Source: Bacteroidales bacterium
GTDB taxonomy: Bacteria; Bacteroidota; Bacteroidia; Bacteroidales; UBA7960
Assembly (NCBI GenBank): GCA_007129945.1
Contig: SKUN01000123.1
Location: 1-45,047 of the forward strand
Reading direction: 5' to 3'
Length of the DNA: 45,047 bases
The position numbers and the translations under genes are program-made. This document shows, piece by piece, positions 1-45,047 of the stretch; the first letter of the stretch is position 1; each line of letters begins with the position of its first letter. The notes under the pieces are model-generated. The model was not told the origin of the DNA, searched no databases, and was given only the letters and a program-made list of their open reading frames with translations.

Positions 1-896
1 CCCAGCCTTTTTCCGGTGTGGAACACATCATAGTATTGCTTTTTCTTTTCAGCCGGTGCGTGTTTCATGTTGTTGTCAAGCGCTGCCACCAACTCGTCAC
101 TGAACTGCCGGCGGATAAGGGGTGTCAGCAAGAAGCCGGGAAGAAAAAAACGGGAAAAAGGGAAGAGGCTGACGGATTTGATCCCCTTTTTCCTGCAAAC
201 TTTCTGACCCTCCTTTAATGCGTTAATATATTGGCGGATGAGCAGTTTGTTTGAAGCAAACAATCTTGCCCCGCCGGCTTTGTTGATCAGGGCCGGTTGA
301 ATGGCTGATACCAGGTAACGGGTGGGCAGCCAGTCTTTAATGTCCTTATTGATTTTTGGCTCCATTCCCGCAGCTTCCATAATTTCTGCAGTTTTTTTCA
401 GTCTTTCGGTGACTTTCTTGTCTGCTTCTCCAAGGATGGTATGCCCCCTTTTGAACAGATGACAATTGATGCCGTTTTCTGTGGGGCTTCCGGTGACAAT
501 GTCCGGAAATCCAAAAAAACATTTTCCTTTAGGGAATATTTTATTCACGCTTTTTACTTCTTCCCACATGTTGCCAAGCAGAAGGACGTCGGCCTTGCCT
601 GCGTGTTTGGCAATGTAGGGCAAGGCATCCGACCATTGGTTGCTTCTGACGGATACAATGATCAGGTCATAGGGGCTGTTGGAATCAAGACGGTCTATAA
701 CATTGGGCCTGAATACAGATTGTCCGTAATCTTCCGTCTGACTGCGCAGATCTGTGTAGTTTACAGGAACTCCCGAGTTCGTATATCTTACCATGCGCTG
801 TTTACGCACAAACAAGGTGATGTCGTATCCCGCTTCCTGTAACTGCCATGCATAGGTGGTGCCTATGACGCCGGCACCGAAGACCAGTATTTTCAT
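1..896 (-). CDS. 2-dehydropantoate 2-reductase family protein, 3' end cut by window edge
   Basis: The minus strand is open from an ATG at 894-896 to the left edge (about 298 codons, no stop seen), so the C-terminus lies outside the window. The product starts MKILVFGAGVIGTTYAW, with the GxGxxG NAD(P)-binding loop at residues 7-12 of a Rossmann fold. This and the overall sequence fit the ketopantoate reductase (PanE/ApbA) family, which reduces 2-dehydropantoate to pantoate with NADPH on the way to coenzyme A. Family members also include paralogues of unknown substrate, so no symbol is given. It is divergent from recG, with about 115 bp between the two starts. The family is quite certain; the exact substrate is not. 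Confidence 0.85.
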   Translation of the reverse strand, partial: MKILVFGAGVIGTTYAWQLQEAGYDITLFVRKQRMVRYTNSGVPVNYTDLRSQTEDYGQSVFRPNVIDRLDSNSPYDLIIVSVRSNQWSDALPYIAKHAGKADVLLLGNMWEEVKSVNKIFPKGKCFFGFPDIVTGSPTENGINCHLFKRGHTILGEADKKVTERLKKTAEIMEAAGMEPKINKDIKDWLPTRYLVSAIQPALINKAGGARLFASNKLLIRQYINALKEGQKVCRKKGIKSVSLFPFSRFFLPGFLLTPLIRRQFSDELVAALDNNMKHAPAEKKKQYYDVFHTGKRL

Positions 897-935
897 AAAA
901 GAGATTTTCTTGTTGGATATACTGCTAGCTATTGT

Positions 936-943
936 CAAAAATA
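936..943 (-). promoter_or_regulatory. Candidate -7 box for the ketopantoate reductase gene
   Basis: The minus strand reads TATTTTTG, a full match to the Bacteroidetes -7 consensus TAnnTTTG, 40 bases upstream of the ATG. No clear TTG is seen at the usual -33 distance, so this is a weak call. Confidence 0.35.
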
Positions 944-1011
944 ACAACAGTTCCGCAGATTTTACATTATTTTTACCCCTTGATTGCAAAAAACATCTGG
1001 GGGAATTCATA

Positions 1012-3129
1012 ATGACAGATACAGACCGGCAGGATTACCTGGATACACCCATAGAGTTCCTGAAGGGGGTTGGCCCCAAACGTGCTGAGCTCCTGAGGAA
1101 AGAATTGGATATTCATTCATTCCGGGACTTGCTGACTTTTTTCCCTTTCCGGTATATTGACAGGAGCCGGTTTTATACAATCGGGGAAATCCGTGACCAG
1201 ATGCCTTATGTGCAGGTCAGGGGAATGATCTCAGATGTTCGTCTGCACGGCAAGCATCGTACCACAAGAATGACAGCCACGTTGTCTGACTCCACCGGTC
1301 AGATGGAGCTGGTCTGGTTCCGTGGGTTTAAATGGCTGAAAGACCGTTTTAAGCCGGGTGTGGAATACATCGTATTTGGAAAGCCCACCCTGTTTGGTAA
1401 ACGGTTCAATATCGCCCATCCCGAGGTGGAGCCGGTGACGCCGGGAGCAATTAATCAGGGCTCTGCCATGCAGCCTGTGTATAACTCCACAGAGAAACTT
1501 GGGTCGATGGGTCTCGACAGCAGGGGCATTGCCAAACTGGTAAAAAATTTACTGGTGGTAGTTAAGGATCATCTTGCCGAAACACTTCCACCCGGAATAC
1601 TGTCCTCTCTCAGGTTGCCGGCAAGGGAGGAGGCTTTGCTCCATATCCATTTCCCGGCTGATGACAGGATGCTGAAACGGGCCACTGCACGTCTCAAGTT
1701 TGAAGAGTTGTTTTTTATTCAGTTGAACCTGCTGCGGCATAAACTGATCCGGAACGAGAAATCCAAGAGTCATATTTTTCCTGGCCTGAATGATTATTTT
1801 AACGGGTTTTACCGGGAAAAGCTTTCTTTTGAGTTGACAGCCGCCCAGAAAAAAGTGTTGAAAGAGATCAGGGGAGATACCCTTTCCGGGAAACAAATGA
1901 ACCGCCTGCTTCAGGGGGATGTGGGAAGCGGTAAAACGGTGGTGGCTGTAATGAGTATGCTGATGGCCCTCGATAATGGTTTCCAGGCTTGCCTGATGGC
2001 TCCCACGGAAATCCTCGCTTTTCAGCATTATGAGTCGGTCACCGCCATGTTGTCGGAGCTGGGGATCCGGGTTGGCTTGCTGACGGGCTCCACCAAACAG
2101 GCTGATCGCCGTAAGTTATTGTCGGATGCCGCGGATGGTAGTCTTCACCTGTTGATCGGGACTCATGCCCTGCTGGAAGATATGGTGCAGTTTAAGGCAT
2201 TGGGGATGGTTGTGATTGACGAGCAGCACCGTTTCGGTGTGGCGCAGCGGGCCAGACTGTGGTCGAAGGGAAGCATGCCCCCCCACATACTGGTGATGAC
2301 GGCCACCCCGATTCCCCGTACTTTGGCCATGACGCTGTATGGTGACCTGGACGTGTCGGTAATTGACGAACTTCCCCCCGGCCGGAAGCCGATCCGCACG
2401 GTGCATCAATATGACAGGAATCGTCTGAAAGTGTTCGGATTTCTCCGCCAGGAGATTGAAAAAGGCCGGCAGGTGTATGTGGTGTATCCGCTGATCAGGG
2501 AGTCAGAGAAGCTCGACCTGAAAGATCTGAATGATGGGTATGAAAGCATTGTCAGGGAATTTCCCCCACCAGCTTACGGTGTCAGTATTGTACATGGTAA
2601 GATGAAACCGGCCGATAAGGATTATGAGATGCAGCGCTTTGTCAATGGTCAGACCCAGATAATGGTGGCTACCACGGTAATTGAGGTGGGGATTGATGTC
2701 CCCAATGCCAGCGTGATGGTCATTGAAAGTGCGGAGCGTTTCGGTCTGTCACAATTGCATCAGCTGAGAGGCCGGGTAGGCAGAGGTGCCGATCAGTCAT
2801 TCTGTGTGCTGATGTCGAAGGATGAATTGAGTGCCGACGCACGGAAGCGCCTGGGGGTGATGGTGGAAACCAATGACGGGTTCCGCATTGCTGAAACCGA
2901 TCTGCAGCTGCGCGGTCCGGGCGATCTGCAGGGTACGCAGCAGAGTGGCGTACTGGACCTGAAGATCGCAGATCTGGCGAGGGACGAACAGGTTTTAAAA
3001 TACGCACGCCGGCAGGCAATGGATCTGCTTAAAAAAGATCCGGGATTAAGCTTTCCGGATCACAGGATGGTCAAATGGCAGCTTGAGCGTTTGTTCCCCC
3101 GGCAGTTATTCTGGAGCCGCATCAGCTAA
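1012..3129 (+). CDS. recG: ATP-dependent DNA helicase RecG
   Basis: RecG remodels stalled replication forks and branch-migrates Holliday junctions. The frame is open from 856, but the ATG at 1012 (MTDTDRQDYLDTPIEFLKGVG) gives 705 aa, close to the usual family length of about 700, and begins with the typical FLKGVGPKRAELL wedge-region segment. An OB-fold wedge domain occupies about residues 60-170. Helicase motif I GDVGSGKT lies near residue 303, the DEQH box near 403, and the C-terminal HQLRGRVGRG motif near 583. Upstream in-frame codons are rich in Ile, Leu and Asn and look non-coding. The gene stands alone, divergent from the reductase gene and ending at a terminator. Nothing is missing. 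Confidence 0.96.
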   Translation: MTDTDRQDYLDTPIEFLKGVGPKRAELLRKELDIHSFRDLLTFFPFRYIDRSRFYTIGEIRDQMPYVQVRGMISDVRLHGKHRTTRMTATLSDSTGQMELVWFRGFKWLKDRFKPGVEYIVFGKPTLFGKRFNIAHPEVEPVTPGAINQGSAMQPVYNSTEKLGSMGLDSRGIAKLVKNLLVVVKDHLAETLPPGILSSLRLPAREEALLHIHFPADDRMLKRATARLKFEELFFIQLNLLRHKLIRNEKSKSHIFPGLNDYFNGFYREKLSFELTAAQKKVLKEIRGDTLSGKQMNRLLQGDVGSGKTVVAVMSMLMALDNGFQACLMAPTEILAFQHYESVTAMLSELGIRVGLLTGSTKQADRRKLLSDAADGSLHLLIGTHALLEDMVQFKALGMVVIDEQHRFGVAQRARLWSKGSMPPHILVMTATPIPRTLAMTLYGDLDVSVIDELPPGRKPIRTVHQYDRNRLKVFGFLRQEIEKGRQVYVVYPLIRESEKLDLKDLNDGYESIVREFPPPAYGVSIVHGKMKPADKDYEMQRFVNGQTQIMVATTVIEVGIDVPNASVMVIESAERFGLSQLHQLRGRVGRGADQSFCVLMSKDELSADARKRLGVMVETNDGFRIAETDLQLRGPGDLQGTQQSGVLDLKIADLARDEQVLKYARRQAMDLLKKDPGLSFPDHRMVKWQLERLFPRQLFWSRIS

Positions 3130-3146
3130 GTGCTGACAACAATGCA

Positions 3147-3184
3147 TAAAAAAAGCCGCCTTTGTAAAAAGACGGCTTTTTTTA
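3147..3184. terminator. Bidirectional terminator between recG and tonB
   Basis: A run of A, then GCCGCC, a short loop, GACGGC and seven T form an A-stem-loop-T structure readable from both strands. It sits 18 bases after the recG stop and 18 bases after the end of the convergent tonB gene. Confidence 0.85.
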
Positions 3185-3201
3185 TGTGCAGGATCCGGTC
3201 A

Positions 3202-3879
3202 TTAATTCAGTCTGAACCGGATGGGCATGTTAAACTGCACCCTTACTGGCTGGCCTCTCTGGCGGCCGGGCTCCCAGCGGGGCATCATTTGTACAACTCT
3301 TACGGCTTCCTGGTCGCATCCGCCACCGATACCGCGCAGTATCTGAACGTCAGTAACACTTCCGTCCGTTTCTACCACAAAGGTGACAAACACTGTTCCC
3401 TGAATACCGGCTTCGCGTGCCATCTGGGGATACCGAAGATTGTCCTCAAGAAACTTTTGCCTGGCTTCTTCGCCGCCCGGAAATTGGGGCTGGTCTTCCA
3501 CAACGGTAAAAATGACATCTTCATCCACCTCCTCTTCTTCTTCGAACTGGATGGGTGTAAACTCCTGGACCTCAGTAAATACGTCGGCATCCATATCAAT
3601 GGTGAACTCCTCTTCCAGTTCCACATCGTCATCAACGATGATCAGCTCCTGAGAAGGTTCCGGCGGAGGCGGCGGTGGGGGTTGTTCCTGCCTGGTAATC
3701 GGGATGTCTTCTTCCTCAATGAAGTCAATCTCCAGTGTGCCGAGGCTGACTTCCGGCCGCTCGTAGTGCTTCCATTCAAAAGCAACCAATGCCGCACCAA
3801 GCGCTATCGCAATCCCGATCTGCAAAAAGGTACGCTTTTTGCCTTCAAGGTCTGCTTTCGGTGTTTTTTTTGCTTCCAT
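3202..3879 (-). CDS. Energy transducer TonB
   Basis: TonB spans the periplasm and passes proton-motive energy from ExbB/ExbD to TonB-dependent outer membrane receptors. The 225-aa product has a short cytoplasmic N-terminus, one membrane anchor at about residues 18-36, a proline run (PPPPPPPEP) and a long acidic linker. Its C-terminal TonB domain starts near residue 130 (QPQFPGGEEARQKFL, YPQMAREAGIQGTVFV, then MPRWEPG). This is the layout of Bacteroidetes TonB proteins. The linker is unusually rich in Glu and Asp rather than the Lys/Pro of enterobacterial TonB. exbB/exbD are not adjacent, so it is one of probably several TonB paralogues. Confidence 0.93.
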   Translation of the reverse strand: MEAKKTPKADLEGKKRTFLQIGIAIALGAALVAFEWKHYERPEVSLGTLEIDFIEEEDIPITRQEQPPPPPPPEPSQELIIVDDDVELEEEFTIDMDADVFTEVQEFTPIQFEEEEEVDEDVIFTVVEDQPQFPGGEEARQKFLEDNLRYPQMAREAGIQGTVFVTFVVETDGSVTDVQILRGIGGGCDQEAVRVVQMMPRWEPGRQRGQPVRVQFNMPIRFRLN

Positions 3880-3956
3880 AATAGTTCCTGTCTGGTTGGT
3901 TTTTTAGCTGTTTCCTATGTTAATTGGTCTGAAAATGATCGTCAAAAAAGAGTTTG

Positions 3957-3986
3957 CTAATATACAAAGTATTTTGCAAAAGTCAA
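3957..3986 (-). promoter_or_regulatory. Probable tonB promoter
   Basis: On the minus strand TTG (3984-3986) is followed after exactly 19 bases by TATATTAG (3957-3964), seven of eight matches to TAnnTTTG. It lies 78 bases upstream of the tonB ATG and overlaps the stop codon of the preceding VanZ-like gene. Confidence 0.55.
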
Positions 3987-4393
3987 TCAGGTTCATTTTT
4001 TTCCTGAAAATCAAACATTTTCCTGAACAATTGTGCTGATACAATGACTCCAAAAATCGTTCCAAAGCCATTTGCCATGGCATCAGGTACATTGCCATGG
4101 CGATCGCTCAGGCAACAATATTGAAAATATTCTGTGACAACGCCGAAAACGATTCCCATGGCAATGCACAGCATCAGCTCTTTGCTGTGAAGACTCCCTC
4201 CCCCGCGTTTCTTCCGAAAACCATTCACCAGTAATGTGCCCAAAACAGCAAAAAGCCCAAAATGGACTACTTTGTCAATATGCGGGAATTTCAGCAGATC
4301 ACTATCCGGGATGTTCTCTCCCGGATAGGCTATGGCAAGCAATATGACCATCCCCCATAATATGGCAGGAATAAAGCTCTGATGGTTTCGCAC
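3983..4393 (-). CDS. VanZ-like family membrane protein
   Basis: This small integral membrane protein (136 aa, GTG start, MRNHQSFIPAILWG) has four predicted hydrophobic segments at about residues 8-24, 44-60, 73-90 and 105-122. The signature features of VanZ-like proteins are visible: the early conserved DKVVHFGLFAVLG segment, then a late R-x8-D-x2-A-N-x3-G pattern (RHGNVPDAMANGFGTIFG). VanZ was first known from low-level teicoplanin resistance; most family members have no established role. It starts 27 bases after the gcvH stop and is probably cotranscribed with it. The function in this organism is unknown. Confidence 0.8.
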   Translation of the reverse strand: MRNHQSFIPAILWGMVILLAIAYPGENIPDSDLLKFPHIDKVVHFGLFAVLGTLLVNGFRKKRGGGSLHSKELMLCIAMGIVFGVVTEYFQYCCLSDRHGNVPDAMANGFGTIFGVIVSAQLFRKMFDFQEKNEPD

Positions 4394-4420
4394 ACAGATT
4401 TGGGTGAGTGTTTTTTCCTG

Positions 4421-4801
4421 TCAGGCGTCTACGAGTTCTTTGTATTGTTCAGCATCAAGCAGGTCATCTGTTTCTGACTTGTCTGCAATCTTAATTTTAA
4501 TGATCCAGCCCTTACCGTAGGGGTCTTTATTGATCGTGTCAGGGGCGGATTCAAGCTCCTCGTTGAATGCGGTGATTTCACCGCCAATGGGCATGAACAG
4601 GTCTGATACCGTTTTCACAGCTTCGATGGTTCCGAAAGTTTCCTCTTTGTCAAGGCTTTCGCCTTCAGTATCAACTTCTACGAAAACCACATCTCCGAGT
4701 TCACCCTGGGCAAAGTCTGTAATGCCCACAGTGGCGGTGTCGCCTTCAATTTTTACCCATTCATGGTCTTTGGTGTACTTAAGGTTGTCGGGAATATTCA
4801 T
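4421..4801 (-). CDS. gcvH: Glycine cleavage system H protein
   Basis: GcvH is the lipoylated carrier that shuttles the aminomethyl group between the P, T and L proteins during glycine breakdown. The 126-aa product is full length ([20 protein letters not shown]), with the lipoylation site Lys63 in [11 protein letters not shown] and the conserved [10 protein letters not shown] segment near the C-terminus. The other gcv genes are absent from the window, so the gene is detached from its partners, as is common in Bacteroidetes. It has its own promoter and precedes the VanZ-like gene. Confidence 0.96.
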
Positions 4802-4837
4802 TGTTCGGGGATTTAGTGATTACAACAAGTGTTTCTT

Positions 4838-4880
4838 GGTTGTATCGCCAAAAATACAACCTTTTTTCTTCCTGCAAAAA
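4838..4880 (-). promoter_or_regulatory. gcvH promoter overlapped by an 8-bp inverted repeat
   Basis: On the minus strand TTTTTG (4875-4880), 18 bases and TATTTTTG (4849-4856) form a full promoter. A perfect inverted repeat, GGTTGTAT (4838-4845) and ATACAACC (4854-4861) around an 8-base gap, covers the -7 box. It could be an operator or a hairpin at the start of the transcript. Confidence 0.65.
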
Positions 4881-4991
4881 TTATATGCAGTTGAAATCGC
4901 GGGGCAGTGGAAGTTTTTGATCCGGTATCGGCGGTTAACGGATCGCGGGACAAGCACGGCAGCACAGCGCAACTCTTATGGGCAATCACAA

Positions 4992-5312
4992 TCAGAGCAA
5001 ACCCAGTTCGAGCTTTGCGGCCTCTGAGATATTATCCGTGGACCATGGCGGGTCAAATACCAGGTCAATCCTGGCTTTTCTGACCCCGTCCACCTGCTCA
5101 ACGGCTTCCTCCACCCTGGCCGGCATTTCGTCAGCCACCGGGCAATTGGGGTTGGTAAGGGTCATGGTGATATCCACCACGCCGTCGCGGTCAATACTGA
5201 TATTGTAAATAAGCCCCAGGTCATAAACATTGACGGGGATCTCAGGGTCAAATACTGTTTTGAGGGCTTCAATGACCTGCTCTTCTTGCGGGGTGTCTGA
5301 TGGTTGCTGCAT
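4992..5312 (-). CDS. sufT: SUF-associated MIP18/DUF59 family protein (SufT-like)
   Basis: This 106-aa single-domain protein of the MIP18/DUF59 family carries the characteristic DPEIPVNVYDLGLIY segment (about residues 22-36) and the late TLTNPNCPVADEMP motif with its conserved cysteine. Members in SUF operons help mature or deliver Fe-S clusters. It is the last gene of the suf operon, 86 bases after the sufE stop. The gap holds a 24-bp tandem repeat. It is equally likely to be named PaaD-like in automatic annotation; the operon position favours an Fe-S role. Confidence 0.85.
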   Translation of the reverse strand: MQQPSDTPQEEQVIEALKTVFDPEIPVNVYDLGLIYNISIDRDGVVDITMTLTNPNCPVADEMPARVEEAVEQVDGVRKARIDLVFDPPWSTDNISEAAKLELGLL

Positions 5313-5332
5313 AGGGATTATTTTTTACGGGT

Positions 5333-5397
5333 GATGCCGGACCCCGTTAACGGGTTGATGCCGGACCCCGTTAATGGGTTGATGCCGGACCCCGATG
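5333..5397. repeat. 24-bp tandem repeat, about 2.7 copies, between sufE and sufT
   Basis: Copies start at 5333, 5357 and 5381 (the last partial). The unit is GATGCCGGACCCCGTTAACG followed by GGTT, with one base changed in copy 2. Each unit contains the near-palindrome ACCCCGTTAACGGGT, so the RNA could form successive hairpins between sufE and sufT. Confidence 0.9.
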
Positions 5398-5398
5398 G

Positions 5399-5818
5399 TT
5401 ACATTTTAGAGAAAGCCAGCGCATAAAGCTTCATTTGCTTGATCATGTTGACCAGGCCATTGGAGCGTGTTTGTGACAGATGCTCCTTCAGGCCGATCTC
5501 ATCGATAAAGGATAGTTCGGTGTCCACGATCTCTTTCGGAGGCTGGCCGGAAAGGACTTCGATCAGGAGTGCGGCGATCCCTTTGGTGATAAGGGCATCG
5601 CTGTCAGCGGTGTAAATCACTTTCCCATCCTGATAGTCGGCATGAAGCCACACGCGCGACTGACAACCTTTGATCATGTATTTTTCTGTTTTATATTCTT
5701 CTTTGATCAGGGAGATGGATTTGCCCAGTTCGATGATATAATTGTATTTGTCCATCCAGTCATCGAACATCTCAAAATCGCTGATGATCTTTTGTTCTTT
5801 TTCTTTAATGGTGGTCAT
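5399..5818 (-). CDS. sufE: Cysteine desulfuration protein SufE
   Basis: SufE accepts persulfide sulfur from SufS and hands it to the SufBCD scaffold. The 139-aa product has the family layout: helices, then the acceptor Cys52 in KGCQSRVW, and a C-terminal SQTRSNGLVNMIKQMK segment. The start (MTTIKEKEQKIISDF) overlaps the end of the upstream 64-aa ORF by 14 bases. It lies downstream of sufS, its partner. Confidence 0.96.
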   Translation of the reverse strand: MTTIKEKEQKIISDFEMFDDWMDKYNYIIELGKSISLIKEEYKTEKYMIKGCQSRVWLHADYQDGKVIYTADSDALITKGIAALLIEVLSGQPPKEIVDTELSFIDEIGLKEHLSQTRSNGLVNMIKQMKLYALAFSKM

Positions 5819-5999
5819 TCTCCTTTTGTTTAGGTGTTGATGATAGTGTCCACTGCATCAGGGTGTTTTTTTCTTCCTCATCCAGGTTCAAATCGGTGGC
5901 GGTTTTGAATGGGGTGGGGCGTACCAGTACCAGGAAGAGCCGGCCGTACAGGCGATTCAGTCCGTGAAAATATTTTCTTGCCTGATCTTGTTGTTGCAT
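5805..5999 (-). CDS. Small hypothetical protein in the suf operon
   Basis: This 64-aa ORF (MQQQDQARKYFHGLNRLYGR) fills the gap between sufS (stop at 6014, 14 bases upstream) and sufE (14-base overlap). No known domain is recognised. It is hydrophilic at both ends, with a short hydrophobic patch (RLFLVLV). The fit between two tightly spaced suf genes suggests it may be translated, but it could also be a shadow of a degenerate spacer. Confidence 0.4.
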   Translation of the reverse strand: MQQQDQARKYFHGLNRLYGRLFLVLVRPTPFKTATDLNLDEEEKNTLMQWTLSSTPKQKENDHH

Positions 6000-6013
6000 G
6001 GCTGACGGGTTGT

Positions 6014-7231
6014 TTATCCGAACATCTCCCTGACGGTGGCAAGGCCTTTAATTAGTGTATCAATTTCCTGTCGTGTGTTATATACGGCAAATGATATTCT
6101 GATGGTTCCCGGAATGCTGAAGTAGTCAAGGACCGGCTGTACACAGTGATGGCCGGTCCGCACCGCGATCCCCAGTTTGTCGAGAATGGTGCCTGCATCG
6201 TAGGGGTGAATGTCGCCCGGCAGGAACGAAATCGCCCCTGCCCGGTGTTCCGGTGTCCCGATGAATCGGATTCCGTCAACGTTTTTAAGCCCTTCGAGCG
6301 CGTATTGAAGCAAGTCGCTTTCGTGGGCGGAAATGGCATCATGCCCTGTTTCACTGATAAAATTCATGGCAGCTTCCAGACCAAGCACCCCGGCCACATT
6401 GGGGGTGCCTGCTTCAAACTTAAAGGGCAGGTCGTTATAGGTGGTTTTTTCAAAACTCACGTCTTTTATCATTTCACCACCGCTCTGATAAGGGGGCATT
6501 TGTTCCAGCCACTTTTCTTTGCCGTACAATACGCCAATCCCCATCGGGCCGTACATCTTGTGCCCGGAAAAACAGTAGAAATCACAATCAAGTGCCTGCA
6601 CATCAACGGGCATATGAGGAGTAGCCTGTGCCCCGTCAACCAGTACGGGGATTTCTTTCCGGTGGGCAGCTTCAATGATTTCCCTGACAGGATTGATGGT
6701 GCCAAGTGCATTACTTACATGGGTGATGGCAACCAGCCGGGTTTTCTCGTTGAGTAACTTATGGTATTCAGGTATGATGAGCTCCCCTTTCTGGTTAATG
6801 GGGATCACTTTGAGACTTGCCTGGTGTTCCTGGCAGGCGATCTGCCATGGAACAATGTTGGAGTGATGCTCCATGGCCGAAATCAGGATTTCGTCACCGG
6901 GTTTCAGAATTTTTTTGCAGAAAGAGTGGGCCACCAGGTTGATGGATTCTGTGGTGCCCCGGGTAAATACAACCTCATGGGGGTGCATTGCATTGATAAA
7001 AGAAGCCGTGGTTTTTCTGGCCTGTTCATAGGCGTCTGTGGCCATCTGGCTCAAAAAGTGTGCGCCCCGGTGGATGTTGCTGTTTTCGGTTTCGTAATAT
7101 TTTTGGAGCCGTTCAATGACCACCTTCGGTTTCTGGGTGGTAGCGGCATTGTCAAAATAGACCAGGGGACGGTTATTGACCTCCATGGAAAGTATGGGGA
7201 ACTGTTTACGAAGTTGTTCAATCTTACTCAC
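6014..7231 (-). CDS. sufS: Cysteine desulfurase SufS
   Basis: This PLP enzyme releases sulfur from cysteine as an enzyme-bound persulfide for Fe-S assembly. The 405-aa protein matches the group II (SufS/CsdA) family: PLP-binding Lys225 in FSGHKMYGP, EHHSNIVPW, and catalytic Cys363 in RTGHHCVQP on a short loop typical of SufS rather than IscS. The start is GTG (MSKIEQLRKQFPIL), 18 bases after the sufD stop. Confidence 0.97.
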   Translation of the reverse strand: MSKIEQLRKQFPILSMEVNNRPLVYFDNAATTQKPKVVIERLQKYYETENSNIHRGAHFLSQMATDAYEQARKTTASFINAMHPHEVVFTRGTTESINLVAHSFCKKILKPGDEILISAMEHHSNIVPWQIACQEHQASLKVIPINQKGELIIPEYHKLLNEKTRLVAITHVSNALGTINPVREIIEAAHRKEIPVLVDGAQATPHMPVDVQALDCDFYCFSGHKMYGPMGIGVLYGKEKWLEQMPPYQSGGEMIKDVSFEKTTYNDLPFKFEAGTPNVAGVLGLEAAMNFISETGHDAISAHESDLLQYALEGLKNVDGIRFIGTPEHRAGAISFLPGDIHPYDAGTILDKLGIAVRTGHHCVQPVLDYFSIPGTIRISFAVYNTRQEIDTLIKGLATVREMFG

Positions 7232-7249
7232 AGAGCAATTGTTTTTGAT

Positions 7250-8656
7250 TTATAATTTGCCCGGGTCGATGTTGAATGTGGTGGGCTCCTTGCTGTTACA
7301 ATGCAGCATGCACTGGTCACAGATTGACAATTCTCCCTTCAGTCGCTTCTCGACCATGTGTTGGATTCGTTCGCGCAGGGCATCGATTTTTATTTCGCTG
7401 ACCACCTCCCCTGCAAAAGCGATCATCATCAGTTGCCTGGCTGATCGTTCGCAAAGACCGCGTGACCGCATGTAAAACATGGCTTCAGGATCCAGCTGCC
7501 CTACTGTGGCACCGTGGGAGCATTTGACATCGTCCGCATAAATTTCCAGGTGTGGCTGGGTGTTGGCCCTGGCCTCATCAGTAAGCAGAATGTTGTGATT
7601 GTTCTGATGAGCCTCGGTTTGCTGGGAATGTCTTTGTACCATCACCTTGCCGGAGAAAACGGCCGTTGCTTCATCATCCAGAATTCCCTTGTATAATTGA
7701 TTGCTGTAGCAGGAATGTTCGCGGTGATCAATGTAGAGCTGGTTGTCTACATGCTGGTTGCTGTCCACCAGGTAAAGTCCGTAATGTTCAGACCGGCAGC
7801 CGGTGCCTGCAATGGCCACATCCAGGATGTTTTTGGTGAAGCCCCCGTTCAGTGTAATGATGTTGCTGTAAAGTCTGCTGGATGCATCCTGATGAAAGAA
7901 GTTACTGGTCACCAGGGCGGAATTACGCCCCTTGTTTTGAATTTTATAATGGGATACTGCTGCTCCCTCCCCGGCATAGGTTTCCATTACCGTATTGGTA
8001 AAGCTGATATTGTGGGTAAGGGAGTGGTCGCAATGCACCAGTGTCAGTTCTGCGTTGTTCTCTGCAATGACGAGATGACGTGGCTGCAAAAAGACCGGGT
8101 ATTCAGTGTTCACAATGTTGATCAGCTGAATCGGCTTCTCCACTTTCACCCCCTCGGGCACGTATATGAATAACCCGTCCTGCACAAAGGCTGTGTTAAG
8201 GGCGGCCAGCGTATGGGTCTCCGTTTTAACGGCTTTCCCGTAATACCGGTCTACCAGTTCCGGGTAAACCTCCATGGCTTTTGCCAGGCTTCCTATTATG
8301 GTGCCGTCAGGCAGTTGGGTCAGGGGAGCATGCTTATACACAAACCATCCGTTCAGCAGGGTAATGCTGAAGGTGTCCAGGTCGTAAACGTCACAGGTAA
8401 ATATTTTATCCACATCCATGTGACGGCTTTGGTTGCTGAAATCGAATACAAACTCCGTGTTTAGCAACGGAGTCAGGTCAGTAAACCGCCAGTTTTCCTG
8501 ATTCGTTTCCGGAAACCCGTTCTCGCGGAAGCGTGAAAAGGCATGTTTGCGCAGCCTGTTCACGAAAGGTGTGGCCTTTCCCCGGATGGCTTCCTGCTCC
8601 TGTTGGTAAAGCTCCAGCAACCTGTCTTTTAATAATGTTGTATGTACGGTATCCAT
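7250..8656 (-). CDS. sufD: Fe-S cluster assembly protein SufD
   Basis: SufD is a beta-helix subunit of the SufBC2D scaffold where clusters are built. The 468-aa product (MDTVHTTLLKDRLLELY) has the family C-terminus with the functionally important histidine in CSHGATVGQLDPEAMFYM and the helical RSARQLMMIAFAGEV tail. It begins only 6 bases after sufC ends. Confidence 0.96.
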   Translation of the reverse strand: MDTVHTTLLKDRLLELYQQEQEAIRGKATPFVNRLRKHAFSRFRENGFPETNQENWRFTDLTPLLNTEFVFDFSNQSRHMDVDKIFTCDVYDLDTFSITLLNGWFVYKHAPLTQLPDGTIIGSLAKAMEVYPELVDRYYGKAVKTETHTLAALNTAFVQDGLFIYVPEGVKVEKPIQLINIVNTEYPVFLQPRHLVIAENNAELTLVHCDHSLTHNISFTNTVMETYAGEGAAVSHYKIQNKGRNSALVTSNFFHQDASSRLYSNIITLNGGFTKNILDVAIAGTGCRSEHYGLYLVDSNQHVDNQLYIDHREHSCYSNQLYKGILDDEATAVFSGKVMVQRHSQQTEAHQNNHNILLTDEARANTQPHLEIYADDVKCSHGATVGQLDPEAMFYMRSRGLCERSARQLMMIAFAGEVVSEIKIDALRERIQHMVEKRLKGELSICDQCMLHCNSKEPTTFNIDPGKL

Positions 8657-8662
8657 GAAGGC

Positions 8663-9409
8663 TTACTTTTCCTGTTTTATCCAGTCATACCCCTTTTCTT
8701 CCAGTTCCATCGCCAGCTCTTTCGGCCCGCTTCTTATGATGCGTCCGTCATACAGCACATGCACAAAATCTGGTACAATGTAATCGAGCAGCCGCTGGTA
8801 GTGGGTGATCACGATGGTGGCGTTGTCCTCCCTTTTGAGCTTGTTCACCCCGTTTGCCACCACTTTCAGGGCATCGATGTCAAGTCCTGAGTCTGTTTCG
8901 TCCAGGATGGCCAGGCGGGGTTCGAGCAGGGCCATCTGAAAAATCTCATTCTTTTTCTTTTCCCCGCCGGAGAACCCTTCGTTCACGGCGCGATTGGTCA
9001 GTTTTGAGTGAATGTCAACCATTTTTTTCTTCTCCTCCATCAGCTTCAGGAACTCGGCCCCTGTTAAGGGCTCAAGCCCCAGATGCTTGCGCTTTTCGTT
9101 CAGGGCTGTGCGCATGAAGTTCGCGATACTGACCCCGGGTATTTCCACCGGGTACTGAAACCCCATAAAAATCCCTTCCCTTGCGCGCTCCTCAGCCGGC
9201 ATGTCAAACAGGTTTTGCCCCAGGTAGGTGATTTCCCCGCTCTCCACGGTAAAGAGTTCCCGCCCCGCTATTACGGATGCCAGCGTACTCTTGCCGGAAC
9301 CATTCGGCCCCATGATGGCATGAACTTCACCCTCGTTGACCTCCAGGTTCAATCCTTCGATAATGATTTTTCCGTGAACGGAAACACTCAGGTCTTTTAT
9401 TTTTAACAT
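8663..9409 (-). CDS. sufC: Fe-S cluster assembly ATPase SufC
   Basis: SufC is the ABC-type ATPase that drives conformational change of the SufBC2D scaffold. In 248 aa it shows Walker A GPNGSGKST (residues 34-42), the ABC signature FSGGEKKKNE (146-155) and Walker B LAILDETDSGLD (167-178). The Glu-Lys-Lys-rich signature is specific to SufC. It is separated from sufB by a 182-bp repeat-filled gap, the longest in the operon. Confidence 0.97.
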   Translation of the reverse strand: MLKIKDLSVSVHGKIIIEGLNLEVNEGEVHAIMGPNGSGKSTLASVIAGRELFTVESGEITYLGQNLFDMPAEERAREGIFMGFQYPVEIPGVSIANFMRTALNEKRKHLGLEPLTGAEFLKLMEEKKKMVDIHSKLTNRAVNEGFSGGEKKKNEIFQMALLEPRLAILDETDSGLDIDALKVVANGVNKLKREDNATIVITHYQRLLDYIVPDFVHVLYDGRIIRSGPKELAMELEEKGYDWIKQEK

Positions 9410-9420
9410 AGTCTAGTAGC

Positions 9421-9470
9421 GTTTGACCCCTTCGGGGTCGTTAGTAACGTGTGACCCCTTCGGGGTCGTT
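9421..9470. repeat. Two palindromes GACCCCTTCGGGGTC between sufB and sufC
   Basis: The 15-base perfect inverted repeat GACCCCTTCGGGGTC (6-bp arms, TTC loop) occurs at 9425-9439 and 9453-9467, each followed by GTT and preceded by TG or TTG, at 28-bp spacing. Each copy would form a stable RNA hairpin just upstream of the sufC start. Confidence 0.9.
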
Positions 9471-9473
9471 TCG

Positions 9474-9587
9474 TGGGCAATTCCACCATCCTTATCCCAA
9501 CCAACAACCAACAACCGCTCAGCCTCGTCCACCGTCTATGGGCAACTCCCACAATCCTCCGCCCATGAGAACCAACAACCAACAACC
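9474..9587. repeat. Imperfect direct repeats of 43 and 49 bp between sufB and sufC
   Basis: Copy A (9474-9516) and copy B (9539-9587) both begin TGGGCAA and end with AACCAACAACCAACAACC, with related sequence between. On the transcribed (minus) strand the ends read as GT-rich GGTTGTTGGTTGTTGG runs. No credible coding is seen here; the short minus ORF across it is Arg/Gly/Thr rich and repeat-derived. Confidence 0.85.
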
Positions 9588-9591
9588 ATTC

Positions 9592-11040
9592 TTACCCCAC
9601 GCTTCCCTCCAGACTCACCGACAACAATTTCTGAGCCTCCACGGCAAACTCCATGGGAAGCTTTGAAAGCACCTCTTTGGCATAGCCATTGACAATCAGT
9701 CCGATGGCTCCTTCCATGTCAATTCCTCTTTGCAGGCAGTAAAACAGCTGGTCTTCGGATATCTTACTGGTGGTTGCCTCATGTTCCACAATCGAGGATC
9801 GGTTGCCCACCTCGATATAGGGGAAAGTGTGGGCTCCGCTCTGGTCTCCGAGGAGTAGTGAGTCACACTGTGAGAAATTCCGGGCGTTCTCTGCCCTGCG
9901 GCTGGTTTTTACAAGCCCCCGGTAACTGTTATTGCTTCTGCCGGCAGAGATCCCTTTACTGATGATGGTACTTTTGGTGTCCTTCCCCAGGTGGATCATT
10001 TTGGTGCCCGTGTCGGCCTGCTGCCGTTTATTGGTCACGGCTACAGAATAAAATTCTCCGGTTGACCGGTCGCCCTTCAGTATCAGGCTGGGATATTTCC
10101 AGGTAATGGCAGATCCTGTCTCCACCTGGGTCCAGGATATTTTCGAGTTTTCTCCCTCACATATTCCACGCTTTGTAACGAAGTTGTACACCCCGCCTTT
10201 GCCATCCTTGTCGCCCGGCCACCAGTTCTGAACGGTCGAATATTTTACTTCGGCATCCTTGTGTGCGACGATCTCTACAATGGCCGCATGCAATTGATGT
10301 TCATCACGGATTGGTGCCGTACATCCTTCCATATAGCTGACATAGCTGCCTTCTTCGGCCACGATAAGGGTTCTCTCAAACTGCCCGGTATTGGCTGCAT
10401 TGATGCGGAAGTAGGTGGACAACTCCAGCGGACATTTCACCCCTTTGGGAATATAAGCAAATGATCCGTCACTGAATACTGCCGAGTTCAGGGCCGCAAA
10501 GAAGTTGTCCGTATGGGGGACCACGCTGCCCATGTATTTCTTTACCAGGTCGGGATATTTCTGAACGGCTTCACTGAAGGAGCAAAAAATGATCCCCTGT
10601 TCTGAAAGGGTCTTTTTGAATGTGGAACCCACAGACACACTGTCCATCACAGCATCGACGGCCACACCCGCCAGTTTTTTACGCTCATCCAGGGGGATGC
10701 CCAGCTTGTCAAAGGTTTCCAGGAGTTCCGGATCCACCTCGTCCAAGCTCTCATATTTGGGCTTTTTACGCGGGGCTGAGTAATAGATCTTATCCTGATA
10801 GTTGATGGGCGGATACTCCAGATGGGCCCATTCCGGCTCCTGCATGGTCTGCCAGTAACGGAAAGCCTTCAGGCGGAACTCCAGCATAAACTCAGGCTCA
10901 TTTTTTTTTGCGGAAATAAAACGAACGGTATCCTCAGTGAGTCCGGGAGGTGCCTGGTCCATGTCAATATCGGTGTAAAAACCGTATTTGTAATCGGAAC
11001 CGGTTACTTCGTTCAGTATGTCATTATTCTTGTCTTCCAT
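9592..11040 (-). CDS. sufB: Fe-S cluster assembly protein SufB
   Basis: SufB is the core scaffold subunit on which the nascent cluster forms. The 482-aa protein is full length. It has the beta-helix core with [16 protein letters not shown] (about 199-214), [16 protein letters not shown] (238-253), and Cys392 in [11 protein letters not shown], the position of the essential SufB cysteine in E. coli. It is the first gene of the suf operon, behind a strong promoter. Confidence 0.97.
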
Positions 11041-11082
11041 GCAGGGTCATTCTTTGGCTGCCAGTATGATAGTGCAGCACAG

Positions 11083-11110
11083 TGATCTTATTTAGATCAA
11101 TTTTAAATTG
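11083..11110. promoter_or_regulatory. Two adjacent palindromes in the suf leader
   Basis: TGATCTTATTTAGATCA (11083-11099, 6-bp arms) and CAATTTTAAATTG (11098-11110, 6-bp arms, 1-base centre) abut directly downstream of the -7 box of the suf promoter, at and just after the expected transcription start. This is a typical place for a repressor site; the protein is not identified. Confidence 0.5.
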
Positions 11111-11114
11111 AATT

Positions 11115-11146
11115 GCAAAGATAGCAAACAAGCATGAAATAATCAA
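11115..11146 (-). promoter_or_regulatory. suf operon promoter
   Basis: On the minus strand TTG (11144-11146), 20 bases, then TATCTTTG (11116-11123) followed by C, a full match to the Bacteroidetes consensus. It lies 76 bases upstream of the sufB ATG. Confidence 0.75.
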
Positions 11147-11166
11147 CAAGGCGTAGGGGAATATGT

Positions 11167-12234
11167 TCAGGAGCGCAAACTTGTGACATCTCCGATCATT
11201 TCCAGTCCTGCAAACCTGCCGGTTCCTTCAAAAAGCAGTTTGCCGTTGTTGTTTTTGACGGCTATGTGCAGACTGGCACTCAGATTTTCGTGGATTACCC
11301 TGTTCATTTGGCCCTGGTTAGGTGCCTTCAGTGCTCCGGGATCATTTTTTTTGCCCGGGAGGGTTTTTCCCTGCGCTCCCCGGATATCTATCCGGAGGTC
11401 ATTTTTTTTGACGGTCAGGAATAATTCGTTGTCTCTTCTTTCCAGCCTGGTAATCTTTGCGCCATTGTAGGTGGCAAAAAGATGTGGTTTGCCTTTGTGC
11501 AGGAAAAACCCCAGGAATCCGGGGAAACTTTTCCCCACCCAGGGAACATTCGCCAATGAAAGCATGAAAGAGGTGTTTTCTGTCTGAAAATGGTTTGACT
11601 GCATCCATATCCATGCTTCAGGCATGGATGTACCCCAGTCTTTTTCAATATAGCCTTTCCCGTTGTGAAAGTCAGCTTGCTGGCCATTGAGGTTCAGTTG
11701 TCCGCTCAGACGGTGATCCATACTTACCACGCCATGGTAACATTCCATGAAAGGGGCATAGCGATACCACCCCATGATCCCGGGTCTGAGCAGGGTGGCC
11801 TGCAGCGGGGTCTGCCCGGAAAAAAATACCTCACCCTGAAAATGACCCCTGGGTGATTGGAGATCTAACCTTATATGGCTGCGGGAAATTTCGTTTTCAC
11901 CGATCTTCACATGGAAGTCGCTCTTCGAAAAAAGGAATGACTCCGCCGGAAACCGGAAATACCAGGTCTCGCCGGTCTTGCCGTTGATCACCTGAATAAA
12001 GGCATGGGGGTCTTCATTGGTGAGTGAAACGCCCGGGATAAATGACCAGGTATGGTTGCCGCCGGCACTCACCAGCTTATAATACCATCCTTCAAAATAG
12101 TTCTTTCTTTTCCTGTTGCCCTGAAACCAGGAAGGATTCCAGATTTTAGCTAGATCGTACAGGCCGGAAAAACCCCTTTCCCGAACATGCCCGGGAAAAT
12201 CCGAAGATTGACTCATTGGCTGAGTTTTGGTCAC
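11167..12234 (-). CDS. Tocopherol cyclase-like family protein
   Basis: This 355-aa protein resembles the plant and cyanobacterial tocopherol cyclase family (Pfam Tocopherol_cycl). Visible family features are YFEGWYYKLV (about residues 46-55), WSFIPGV, HAFIQVI, WYRYAPFMECYHGV, then GKGYIEKDWGTSMPEAWIWMQSNHF, where the family has its conserved KDWG core. No signal peptide is visible. The GTG start overlaps the rprY stop by 4 bases (GTGA), so it is translationally coupled; an ATG six codons later is an alternative. In heterotrophic bacteria the substrate is unknown; a role on a prenylquinone or other lipid is only a guess. The family call is firm, the function is not. Confidence 0.85.
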   Translation of the reverse strand: MTKTQPMSQSSDFPGHVRERGFSGLYDLAKIWNPSWFQGNRKRKNYFEGWYYKLVSAGGNHTWSFIPGVSLTNEDPHAFIQVINGKTGETWYFRFPAESFLFSKSDFHVKIGENEISRSHIRLDLQSPRGHFQGEVFFSGQTPLQATLLRPGIMGWYRYAPFMECYHGVVSMDHRLSGQLNLNGQQADFHNGKGYIEKDWGTSMPEAWIWMQSNHFQTENTSFMLSLANVPWVGKSFPGFLGFFLHKGKPHLFATYNGAKITRLERRDNELFLTVKKNDLRIDIRGAQGKTLPGKKNDPGALKAPNQGQMNRVIHENLSASLHIAVKNNNGKLLFEGTGRFAGLEMIGDVTSLRS

Positions 12235-12944
12235 GAACTTTTCCCCTCCGGGATGAGCAGTTTAAAGCCTTTGCCATGTACATTCAGCAACTCCACCTCC
12301 GGATCGTCTTTCAGGTATTTGCGCAGCTTGGCAATATACACATCCATGCTCCTTGCATTGAAGTAGTTGTCGTCCAGCCAGATCTTGTTCAGTGCTTCTG
12401 AACGGTCAAGTACACTATTGGCCCGGTCACACAGCATTTTAAGCAACTGGGCTTCCTTGGAAGTGAGTTTTTCTTCGCTGCTATCATGTTTCAGGAGCTG
12501 CCTGGCGTAATCAAAGGTGTACTTCCCTATCTGGAACAAGGTTTTGTCCGAATCACCGGGTTTCTCATCGTAGGTCCGCCGGTGAATGGCGGTGATGCGC
12601 AACAAAAGTTCCTCCATGCTGAAGGGCTTTGTTATGTAGTCGTCCGCCCCGATTTTCAACCCCTCCAGGATGTCGTCCTGCATATTCTTTGCGGTGAGGA
12701 AAAGGATGGGTACTTTCTTGTCTACTTTTCGGATATCCCTTGCCAGGGTGAATCCATCCTTGACCGGCATCATCACATCCAGCACACAAAAGGAGAAATT
12801 GTCTTTCAGATAAGCATCATAGGCTTCCTGTCCGTCGACGCACAATGTGGTGAAAAATCCTTTGGCCTCAAGATAGGCTTTCAGGATGGTGCCGAGGTTC
12901 GGGTCATCTTCGGCCAGCAGAATTTTGATTTTTGACTTTTCCAT
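12231..12944 (-). CDS. rprY: OmpR-family response regulator, RprY-like
   Basis: This DNA-binding response regulator (237 aa) has a receiver domain at residues 7-120, with acidic pair Asp13-Asp14, phosphorylation site Asp56, Thr84 and Lys106, and a winged-helix domain at about 135-232. The sequence resembles Bacteroides RprY closely (KILLAEDDPNLGTILKAYLEAKGF and IGADDYITKPFSMEELLLRI). RprY is linked to stress and redox responses in Bacteroidetes. It starts 15 bases after the sensor gene ends and overlaps the tocopherol-cyclase-like gene. Confidence 0.93.
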   Translation of the reverse strand: MEKSKIKILLAEDDPNLGTILKAYLEAKGFFTTLCVDGQEAYDAYLKDNFSFCVLDVMMPVKDGFTLARDIRKVDKKVPILFLTAKNMQDDILEGLKIGADDYITKPFSMEELLLRITAIHRRTYDEKPGDSDKTLFQIGKYTFDYARQLLKHDSSEEKLTSKEAQLLKMLCDRANSVLDRSEALNKIWLDDNYFNARSMDVYIAKLRKYLKDDPEVELLNVHGKGFKLLIPEGKSS

Positions 12945-12959
12945 AGAGGGTCAGTTTCA

Positions 12960-14591
12960 TTAGTTGTTGGTCTGTTCATTCCCTTTGCCGTCATATCCAA
13001 AGGGGATGAAGACTGTAAACCGGCTGCCTTTGCCGGGTTCGCTCTCCAGGGAAATATGCCCGCCATGTTTTTCGACAATGGCCTTTACATAACTCAGACC
13101 CAGTCCGAAGCCTTTAACGTCATGGACATTTCCCGTGGAAACCCGGTACAAGTTATCAAAAATTTTCTTTTGATTGGCCAAGCTGATCCCGATTCCCCGA
13201 TCATCCACATGCACAATCACCCCGTTGCTGCTGTTTTGGGTTGTAACAGTGATCTCCGGGCTGTGCGGTGAATATTTGTTTGCGTTGTCCAACAGGTTAG
13301 AAAATACGTTGGTCAGGTGAATTTTATCTGCCTGGATGAAGCTATATTCTGCATCAAAATTTGTATTGATTTTCCCGTGTTTTGCCGCCACCTGTATCCC
13401 GATTTTCTGAATGGCGCTATCGATCATATCATGCAGATCCAGCCCGGTCACGTTCAGCCTGATCTTTGCTTTTTCGATGAGCGCAGTCTGCAGTACTTTC
13501 TCTGTCAATAGCCCCAGACGCTGGTTTTCCTCGTTAATTACATTGATATAACTTTGGTAAAGATTCTCAGATTTTTGTACATCCTGATCGCTCAGGGCCT
13601 GGCAGGCCAGGGAAATGGTTGAAATGGGGGTTTTCAACTCGTGGGTCATGTTGTTGATGAAATCATTCTTCATGACCGAGAGTTTCTTTTGCCGGATGAT
13701 GGTAAGGATGGTAATGGCAAAGGAAGAGATAATCACCAGGATCAGCACAATGGAGGTGGCCAGCATGGCATTCATCTGCGAAAGAATGTACCGTTCCTGC
13801 TGGGGAAAGTGCAGTAGCAGGTATTCGGGGTTCATAAAGATGTCGTTGGGGAAAAGCTGAAAGGCATAAGGGCTTTCCAGCAGTTGCCGGCTGTGTTCCC
13901 CTGTTTTTTCTTTCACCAGGGCATGCCCGGCCGGGTTGTAAATGCCGAATTCATATTGTGTTTTTATCCCCTGCCTGGTAAGCTCCTCAGCCAGCAGTGA
14001 ATCCAGGGAGGAAATGCTGCCTTCGTTGGTGACCTGAAAGGTGTACCTGCTGGAAAACAGCTCATCAAACAGGTCATTGATAATCTGGCTTCTCTCAAAG
14101 AATCTGCTGAAGGGATCATCCATGCCCTGACGCCTGCTGTCAGGGAGATACCCCGGGGCTGAACCCGGATACCTGCTGCGTCCGCTGATCACTATGGAAG
14201 TATCAAAAGCACTGGTCTGCTGCCTGTCACTCAATTGTCCGCTGAGCGGCAAATCAACCTCGGCCTGAAGGATTCCTGTGGGACGCTCTTGCTGGACAGC
14301 CTCCCCCTGCTGGGAAAAAATGCGGTTATAATAAAGCTGGTTCAGGGAGTCAAGCATCTGCGTCAGCTGGTTCAGGTGCCGGCTGCGCTCTTGCTGTTCC
14401 ATCATCTTACGGGCAAGCTCCTGTTTGTTAAACTGATTGATGGCCCGGGTGGCTGCTTCACTGACCCCCCGGTCGAAATTCACCTCCTTGATTGCTACCG
14501 CATTGCGTATCCAGTAAAGCTGGATGCCCAGTAAGCCTACCAATGAGATGGTAATCGCAATTACCACCAGTATGATAAATCTTTTTTTCAT
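12960..14591 (-). CDS. rprX: Sensor histidine kinase, RprX-like
   Basis: This membrane sensor (543 aa) has a first membrane segment at residues 5-28, a periplasmic domain of about 245 residues, a second segment at about 277-300, then HisKA with phosphorylated His317 in NNMTHELKTPIS. The ATPase domain shows the N box (NLLDNANKYSP), VDDRGIGI and GFGLGLSYVKAIV. It pairs with the adjacent RprY-like regulator. The periplasmic domain is Gln, Ser and Arg rich and has no recognised ligand domain. A TACCTTTG box precedes it. Confidence 0.93.
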   Translation of the reverse strand: MKKRFIILVVIAITISLVGLLGIQLYWIRNAVAIKEVNFDRGVSEAATRAINQFNKQELARKMMEQQERSRHLNQLTQMLDSLNQLYYNRIFSQQGEAVQQERPTGILQAEVDLPLSGQLSDRQQTSAFDTSIVISGRSRYPGSAPGYLPDSRRQGMDDPFSRFFERSQIINDLFDELFSSRYTFQVTNEGSISSLDSLLAEELTRQGIKTQYEFGIYNPAGHALVKEKTGEHSRQLLESPYAFQLFPNDIFMNPEYLLLHFPQQERYILSQMNAMLATSIVLILVIISSFAITILTIIRQKKLSVMKNDFINNMTHELKTPISTISLACQALSDQDVQKSENLYQSYINVINEENQRLGLLTEKVLQTALIEKAKIRLNVTGLDLHDMIDSAIQKIGIQVAAKHGKINTNFDAEYSFIQADKIHLTNVFSNLLDNANKYSPHSPEITVTTQNSSNGVIVHVDDRGIGISLANQKKIFDNLYRVSTGNVHDVKGFGLGLSYVKAIVEKHGGHISLESEPGKGSRFTVFIPFGYDGKGNEQTNN

Positions 14592-14624
14592 CTTCTTTAA
14601 ACCAGGATGGTTGAACCCTCCCTA

Positions 14625-14632
14625 CAAAGGTA
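14625..14632 (-). promoter_or_regulatory. -7 box for the rprX-rprY operon
   Basis: TACCTTTG on the minus strand, 34 bases upstream of the rprX ATG, matches TAnnTTTG. Upstream there is only a GGGTTT at roughly the -33 distance, not a clean TTG. Confidence 0.45.
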
Positions 14633-14733
14633 AGATGGAAATAAAGATTAAACCCATACTTAACACATTTTAACAGCCTTTAACGTAATTTACATCGCCA
14701 CCCTTCAGATATAATGGATGGGAAAAGGTTTTT

Positions 14734-15309
14734 TTATAACCGGCCTGCCACTTTGTCCCAGTCAACAATTTTCCAGAACGCAGCCAGGTATTCAGGTTTC
14801 CTGTTCTGGTAGTCGAGGTAAAACGCATGTTCCCACATGTCGCATGTCAGCAGGGGTGTTTTCCCGTCACGCAGCGGATTACCGGCATTGGCCGTTTTGA
14901 CGATCTCCAGTTTTCCGTCCTTATTCCTTACCAGCCAGGTCCATCCCGATCCGAATAAGGTCGTGGCCGCCCCGGTAAATTCTTCTTTGAACTTTTCAAA
15001 AGAGCCAAAATCCGCCTCTATGGCTTCTTTTAGCTTTCCTTCAGGTTCTCCGCCACCATTGGGAGAGAAACCTTCCCAATAAAAAGTGTGATTCCACACC
15101 TGTGCGCCGTTGTTGAAAACTCCGCCGTCTGCCTTCATGACAATCTCTTCAAGGCTTGATTCCTCGAAAGGGGTACCGGGTATCAGGTCATTGAGCTTTT
15201 TCACATAGGTCATGTGGTGTTTTCCGTAATGATATTCAATGGTCTTTTTGGAGACATGGGGCTCGAGTGCTTCCGGGGAATAAGGCAGCTTGGGTAATGT
15301 GTGTGTCAT
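14734..15309 (-). CDS. sodB: Superoxide dismutase, iron type
   Basis: The enzyme converts superoxide to oxygen and hydrogen peroxide. The 191-aa protein is full length and cytoplasmic. Metal ligands His27, His74, Asp157 and His161 are all present ([11 protein letters not shown] and [13 protein letters not shown]). Gln70 in [13 protein letters not shown] is the arrangement of iron-type enzymes, although Bacteroidetes enzymes of this type can be cambialistic. The gene stands alone between rprX and the first permease. Its peroxide product would normally be cleared by catalase, which is broken at 40459-41731. Confidence 0.95.
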
Positions 15310-15343
15310 AACAGCGTCGTTTTGGGTTAATGAATAAGAATAG

Positions 15344-15375
15344 CTAAAATATGGAAAATATCTTTTAGTTCCAAA
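15344..15375 (-). promoter_or_regulatory. Possible sodB promoter
   Basis: On the minus strand TTTG (15372-15375), 20 bases and TATTTTAG (15344-15351), one mismatch to TAnnTTTG. It lies 35 bases upstream of the ATG. Confidence 0.4.
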
Positions 15376-15420
15376 TACGATGGGGGTTATATGAGCGGAT
15401 GCCTGCGTATAGCCGTATAT

Positions 15421-15436
15421 GTGTGCGTTAGCGAAC
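15421..15436 (+). promoter_or_regulatory. Candidate operator shared with the second permease
   Basis: GTGTGCGTTAGCGAAC fits GTGTnCGTwnnnrAAC, the motif found twice upstream of the permease at 41998. It lies 180 bases before the start codon and about 85 bases before the -33 region, an enhancer-like position. A partial relative (TGCGTATAGC) sits 20 bp upstream. The rest of 15310-15600 shows no gene. Confidence 0.4.
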
Positions 15437-15520
15437 AGGATTGTTCAGCAGCGTGCATTTGGTGTCTGAGGAAATAAAGTGCAACCATCTGATAATGAAG
15501 GTAAAGAATTTTATAGCATG

Positions 15521-15548
15521 TTGTTTGATTGATTGTTGCATAATTTTG
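15521..15548 (+). promoter_or_regulatory. Probable promoter of the first permease gene
   Basis: TTG (15521-15523), 17 bases, TAATTTTG (15541-15548), 53 bases before the ATG. The same stretch has a partial sigma-54-like TTGCA element at 15536-15540, without a clear GG partner. Confidence 0.5.
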
Positions 15549-15600
15549 CCGCGCCATCTATAAGTCGGAGTAAGCCAAAAAACAAAAAGGTTATAACTAT

Positions 15601-18072
15601 ATGAATCCAAATATTAAAGTATCCCTTCGCCGGCTTGTCCGGGAAAAACAGTATTCCATTATCAATGTGGGAGGTCTGGCTATCAGTATGGCCGGTGCCT
15701 TACTGATTCTGCTTTTCCTGCAGTTTGAGTTGAGTTATGACAGATACCACCCTGAATACGAGCGCACATATCGTCTGGCCACCGATGCAGTGTCTTCGGG
15801 CGAAAGAGAAGTGCTGGCGATCAATTCATTCCCTGTCGCCCCATTGATGGCTTCCGGGTTTTCGGAAATAACCGATTATACCCGTGTTTTTCCTTTCAGT
15901 TTCTTTTTCCGGGAAGTGGTATACCGGTATGAAGACAGGAGTTTCTTTGAGGACGGCGTGTTTGCTGCCGATTCCACCTTTTTTGATTTCTTTCATTTTG
16001 AGTTCATCCACGGCCGGCCGGATAATGCACTCACTGAGCCGTTTTCCATTGTGCTTACCAGGGATATGGCGGAACGGTATTTCCAGGATGAAGATCCGCT
16101 GGGTAAGATGCTCAGGGTGGACGGATCAGGGAGTTTTCGGGTAACAGGGGTGATCGAAAACCCGCCTTTGAACAGTCATATGCAATTTGAAGGGTTGATA
16201 TCCATGTCATCCCTGAACCAACTCGGACCCCTTTTTGAGTCGGCATTGGGGCCCGGAGCATCTTTTGATCTGCTGGCGTACAACTTTAACAGCCGTACGG
16301 TCTGGGCCTACGTGAAAACCACTGAAGGATTTGACCCGGATCTTTTTATAGAAGATCATTGGGACACATTTTACGAGAATCATTTGTCGGAGGCCGAGTC
16401 CGGTATCGATTACAAAAGCAGCCTGCTTTTTCAGCCGATCCACACCATCCACCTGCAGTCTGATCTTCCCTATGAAATGGCAGCTGAAACCGGAACCATC
16501 AGTATGATGAGTCTGGAGGTGGCGGGCATTTTCTTTGCCATTGCCTTGTTCCTTCTGTTGATTGCCTCCATTAATTATACCAACCTGGCTATCAGCAGGT
16601 TTACCAGGAGAAGTAAAGAGGTTGGGGTGCGAAAAGTAATGGGGGCCGGTAAAGGGCAACTGGTCATGCAGTTCATGACGGAATCGGTCATTACCACAGT
16701 ACTGGCGCTGCTTTTGGCACTCGTGTTGGCAGAACTGGTCGTACCTTCGGTAAACAATATGCTGAATGTATCCATCACCACCAATATTGTCTCCAATCCC
16801 GCCGCTTTTCTGATCTTGCTGGGAATGGCCGTTTTTGTCGGATTGGTGGCCGGAGGGTATCCCTCCCTGTATTTTACGTCCTTTCCTCCCGTGAAAGTGT
16901 TGACCCATCGTTTCGTGCCGGGCCGTTCTGCCATGTCGCTGAAAAAAATGCTGATTGTGATCCAGTTTGTGATATCCATTTTCATGGTGATTGCCACTTT
17001 GGTGGTGAACGCACAGTTGCGCTATATCAATCAAAAGGACCTGGGTTATGACTACGAAAACGTCATGATTGTGGAAATGCAGGGCGAAAGGCAGTCTGCC
17101 AGGGCAGCTGACTTCCGGCAGCGCCTGCTGCGACAGCCCGGGGTTGTTGATGCCACTGTATCCAATTACTTTCCTTCTGTTACCACCATGCAGAACAATA
17201 TAAATATCAATCAGGATCAGGGGAGTGGTCTGGTTGCGTTGAATTTTGCCCAGACAGGACCTGAATTTCTGCAGTTTATGGGGATGGAAATGGCTGAAGG
17301 GCGATTTTTTGATCCGGAAAGCCATATTGACCTGGAAGAGAGCATTGTCATCAATGAGGCTGCCCTTCGCCAGATTGGCTGGGAGGAACCCCTTTCCCAC
17401 AGAATTCATGCGCACTACAGGATGGCAGATTGGACGGACGCCAGTCGCCGGGTGATCGGCGTGGTCAAAGATTTCCATTATGCCCCCCTCGGTGAGCCGA
17501 TTGAACCGATGGCCTTTTTTCCAATGGAGGAGCAGGGGAACTTTATGTTGATCAGGTTTTCCGGCGAAAATACCCCCGGAAATATTGCTTTAGTGAGAAA
17601 GGCGTGGAGTGAGTTTGCCCCTGACAACCCATTTACATATCGCTTCCTTGAAGAAGAGATTGGCGGCTTTTATGAATCACAAAAAGTGCTGAGCAGGTTT
17701 TTTGGATCATTTGCCCTGCTTTGTATCCTGATCTCTTTTTTGGGGGTTTATGGCCTGTCTGCGTATTCCGCGGAACAACGTACCCGTGAGATTGGCATCA
17801 GGAAGGTGCTGGGTGCCTCATTGCAAAACGTGTTGTTTATGCTGAACAAGGAATTTTCATGGTTGCTGGTGATTGCTTTTGCCATTGCTGCACCCCTTGC
17901 CTGGCATGCAATGGACAGATGGCTCGCCGGTTTTGCCCACAGCACTGACCTCACCGTATGGCCCTTTTTGCTGGCTGCAGTGGTGGCTTTCCTGGTCACT
18001 TTCATGGCTGTCGGCTATCATGCCTGGCGCAGCATGCGGCGTAATCCGGCAGAAACCCTCCAGTATGAATAA
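15601..18072 (+). CDS. FtsX/MacB-type ABC transporter permease
   Basis: This inner-membrane permease (823 aa) has the four-plus-four layout of duplicated MacB/FtsX proteins: membrane segment near residues 20-42, a MacB-like periplasmic domain, three membrane segments around 295-425 with the coupling motif RRSKEVGVRKVMGAG near 340, then a second copy starting near 450 and ending with EQRTREIGIRKVLGA near 730 and three last segments. Such proteins work with an ABC ATPase in mechanotransmission, lipoprotein transport or peptide export. No ATPase gene is nearby. The homologous gene at 41998 shares its architecture and a putative operator. The cargo is unknown. Confidence 0.92.
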   Translation: MNPNIKVSLRRLVREKQYSIINVGGLAISMAGALLILLFLQFELSYDRYHPEYERTYRLATDAVSSGEREVLAINSFPVAPLMASGFSEITDYTRVFPFSFFFREVVYRYEDRSFFEDGVFAADSTFFDFFHFEFIHGRPDNALTEPFSIVLTRDMAERYFQDEDPLGKMLRVDGSGSFRVTGVIENPPLNSHMQFEGLISMSSLNQLGPLFESALGPGASFDLLAYNFNSRTVWAYVKTTEGFDPDLFIEDHWDTFYENHLSEAESGIDYKSSLLFQPIHTIHLQSDLPYEMAAETGTISMMSLEVAGIFFAIALFLLLIASINYTNLAISRFTRRSKEVGVRKVMGAGKGQLVMQFMTESVITTVLALLLALVLAELVVPSVNNMLNVSITTNIVSNPAAFLILLGMAVFVGLVAGGYPSLYFTSFPPVKVLTHRFVPGRSAMSLKKMLIVIQFVISIFMVIATLVVNAQLRYINQKDLGYDYENVMIVEMQGERQSARAADFRQRLLRQPGVVDATVSNYFPSVTTMQNNININQDQGSGLVALNFAQTGPEFLQFMGMEMAEGRFFDPESHIDLEESIVINEAALRQIGWEEPLSHRIHAHYRMADWTDASRRVIGVVKDFHYAPLGEPIEPMAFFPMEEQGNFMLIRFSGENTPGNIALVRKAWSEFAPDNPFTYRFLEEEIGGFYESQKVLSRFFGSFALLCILISFLGVYGLSAYSAEQRTREIGIRKVLGASLQNVLFMLNKEFSWLLVIAFAIAAPLAWHAMDRWLAGFAHSTDLTVWPFLLAAVVAFLVTFMAVGYHAWRSMRRNPAETLQYE

Positions 18073-18075
18073 AAA

Positions 18076-18100
18076 AACGCCCCGCATAAAACGGGGCGTT
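18076..18100 (-). terminator. Terminator of the tRNA-Leu gene
   Basis: A perfect 9-bp stem AACGCCCCG / CGGGGCGTT with a 7-base loop is followed on the minus strand by a T run. It directly follows the tRNA 3' end and overlaps the tail of the convergent permease gene, which it may also serve in the other direction. Confidence 0.85.
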
Positions 18101-18102
18101 CC

Positions 18103-18189
18103 TGGTACCCGGGGTCGGGATCGAACCGACACGGTATTGCTACCATTGGTGTTTGAGACCAACGCGTCTACCAATTCCGCCACCCGGGC
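18103..18189 (-). tRNA. tRNA-Leu, anticodon CAA
   Basis: This 87-nt class II tRNA begins GCCCGGGTGGCGGAATTGG. It has anticodon stem TTGGT/ACCAA with loop CTCAAAC, giving anticodon CAA (reads UUG), a long variable arm as expected for leucine, the T arm GTCGG TTCGATC CCGAC, discriminator A and an encoded CCA end. Confidence 0.95.
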
Positions 18190-18212
18190 TCGGGTTGGGT
18201 ATTTGAAGACGG

Positions 18213-18243
18213 CAAATTTACGCAATTTGTTGAACCTGACAAA
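18213..18243 (-). promoter_or_regulatory. tRNA-Leu promoter
   Basis: On the minus strand TTTG (18240-18243), exactly 19 bases, then TAAATTTG (18213-18220), a full consensus match 24 bases upstream of the mature tRNA. Confidence 0.75.
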
Positions 18244-18293
18244 AAAATCCCAAATTACCACATAACGGGGATGTGTTGTGCGGTTATTATTCC

Positions 18294-18301
18294 TATTTTT
18301 G
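18294..18301 (+). promoter_or_regulatory. -7 box of prs
   Basis: TATTTTTG lies 39 bases before the prs ATG at 18340. A TTG is present only 15 bases upstream, shorter than usual. Because this box lies downstream of 18271, it argues against any start there. Confidence 0.45.
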
Positions 18302-18339
18302 TCAGCATAAAGCGTATTTCTCACCAAAAATTTCAGCTC

Positions 18340-19284
18340 ATGGCTTCTGTGGTAAAAATATTCTCCGGCTCCAAATCTCGTTTACTGGCGGAAAGAATTG
18401 CCGAGAATTATGGCAAACCACTGGGTAAAGAGATGGTGCAGCGGTTCGCCGACGGAGAATTTCAGCCATCCTACGAAGAAACTTTACGGGGAAATGATGT
18501 GTTTATCATTCAAAGTACCATCCCCCCGTCTGACAACCTGATGGAGTTGTTGCTGATGATTGATGCCGCCAGGCGCGCATCGGCCAAACAGGTCGTAGCG
18601 GTGATCCCTTATTTTGGATTTGCCAGGCAGGACCGCAAGGATAAGCCGCGTGTTTCCATCGGAGCCAAGCTCATTGCCAATTTGCTGGTTGCTGCCGGGG
18701 TGAACCGCATCATTACCATGGATCTGCATGCCGATCAGATACAGGGATTCTTTGATGTGCCTGTAGATCACATGTACGCTTCTGCCATATTTGTTCCGTA
18801 CCTGAAAAAACTCAATCTTTCCAACCTGGTGATGGCTTCACCGGATACCGGGGGTACCCGTCGTGCCGGAGCCTATGCCAAATTCCTCAACAGTGAACTG
18901 GTTATCTGCTATAAACAACGGGAAAAAGCCAATGAGGTGGAGCGGATGACCCTGATCGGGGATGTGAAGGGCCGCGATGTGGTGCTGGTGGACGACATCA
19001 TCGACACGGCAGGTTCCATTACCAAAGCCGGTGCCATGATGCTGGAAAAGGGGGCAAACAGCGTTCGTGCCATATGTACCCACGCTGTGTTCAGTGATAA
19101 AGCATATGACCGTATCGCCAACAGTGTTTTTGAAGAAGTGATTGTTTCAGATACCATTCCGCAAAGCAGGGAATGCCCCAAAGTTACGGTGCTCTCTTCT
19201 GCACAGCTCTTTGCAGATGTGATTCAGCGGGTGCATAACCACGAATCGATCAGCTCCCATTTTGAGTTTTCCACCATTTTGTAA
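18340..19284 (+). CDS. prs: Ribose-phosphate pyrophosphokinase
   Basis: The enzyme makes PRPP from ribose 5-phosphate and ATP, feeding purine, pyrimidine, NAD, His and Trp synthesis. The ATG at 18340 (MASVVKIFSGSKSRLLAERIA) gives 314 aa, the normal family length. An in-frame extension back to 18271 overlaps the promoter and is rejected. The PRPP loop DDIIDTAGS and the DLHADQIQGFF segment with the flexible RQDRKDKPR loop are all present. It precedes rplY by 115 bases. Confidence 0.96.
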   Translation: MASVVKIFSGSKSRLLAERIAENYGKPLGKEMVQRFADGEFQPSYEETLRGNDVFIIQSTIPPSDNLMELLLMIDAARRASAKQVVAVIPYFGFARQDRKDKPRVSIGAKLIANLLVAAGVNRIITMDLHADQIQGFFDVPVDHMYASAIFVPYLKKLNLSNLVMASPDTGGTRRAGAYAKFLNSELVICYKQREKANEVERMTLIGDVKGRDVVLVDDIIDTAGSITKAGAMMLEKGANSVRAICTHAVFSDKAYDRIANSVFEEVIVSDTIPQSRECPKVTVLSSAQLFADVIQRVHNHESISSHFEFSTIL

Positions 19285-19301
19285 AGCCCTGCCTTCCTAA
19301 T

Positions 19302-19334
19302 TTTTTGCCGGCTTTGTTTAATTCATTATCTTTG
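19302..19334 (+). promoter_or_regulatory. rplY promoter
   Basis: TTTTTG (19302-19307), 19 bases and TATCTTTG (19327-19334) form a full consensus promoter 65 bases upstream of the rplY ATG. Confidence 0.7.
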
Positions 19335-19399
19335 CGGTCTGTTTTTTAAGGGTGACAGAGATTAACCCTTTCATTATCAAAAATTTAATCCGTAAACAA

Positions 19400-20059
19400 A
19401 TGAAAAAAGTATCTGTTAGCGGTTCTCCGCGCGAGGACGTAGGGAAAAAAGATGCGAAGCGTTTACGCAGGGAAGGCAATGTGCCTTGCGTTGTTTACGG
19501 GGGAAAAGAGCAAATCCAATTCTTTGCTTCAGAAAAGAGTTTCAAGGATATTGTGTATACCCCCGATGCCTGCATCGTTCAACTTGATATAGACGGAAAA
19601 AAAATGGAGGCGGTATTGCAGGATATTCAGTTTCATCCTGTAACTGAAAAGATCCTCCATGCTGATTTCCTGGAAGTATTCTCCGACAAACCGGTTAAAA
19701 TGGCCATCCCGATCAATGTGGTCGGTGACAGCCCCGGGGTTATTGCCGGCGGAAAACTCCTTACCAAACGCAGGCGCCTGGATGTCATGGCCCTGCCCGA
19801 CAAATTGCCGGCAGAGATCGACATCGATATTTCCTCCCTGGACATTGGTGACTCTGTAACCGTAGGCAACCTGGAGCTTGAGGATGTCGACTTCCTTGAT
19901 CCTGAAAATTCTGTGGTGGTCATGGTGAAATCTGCCAGGGCAGCTATGATGGCACCAGTTGAGCCTGAAGAAGAAGAGGGTGAAGGTGAAGAGGGTGAAG
20001 AAGGCGAAGAAGGCGAAGGAGAAGAAGGCGAAGAAGGAGAAGGTGGAAAAGAGGAATAA
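19400..20059 (+). CDS. rplY: 50S ribosomal protein L25 (general stress protein Ctc type)
   Basis: L25 binds 5S rRNA. The ATG at 19400 (MKKVSVSGSPREDVGKKDAKRLRREGNVP) gives 219 aa: the L25 beta-barrel at about residues 1-95 and the C-terminal TL5/Ctc domain at 100-190. The frame extends back to 19352 but would cross the leader behind the promoter. The end is a low-complexity Glu/Gly tail of about 30 residues made of repeated GEE/GEEGE units, longer than in many relatives. It is followed by a terminator and pth, a usual neighbour of this gene. Confidence 0.95.
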   Translation: MKKVSVSGSPREDVGKKDAKRLRREGNVPCVVYGGKEQIQFFASEKSFKDIVYTPDACIVQLDIDGKKMEAVLQDIQFHPVTEKILHADFLEVFSDKPVKMAIPINVVGDSPGVIAGGKLLTKRRRLDVMALPDKLPAEIDIDISSLDIGDSVTVGNLELEDVDFLDPENSVVVMVKSARAAMMAPVEPEEEEGEGEEGEEGEEGEGEEGEEGEGGKEE

Positions 20060-20090
20060 GCCGTTTTAAAATAAATACGGTTTCCCGCTT

Positions 20091-20122
20091 AAGGCATAAG
20101 GCCATCACAGGTCTTATGCCTT
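20091..20122 (+). terminator. Terminator after rplY
   Basis: A perfect 10-bp stem AAGGCATAAG / CTTATGCCTT with a 12-base loop is followed by ATTTGTTTATTTTT. It lies 31 bases after the rplY stop. Confidence 0.75.
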
Positions 20123-20150
20123 ATTTGTTTATTTTTGAAAAAAAGTTTCG

Positions 20151-20720
20151 ATGAAGTACCTGGTTGCCGGACTTGGAAATATTGGCCCTGAATATGAACG
20201 CACCCGACATAATATCGGGTTTATGGTGGTTGACAGGTTGGCGGAAAAGCGTGAAGTGATTTTTTCTCCGGCCCGCTATGGAGACATGGCCTCTTTTCGC
20301 CACAAGGGGCGCAGTTTTTTTATGCTGAAACCATCCACGTTTATGAATCGCAGCGGCCGGCCGGTGCTCTACTGGATGAACAAGGAAAAAATTCCACTGG
20401 AAAACCTGCTGGTGATCACCGATGATGTGGCCCTGCCAACGGGAACACTCAGGCTTCGCCCCAAAGGCGGCCCCGGGGGTCATAACGGGCTGTCGGACAT
20501 TATCGATTCCCTGGGAACAAGCAACTTTGCCCGGTTGCGTTTCGGTATTGGAGATGATTACCCGAGGGGTTTTCAGTCTCAATACGTTTTGGGCAAGTGG
20601 ACACCTGAGGAAATGGAGCTGGTCGGCCCGAAGATTGAGACCTGCTGTGAAATGGTGCTCAGTTTCGGGTTGCAGGGTGTGGCGCGGACCATGAACGAAT
20701 TTAACCGCCGTGTTGAGTGA
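20151..20720 (+). CDS. pth: Peptidyl-tRNA hydrolase
   Basis: Pth releases peptides from stalled peptidyl-tRNA. The 189-aa protein (MKYLVAGLGNIGPEYERTRHN) has catalytic His20, the substrate-binding Asn in KPSTFMNRSG, Asp in VITDDVALP and the GGPGGHNGL loop. It is full length. The TATTTTTG at 20135-20142 just before the ATG may supply a -7 box, but no -33 element is seen and it would leave a very short leader. Confidence 0.96.
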   Translation: MKYLVAGLGNIGPEYERTRHNIGFMVVDRLAEKREVIFSPARYGDMASFRHKGRSFFMLKPSTFMNRSGRPVLYWMNKEKIPLENLLVITDDVALPTGTLRLRPKGGPGGHNGLSDIIDSLGTSNFARLRFGIGDDYPRGFQSQYVLGKWTPEEMELVGPKIETCCEMVLSFGLQGVARTMNEFNRRVE

Positions 20721-20803
20721 TTGCCGTGTTGAGCGATCCCCAGAGCAAACCTTATGGGTTATACTTTATGTGGTGCTGACCGGGATGTGGTGATGACCGG
20801 GCC
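20707..20803. repeat. Two short tandem duplications downstream of pth
   Basis: GCCGTGTTGAGTGATT (20707-20722) is followed by GCCGTGTTGAGCGATC (20723-20738), and GTGGTGCTGACCGGGAT (20770-20786) by GTGGTGATGACCGGGCC (20787-20803). The first pair spans the pth stop codon. The 115-bp space between the convergent pth and pnuC genes has no obvious terminator. Confidence 0.8.
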
Positions 20804-20835
20804 AGAACAATGGTTGAGGCCGTGTAACCCGGATC

Positions 20836-21525
20836 TTATTCTTCCTTTGTCGGCTGAACAGGAATGATGTCATCAATGAATTTTTGCTCCCGGGCACGTC
20901 CTTCATTGTACATTTTAATCCATTGAAGCAGGCCTAAAACCGCCAGTACCAGGAATATGGAAAACTGGAAGCTCGTAAAAACCAGTCCTTTGACAAAATA
21001 AAGGGGAACAGATATGATGTTCCCGGCGATCCAGTAGATCCAGTTCTCAATTCTTTTCCGGGCCATATACCACATACCGATCAGGAAAATGGCCGTGGTG
21101 AAAGAATCCACGTAAGGAATGTATGAATTCATGTACTCCGGATCGTCCTGTTTGAAAACGTACAGAAGTGCGAAAATAATCACATACAGCACAGGGATAA
21201 GGGCCAGCCCGATTATCTGCTCCTTTTTGGTGTTCCAGCGTATCGGAATATGTCGTTTCTGTTCATCTTTCCGGGTCCATACATACCAGCCGTATACACT
21301 CATGCTTGCATAAAACAGGTTGATCCCCATGTCGGCATACAGCTGAATGTTGAAGCAGATATAAATATAAATAACGGTACTGATTATCCCGGTGGGATAG
21401 ACAAGCAGGTTGGCCTGCCTGGCAAACCATACACTTATTATGCCGAAAGCCACTGCTACCAGCTCCAGCCAGGTGGTGGCCATAATATTTGCGTAAAAAA
21501 CTTCGAAGAATGTCTGAGCCAGCAT
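20836..21525 (-). CDS. pnuC: PnuC-family nicotinamide riboside/mononucleotide transporter
   Basis: PnuC carries NAD precursors, most often nicotinamide riboside, across the inner membrane by facilitated diffusion. The ATG at 21525 (MLAQTFFEVFYANIMATTWLE) gives 229 aa. A longer frame from a TTG at 21573 is rejected because that codon is part of the -7 box. About seven hydrophobic segments are seen, with the conserved LYADMGINLFYASMSVYGWYVW (late in the first half) and the later YWIAGNIISVPLYFVKG segment. No NadR kinase or TPP riboswitch is nearby; some Bacteroidetes PnuC paralogues carry thiamine, so the substrate stays open. Confidence 0.9.
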   Translation of the reverse strand: MLAQTFFEVFYANIMATTWLELVAVAFGIISVWFARQANLLVYPTGIISTVIYIYICFNIQLYADMGINLFYASMSVYGWYVWTRKDEQKRHIPIRWNTKKEQIIGLALIPVLYVIIFALLYVFKQDDPEYMNSYIPYVDSFTTAIFLIGMWYMARKRIENWIYWIAGNIISVPLYFVKGLVFTSFQFSIFLVLAVLGLLQWIKMYNEGRAREQKFIDDIIPVQPTKEE

Positions 21526-21570
21526 GATATATGGATATTCGGCAGATATTGCGGATTGAAAAACAAGGGG

Positions 21571-21578
21571 CAAATATA
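21571..21578 (-). promoter_or_regulatory. -7 box of pnuC
   Basis: TATATTTG on the minus strand, 45 bases upstream of the ATG at 21525. No good -33 TTG is seen. Confidence 0.5.
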
Positions 21579-21671
21579 AGGAAAATGCGTATTTATTTTA
21601 TAGTTTTGAAGTAGCCCGAACCTATTTTGCAGCTTTATTCCTGTAAATGGCGGGATTCTGAGAAAAACTCG

Positions 21672-21679
21672 TATTTTTG
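21672..21679 (+). promoter_or_regulatory. -7 box of the four-gene signalling operon
   Basis: TATTTTTG lies 41 bases before the GTG at 21721. The -33 element is not evident. Confidence 0.4.
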
Positions 21680-21720
21680 TTTTTCAGGCATTGCTTTCAA
21701 ACGCGCAATAATATACCGTA

Positions 21721-23592
21721 GTGAACAGTCTGGCTTCGTCTTTATTCAAGCAGCGTCACAATGGGGCTGAAGAGATTGATCTCAACCCTTTTACCCTTGC
21801 GTTCCGCGATGGCCGGGAACCGGAGTTTTTAAACAACTACTTCAAAGATTCCCTTTTACAATTCCGGACTGCTTTTCTGCTCCTGATTTTATTGTATGGT
21901 GGTTTCGGGTTTCTTGATTCCATTATTGTTCCCGAGCTGAAGCAGTATTTCTACCTGATACGATTCGGGATAGTGATTCCTGTCTTCTTATCGGTATTTA
22001 TACTTTCCTTTTTTCCGTTTTTCCAAAAATACTGGCAGTCCCTGCTGCTGATCTCCTTTGTTATAGCCGGAACCGGAATTACCCTCATGCTGGTCGCGGA
22101 ACCGGAGAACTACGCATATTATGGCGGGATGATGCTGATTTTTTCCGCCGGATACTTTTTTATTAAATTGCGGTTTTTTTATGCCACCATCGCCGGTTGG
22201 CTGACCGTGATCGTTTACAACATCGGGGCCATATTTTTTTCAGGCTCCGATATGGAACTGATCCTCAACAACAATTTTTTTTACGTGGCTGCCAACCTGA
22301 TCGGAATGTTTGCCGCCTACAATATTGAATATTTTGCCAGGCGTGACTTTTACCTTAACCAGGAGCTGGATGAACGCAAAGCTGAAGTGGAGCATGCCAA
22401 CCAGACCCTCGAGAAAAAAGTGCAGGAGCGTACTGCCCAGTTGCGGAAAGCCAAAGAGCAGGCAGAGCAGTCCGATAAACTGAAGTCTGCTTTCCTGGCC
22501 AATATGAGTCACGAAATCCGTACACCCATGAACGGGATTCTCGGTTTTTCACAACTGCTGCTGGAAGCGGAAAATGAAGAGGAGCGGAAGGAGTTTGTGG
22601 AAATCATCAATAAAAACGGGATGCATCTTTTGTCCCTGATCAATGATATTATTGATCTTTCGAAGATAGAGGTGGGGATGCTCAATATTCAGAACAGTGA
22701 ATTCTCCCTGAATCACCTCATCGAGGAGGCCAGTGTACTGTTTCGCAACAACAGCAAGGTGCAGGAAGGGAAGATTAAGCTGAATATCTATAAAAGCCTG
22801 GAGGAAGGGGATGATGTAATTATTGCCGACCGTACCCGGCTGAAACAGATATTCATCAACTTGATAAGCAACGCCTTTAAGTTCACCAATAAAGGGATGG
22901 TTGAGGTGGGTTATGTGTTGCGAACCCACAGTCTGTTGTGTTACGTGAAAGATACCGGTGTGGGGATCAAGGAAGAGGACCAGGAAGATATATTCAACCG
23001 GTTTATGCAGGCAAACCTTACCCATCGCCCCGAATTTGAAGGTGCCGGGTTGGGGTTGGCCATATCAGAAGCATTTGTGCAACTTATGGGAGGAAAAATA
23101 TGGGTAGATAGTACTCCCGGAGAGGGGTCCACATTCAATTTTACCATCCCGTTTCAACAGGGAACCCAGCCGTTATTTAAATATTTAAAAGTAGATAATA
23201 CCACCATGGATACCAACTGGAACAATAAAGTAATACTTGTGGCAGAAGACGTGTCAACCAACTATCTGTTGATTAAAACCGCACTGAAAAAGACCAATGT
23301 GGGTCTGGTGTGGGCGAAAAACGGGCAGGAAGCTGTGGATGAATGCAGAAAAGATCAGCAAATAGACCTGGTCTTAATGGATGTGCGAATGCCCGTAATG
23401 GATGGTTATGAAGCGACCCGGCAAATCAAAAAGATGCGACCCGGCTTGCCCGTGATCACCCAGACATCCTATGCCATGGATGGTGATCGCGAAGAAAGTA
23501 TCAGGGCGGGATGTGATGATTATATTTCCAAGCCTTTTGAGATAAAGGACTTGATGGAGATGATTGCCAGGCATTTTCATTTAGAAAAATAA
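21721..23592 (+). CDS. Membrane hybrid histidine kinase/response regulator (PhcS-like position)
   Basis: This 623-aa protein starts at a GTG (MNSLASSLFKQRHNGAEEIDL); no other start lies near. The N-terminus holds about six membrane helices (residues 50-200) without a known extracellular domain. A coiled coil (205-250) leads to HisKA with His264 in LANMSHEIRTPMNG, an ATPase domain (N box NLISNAFKFTN, DTGVGIKEED, GAGLGLAISEAFV) and a C-terminal receiver with Asp510 in the acidic pocket and phosphorylation site Asp554. A six-helix sensor without a periplasmic domain is typical of kinases for hydrophobic signals such as PhcS, LqsS and CqsS. It is first of four genes spaced 4, 11 and 11 bp apart. 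The ligand is inferred only. Confidence 0.93.
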   Translation: MNSLASSLFKQRHNGAEEIDLNPFTLAFRDGREPEFLNNYFKDSLLQFRTAFLLLILLYGGFGFLDSIIVPELKQYFYLIRFGIVIPVFLSVFILSFFPFFQKYWQSLLLISFVIAGTGITLMLVAEPENYAYYGGMMLIFSAGYFFIKLRFFYATIAGWLTVIVYNIGAIFFSGSDMELILNNNFFYVAANLIGMFAAYNIEYFARRDFYLNQELDERKAEVEHANQTLEKKVQERTAQLRKAKEQAEQSDKLKSAFLANMSHEIRTPMNGILGFSQLLLEAENEEERKEFVEIINKNGMHLLSLINDIIDLSKIEVGMLNIQNSEFSLNHLIEEASVLFRNNSKVQEGKIKLNIYKSLEEGDDVIIADRTRLKQIFINLISNAFKFTNKGMVEVGYVLRTHSLLCYVKDTGVGIKEEDQEDIFNRFMQANLTHRPEFEGAGLGLAISEAFVQLMGGKIWVDSTPGEGSTFNFTIPFQQGTQPLFKYLKVDNTTMDTNWNNKVILVAEDVSTNYLLIKTALKKTNVGLVWAKNGQEAVDECRKDQQIDLVLMDVRMPVMDGYEATRQIKKMRPGLPVITQTSYAMDGDREESIRAGCDDYISKPFEIKDLMEMIARHFHLEK

Positions 23593-23596
23593 AAGA

Positions 23597-24676
23597 ATGG
23601 CCAGCATTGACCCCCATAAGGATGCGCACCTGCCACACAATATCTCTTTGTTGTTCGTAGAGGATAATGAGTCGGTGCGAAACCTATATCAGAAAAGGTT
23701 GAAAAATCGCACAGAGCAGTTTTTTGTTGCCGAGAACGGGCAGGAGGGCCTTGAAATCTTCCGGGAGCACTGTCCTGACCTGATTATCACAGATATCAGC
23801 ATGCCGATCATGAACGGCCTGGAAATGATCCGGGAGATCAGAAAGCAATCTTCCGATGTCCAGGTAATGGTAATGTCGGCTTACAGCATTAAGGAGTACT
23901 TTCTGGAGGCCATTAATCTTGGGGTGAACGGTTACCTGATAAAACCGGTAAATCCAGTTAAACTTTATGCGCTCATTGATGAAATGGCCGGAAATATTCT
24001 GCTGAAAAAGTCACTGGCAGAAAAAGAGATCAAGCGGCGCGTGGCTGAAAAGAATCTGAAAAGGTCACTGGACGAAAAGGAGGTGTTGCTCAAAGAGGTT
24101 CACCACAGGGTGAAAAACAATATGCAGATCATATCCAGCATACTGAAAATGCAGGAGCGTCTCGTAGATGATACAAAGTTACAGACTGTACTGGCTGAAA
24201 GCCGCAACCGCATCCGTTCGATGGCCCTGGTGCACGAGAACCTGTACCAGAACGAGAACCTGGCCAATATCCAGTTTCACAATTATGTGAAAAGCCTGGC
24301 GGGTAACCTGGTCAGGACTTATTCCGATATGCAGCACAAAGTGAAGATCCATTATGATGTGGAAGATGTTTTTCTTCCGCTTGACATCGGGATACCCTGT
24401 GGGTTGGTTATCAATGAATTGATATCCAATTCTTTTAAACATGCTTTTGTGGGAAAGGAGCAGGGTACGGTCAGGATTGTGCTGCATCGCACAGACAATA
24501 AAATGTTTAAGCTGCAGGTAACGGATGATGGGGTAGGAATGGATCCGGATTTCAAAGTGGAAAAGTCCCGGTCATTGGGTATGCGTATTGTCTATAAGCT
24601 GGTGCAGCAGATCGACGGAGAACTGGACTACGATTTTTCGCAGGGAACGAGTTATTCAATTCAATTTAAAATTTAA
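23597..24676 (+). CDS. Response regulator with HisKA_2-type histidine kinase output (PhcR-like)
   Basis: In this 359-aa protein an N-terminal receiver (residues 15-130; acidic Glu22-Asp23, Asp66, Lys116) is joined through a charged coiled coil (135-165) to a HisKA_2 dimerisation helix. His170 lies in LLKEVHHRVKNNMQIIS. A HATPase domain follows (NELISNSFKHAF, DDGVGMDPDF, SLGMRIVYKLVQQIDG). No membrane segment is present, so it is a soluble kinase switched by its own receiver. This is the same domain order as PhcR of Ralstonia. It is 4 bp from the upstream hybrid kinase, a likely phosphodonor through its receiver, and 11 bp from the LytTR regulator. Confidence 0.92.
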   Translation: MASIDPHKDAHLPHNISLLFVEDNESVRNLYQKRLKNRTEQFFVAENGQEGLEIFREHCPDLIITDISMPIMNGLEMIREIRKQSSDVQVMVMSAYSIKEYFLEAINLGVNGYLIKPVNPVKLYALIDEMAGNILLKKSLAEKEIKRRVAEKNLKRSLDEKEVLLKEVHHRVKNNMQIISSILKMQERLVDDTKLQTVLAESRNRIRSMALVHENLYQNENLANIQFHNYVKSLAGNLVRTYSDMQHKVKIHYDVEDVFLPLDIGIPCGLVINELISNSFKHAFVGKEQGTVRIVLHRTDNKMFKLQVTDDGVGMDPDFKVEKSRSLGMRIVYKLVQQIDGELDYDFSQGTSYSIQFKI

Positions 24677-24687
24677 TCGTTGCAATC

Positions 24688-25440
24688 ATGAGCCAATTAG
24701 ACATTCTCGTCGTGGAAGACGAATTCCTGGTGGCTGCCGATATTGAGGAGAGCCTGCTGGGTCTCGGTTACAATGTTCAGGCAACCGTGGCATCCGGGCA
24801 GGCGGCCATTGAAGAGGTGGAGCGCAAATTGCCCGACCTGATCCTGATGGACATCATCCTGAAGGGAGATATGACCGGTATTGAAGCAGCCAATATCATC
24901 GGGCAGAAGCATGATGTGCCTGTCATTTTCCTGACTGCCAACGCAGATGTGTCAACCATTGAGAAGGCAAAAATCTCTCTTCCGTACGGTTATATTATCA
25001 AACCTTATTCCGAAAAAGACCTGCAGACCAATATCGAAATTGCCCGGTATAAGTTTGAGAACGACATCCAGTCCAAAATGGAAAGTGACCAGTTCAATAA
25101 ATTCTTTAAATCCAGCAGCAAGATCAAAAATCAGCTTATCCTGGAAGGAGAAGAAGGGCTGGAAAAAATTAACCTGCCGAACGTGTATTATGTGGAGCAG
25201 AACGGCGACCATTCCATGGTACACCTCAGGGATGAAAAGGTGGCCGTTGTGGGCAGCCTGGATGAAGTGGAAAAAAGATTTCCCGAAAACACCTTTGTGC
25301 GGGTGAGTGAAGATTTCCTGATTAACCTCGATAAGGTCTTCATTGCCAAATATCCAGAACTGATCATGGCCGATAAAATGACAGTGATCATGGTGGAAGA
25401 TGAATACCGTGATCTCCTTGAAGCCATGCTGAGCAAATAA
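24688..25440 (+). CDS. Response regulator with LytTR-type DNA-binding domain
   Basis: This 250-aa protein has a receiver at residues 4-122 (acidic Glu10-Asp11, phosphorylation site Asp55, Thr83, Lys105), a linker, and a C-terminal LytTR-like domain at about 160-248 (NVYYVEQNGDHSMVHL, then FVRVSEDFLINLDKV). It is probably the transcriptional output of the cluster; its target sites are not known. The receiver is of the form seen in regulators partnered with HisKA_2 kinases (ILVVEDEFLVAADIEESL), which fits the preceding gene. Confidence 0.9.
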   Translation: MSQLDILVVEDEFLVAADIEESLLGLGYNVQATVASGQAAIEEVERKLPDLILMDIILKGDMTGIEAANIIGQKHDVPVIFLTANADVSTIEKAKISLPYGYIIKPYSEKDLQTNIEIARYKFENDIQSKMESDQFNKFFKSSSKIKNQLILEGEEGLEKINLPNVYYVEQNGDHSMVHLRDEKVAVVGSLDEVEKRFPENTFVRVSEDFLINLDKVFIAKYPELIMADKMTVIMVEDEYRDLLEAMLSK

Positions 25441-25451
25441 GGTAATTGACT

Positions 25452-26336
25452 ATGAGAACATTCGTTGACAAATGCTCTCCCGAGGCCTATATCCGTGAGC
25501 TTTTTGAGAAAAATGGTCCCGATCCGGAGGATTTTGATGAGGTCATGGAGCTGATCGGACAGCTCCGTGCCGATGATGTGGAACCATTCAGGGAGGCCAT
25601 GAATGGGATACTGCATCCGGGAACGATCATCGGGTTTTCATACACAAAACCTTTTGGGTACAATGGTGATTTTTTCATTATTGAAAAGATTTATCAGCAG
25701 TATGTGAATCCCGATCCCCGCTACAGTAAGTGGGACGAATTTTTTCACCGCTTGCCTGCCGCCATTGCTGTGATCAACAGGAAAAAGCTGGCTGTAGAGA
25801 TGCTTCACACGTTGAACCGGGAGGCTGATGGAGAGCCGCGACACGTGTTGATTTTGGGAAGCGGACCGGTAACGGAAGTGTTCGAGTATTTTGAAGAAAC
25901 GGACCACAATCATCTCTATTTCGATCTGATAGACCTGGACCAGCGTGCCATTGACTATGCAAAGTCAAAGCATAAGGCCAATATGTCTTACCTGACCTTC
26001 CACAATAAAAACGTGATTCGCCATACCCCTGACAAAAAGTATGACCTTTTGTGGAGTGCGGGGCTGTTTGATTATTTTAAAGACAAGCACTTTGTCTTTT
26101 TGCTGAAAAGGTATTATGAATTTGTGGCGGAAGGCGGGAAGATGGTGATTGGCAACTTTAACACAGAGAATCCTTCCCGGAAAATCATGGAGGTACTTGG
26201 AGACTGGTTCCTGTATCACCGTTCAGAGGAAGAACTCCTGGGCTTTGCCCGGCAGGCAGATATTCCGGAAAACAGTGTCCGTGTAATTCGCGAGCCTTTG
26301 GGGATCAATCTGTTTTTGCACGCGGAGAAAAAATAA
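25452..26336 (+). CDS. SAM-dependent methyltransferase of the EF/3-hydroxypalmitate methyl ester type (PhcB-like)
   Basis: The ATG at 25452 gives 294 aa; the frame extends two codons further to a TTG, which is less likely. The C-terminal two-thirds is a class I Rossmann methyltransferase: motif I LILGSGP (133-139), acidic FDLIDLD (157-163) and LLWSAGLFDYF (199-209). The N-terminal helical region holds KPFGYNGDFFIIEKIYQ (66-82), matching the GYxGDF motif of proteins annotated as extracellular factor 3-hydroxypalmitic acid methyl ester biosynthesis proteins. PhcB of Ralstonia makes the quorum signal by methylating a 3-hydroxy fatty acid. Family membership is judged by motif and neighbours; the real substrate is unknown. 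Confidence 0.8.
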   Translation: MRTFVDKCSPEAYIRELFEKNGPDPEDFDEVMELIGQLRADDVEPFREAMNGILHPGTIIGFSYTKPFGYNGDFFIIEKIYQQYVNPDPRYSKWDEFFHRLPAAIAVINRKKLAVEMLHTLNREADGEPRHVLILGSGPVTEVFEYFEETDHNHLYFDLIDLDQRAIDYAKSKHKANMSYLTFHNKNVIRHTPDKKYDLLWSAGLFDYFKDKHFVFLLKRYYEFVAEGGKMVIGNFNTENPSRKIMEVLGDWFLYHRSEEELLGFARQADIPENSVRVIREPLGINLFLHAEKK

Positions 26337-26388
26337 AAGGCACTTTTGTTTTCCCGGACATTGATTCCGGGATGCAAAAGCGCCTTTT
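26335..26388. terminator. Bidirectional terminator after the signalling operon
   Basis: Outer arms AAAAGGCACTTTTG and CAAAAGCGCCTTTT (one mismatch) enclose an inner stem CCCGGA/TCCGGG. It lies between the convergent methyltransferase and dipeptidase genes and has A and T runs on both sides. Confidence 0.85.
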
Positions 26389-26407
26389 GTAATTATTCTG
26401 TGCCTGT

Positions 26408-27640
26408 TCAGTAACCGGCTGCGATCGCTTCAACTTCCCTGAAAACACGCAGGAAGTTCCCTGACCATATCTTTTCGATCTCTTCTTCGGTATATCCTCT
26501 TTTAACCAGCTCCAGGGTAATATTACCCAGTTCCGATACATCAAAACAGTCTTCCAGTGCACCTCCGCCATCAAAATCGGTGCCGATGCCCACGTGGTCA
26601 ATGCCTATCAGGTCCACTACATGATCTACGTGATCTACAAGGTCAGCTACTGTGGCCATCGGACGGGGGTACTTTCTTCCCAGTTCCTGCCATTCTTCCC
26701 GGGCCTGATCCATTTCCTCGTCAGTCAGTCCGTCAAAATTGTTCCATTTCTCCCTGAGTTCATCAAAAGCGGCATCCCTTTCCGGATCTGTTTCCATCTC
26801 TTTTACGTATGAACTGAGTACGCACAGCTGCAATACACCGCCATTGTCAGCCAGGGCAACGAGCATGTCATCATCCAGATTCCGTGGGTGATCGCAAACG
26901 GCACGGGCGTTGGAGTGGGAAGCAATTACCGGGGCACTGGTCACCTCCAGCACATCATAAAATGCGGCATCTGAAATATGGGTCACATCAACCATCATAC
27001 CTATCCGGTTCAGTTTTTCTACCACCTCAACCCCGAAGTCGGACAAGCCGTCATGCAGGGGCGGGTTGGAGTCGGTGGATGAATCACAGATCTGGTTATG
27101 GCTTGAGTGGGAAAGGCCAAGGTAGCGGCTGCCCAGGTCATAGTGTTGCTGAAGCAATTCAAGGTCTTCCCCGATGGGATATCCGTTCTCTGTACCGATG
27201 TAAATGGCAAATTTTCCTTCTTCCCGCAGCCTGTGCGCGTCATCAGCTGTCAGCGCCAGTTCGGCCACGTCATGGTGGTTATCAAGCATCTGGTGGATAT
27301 TGTCAAAAATACGCATCGCCCGGTCGTGCGATCTCTCATATCCCTCTTCAGTGAGCGGCCCCTGTCCGAGAAAAACGGCAAAGATAGCGGCATCCAGCCC
27401 TCCTTCTTCCATCCTGGGGAAATCGAGCTTGCCCCCGCCATCGTGGGGATCATTCCTTTCCCCGATATCAAATCCATCTCTTCCCAGCATCAGGGGGGTA
27501 TCGAGATGACTGTCAAGGGTAAGTACCTCAGCGTGGATTTCAGCGGCCTTTTCCTCCAGACTTTTTTCCGGTGAGGCACAGGATGTGATGAATAATATGC
27601 CGGACAGTGCGGCAAAAAGTGTCAGAAAATTAAAACGCAT
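26408..27640 (-). CDS. Membrane dipeptidase (peptidase M19), lipoprotein
   Basis: This zinc dipeptidase has a wide dipeptide range. The ATG at 27640 (MRFNFLTLFAALSGILFITSC) gives 410 aa with a lipoprotein signal whose lipobox ends ITSC; longer frames upstream are rejected because they would bury the signal peptide. Visible metal and active-site features are LDSHLDTPLML (HxD), IGTENG (bridging Glu), VDVTHISDAAF, IASHSNARAV and HVGIGTDFDGGG. The protein is probably anchored in a membrane facing the periplasm. It stands alone and converges with the signalling operon across a shared terminator. Confidence 0.93.
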   Translation of the reverse strand: MRFNFLTLFAALSGILFITSCASPEKSLEEKAAEIHAEVLTLDSHLDTPLMLGRDGFDIGERNDPHDGGGKLDFPRMEEGGLDAAIFAVFLGQGPLTEEGYERSHDRAMRIFDNIHQMLDNHHDVAELALTADDAHRLREEGKFAIYIGTENGYPIGEDLELLQQHYDLGSRYLGLSHSSHNQICDSSTDSNPPLHDGLSDFGVEVVEKLNRIGMMVDVTHISDAAFYDVLEVTSAPVIASHSNARAVCDHPRNLDDDMLVALADNGGVLQLCVLSSYVKEMETDPERDAAFDELREKWNNFDGLTDEEMDQAREEWQELGRKYPRPMATVADLVDHVDHVVDLIGIDHVGIGTDFDGGGALEDCFDVSELGNITLELVKRGYTEEEIEKIWSGNFLRVFREVEAIAAGY

Positions 27641-27813
27641 GGTTTGGTTGGTTGAATAATGAATAACTGCATTAGCGGGGGTAAATATACATATTTTACG
27701 CATTTTACCTATGAATGAATGCGGTATCGCTCTCCGGAAGGTGGTTGATTTAGCGGGTTTTTCCCTGAACAGGGACAACGGTTTTGTGAATCGGTGTTTT
27801 GCCGGGATGAAAA

Positions 27814-28506
27814 CTATTTATCCCAGGAAACGGCCTTTACGCCTTCGAGCCCGAATAATTCTTCAATTGTTTTTGCCCCGATTTCGGCCTGCCTGTATTT
27901 TACAATAAACCGTACTTTGATGAGTCCCTCATCACTGATGGCTTCGATGGTATATCCTTTGATCATGAAGCCCAGACTGTCAATACGCTGGCGGGATTTT
28001 TTGTAAAAGCTGATTCCCCCTGTCCCGGTCAGAAATATCTCCCCATAGTGTTCCGATTTGATATCCACTTTGTGCAGCACAAAAAGGGCGAATAGCACGA
28101 GGGCGGTGGCGGCGATGGACAAAAAGAACTGACCGAGACCGATTGTGATGCCAATGGCTGCCACCACCCAGATGGATGCAGCAGTGGTGAGCCCCATGAT
28201 ATGGTCTTTTCCTTTAAGAATGGTTCCCGCCCCAAGAAACCCGATACCGGTGATGACTCCGGCAGCAGCCCGTGCCGGATCCAGTCTCAGCAAATCCGCA
28301 CCACTCTGAGTCAGGCTTGCCTGTAGTTGCTCAAAAGCAACAATGATCAGGGCGGATCCCAGGCATACCAGGATGTGCGTCCTGAGCCCGGCCGGTCTTC
28401 CGTGCACCTCCCGCTCGAGGCCTACCAGGGCTCCGAGTACGGTTGCCAGAAGAAGCTGTATGAGCAGCGACCATTCCCAGCTGAAGTTGATCAATGTGTG
28501 TTCCAT
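27814..28506 (-). CDS. MgtC/SapB family membrane protein
   Basis: The 230-aa protein has an N-terminal MgtC membrane domain with about five helices and the family signatures LGALVGLEREVHGRPAGLRTH (early) and GVITGIGFLGAGTIL, plus a C-terminal cytoplasmic domain of about 80 residues. MgtC proteins influence the F-ATPase, Mg stress and survival in hosts; here the gene is probably a housekeeping homologue. Its ATG lies 5 bp from the -33 element of the divergent tag promoter. Confidence 0.9.
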   Translation of the reverse strand: MEHTLINFSWEWSLLIQLLLATVLGALVGLEREVHGRPAGLRTHILVCLGSALIIVAFEQLQASLTQSGADLLRLDPARAAAGVITGIGFLGAGTILKGKDHIMGLTTAASIWVVAAIGITIGLGQFFLSIAATALVLFALFVLHKVDIKSEHYGEIFLTGTGGISFYKKSRQRIDSLGFMIKGYTIEAISDEGLIKVRFIVKYRQAEIGAKTIEELFGLEGVKAVSWDK

Positions 28507-28510
28507 GCCA

Positions 28511-28541
28511 TTTGAGATGAGGTGAAAAAATGCTATATTTG
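28511..28541 (+). promoter_or_regulatory. Promoter of the tag operon
   Basis: TTTG (28511-28514), exactly 19 bases, TATATTTG (28534-28541), a perfect consensus. It lies 97 bases before the tag ATG. Confidence 0.75.
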
Positions 28542-28637
28542 GTTCATTTGTGTGTGATGCGAACGAAAGGAAAGCTGACCCTGCAGGTTGTTGCTTTTTG
28601 TTGGCACTTCACAAGTCTAAGGTACAAATTTTACATT

Positions 28638-29201
28638 ATGCAGATCAAGCCCCCGCTTGTTTCCTATTGTGAGCAGGTCAGAAACTTACCTCCGGATAAT
28701 CCGGACAGAAAACACCATGACCATGTACACGGTTTTGCCGTTAAGGATGACAATGAACTATTCGGAAGACTGATTATGGAGATCAACCAGGCCGGATTGA
28801 ACTGGACGCTCATCCTGAAAAAAGAGGAAAACTTCCGAAGGGCTTTTGAAGGCTTTGATATTTTGAAAGTGGCTGCATACGGAGAGGACGATAAAAGCCG
28901 CTTGCTCGCTGATGCAGGCATTATTCGTAACAGGCGGAAGGTGGATGCCGTCATTCACAATGCCGGGGTTATCCGGGGGTTGCAGCGGGAATACGGTTCA
29001 TTCTCATCCTGGCTCGATCATCATCATCCCATGGGTATTGATGGGTGGGTGCGGCTGTTTAAAAAGACCTTTCGTTTTACCGGGCCGGAAATCGTCAACG
29101 AATGGCTGATGAGTACGGGCTACTTGCCTGGTGCCCACAGGGAGGATTGCCCGGTGTATGACAAGGTGATCAGGTCAGGGCCGGAATGGCTGAAATTGTA
29201 G
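28638..29201 (+). CDS. tag: DNA-3-methyladenine glycosylase I
   Basis: Tag removes 3-methyladenine from alkylated DNA. The ATG at 28638 (MQIKPPLVSYCEQV) gives 187 aa; the frame runs up to 28530 but that part lies in the promoter. The zinc-snap ligands can be placed: Cys11, His27, His167 and Cys171 (HREDC). The conserved LIMEINQAGLNWTLILKK segment contains Glu48, at the catalytic acid position, and IIRNRRKVDAVIHNA follows. The first motif reads HHDHVHG where E. coli has YHDNEWG, so the Trp there is lost; this is the one divergence from the family. Confidence 0.9.
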   Translation: MQIKPPLVSYCEQVRNLPPDNPDRKHHDHVHGFAVKDDNELFGRLIMEINQAGLNWTLILKKEENFRRAFEGFDILKVAAYGEDDKSRLLADAGIIRNRRKVDAVIHNAGVIRGLQREYGSFSSWLDHHHPMGIDGWVRLFKKTFRFTGPEIVNEWLMSTGYLPGAHREDCPVYDKVIRSGPEWLKL

Positions 29202-29203
29202 AC

Positions 29204-30094
29204 ATGCGAGAAGCCAGATATTATAGCATACAGCAAAATGAAAAGGTGCGTTGCGGGCTTTGCCCCCATCAATGTTCCCTCGCCCCCGGTGAAACCGGCT
29301 TGTGCCGTGTAAGAAAAAATGCAGGGGGGCAACTGGTCTCCCTGGCATATGGCAGATTGTCCGGCCTGCATATGGATCCCATTGAGAAAAAACCTTTGTA
29401 CCGGTTTTTCCCCGGCAGCAGGATCCTTTCTGTGGGGAGTTATGGGTGCAATTTTCGCTGCCCATGGTGCCAGAATGCGTCAGTATCCCAGTGTACCCCA
29501 GGCAATGGTACTGCTGAATCAGGAAGTGTCTCCGCAGACGATGCGCTTACCGAACCCGCTGATATACTCGCCATGGCCCGGAAGCAACAGAGTATTGGGG
29601 TTGCCTATACCTATAATGAACCCACTGTTTGGTTTGAGTACATGATGGACATTGCCCTGCTGATCCGCCGTGCCGGCATGCAGAATGTGGTGGTATCCAA
29701 CGGGTACATCAACCCGGATCCCTTAAATGAGTTGCTGGAGGTGACAGATGCATTCAACATCGACCTCAAATCTTTTGATCCCGGTTTTTATGCGCAATAT
29801 ACCAATGGCAGGTTGCAGCCGGTGTCAGACACCCTGAAAGCCATTGCCGGAAAGGGGCGGCACCTGGAGATCACTTTCCTTGTGATTCCCGGGCTGAATG
29901 ATGACCTGGCGCAGTTCAGAGACATGACAAGGTGGATTGCCGGACACCTGGGCAATCATACGGTTTTGCACATCAACAGGTATTTTCCCGCCTGGCATTT
30001 CAGTAATCCCCCTACCCCGGCTGACACACTTCGAAATATGAAAACAATAGCCGGTAAATATCTGACCCATATATACCTGGGCAACATTGGTTAA
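29204..30094 (+). CDS. amrS: AmmeMemoRadiSam system radical SAM enzyme
   Basis: In this radical SAM protein the start at 29204 (MREARYYSIQQNEKVRCGLC) matches the usual family N-terminus and begins 2 bp after the tag stop; an ATG at 29186 would overlap tag by 16 bp. It gives 296 aa. The CxxxCxxC [4Fe-4S] motif is YGCNFRCPWCQ (Cys82, 86, 89). An N-terminal group of four cysteines (CGLCPHQC, then GLC) is a second typical feature. The family partners an AMMECR1-like and a MEMO-like protein in a modification pathway of unknown product. The MEMO gene follows. Confidence 0.92.
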   Translation: MREARYYSIQQNEKVRCGLCPHQCSLAPGETGLCRVRKNAGGQLVSLAYGRLSGLHMDPIEKKPLYRFFPGSRILSVGSYGCNFRCPWCQNASVSQCTPGNGTAESGSVSADDALTEPADILAMARKQQSIGVAYTYNEPTVWFEYMMDIALLIRRAGMQNVVVSNGYINPDPLNELLEVTDAFNIDLKSFDPGFYAQYTNGRLQPVSDTLKAIAGKGRHLEITFLVIPGLNDDLAQFRDMTRWIAGHLGNHTVLHINRYFPAWHFSNPPTPADTLRNMKTIAGKYLTHIYLGNIG

Positions 30095-30130
30095 TTTTCT
30101 GATCATTCACAGATAGCTATTCTAAATACC

Positions 30131-30979
30131 ATGAAAACTACATCAGATATCAGGCAAGCCAGGGTGGCCGGGATGTTTTATCCGGCCACGGCGGGTGAAA
30201 TCCGCACACAGCTCGGCAGGGAGGTCCAAAATGTCAGGAAAGCAATGGATGAGCGTTCCCCTGAGGGGGTGATTCTGGGGGGCGTGTTGCCCCACGCCGG
30301 AATGGACTATTGCGCGCATCATGCCGTGCACTTTTTTGAGTCGTTGCGCGTGTCCGGCCAAAAACCTGATACCGTCGTGATTGTTCATCCCAATCACAGC
30401 GGGTATGGTCCTCCTGTTTCGGTCGACGGTCATCATTTCTGGGAGACCCCGCTGGGACAGGTGGGTGTGGACCTGGAACTTTCTGAGGCCTCCATGCTCC
30501 CGTTTTCGTCGAGGGCCCAGCTAAGGGAGCACTCTTCAGAGGTAATTGTGCCTTATCTGCAGTATTTCCTCGATGAAGGTTTCCGGATTATGTCCGTGAA
30601 TGTACTTCAGCAGAGCGTGGAAATTGCACGAGAGGTGGCTGAAAGAATTGCCAACGGAGCGAATCAGTTGGGGCGTAATGTGTTGTTGCTGGCTTCATCA
30701 GATTTTTCCCACTTTTTAACCCCCGAGGAGTCGGCGCCACTGGATGACAAGGTATTGGCAAAAATCCTGGAGAAAGACACCCCCGGGGTGGAAAAAATGG
30801 TTCATCAATACCATGTTTCGGTCTGCGGATTTGGCCCGGTGATGACCTTGATGGAATATGCTGCCCTGACAGATCCCGCCTATCGTGTCCGTTTGTTAAG
30901 CAGGGGTCATTCAGGTGAAGTGATCCCTTCCGGCAAAGTGGTCAATTATATGTCTTTGTTGTTTTCTTCGGAGAAATAG
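30131..30979 (+). CDS. amrB: AmmeMemoRadiSam system protein B (MEMO1 family)
   Basis: This 282-aa MEMO-family protein belongs to the dioxygenase-like fold related to catechol ring-opening enzymes. The metal-site elements look present: LPHAGMDYCAHHAV (near residue 55), HPNHSGYG (about 88), LLASSDFSHFL (about 197) and CGFGPVMTLMEYA. It is 36 bp behind the radical SAM gene. The third member (AMMECR1) is not in the window. Confidence 0.92.
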   Translation: MKTTSDIRQARVAGMFYPATAGEIRTQLGREVQNVRKAMDERSPEGVILGGVLPHAGMDYCAHHAVHFFESLRVSGQKPDTVVIVHPNHSGYGPPVSVDGHHFWETPLGQVGVDLELSEASMLPFSSRAQLREHSSEVIVPYLQYFLDEGFRIMSVNVLQQSVEIAREVAERIANGANQLGRNVLLLASSDFSHFLTPEESAPLDDKVLAKILEKDTPGVEKMVHQYHVSVCGFGPVMTLMEYAALTDPAYRVRLLSRGHSGEVIPSGKVVNYMSLLFSSEK

Positions 30980-31072
30980 AAACCGGGCCCCGTGGATGTT
31001 CACGGTAAATGGTTAAGTTTGTCCGGATCCGGCCGGGGCTTTCCGGCAGCAGAAATAAACAGGAGAAACGGT

Positions 31073-31801
31073 ATGAAATACATCAATGTATTGTTTTTCG
31101 TCTTTATGGTGGTAATGAATTACCTGGCCAATGCCCTGCCCCTGGGCGGCAAAACCACCGGTGAATTGTCGGCAGCTTATCCGAACCTGTTTGTGCCGGC
31201 GGGTGTCACCTTTTCTATATGGGGCGTTATCTACCTGATGCTGCTTGGTTTTTGCCTGCTTCAGTTCCGTGAACAAAACAGGGCCCTCGTGGAAGCGACC
31301 GGATGGGCCTTTGCCCTGAGCTGCCTGCTCAATGGCCTTTGGATAGTGGCCTGGCATTATAAGTCCCTGCCTGCATCACTGCTGATCATGCTGGCATTGC
31401 TTGTGGTGCTGGTATACATCAACTACCAGTTGCGTGGTCAGTCAATGGGGCTGACAAGGGCGGCCTTCGGCGTTTACCTGGGCTGGATCAGTATTGCCAC
31501 CATCGCCAATGTTACAGCCCTGTTGGTAAATTATAACTGGGGTGGCTGGGGGATAACGGATGTCAGCTGGGCCATATTGATGATCATTGTGGGGCTCCTG
31601 ATCACAGCCTTTGCGCTGTACCGCCTACAGAGCCCGTTTATCGGCCTTGCTGTCATCTGGGCATTTATCGGGATATACCTTAACCGCCAGGGCGACTATC
31701 CTTCCATTGCTGCTACGGCTGTTGTTGCAGCGGTCATCATGGTCGCTTTTACCCTCTGGGCGTTCTGGAAACTTGCACCTTATAACCCTGCCAGTCAATG
31801 A
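31073..31801 (+). CDS. TspO/MBR-related (tryptophan-rich sensory-like) membrane protein
   Basis: The ATG at 31073 (MKYINVLFFVFMVVMNYLANALPLGG) gives 242 aa; an extension back to 30992 has a poor N-terminus. About eight hydrophobic segments and many Trp residues are seen. The motif YPNLFVPAGVTFSIWGVIYLM near residue 45 is that of bacterial proteins called tryptophan-rich sensory protein or TspO-related. They are longer than classical TspO (about 160 aa), and porphyrin binding is unproven. It overlaps the next gene by 4 bases (ATGA), so the two are translationally coupled. Confidence 0.7.
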   Translation: MKYINVLFFVFMVVMNYLANALPLGGKTTGELSAAYPNLFVPAGVTFSIWGVIYLMLLGFCLLQFREQNRALVEATGWAFALSCLLNGLWIVAWHYKSLPASLLIMLALLVVLVYINYQLRGQSMGLTRAAFGVYLGWISIATIANVTALLVNYNWGGWGITDVSWAILMIIVGLLITAFALYRLQSPFIGLAVIWAFIGIYLNRQGDYPSIAATAVVAAVIMVAFTLWAFWKLAPYNPASQ

Positions 31802-33540
31802 CCCGTTTTCTGCCCCGGAAACCTTTGCCGGAGAAATGGCTGAAAGCTGCAGTGGTCGGTAGTTTATGGGCCGCAGTAGAGATCATTCTCGGAAGCTTGT
31901 TACACAATATGCGCATCCCCCTGGCAGGAAGCTTTCTCTCCTTTGCCACTGTTTACCTGGTAATCTCCTTTTATCAATTATGGCCTCTGCCGGGGCTGAT
32001 CTGGCGGGCAGGGCTGATATGCGCCCTGATGAAGTCCATTTCTCCCAGCGCCATTGTGATCGGGCCGATGATCGGCATTTTTTCCGAGGCCTTGTTGCTG
32101 GAGGCGGTGATCCGCCTGTTGGGTTCCCACCCCGTTGCTTTTGCCTTTGCCGGAGCCCTGGCCGTATTCAGCGCATTGGCACAAAAAGCATTTACCCTGC
32201 TGGTGCTCTATGGCTGGGATATCGTTTTGCTGTTGGAAAACATGGTTGACTTTGCAGTTTCGCAGACGGGCTTTACGGCCTTGTCTACCCCCGCGTTGTT
32301 GCTTGTGCTTTCAGGGATCTACCTTGCGGCCGGTGCTTCTGCCGCCCTGCTGGGATACCGGACCGGGCAAAGTTTCCTGAGGAATAGGTCTGATCACACA
32401 ATGCCTCTGCAGATTGCACCGCACGCCCAAAGTGAGTTGTTCCGGCATACCAGGAAACAACACAATGCCATTCCTGTTTTGTTGATGATTTTTGCTTTGC
32501 TCGTCATTGGGATGGGCGTGATTACCAGGGCTCCATTGGTTGCTTCATTTATTTTTACGCTGGGATTTATGATTGCAATGTACTCCAGGTACAGCCCGGT
32601 GATGAGATACCTGGGAAAACCGGCACTGTGGGTGCAACTGCTTCTTATCCTGTCTTTTTCCGGTATTTTTTACGGCGGAGTTTCGCAGGCTTCGCTGCTG
32701 AGTACTGAAGGGCTGACTGTGGGGGTCAGGATGATATTCAGGGCCCTGGTGTTGCTCACATCATTTTCTGCCATCAGTGCAGAAATGAAAGATCCGGCCA
32801 TAAAAAACCTTTTACACAAACGTGGATTGCATAATGTGTATCAGTCTGTTGACCTCGCTTTTTCCGCCCTCCCTGCCATCATGTCCGCTTACCGTTTCAG
32901 GGGCGTGGGGTTAAAGGCCATAAAAAAACTGGTGTTTGGGATGCTGGGGAGTGCGCAGGCTCTCCTGAACGAAATGATGCAGATGGAGGCCCATAAGCCG
33001 ACCATATTTATTATCTCCGGGGTGGTGCACTCCGGGAAAACTTCTGCAGCAAAAATAGTGGTGCAGTTACTCCGCAGCCGTGGATTGCGCCTCCGGGGAT
33101 TCTTTTCAGCCGGTGATACGGATGGTTCCGATCGAAGTGCCTATTATATTGAGGATGTTCTTTCCGGTGAAAGAAAAATCCTGTGCGATGAAACTCCCAT
33201 GCCGGATGGTTTTCGGGCCGGCCGGTTTTTTTTCTCCGAAGAAGGAATCGCGTGGGGAAGGTCCCTGTTGGAGCGATCGGTGCACGACCGGGCTGATTTC
33301 GTGGTAATCGATGAGATTGGTCCGCTTGAGATCCGGGACGGGGGATGGGCTCCCGCCATCGGACACCTTTTGAGCCGCAGCCGAACTCCCCATATCTGGG
33401 TTGTCAGGGAGCGGCTGACGGATCTTGTGGTTCGCAAATGGAGCGTAGGAGATGTGTATATATTTGACCTTGAAGAGGATCGAGCTGAAAACATCGTTAA
33501 TCAGCTGCTTGAGTGGAAAAGAACTTCAGCCACTGTTTAA
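31798..33540 (+). CDS. Membrane protein fused to THEP1-type NTPase (ECF S- and T-like domains)
   Basis: In this 580-aa protein residues 15-190 hold about six membrane helices resembling an ECF-transporter substrate (S) component. Residues 222-395 hold further helices followed by a cytoplasmic helical part with an AYRFRG segment, resembling the T component (CbiQ/EcfT). Residues 402-577 are an NTPase_1/THEP1 domain with Walker A GVVHSGKTS (408-416) and Walker B FVVIDEIGPLE (501-511). If this reading is right, one chain joins membrane parts with a P-loop domain that is not an ABC ATPase. The NTPase call is firm; the S/T resemblance is judged by eye. The gene is coupled to the TspO-like gene and shares its stop with hom. 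Confidence 0.75.
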   Translation: MTRFLPRKPLPEKWLKAAVVGSLWAAVEIILGSLLHNMRIPLAGSFLSFATVYLVISFYQLWPLPGLIWRAGLICALMKSISPSAIVIGPMIGIFSEALLLEAVIRLLGSHPVAFAFAGALAVFSALAQKAFTLLVLYGWDIVLLLENMVDFAVSQTGFTALSTPALLLVLSGIYLAAGASAALLGYRTGQSFLRNRSDHTMPLQIAPHAQSELFRHTRKQHNAIPVLLMIFALLVIGMGVITRAPLVASFIFTLGFMIAMYSRYSPVMRYLGKPALWVQLLLILSFSGIFYGGVSQASLLSTEGLTVGVRMIFRALVLLTSFSAISAEMKDPAIKNLLHKRGLHNVYQSVDLAFSALPAIMSAYRFRGVGLKAIKKLVFGMLGSAQALLNEMMQMEAHKPTIFIISGVVHSGKTSAAKIVVQLLRSRGLRLRGFFSAGDTDGSDRSAYYIEDVLSGERKILCDETPMPDGFRAGRFFFSEEGIAWGRSLLERSVHDRADFVVIDEIGPLEIRDGGWAPAIGHLLSRSRTPHIWVVRERLTDLVVRKWSVGDVYIFDLEEDRAENIVNQLLEWKRTSATV

Positions 33541-34742
33541 TCCTTCCGTATTCTTATGAAGGCCAGAAAAACGTTCATTGCATCAAATTTTTCTTTTACC
33601 TGCAGCAATTTGCCCAGGCGAATATGCCCGATCACATAGAAATAGTCCCGGGTGCTGTGATGTTCAGTGATCTCTTCAAAATCAAGCAATAGTAAGTCCT
33701 CTGTGAAGCGGTAACGATAGTATACCTCCAGCAGGATGTCGTTGGTATGGGCCGGCGGAGAAAAATATTTCCGCTTTTTGTATTCATACCGGTAGTTATG
33801 TGTCCTGGCAGTGATATCAGACAATACGGAACTGCCTGTGGGAAATCCTCCTGCGCCCTTGCCGAACATGAACTGTTTCTCATAAAACTCCCCTTCAATG
33901 ACCACCCCGTTGTATTCATCTTCCACATTATAAATATATTCTTCACGGGTAACCAGTTTCGGCATCACAAAAAGGGCTACACTGTTGTTGTGTACTTTTT
34001 GCGCCTGGGCCACCAGTTTGATCCGGTAGCCCCTCTCCCTGGCAAAACGGATATCCGCCGGGCCTATGTGGCTGATACCTGAACAGAATATTTCATCCTG
34101 GTTTACCTTGGTGCCAAAGCCGTGCATGGTCAGGATGATGATCTTGTAAAGTGCATCATGACCCTCCACGTCGAGGCTGGGATCTGCTTCTGCAAATCCC
34201 ATCTCACGAGCCTGATTCAGGGCTTGTGCAAAATCGATGTTTTTGCTGTACATCCTGCTCAGGATATAATTGGATGATCCGTTGAGAATACCGGTAATTG
34301 ACAGCAGCAGGTCATTGTCATAGTACTCTTCCAGGTTTCGTATAACTGGGATACTGCCGCAGGCGGAAGCGTCATACAGTAAGGCACTGCCCGATAGCTG
34401 CTGCAAGTCCATGAGCTCTTCTATGTGGGTGGCCAGCATTTTTTTGTTGCCGGAAACCACACTTTTCCCGGCCAGCATCGCACTTTTGACAATTTCCAGG
34501 GCCTGTTCTGCATCATCTATGAGTTCCACTACCAGGTTGATCTCAGGGTCCTGAATGATCTCATCCCGGTCGGTGCAGAACATTTCCGCAGGAAGGCTCC
34601 TTTTCTTATGCGGATCCCTGATGCAGATCTTTACCACTTCGGCATTGGAAGCGTGACTGTTTGTGATCACATGATGCAGGCTTTCGCCCACAACCCCGAA
34701 GCCGAATAATCCTATTTGTTGTTTGCTATTTTGATTGTTCAT
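33537..34742 (-). CDS. hom: Homoserine dehydrogenase
   Basis: The enzyme reduces aspartate semialdehyde to homoserine. The ATG at 34742 (MNNQNSKQQIGLFGFGVVG) gives 401 aa with the GFGVVG nucleotide loop at residues 14-19, SGNKKMLA and the catalytic lysine in LDVEGHDALYK. A longer frame to 34901 lies inside metX and is rejected. It is not fused to aspartokinase, and no clear ACT domain is seen at the C-terminus. It overlaps metX by 17 bases and its stop overlaps the stop of the opposing NTPase gene by 3 bases. Confidence 0.93.
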   Translation of the reverse strand: MNNQNSKQQIGLFGFGVVGESLHHVITNSHASNAEVVKICIRDPHKKRSLPAEMFCTDRDEIIQDPEINLVVELIDDAEQALEIVKSAMLAGKSVVSGNKKMLATHIEELMDLQQLSGSALLYDASACGSIPVIRNLEEYYDNDLLLSITGILNGSSNYILSRMYSKNIDFAQALNQAREMGFAEADPSLDVEGHDALYKIIILTMHGFGTKVNQDEIFCSGISHIGPADIRFARERGYRIKLVAQAQKVHNNSVALFVMPKLVTREEYIYNVEDEYNGVVIEGEFYEKQFMFGKGAGGFPTGSSVLSDITARTHNYRYEYKKRKYFSPPAHTNDILLEVYYRYRFTEDLLLLDFEEITEHHSTRDYFYVIGHIRLGKLLQVKEKFDAMNVFLAFIRIRKD

Positions 34743-35766
34743 AGGTGTCGGTTTTTTGATAAAAAGACCCGATGGCTTGCTGAATTTGTTCATATTCAAG
34801 CAGAAAACCATCGTGGCCGTACTGTGACTGAATGATATGGAAACTTGCATCACCGGCATGCCGGGCAATAAATTCCTGCTCCTCTGGCGGAAATAATCCA
34901 TCGCTTTCTATGCCAATACTCAGGGTGTTTGCCCGTATCTTTCCCAGCGCCCTTGCCACCCCTCCGCGGTACCTTCCCACATTGTGGGTATCCTGGGCTT
35001 TTGTAAGCGTATGGTAGCAATAAGCGTTAAACCGGTCTGCCAGTTTCTTGCCCTGGTAACGCTGGTAGGAGGAAGCTGGAAAATCAACGGTTACCACCCC
35101 GGTCTTTTCCTGCTGGGTGGAATTGTAAGCCTCGTAACTTCTGTAGCTCAGCAGGCCGATTGCCCTTGCTGCGGCGAGTCCGGTTTTCCCCCCCTCAGGA
35201 TCTTTGCCGTCAAACCCCTGGTCTGCTTCAATGGCCATCCTTTCCGTTTCGTTGATGGCAATGGCCCAGGGGGTTGCCTTGCTGCCGGTGGCAATCACAA
35301 CCAGGTTTTTGAATACAGCAGGTTCCATGATGGCCCATTCCAGTGCCTGAAACCCACCGATCGACCCGCCCGCCAGGGTATGTATCCGGTCAATGCCCAG
35401 ATGTTTTCTGAGTAGTATATGACCTTTCACAATGTCACGCATGGTAATGACCGGAAAGCTTTGAAGCCAGGGTTTTCCCGTATCAGGGCTGGTGTCTGCG
35501 GGCCCTGTTGTGCCGTAACAGCTTCCGAGAATATTGGCGCAAACAATGGTATATTTTTCCGGATCATAAAACCGGCCCTGCCCCACAAGGCCCGGCCACC
35601 AGGCTGTGACATCTGAGTTGGCTGTCAGCGCATGACAGATCCACACAACCGGCTTGTCCGCAGTCTTATCTTCTCCGGATATATGGTAAGTGATGACCGG
35701 GTTTTTGATGGTCGACCCGCTTTCGAGCACCATGTTTCCTTCGTATTGAAATACTTCTTTCTGCAT
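34726..35766 (-). CDS. metX: Homoserine O-acetyltransferase
   Basis: MetX activates homoserine for sulfur incorporation. The 346-aa alpha/beta-hydrolase has nucleophile Ser135 in LAGGSIGGFQALEW, an early HALTANSD oxyanion region and the late histidine of YGHDGFLLE; the acidic member is the Asp in IGIESDGLFP. It lies between metY (12 bp upstream) and hom (17-bp overlap). MetX enzymes may use succinyl-CoA in some lineages, so the acyl group is not proven. Confidence 0.94.
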   Translation of the reverse strand: MQKEVFQYEGNMVLESGSTIKNPVITYHISGEDKTADKPVVWICHALTANSDVTAWWPGLVGQGRFYDPEKYTIVCANILGSCYGTTGPADTSPDTGKPWLQSFPVITMRDIVKGHILLRKHLGIDRIHTLAGGSIGGFQALEWAIMEPAVFKNLVVIATGSKATPWAIAINETERMAIEADQGFDGKDPEGGKTGLAAARAIGLLSYRSYEAYNSTQQEKTGVVTVDFPASSYQRYQGKKLADRFNAYCYHTLTKAQDTHNVGRYRGGVARALGKIRANTLSIGIESDGLFPPEEQEFIARHAGDASFHIIQSQYGHDGFLLEYEQIQQAIGSFYQKTDTYEQSK

Positions 35767-35778
35767 CGTTGTTTACTT

Positions 35779-37062
35779 TTATATTTGATGGAGGGCTTGT
35801 TCAAGGTCACCCATAATGTCGTAAATATGTTCAATTCCCAATGACAAACGGAGTGTTCCCGGAAATACCCCTGCTGCTTCCCTGGCTTCTTCCGATAATT
35901 GCTGGTGGGTGGTATTGGCCGGCTGAATGATCAGTGTTTTGTTGTCTCCCACGTTGGCCACATGGCTGATCAGCTTCAGGTTGTCTACCACCCGGGCCGT
36001 TTGCTGCAAACTTCCTTTGATCTCAAAAGAAAGCACACCTCCAAATCCATTTTGCAGGTACTTCTTTGCATTTTCATGGGATGGGTGACCAGGAAGCCCC
36101 GGGTAATTTACTGCTTTTACCAGTGGGTGTTCCTGAAGCCAGCGGGCAACCCGCAAAGCATTGTCACATTGTTTTTGCATTCTCAGTGAAAGGGTTTCTG
36201 TTCCGTTCAGCAGCAAAAATGCATTGAAAGGGCTGAGGCAGGGTCCCAGATCTCTAAGGTATTCTGCCCGGGCCTTTGCGATGAATGCCAGTTCCCTGAA
36301 TTTTTCAGTGAAACACATCCCGTGGTAACTGGGGGAAGGGGTGCTGAGTTTTGGAAAAAATCCGTTATCCCAGTTAAACCGCCCACTGTCAGTGATCATG
36401 CCTCCCATGGCCTGGCCGTGACCGCCGATCCATTTGGTGGCTGACTGCACCACGATGGCCGCCCCGTGGCTGACGGGCTGGCAGAGGAATCCTGCCCCGC
36501 CGAAAGTATTATCCACGATCAGGGGGATCCGGTGTTTTTTGCTTAATAATGACAATCCGTCGAAGTCCGGCACAGAGAAGCCGGGATTCCCGATGGTTTC
36601 CACATACAATGCTTTTGTTGTGCTGTCGATCAGCGCCTCCAGGTCCTCAGGTTTGTCGCCCGGGGCAAACTTTACGGAGATACCGAAATTACCCATGCTG
36701 TGCTTGAACTGGTTATACGTGCCGCCATAAAGATAAGGAGAGGACACAACAGAATCACCGGGTGAAAGAATGCTTACCAGTGCGATAAGCTGTGCGGCAT
36801 GTCCCGAAGAAAGAGCCAGTGAGGCTGCTCCGCCTTCCATGGCGGTGATCCGCTCTTCGAGCATGTCGTTGGTTGGGTTGTTGATCCGGCTGTATATGTG
36901 ACCGTTCTCCTCCAGGTTGAACAGTCTTCCGGCATGGTCGCTGTCATCGAACTGGTAAGCGGTGGTCATGTAAATGGGGGTGGCCCTTGCGCTGTTTTTT
37001 TCATCCGGCCGATATCCTGAATGGAGTTGCAGGGTGTCAAAATGATAAGGTTTATTGGTCAT
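35779..37062 (-). CDS. metY: O-acetylhomoserine sulfhydrylase
   Basis: MetY makes homocysteine from O-acetylhomoserine and sulfide. The 427-aa PLP enzyme of the Cys/Met metabolism family has PLP Lys210 in VVQSATKWIGGHG, SRINNPTND near residue 58 and SSGHAAQLIALV. It is the first gene of metY-metX-hom and lies downstream of a SAM riboswitch, so methionine levels should control the whole operon. Confidence 0.95.
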   Translation of the reverse strand: MTNKPYHFDTLQLHSGYRPDEKNSARATPIYMTTAYQFDDSDHAGRLFNLEENGHIYSRINNPTNDMLEERITAMEGGAASLALSSGHAAQLIALVSILSPGDSVVSSPYLYGGTYNQFKHSMGNFGISVKFAPGDKPEDLEALIDSTTKALYVETIGNPGFSVPDFDGLSLLSKKHRIPLIVDNTFGGAGFLCQPVSHGAAIVVQSATKWIGGHGQAMGGMITDSGRFNWDNGFFPKLSTPSPSYHGMCFTEKFRELAFIAKARAEYLRDLGPCLSPFNAFLLLNGTETLSLRMQKQCDNALRVARWLQEHPLVKAVNYPGLPGHPSHENAKKYLQNGFGGVLSFEIKGSLQQTARVVDNLKLISHVANVGDNKTLIIQPANTTHQQLSEEAREAAGVFPGTLRLSLGIEHIYDIMGDLEQALHQI

Positions 37063-37106
37063 GTCCGGGGATTTTAGTTGTTAACTAATGAACTGAAAGT
37101 TTGTTC

Positions 37107-37134
37107 GCCTGCCGGGTAAATGTTTTCCGGCGGC
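37107..37134 (-). promoter_or_regulatory. Hairpin in the metY leader
   Basis: GCC(T)GCCGG (37107-37115) and CCGGCGGC (37127-37134) form an 8-bp stem with one bulged base, an 11-base loop and no T run. It is 45-72 bases upstream of the metY ATG, within the 275-base stretch between riboswitch and gene. It may belong to the expression platform. Another palindrome (ATGCGC/GCGCAT) lies at 37188-37204. Confidence 0.5.
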
Positions 37135-37337
37135 CATTGCCTTTTCCCGTGCGGGTCAGACAGGCTGTTATCAGGAAAGAATTGAATATGCGCTACACGC
37201 GCATAGAGTAAACAGAGCCATGCATGATGTGACAGAGGAAAGAAAACCTGTGGGCAATGATCGAATGGATCAGGTCAGAATGGTTTGGCCAAAGTGGCCA
37301 CAAGAATGGATGTGTGGTGTGCATCGTAATGGTTTTA

Positions 37338-37434
37338 ATTTATAACTCCCGTTCGGGCAGGTTTTAGCACCTTTGTCATCAGACCGGTTGCTAGGGCATC
37401 ACTGAGCCTGTTCTCTCAGCCCTTCCTTATAAAT
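37338..37434 (-). ncRNA. SAM riboswitch (SAM-I type) of the met operon
   Basis: On the minus strand the order is TTATAAGG (P1 side), a GGGCTGAG...CTCAG...GCCC nested stem, TAGCAACC, a short stem and AAGGTGCTAA, then the CCCGAACGGG hairpin and the closing P1 TTATAA. The GCAACC and GGTGCTAA blocks and their spacing are hallmarks of the SAM-I (S box) aptamer. It lies 26 bases below the promoter. No intrinsic terminator directly follows, so the control may act on translation or on a Rho-type step in the long leader. Confidence 0.88.
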
Positions 37435-37465
37435 AAACCCTTTTTTGAGAAGGATGTATCTGCGG

Positions 37466-37495
37466 CAAAAGTAGCCATAATTTTTTAAAATGCAA
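37466..37495 (-). promoter_or_regulatory. Promoter of the metY-metX-hom operon
   Basis: On the minus strand TTG (37493-37495), 19 bases, TACTTTTG (37466-37473), full consensus, with the expected transcript start just before the riboswitch. Confidence 0.75.
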
Positions 37496-37576
37496 TTTTT
37501 TGGCGGATAATCCTCCCGGTGTAAAGGCAAAAACAGATGCAGGGATCGCTGCAGCAAATGTTCAGAGTGATTTTGG

Positions 37577-37584
37577 TATATTTG
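37577..37584 (+). promoter_or_regulatory. -7 box of the P-type ATPase gene
   Basis: TATATTTG 29 bases before the ATG at 37614. No clear TTG at the -33 position. The space 37435-37576 otherwise holds only the divergent met promoter. Confidence 0.5.
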
Positions 37585-37613
37585 TTTAGGTGGTGCGCAT
37601 AAAATAACTGGAT

Positions 37614-40337
37614 ATGAAAAAAGGAAACAACTCCGGTTCGGGGAGAAATGAACGGAAATCAGCAAACAACCGGTGGCACGCTATTGCCGCAGAAAAAGTT
37701 GTTCAATCACTTGAAACGGACGGGGAGAAAGGCCTTGACGAAAAGGAGGCAGAGAAGCGGTTGGAGACGTATGGCCCGAACAAGATGCCCGAAAAAAGGA
37801 AACGGACCTGGTGGCAGCGGTTGCTGGCGCAGTTTACCAATGTACTGATCTATGTCCTGATAGGTGCTGCCGTGATCACCGCCCTGATGGATCACTGGGT
37901 GGATACCTGGGTGATTCTGGCCGTGGTACTGATCAATGCGGTAATCGGGTTTATCCAGGAGGGGAAGGCCGAGAGTGCCCTGAAAAGTATTCAGCAAATG
38001 CTTTCATTGGAGGCCAACGTAATGCGTGGTGGGAAAAAAAAGACCATTGACGCCGTAGAGCTGGTCCCCGGTGATTTGGTAATGGTGAAAGCGGGTGACA
38101 AGGTGCCTGCCGATATGCGGCTCGTAAAATCCAAAGACTTACGGGTGGAAGAATCGCCTTTGACCGGAGAATCATCGGCCGTGGAAAAAAATACGGAGGC
38201 CGTGGAGGAGGATGCCGTTGTGGGAGACCGCTTCTCCATGGTGTTTTCCGGTACGGTGGTCACCTATGGCAAAGCCACCGGGGTGGTGGTCGGAACCGGT
38301 GAGGAAACGGAGATTGGCAAGATCAACAAAATGATGTCAGAGGTGGAAGAGATCACCACCCCACTGCTGCAGAAAATTGACAGGTTCGGGAAGTATCTGT
38401 CACTGGCCATTCTGGGGATCACGGCCCTGTTTTTTCTATACGGATACCTCTTTGCGGAATATGAGTTGTATGAACTGCTTATGGCGGTTATTGCCCTTAT
38501 CGTGGCTTCCATTCCGGAAGGGCTTCCGGCCATCATGACCATCACCCTGGCCATTGGTGTGCAAAAGATGGCTGACAGGAATGCCATTATCCGGCGTTTG
38601 CCTTCGGTAGAGACACTGGGAGCGGTGGATGTGATCTGTTCAGACAAAACGGGAACCCTGACCCGTAACGAGATGACCGCCAAACAGGTAATTACAGCCG
38701 AACAAACCTATACAATAGAAGGAACGGGCTACAAACCAGAGGGTGACATCCTGCTGAATGACGAAACCGTTGATCCGGAAAAAGATAAGGTTCTCCTGCA
38801 ATTGCTTCAGGCCGCGAGGGTATGTAACAATGCGGAGGTCAACAAAGAAGAGGATGGAACCTGGAAGCTGACCGGTGCGCCAACTGAGGGAGCTTTGCTG
38901 GTTGCGGCCTATAAGGCAGGGCTGGAAGACTTCAAACCTGAACGCATTGACAGCATCCCTTTTGAATCCGATCACAAATACATGGCGACCCTCAACAAGG
39001 TGGATGACAAGCGTTATATTTTTGTGACGGGGGCCCCGGAACGCGTGATGGATTTGTGCACCAGGCAATATACCGAAGAGGGGGCGAAAGATCTTGACCG
39101 GGAATTCTGGGAAGAAAAAATGGAGGAAGCCGCCGGAGAGGGTCAGCGCCTGCTGGGAGTTGCCTTCAATGAAACGGACAGCAACCGGCAGGAACTCGAC
39201 AAGGATGAAATCGAACACAAGAAAATATTTCTTGGGGTGATCGGCATCATTGACCCACCAAGGAAGGAGGTGGTTGATGCCATCAGGGAATGCCGTGATG
39301 CCGGTATTACCGTTAAAATGATCACCGGTGATCATGCAGCCACGGCCCGGGCCATTGGCAAGGAAATTGGCATCGGCGACGGGGAAAAGTCCTTATCGGG
39401 AAAAGAACTTGAAAAAGCAAGTGATGAGGACCTTCGAAAATTTGTCCGTGAATATGATGTGTATGCCCGTACTTCTCCTGAACATAAATTACGCCTGGTG
39501 AAGGCCATACAGGCCAATAACAGCCTATGCGCCATGACGGGCGACGGGGTGAATGATGCCCCGGCCCTTAAAAAGGCGAATATCGGCATTGCCATGGGCA
39601 TTAAAGGCACCGAGGTTACCAAGGATGCCTCTGAAATGGTGCTGGCCGACGACAACTTTGCCTCCATTGTGAATGCCGTTGAAGAAGGAAGAACGGTTTA
39701 TGACAATATCCGCAAATCATTGCTGTTTATTTTGCCCACCAATGGGGCGGAAATGCTGGCCCTGATGTCGGCCATCCTGTTGGGGGTCATCATGCCCATT
39801 ACGCCCCTGCAGGTGCTGTGGGTGAATATGGTGACTGCAGTTACACTGGCCCTGGCCCTGGCTTTTGAGCCCATGGAGCAGGAGGTAATGGAAAGGCCTC
39901 CCAGGGCACCCGACGAGCCCATCCTGGGAAAAATGTTTATCTGGCGGATTGGGTTCGTTTCAGTGCTGATCGGGGGGATGACACTGGGGATCTTCAGTTA
40001 CATGCATCATACGGTGGGTGCCGGTGAGGATGTGGCCCGCACAGTGGCGGTGAATACCCTGGTGGCGGGTCAGCTATTTTACCTGTTCAACTGCCGGAAG
40101 ATAAAGACCCCGGCGTTTGGGAAAGGTTTTTTTGACAACAGCTATGTGTTTTATGCTGTCGGTGCCCTTATAGTCTTGCAGGCATTGTTTGTTTACCTGC
40201 CTTTTATGCATACCATTTTTGACACCTCACCTATCGGGGGTGGGTTGTGGCTATACTCACTGGCCGGGGGAGTACTTGTATTCCTCCTCGTGGAGTTGGA
40301 AAAATTCCTCTTCTATCGGTTGGTGAAAAAACAATAA
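37614..40337 (+). CDS. P-type (P2-like) cation-transporting ATPase
   Basis: The 907-aa protein has ten predicted membrane segments, an N-terminal cation-ATPase domain, the actuator loop with LTGESSAVEK, phosphorylated Asp344 in CSDKTGTLT, the nucleotide-domain segment, and the hinge MTGDGVNDAPALKKANIGIAMG. M4 has IPEGLPA as in Ca-type pumps. M5 keeps Asn and Glu (NGAEMLAL), but M6 reads LWVNMVTAVTLALALAFEP, where SERCA-type pumps have an Asp after Asn-x-x-Thr. The ion is therefore uncertain (Ca, Na, K or protons are all possible). The gene stands alone behind its own promoter. Confidence 0.92.
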   Translation: MKKGNNSGSGRNERKSANNRWHAIAAEKVVQSLETDGEKGLDEKEAEKRLETYGPNKMPEKRKRTWWQRLLAQFTNVLIYVLIGAAVITALMDHWVDTWVILAVVLINAVIGFIQEGKAESALKSIQQMLSLEANVMRGGKKKTIDAVELVPGDLVMVKAGDKVPADMRLVKSKDLRVEESPLTGESSAVEKNTEAVEEDAVVGDRFSMVFSGTVVTYGKATGVVVGTGEETEIGKINKMMSEVEEITTPLLQKIDRFGKYLSLAILGITALFFLYGYLFAEYELYELLMAVIALIVASIPEGLPAIMTITLAIGVQKMADRNAIIRRLPSVETLGAVDVICSDKTGTLTRNEMTAKQVITAEQTYTIEGTGYKPEGDILLNDETVDPEKDKVLLQLLQAARVCNNAEVNKEEDGTWKLTGAPTEGALLVAAYKAGLEDFKPERIDSIPFESDHKYMATLNKVDDKRYIFVTGAPERVMDLCTRQYTEEGAKDLDREFWEEKMEEAAGEGQRLLGVAFNETDSNRQELDKDEIEHKKIFLGVIGIIDPPRKEVVDAIRECRDAGITVKMITGDHAATARAIGKEIGIGDGEKSLSGKELEKASDEDLRKFVREYDVYARTSPEHKLRLVKAIQANNSLCAMTGDGVNDAPALKKANIGIAMGIKGTEVTKDASEMVLADDNFASIVNAVEEGRTVYDNIRKSLLFILPTNGAEMLALMSAILLGVIMPITPLQVLWVNMVTAVTLALALAFEPMEQEVMERPPRAPDEPILGKMFIWRIGFVSVLIGGMTLGIFSYMHHTVGAGEDVARTVAVNTLVAGQLFYLFNCRKIKTPAFGKGFFDNSYVFYAVGALIVLQALFVYLPFMHTIFDTSPIGGGLWLYSLAGGVLVFLLVELEKFLFYRLVKKQ

Positions 40338-40349
40338 GACTGCACATCG

Positions 40350-40419
40350 CCGGTTTCGGAACACTGCCGGCTCCGAAAGCCGGAGGGATCGTCGTTTGTC
40401 GCAATGCCTCCGGCTTTCG
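40350..40419. terminator. Inverted repeats after the ATPase gene, with alternative pairings
   Basis: Arm 2 CGAAAGCCGGAGG (40374-40386) pairs perfectly over 13 bp with arm 3 CCTCCGGCTTTCG (40407-40419). It can also pair with an earlier arm 1 CCGGTTTCGGA (40350-40360) over most of its length. The region lies between the ATPase stop and the catalase pseudogene; there is no long T run, so a classical terminator is not certain. Confidence 0.55.
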
Positions 40420-40458
40420 CTATGACAGCCTCATTGCAGGAAGATAGTGCTTGATTGA

Positions 40459-41731
40459 TTACATGCCCAGGCCTTTGACCACTCCGTCTGCCAGTTTTCT
40501 ACTGGCTTTGCTGAAATGATCCAGTTGCCGTTTGATGATCTCTTCCCGTTTGGGTCCGCTGATCCCTTTCATGTGACCCACCAGGTTGTTGATGGTATTT
40601 TCCCTTTCCTGGTCTGTCATCACCTTGTCAAACAGAAGGCCGGGCTGGGTAAAATGGTCATCGTCATGCTCATTCCGGTCATACCAGTCAGCAATGTCGG
40701 AGTCCATCTTCATGGCCGGCTCCCTGTATTCTTCATCGGGCTCAATGTCATCAAAACTATTGGGGAAGTAGTTTGGTTTGTCTCCTCCGTTGTCATCGAC
40801 CCGCATGAATCCGTCACGCTCATAATTGTGTGGTTTATTCAATGGCCGGTTTACCGGGATCTGTTCGTAGTTTGGGCCTAAACGGTGGCGATGCGCATCA
40901 GGGTAGGATAACAACCGTCCCTGCAACATTTTGTCGTAGGAATACCCGATCCCGTCCGGCACGTGGGCCGGGGCAAACGCTGCCTGCTCCACATCGCGGA
41001 AGTAGTTCACCGGGATTTTGTTCAGTTCCACCTCGCCGTCCTCCGTCAGCGGAAAGTCACTGTGCGGCCATACTTTCGTCAGGTCGAAGGGGTTCCATTT
41101 GAATTTTTTGGCCTGCTCTTCTGTCATCACCTGGATATTGAACGACCATTTCGGGTAATCGCCCGATTCAATTGCCTTTACCAGGTCACCCTGGGCCCAG
41201 TCCGGATCCTTGCTGCGCATGGCATCGGCTTCAGGCCCGGTAAAGTTTTTTATTCCCTGTTTTGTCTTGATATGGAATTTTACCCAGACCCTTTCATTTT
41301 TATGGTTGATCATACTGAAGGTATGACTGCCATAGCCGTTCATGTTCCGGTAGCTATAAGGGGTTCCCCTGTCACTGAACAGGATCATCACCTGGTGCAT
41401 GCTCTCGGGGTTGAGGCTGAGAAAGTCCCGGAACATGGTGGCGTCTTTCAGGTTGGTTTTGGGGTGGCGTTTCTGGGTGTGGATAAAATCACCGAATTTT
41501 TTCGGATCCTTGATAAAAAACACGGGGGTATTGTTGCCGACCAGGTCCCAATTGCCTTCTTCGGTTTAAAATTTCATGGCGAACCCTCTGGGGTCCCGCT
41601 CAGTGTCGGCACTGCCTTTTTCACCGCCCACGGTAGAAAAACGAATAAAAACCGGGCATTCATTGCCAACTTTATTGAAAATAGTTGCCCGTGTATATTG
41701 GGTAATATCGGCTCTTCTTATTGTCGCTCAT
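40459..41731 (-). pseudogene. Catalase pseudogene
   Basis: The minus strand starts ATGAGCGACAATAAGAAG at 41731 (MSDNKK, a usual catalase N-terminus), then jumps in another frame to ADITQYTRA, so roughly 60 codons appear deleted with a frameshift. The lost part holds the distal heme histidine (RVVHAKGSGAYG). Further on, AMKF is followed by TAA where catalases have FYTEEGNWD, a stop in place of tyrosine. The remaining frame (354 aa from 41523, MFFIKDPKKFGDF) keeps VGNNTPVFFIKD, SDRGTPYSY and the proximal tyrosine region LLSYPDAHRHRLGPNY. A monofunctional heme catalase of about 480 aa is implied before decay. Confidence 0.88.
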
Positions 41732-41848
41732 CGTGCAAGAGGTTTAATTGGACGGCTTTTATACAAACAGCCATCATAATACCGTAAATATAGAAATTTT
41801 TCCTGCAGCAGGCAATGGGGCACCGGGATTATTATTGAGGGCAGAAGG

Positions 41849-41890
41849 GTGTCCGTTTTTAAACAGAAGGTGTTCGTATATGAACGGACA
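41849..41890 (+). promoter_or_regulatory. Two operator-like repeats upstream of the second permease
   Basis: GTGTCCGTTTTTAAAC (41849-41864) and GTGTTCGTATATGAAC (41870-41885) are the same motif at 21-bp spacing, two helical turns. TGTCCGTT (41850-41857) and AACGGACA (41883-41890) also form an 8-bp inverted repeat around them. It lies 27-68 bases upstream of the -33 element. Confidence 0.55.
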
Positions 41891-41916
41891 AAACCCCATT
41901 ATTGTAATTTAAATAA

Positions 41917-41946
41917 TTGTACTCATCTCATTTATAATTATTTTTG
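41917..41946 (+). promoter_or_regulatory. Promoter of the second permease gene
   Basis: TTG (41917-41919), exactly 19 bases, TATTTTTG (41939-41946), 52 bases before the ATG. TGGCAC at 41952 followed by TCGA is only a partial sigma-54 match. The gap 41732-41997 holds no gene. Confidence 0.7.
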
Positions 41947-41997
41947 TTAAGTGGCACGGAATTCGAGGACCGATAACCCGGTTAAAGGAAATTAAGC

Positions 41998-44391
41998 ATG
42001 CGACCAATGCTATTCAGCTATCTGAAAATTGCCTGGCGGATCCTGCTCAGGAACAAGGGGTATACATCCATTAATATCATCGGGCTTGGGCTTGGCTTCT
42101 CAATTTCCCTGATGCTGATGATCTTTGTAGCCCATCAGCTCAGTTATGACAAGTTTCATGAACGGAGTGAATACATTTACCGATTGACCATCGACGGATC
42201 CATGGCAGACGGGCAGCGCCTTTCCGCTCCGCTGACCGCCGGGCCTGTGGCGGAATTGCTGGATGACCGGGTTCCCGAGGTGGAACATGTGGTCCGCGTT
42301 TTTCCCAGGCCCGGTCAGGAAATACACATTGACGGGCTACGTTTCGGCACCGAAACAGTGGCCTGGACAGATCCTGCTTTTTTCCGGCTGTTTAACTTTC
42401 CCCTGATTGCAGGCACTCCGGATTCTTCACTGGATGATCCTTTTTCTGTGGTGTTGTCTCTTTCCGCAGCGGAAAAGTATTTTGGCACCGCAGATGTTGT
42501 CGACCGGACCATTGCAGTTTCAGAGCAGGAGTACAGAATTACCGGGGTCATGGAGGATATGCCCCTCAACTCTCATCTCCGATACGATATTGTTGCCTCC
42601 ATATCCTCTCAGATCCGTTCAGACTTTAATATTATTCAGGAGCAGGGCCTGTCTTTTCCTACCTATCTTCGGTTCCGGCCCGGGAGCGATCCCGGCGAAT
42701 TTACTCCCAAAGTGATTGCGGTGGCGGATGACTTTGTCAATGAACTGTTCGGGCCCATGGGCCTCAATATGTCGCATGCTCTGCAGCCGCTGGAAAAGGT
42801 TTACCTGCATTCCCGTTTTACCATAGCCACAGGGGGCGAGACCGGAGACATCCGGAATGTATATGTTTTTTCTTTTTTAACCTTGTTTGTGTTGCTGATC
42901 GCTGTGTTCAATTTTGTAAACCTGATGACGGCCCGGTCAGAAAAGCGCGCAAGGGAAATTGGCCTGAGAAAGGTAATCGGGGCTGGTAAGCCTGACCTGA
43001 TCAGGCAGTTTGTGGGTGAGGCTGTGATTGTTTCCCTGCTTGCTTTTGTGTTCGCCCTTTTGCTCAATGAGTTGTTTATCGGGCCCTTTTCGCAGATGCT
43101 CGGAGATCAGTTTCGCCTGTTATACTGGGAAGAACCACTGGCGTTGTTGGGAATTATTGCGTTTGTCATTGTTGTCGGCATTCTTGCCGGGATGTATCCG
43201 GCTTTCTACCTTTCCCGCTATCAGCCGGCCGCAGTGCTGAAAGGAGAATATCGTGGCAGGGGAAAACCGCATGCCCTGAGAAAGGTGTTGGTGGGGCTTC
43301 AGTTTGCCATTTCCATATTCCTGGTCGCCTCTTTGCTCCTGGTACAACAGCAGGTCAGCCATATGAAATACCGTGAACTGGGATTCGACCGTGAACAGGT
43401 GCTGACAGTCCGCAGTCTGACCAGAACGCTGCATAACAGCTACGACGGGATAAAAGCCGAACTGCTTCAACACCCGGGTGTTTTGAAGGTGACCGCTTCA
43501 CAGAGTGTTCCGGGCCAGAGCCGTTCGGTTCAGAATGCTTACCGAAAAGGTCAGGATCCGTCAACTGCCATCATGATCCATGAAAACCGCATCCAGCATG
43601 ACTACCTGGAGACTTTTGGGCTTCAGCTCATCGAAGGCCGCGATTTTGACCCGGAAATGCGTACCGATACGGCTTCATTTGTGATCAATCAAAAGGCTGC
43701 CCGGGAACTGGGGCTTGAAGAGCCTGTAGGGGCAGAGATCAATGTCTGGCAGCAGTCGGGAAGGGTCATCGGGGTTATTGCGGACTTTAATTTCCGATCG
43801 TTGCATCATGAAATCGATCCGCTGGCTTTGACCATGTATTCGTCCAATTACCACCAGTTCAGCGTTCGTTTCAGTTCATCGCAACTCAACCAGGTAATGG
43901 ATCATGTCCGTAATGTGCTTGAAACAGCTGACCCCAATTATGTGTTTGATTACTTTTTTGTGGATGAGTTGTTCGAGCAGATGTACAATCAGGAGGAGCG
44001 AATCAGCAGGCTTATCACCGTTGCTGCAATACTGGCCATTGTTATTTCATTTATGGGGCTGTATGCACTTACCTCTTTTACGGTGGCACAGAAAGTAAAG
44101 GAGATTGGCATCCGGAAGACTTTCGGGGCACCCGTCTCCGGGATTGTGGCAGGCCTGATGGCTGAAATCTCAAGGTGGCTGGTTTTTGGGGCCCTTGTCG
44201 CCATTCCTGTTTCCTGGTGGGTTGTGGATCAATGGTTGCAGAATTTTGCTTTCCGTATTAACCTTGTGGATCAATGGTGGGTTTTTGCCCTGGCTGTATT
44301 GTTTGCGGGTATTGTTGGAAGTATGGCCATGCTGTACCAGGCCTTTTGCGCTGCGCGGGCTAATCCTATCGACAGTCTCAGAACAGAATAG
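41998..44391 (+). CDS. FtsX/MacB-type ABC transporter permease
   Basis: This 797-aa permease is closely related in layout to the one at 15601: membrane segment at about residues 22-45 (GYTSINIIGLGLGFSISLML), a MacB-like periplasmic domain, three membrane segments with EKRAREIGLRKVIGAG near 320, a second copy after about 425, and the final VKEIGIRKTFGAP near 700. No ATPase is encoded nearby. The start codon at 41998 is preceded by a consensus promoter and operator-like repeats. It abuts the next gene without a gap (TAG then ATG). The cargo is unknown. Confidence 0.92.
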   Translation: MRPMLFSYLKIAWRILLRNKGYTSINIIGLGLGFSISLMLMIFVAHQLSYDKFHERSEYIYRLTIDGSMADGQRLSAPLTAGPVAELLDDRVPEVEHVVRVFPRPGQEIHIDGLRFGTETVAWTDPAFFRLFNFPLIAGTPDSSLDDPFSVVLSLSAAEKYFGTADVVDRTIAVSEQEYRITGVMEDMPLNSHLRYDIVASISSQIRSDFNIIQEQGLSFPTYLRFRPGSDPGEFTPKVIAVADDFVNELFGPMGLNMSHALQPLEKVYLHSRFTIATGGETGDIRNVYVFSFLTLFVLLIAVFNFVNLMTARSEKRAREIGLRKVIGAGKPDLIRQFVGEAVIVSLLAFVFALLLNELFIGPFSQMLGDQFRLLYWEEPLALLGIIAFVIVVGILAGMYPAFYLSRYQPAAVLKGEYRGRGKPHALRKVLVGLQFAISIFLVASLLLVQQQVSHMKYRELGFDREQVLTVRSLTRTLHNSYDGIKAELLQHPGVLKVTASQSVPGQSRSVQNAYRKGQDPSTAIMIHENRIQHDYLETFGLQLIEGRDFDPEMRTDTASFVINQKAARELGLEEPVGAEINVWQQSGRVIGVIADFNFRSLHHEIDPLALTMYSSNYHQFSVRFSSSQLNQVMDHVRNVLETADPNYVFDYFFVDELFEQMYNQEERISRLITVAAILAIVISFMGLYALTSFTVAQKVKEIGIRKTFGAPVSGIVAGLMAEISRWLVFGALVAIPVSWWVVDQWLQNFAFRINLVDQWWVFALAVLFAGIVGSMAMLYQAFCAARANPIDSLRTE

Positions 44392-45047
44392 ATGTCGGAT
44401 ATGCACCAATTGTTTGACCCTGCTTTCGCAGAAAAGGTGATCGCATTTAATGCACAATTGCATCTGGATGTGAAGCTTCCTGAAGGGATCCGGGTCATGA
44501 ATCCGTTTCAGGAGAACCCGGAGGCATTCAGGGTTTCTTCTGCTTTTTACAGGAAATTTTATAACGACCACCGTAAGCGATACCTGATCCTGGGTATCAA
44601 CCCCGGGCGCTTCGGTGCCGGTGTTACCGGTGTGCCTTTTACCGATACCAAAAGGATGGAAGAAAAATGCGGTTTGCCCGTTGAGGGCAAGCACACCCAT
44701 GAGCCTTCCTCGGTGTTTGTGTATGAAGTGATTGATGGGTATGGAGGGGTGGAAGCTTTCTACAGGGATTTTTACATCAACTCACCAAGCCCGCTGGGTT
44801 TCGTAAAGCGGACCCCTGAAGGGAAGGAGTTGAATTTCAATTATTACGACAGCCGGCAGCTGCAAAATGCGCTGGAGGAATTCATGACGGCATGCATTCA
44901 GGCGCATATTGAGATGGGGGCCTTTACAGACAAGGCGTTTTGCATGGGATCCGGAAAAAACCATGCGTATCTCAGCCGGCTCAATGCCCGGCATGGATTT
45001 TTTGACCGCCTGATCCCCCTGGAGCATCCGCGGTATGTGATGCAGTA
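44392..45047 (+). CDS. SMUG2/DUF4918-like uracil-DNA glycosylase family protein, cut by right edge
   Basis: This gene starts MSDMHQLFDPAFAEKVIAFN immediately after the permease stop. The 218 residues visible contain YLILGINPGRFGAGVTGVPF (about residues 64-83), the water-activating motif pattern of SMUG-type uracil-DNA glycosylases, and end near LEHPRYVMQ, where the DNA-binding HP motif of the family lies. Bacteroidetes carry such proteins under the name DUF4918 or SMUG2. It would remove uracil or related bases from DNA. The C-terminal few residues are outside the window; the family call rests on the two motifs. Confidence 0.72.
   Translation, partial: MSDMHQLFDPAFAEKVIAFNAQLHLDVKLPEGIRVMNPFQENPEAFRVSSAFYRKFYNDHRKRYLILGINPGRFGAGVTGVPFTDTKRMEEKCGLPVEGKHTHEPSSVFVYEVIDGYGGVEAFYRDFYINSPSPLGFVKRTPEGKELNFNYYDSRQLQNALEEFMTACIQAHIEMGAFTDKAFCMGSGKNHAYLSRLNARHGFFDRLIPLEHPRYVMQ

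Follow-up and report, generated by a model that had tools for sequence, protein, structure and literature searches.

A predicted membrane protein joining ECF-like domains to a THEP1-type NTPase is linked to molybdenum cofactor genes in Bacteroidota

ECF transporters import vitamins and cofactors and combine separate S (such as YkoE and CbiM) and T (EcfT/CbiQ) membrane parts with P-loop NTPases, a linked pair of ABC ATPases (EcfA/EcfA'). NTPases of the THEP1/NTPase_1 family (PF03266) carry conserved Walker A and Walker B motifs, and the members with solved structures (1ye8, 2i3b) are single-domain proteins. A related P-loop domain is found in DUF2478 NTPases and in MobB, which is a soluble adaptor. 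The use of a cofactor riboswitch to control an uptake operon with a TonB-dependent receptor has a precedent in B12 uptake. Free molybdenum cofactor (Moco) is labile and, to our knowledge, organisms that require Moco are generally held to make their own. One described case of mature Moco being obtained from outside is dietary uptake by Caenorhabditis elegans, an animal in which the transporters are unknown; according to a 2022 paper, no other organism had been examined for uptake of Moco from outside, nor had such uptake been seen in one (PMC9793310). In a survey covering about 5,900 genomes, several hundred organisms had molybdoproteins but an incomplete Moco pathway; these were left unexplained, with the suggestion that biosynthetic components await discovery or that Mo-independent forms exist (PMC6147048). 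Our own literature search, with most subscription papers lying outside it, returned nothing on ECF components combined with THEP1, on molybdate combined with TonB and ECF, or on bacterial import of Moco.

The DNA analysed here (the window, 45,047 nucleotides from a Bacteroidales bacterium) encodes a protein, termed STN, that resembles ECF transporters in having S-like and T-like membrane parts and a P-loop NTPase. It differs from them in that all three are fused in one chain, the NTPase is of the NTPase_1/THEP1 type and the genes of the family are linked to those for Moco. We propose, with a probability of roughly one half, that STN is the inner-membrane unit of an acquisition system for molybdopterin or for the finished molybdenum or tungsten cofactor.

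Table 1. Features of the window and of related loci; positions without a locus name refer to the window
Feature	Position	Strand	Extent or basis
STN fusion gene	31798..33540	+	Intact ORF, 580 aa; S-like, T-like and NTPase_1
S-like membrane domain	31798..32397	+	Residues 1-200; about six predicted membrane helices
T-like membrane domain	32455..32994	+	Residues 220-399; hhalign to separate T genes
NTPase_1/THEP1 domain	32995..33519	+	Residues 400-574; PF03266
Walker A GVVHSGKTS	33019..33045	+	Residues 408-416; 26-member alignment
Walker B region DFVVIDEIGPLE	33295..33330	+	Residues 500-511; 26-member alignment
TspO/MBR-like membrane protein gene	30992..31801	+	TspO_MBR PF03073, E=8e-7
Radical SAM gene, then Memo-family gene	29186..30979	+	
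SAM riboswitch	37337..37435	-	RF00162
Moco riboswitch loci			RF01055; L063, L064, L065, L066, L067, L075, L176, L178
Second S-like gene, L176	4777..5349		More divergent
Second S-like gene, L178	4852..5433		More divergent
DUF4213/DUF364 gene, L092	10347..11153	-	'Putative heavy-metal chelation'
Carboxymuconolactone decarboxylase-family gene, L066	11665..11991	-	
Moco cluster, L167 (G000:C181)	6590..14901		
Moco cluster, L169	3606..9912		

Domain architecture of STN

The first-pass annotation described ECF-transporter-like membrane domains fused to a THEP1-type NTPase, and the fusion is real. The fusion is no artefact: the reading frame is intact, and the protein recurs, usually at full length and at identities as low as about 30%, in 34 of the 59 related genomes searched. 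One scan of genome contigs gave two near relatives; a search of viral contigs gave none. Models of the single domains, made from relatives, assign residues 7-193 to S, 221-399 to T and 400-572 to N. Residues 1-400 match nothing in Pfam or NCBIfam, and the C-terminal region matches PF03266 over residues 404-570 (E=1e-18, well above the cut-off for the family).

The C-terminal assignment, including the Walker A (GVVHSGKTS) and Walker B (FVVIDEIGPLE) motifs noted in the annotation, is confirmed. All 26 members of the STN family match PF03266, both motifs are kept in essentially all of them, and the NTPase profile matches the solved NTPases 1ye8 and 2i3b. Unlike those proteins, however, the domain is here fused to, or in an operon with, membrane parts of transporter type. 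Weak profile matches to MobB occur in 11 of the 26 members, and the family shares MobA neighbours with the MobB and DUF2478 NTPases; its NTPase_1 scores are far above those for either.

Kinship of the membrane parts to ECF transporters differs in strength between the two domains. In hhalign comparisons a free-standing T homologue aligned with the CbiQ profile over its full length (94% probability, E=9e-8) and the fused T region did so at 52% (E=1.5e-4), while the fused region matched separate T genes at 97%. Single T sequences gave Pfam CbiQ matches below the cut-off. With unrelated control membrane families scoring at most about 5% against the T profiles, these profile-profile scores make a remote homology of the T-like part to CbiQ/EcfT well supported. 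In CbiQ, 28 of 29 sequences have RG at one alignment column close to the C-terminus, a motif that the T-like domains do not conserve. The AYRFRG segment of STN (residues 364-369), previously taken for a coupling region, is unique to the window protein and is not a conserved coupling motif.

The S-like domain is well defined as a family, its fused form matching separate S genes at 99.7% by hhalign. It contains the conserved motifs W-x3-E-x3-G-x2-LHN-x3-P-x2-G and K-x2-SPS-x4-GPM, and the first of these, as far as its proline, is strongly conserved together with the Walker motifs in the 26-member alignment. The best Pfam matches of free S proteins all lie below the cut-off: YkoE (PF09819)/ABC_cobalt at E=4e-4 and 2e-3, and Trep_Strep at 7e-3. 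The S-like profile matched neither CbiM (hhalign) nor PDB chains (profile search), and PDB sequences searched with the S and T profiles yielded no transporter matches. AlphaFold2 models had pLDDT values of 43 for STN (three-sequence input) and 52 for the S domain alone, and a PDB fold search with the latter returned noise only. With no confident structure model, membership of the S-component class depends on the weak profile matches, so that the proposal of ECF-like membrane domains holds well for the T part and is weakly supported for the S part.

Unfused forms and gene neighbourhoods

In a phylum-wide search of Bacteroidota, S-like and NTPase matches were found elsewhere as separate neighbouring genes. 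One arrangement is a four-gene operon encoding an S-like protein (∼200 aa), a T-like protein (∼185 aa), a TonB-dependent receptor (PF00593/PF07715) and an NTPase. Others include S-T fusions with the NTPase elsewhere, NTPase-S fusions, and S and NTPase genes beside those for xanthine dehydrogenase (XDH)-type enzymes. Only two loci (L092 and L093) have a TonB receptor next to the fused gene. In two loci with nap clusters (L176 and L178), the cluster is preceded by a further and more divergent S-like gene in addition to the S gene of the S-T-receptor operon, and two genomes (G234:C8 and G380:C8) have NTPase and XDH matches with no S detected and no MoaC, possibly reflecting a more divergent S.

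No ABC ATPase was recognised in the S/T/NTPase operons examined, where the linked P-loop partner is NTPase_1. Thus, the earlier suggestion that an unusual NTPase may replace the ABC subunits is viable. The membrane parts could instead belong to an otherwise ordinary ECF transporter that draws on shared EcfA ABC ATPases in trans, as Group II ECF modules do, with the THEP1 domain only regulating the transporter or processing the ligand. A few genomes with an S-like gene (for example, G120 and G140) do also have CbiQ. However, CbiQ was not detected in the genome of the window or in most S-positive genomes sampled, the C-terminal RG motif of CbiQ is not retained, and the fused or linked partner is NTPase_1. 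We consider dependence on EcfA in trans to be quite improbable.

About 30 of some 54 loci with S, T or NTPase genes lie within a few genes of molybdoenzyme or Moco genes. The neighbours encode molybdoenzymes, FeS-beta subunits, MobA, MoeA with MogA, NapDGH, XDH/XdhC, NarI and a ModE-like regulator. NCBIfam identified DMSO/selenate-reductase-type, DMSO_red_II and NapA-like molybdoenzymes, MobA, MoeA, MogA and a ModE repressor domain (E=6e-22), several of these matches falling below curated equivalog cut-offs so that the enzymes are named only approximately. Pfam matches confirmed TonB receptors, DUF364 and an XdhC that carries a MobA-like domain. The neighbour map itself was drawn from longest-ORF gene calls, a crude heuristic, with BLAST-based labels. 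The window has no molybdoenzyme or Moco gene near STN, but homologues sharing 50-52% identity with its protein lie next to MobA in G024 and G033, a PhsA-type operon in G025 and NarI in G047. Overall, the link of the family to Moco genes is strong.

The gene order within the window had suggested a different partner. The STN frame overlaps that of a TspO-like gene by four bases, and a partnership acting on a tetrapyrrole or cofactor had been proposed on this basis. A TspO-like gene lies beside STN only in the window and in its nearest relative (L083), and a tetrapyrrole substrate was rejected since TspO is merely a local neighbour in a family tied to Moco genes. Just upstream of the TspO-like gene are genes for a radical SAM protein and a Memo-family protein. 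Further downstream, a SAM riboswitch precedes minus-strand genes whose translations read as O-acetylhomoserine sulfhydrylase, homoserine acetyltransferase and homoserine dehydrogenase. Two other small families recur in the loci: a DUF4213/DUF364 protein repeatedly adjoins the fused gene (L092, L097, L102 and L088), and a small carboxymuconolactone decarboxylase-family protein is found beside S genes and moa clusters (L066, L070, L168 and L170).

Genes for the NTPase and MobA are adjacent in several loci. This adjacency and the weak MobB similarity would fit a membrane-anchored complex that handles Moco and imports nothing, in which the NTPase serves MobA as a MobB-like adaptor and the membrane part determines where exported molybdoenzymes have their cofactor attached. 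A complex of this kind is improbable, in that the TonB-dependent receptor of the operons described below and the CbiQ-like transporter domain point to uptake, and the association with absent MoaC and MoaE is left unexplained.

Riboswitches and missing cofactor synthesis genes

All eight S-T-receptor operons that were scanned have the Moco riboswitch RF01055 immediately 5' of S (E from 1e-9 to 1e-22), with the qualification that in L066 it precedes a carboxymuconolactone decarboxylase gene that is followed by S. The riboswitch was found in none of the 31 other loci scanned, which have other architectures; there was none upstream of fused genes and none in the window. The operon riboswitches align over the full RF01055 model but without helix P3, and a variant lacking P3 was associated with the tungsten cofactor by Regulski et al. 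(PMC2408646). In three of the genomes (G109, G411 and G182) no NTPase gene was recognised inside the riboswitch operon and one is present elsewhere in the genome. Of the eight genomes with the riboswitch, seven (G447, G282, G415, G109, G274, G411 and G182) have neither MoaC nor MoaE, and the eighth (G206) has MoaC and no MoaE. In G415, represented by 0.99 Mb that is part of the genome, tblastn found no MoaA, MoaC, MoeA, MogA or MOSC.

The same pattern extends to S-positive genomes as a whole. S was present in 39 of 395 genomes of the phylum (E<1e-10), and 33 of the 39 contain a molybdoenzyme of DMSO-reductase type (PF01568, 25 genomes) or XDH type (PF02738, 29 genomes), leaving six without one at the thresholds used. 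These values depend on counting PF01568 at E<1e-9, a cut-off chosen after the data had been seen, on adding a 942-aa enzyme of G282, and on setting aside, by judgement, weak ∼1000-aa PF01568 matches as ActB-like. MoaC was found in 13 of the 39 S-positive genomes versus 216 of the 356 others, and MoaE in three, so that 26 of the 39 are without MoaC and 36 without MoaE; two of those without either, G182 and G190, are single-contig genomes. Among MoaC-negative genomes, molybdoenzymes occur in 20 of 26 with S and in 3 of 41 arbitrarily chosen genomes without S (PF01568 in none, PF02738 in three; Fisher p=5e-9), and MoaE is present in 10 of 12 S-negative MoaC-positive controls compared with 3 of 13 S-positive MoaC-positive genomes (p=0.005), both p-values being too optimistic, as the Fisher tests ignore phylogeny and genomes of the same family are not independent. 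In Bacteroidota the S/T/NTPase system thus correlates with the occurrence of molybdoproteins without a complete pathway.

The genome of the window contains MoaA, MoaC, MoeA, a MOSC-MogA fusion and ModBC, with ModB and ModC adjoining the moa genes. MoaE was not detected in it; of the 59 genomes of the order three have MoaE, and none of these three is from the family to which the window belongs. Nine further S-positive genomes keep MoaC without MoaE. Hence, synthesis of cPMP and uptake of molybdate are presumably both within the capacity of the organism.

With cPMP presumably made in genomes of this type, import of the metal is a serious rival to import of a cofactor: S, T and NTPase would import molybdate, tungstate or a complex of metal and chelator, the chelate entering by way of the TonB receptor. 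Moco riboswitches elsewhere also control molybdate transporters, including modABC (PMC2408646), and the type lacking P3 is the one tied to tungsten. At one locus (L092) the fused gene and its TonB receptor are adjoined by a ModE-like regulator and the DUF364 'heavy-metal chelation' gene, and users of Mo that have no known Mo transporter exist (PMC6147048). However, metal alone would not help where MoaC and MoaE are missing, yet most S-positive MoaC-negative genomes have molybdoenzymes; the genome of the window already has ModB and ModC; and free molybdate normally needs no TonB receptor. The ModABC, WtpABC and TupABC systems, although likewise linked to molybdenum, belong to different protein families; no periplasmic binding protein with an ABC permease and ATPase of these types was recognised in the S/T/NTPase operons, and the latter are present even in genomes without MoaC and MoaE. 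The MoaC and MoaE results place metal import second to import of Moco or molybdopterin, and we regard it as unlikely, although the strongest of the alternatives.

A proposed route for molybdopterin or Moco

We infer the substrate, the direction of transport and the role of the NTPase as power source. Taken together, the molybdoenzymes of genomes in which MPT synthesis is not recognised, the Moco riboswitch and the TonB receptor suggest import of a pterin cofactor, and the fused protein is putatively assigned the substrate of the riboswitch operons by homology and shared neighbours. In the unfused version, the TonB-dependent receptor would carry the ligand across the outer membrane, to be bound in the inner membrane by the S-like protein. 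Coupling of S to the cytoplasmic THEP1-type NTPase, which would stand in for the ABC ATPases of ECF transporters, would fall to the CbiQ-like T protein, and hydrolysis would either drive release into the cell or pass the pterin to a neighbouring MobA/MocA/XdhC step. In the lineage of the window, S, T and NTPase are fused into one chain. By analogy, the operons may resemble those for riboswitch-controlled B12 uptake through a BtuB-type receptor, with the differences that the riboswitch is of the Moco type and that an S-T-NTPase unit takes the place of the BtuCD-type ABC importer in the inner membrane.

The complete arrangement, a new bacterial importer of molybdopterin or Moco comprising a TonB receptor with ECF-like S and T parts and a THEP1-type NTPase in place of ABC ATPases, and with a riboswitch over its unfused form, is a tentative proposal that we hold at somewhat short of even odds. 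If correct, Moco would be a salvageable cofactor in bacteria, which would account for the 'orphan' molybdoenzyme organisms in Bacteroidota, and transporters with a THEP1-like NTPase would constitute a class of their own.

Genomes like that of the window, with MoaC and without MoaE, would either have an MPT synthase of another kind or use both sources of the cofactor. If an MPT synthase has escaped recognition, no import is needed to account for the lack of MoaE. Two Moco clusters (L167 and L169) encode ModB/ModC, MoeA, a 266-aa MoaA, MoaC and a MOSC-MogA fusion without MoaD or MoaE, which suggests such an enzyme. The possibility that the 266-aa MoaA of G000 is a truncated gene was rejected: the protein ends in GG, keeps its C-terminal cysteines and recurs in G105, and from its sequence it looks like a short variant and not a broken gene.
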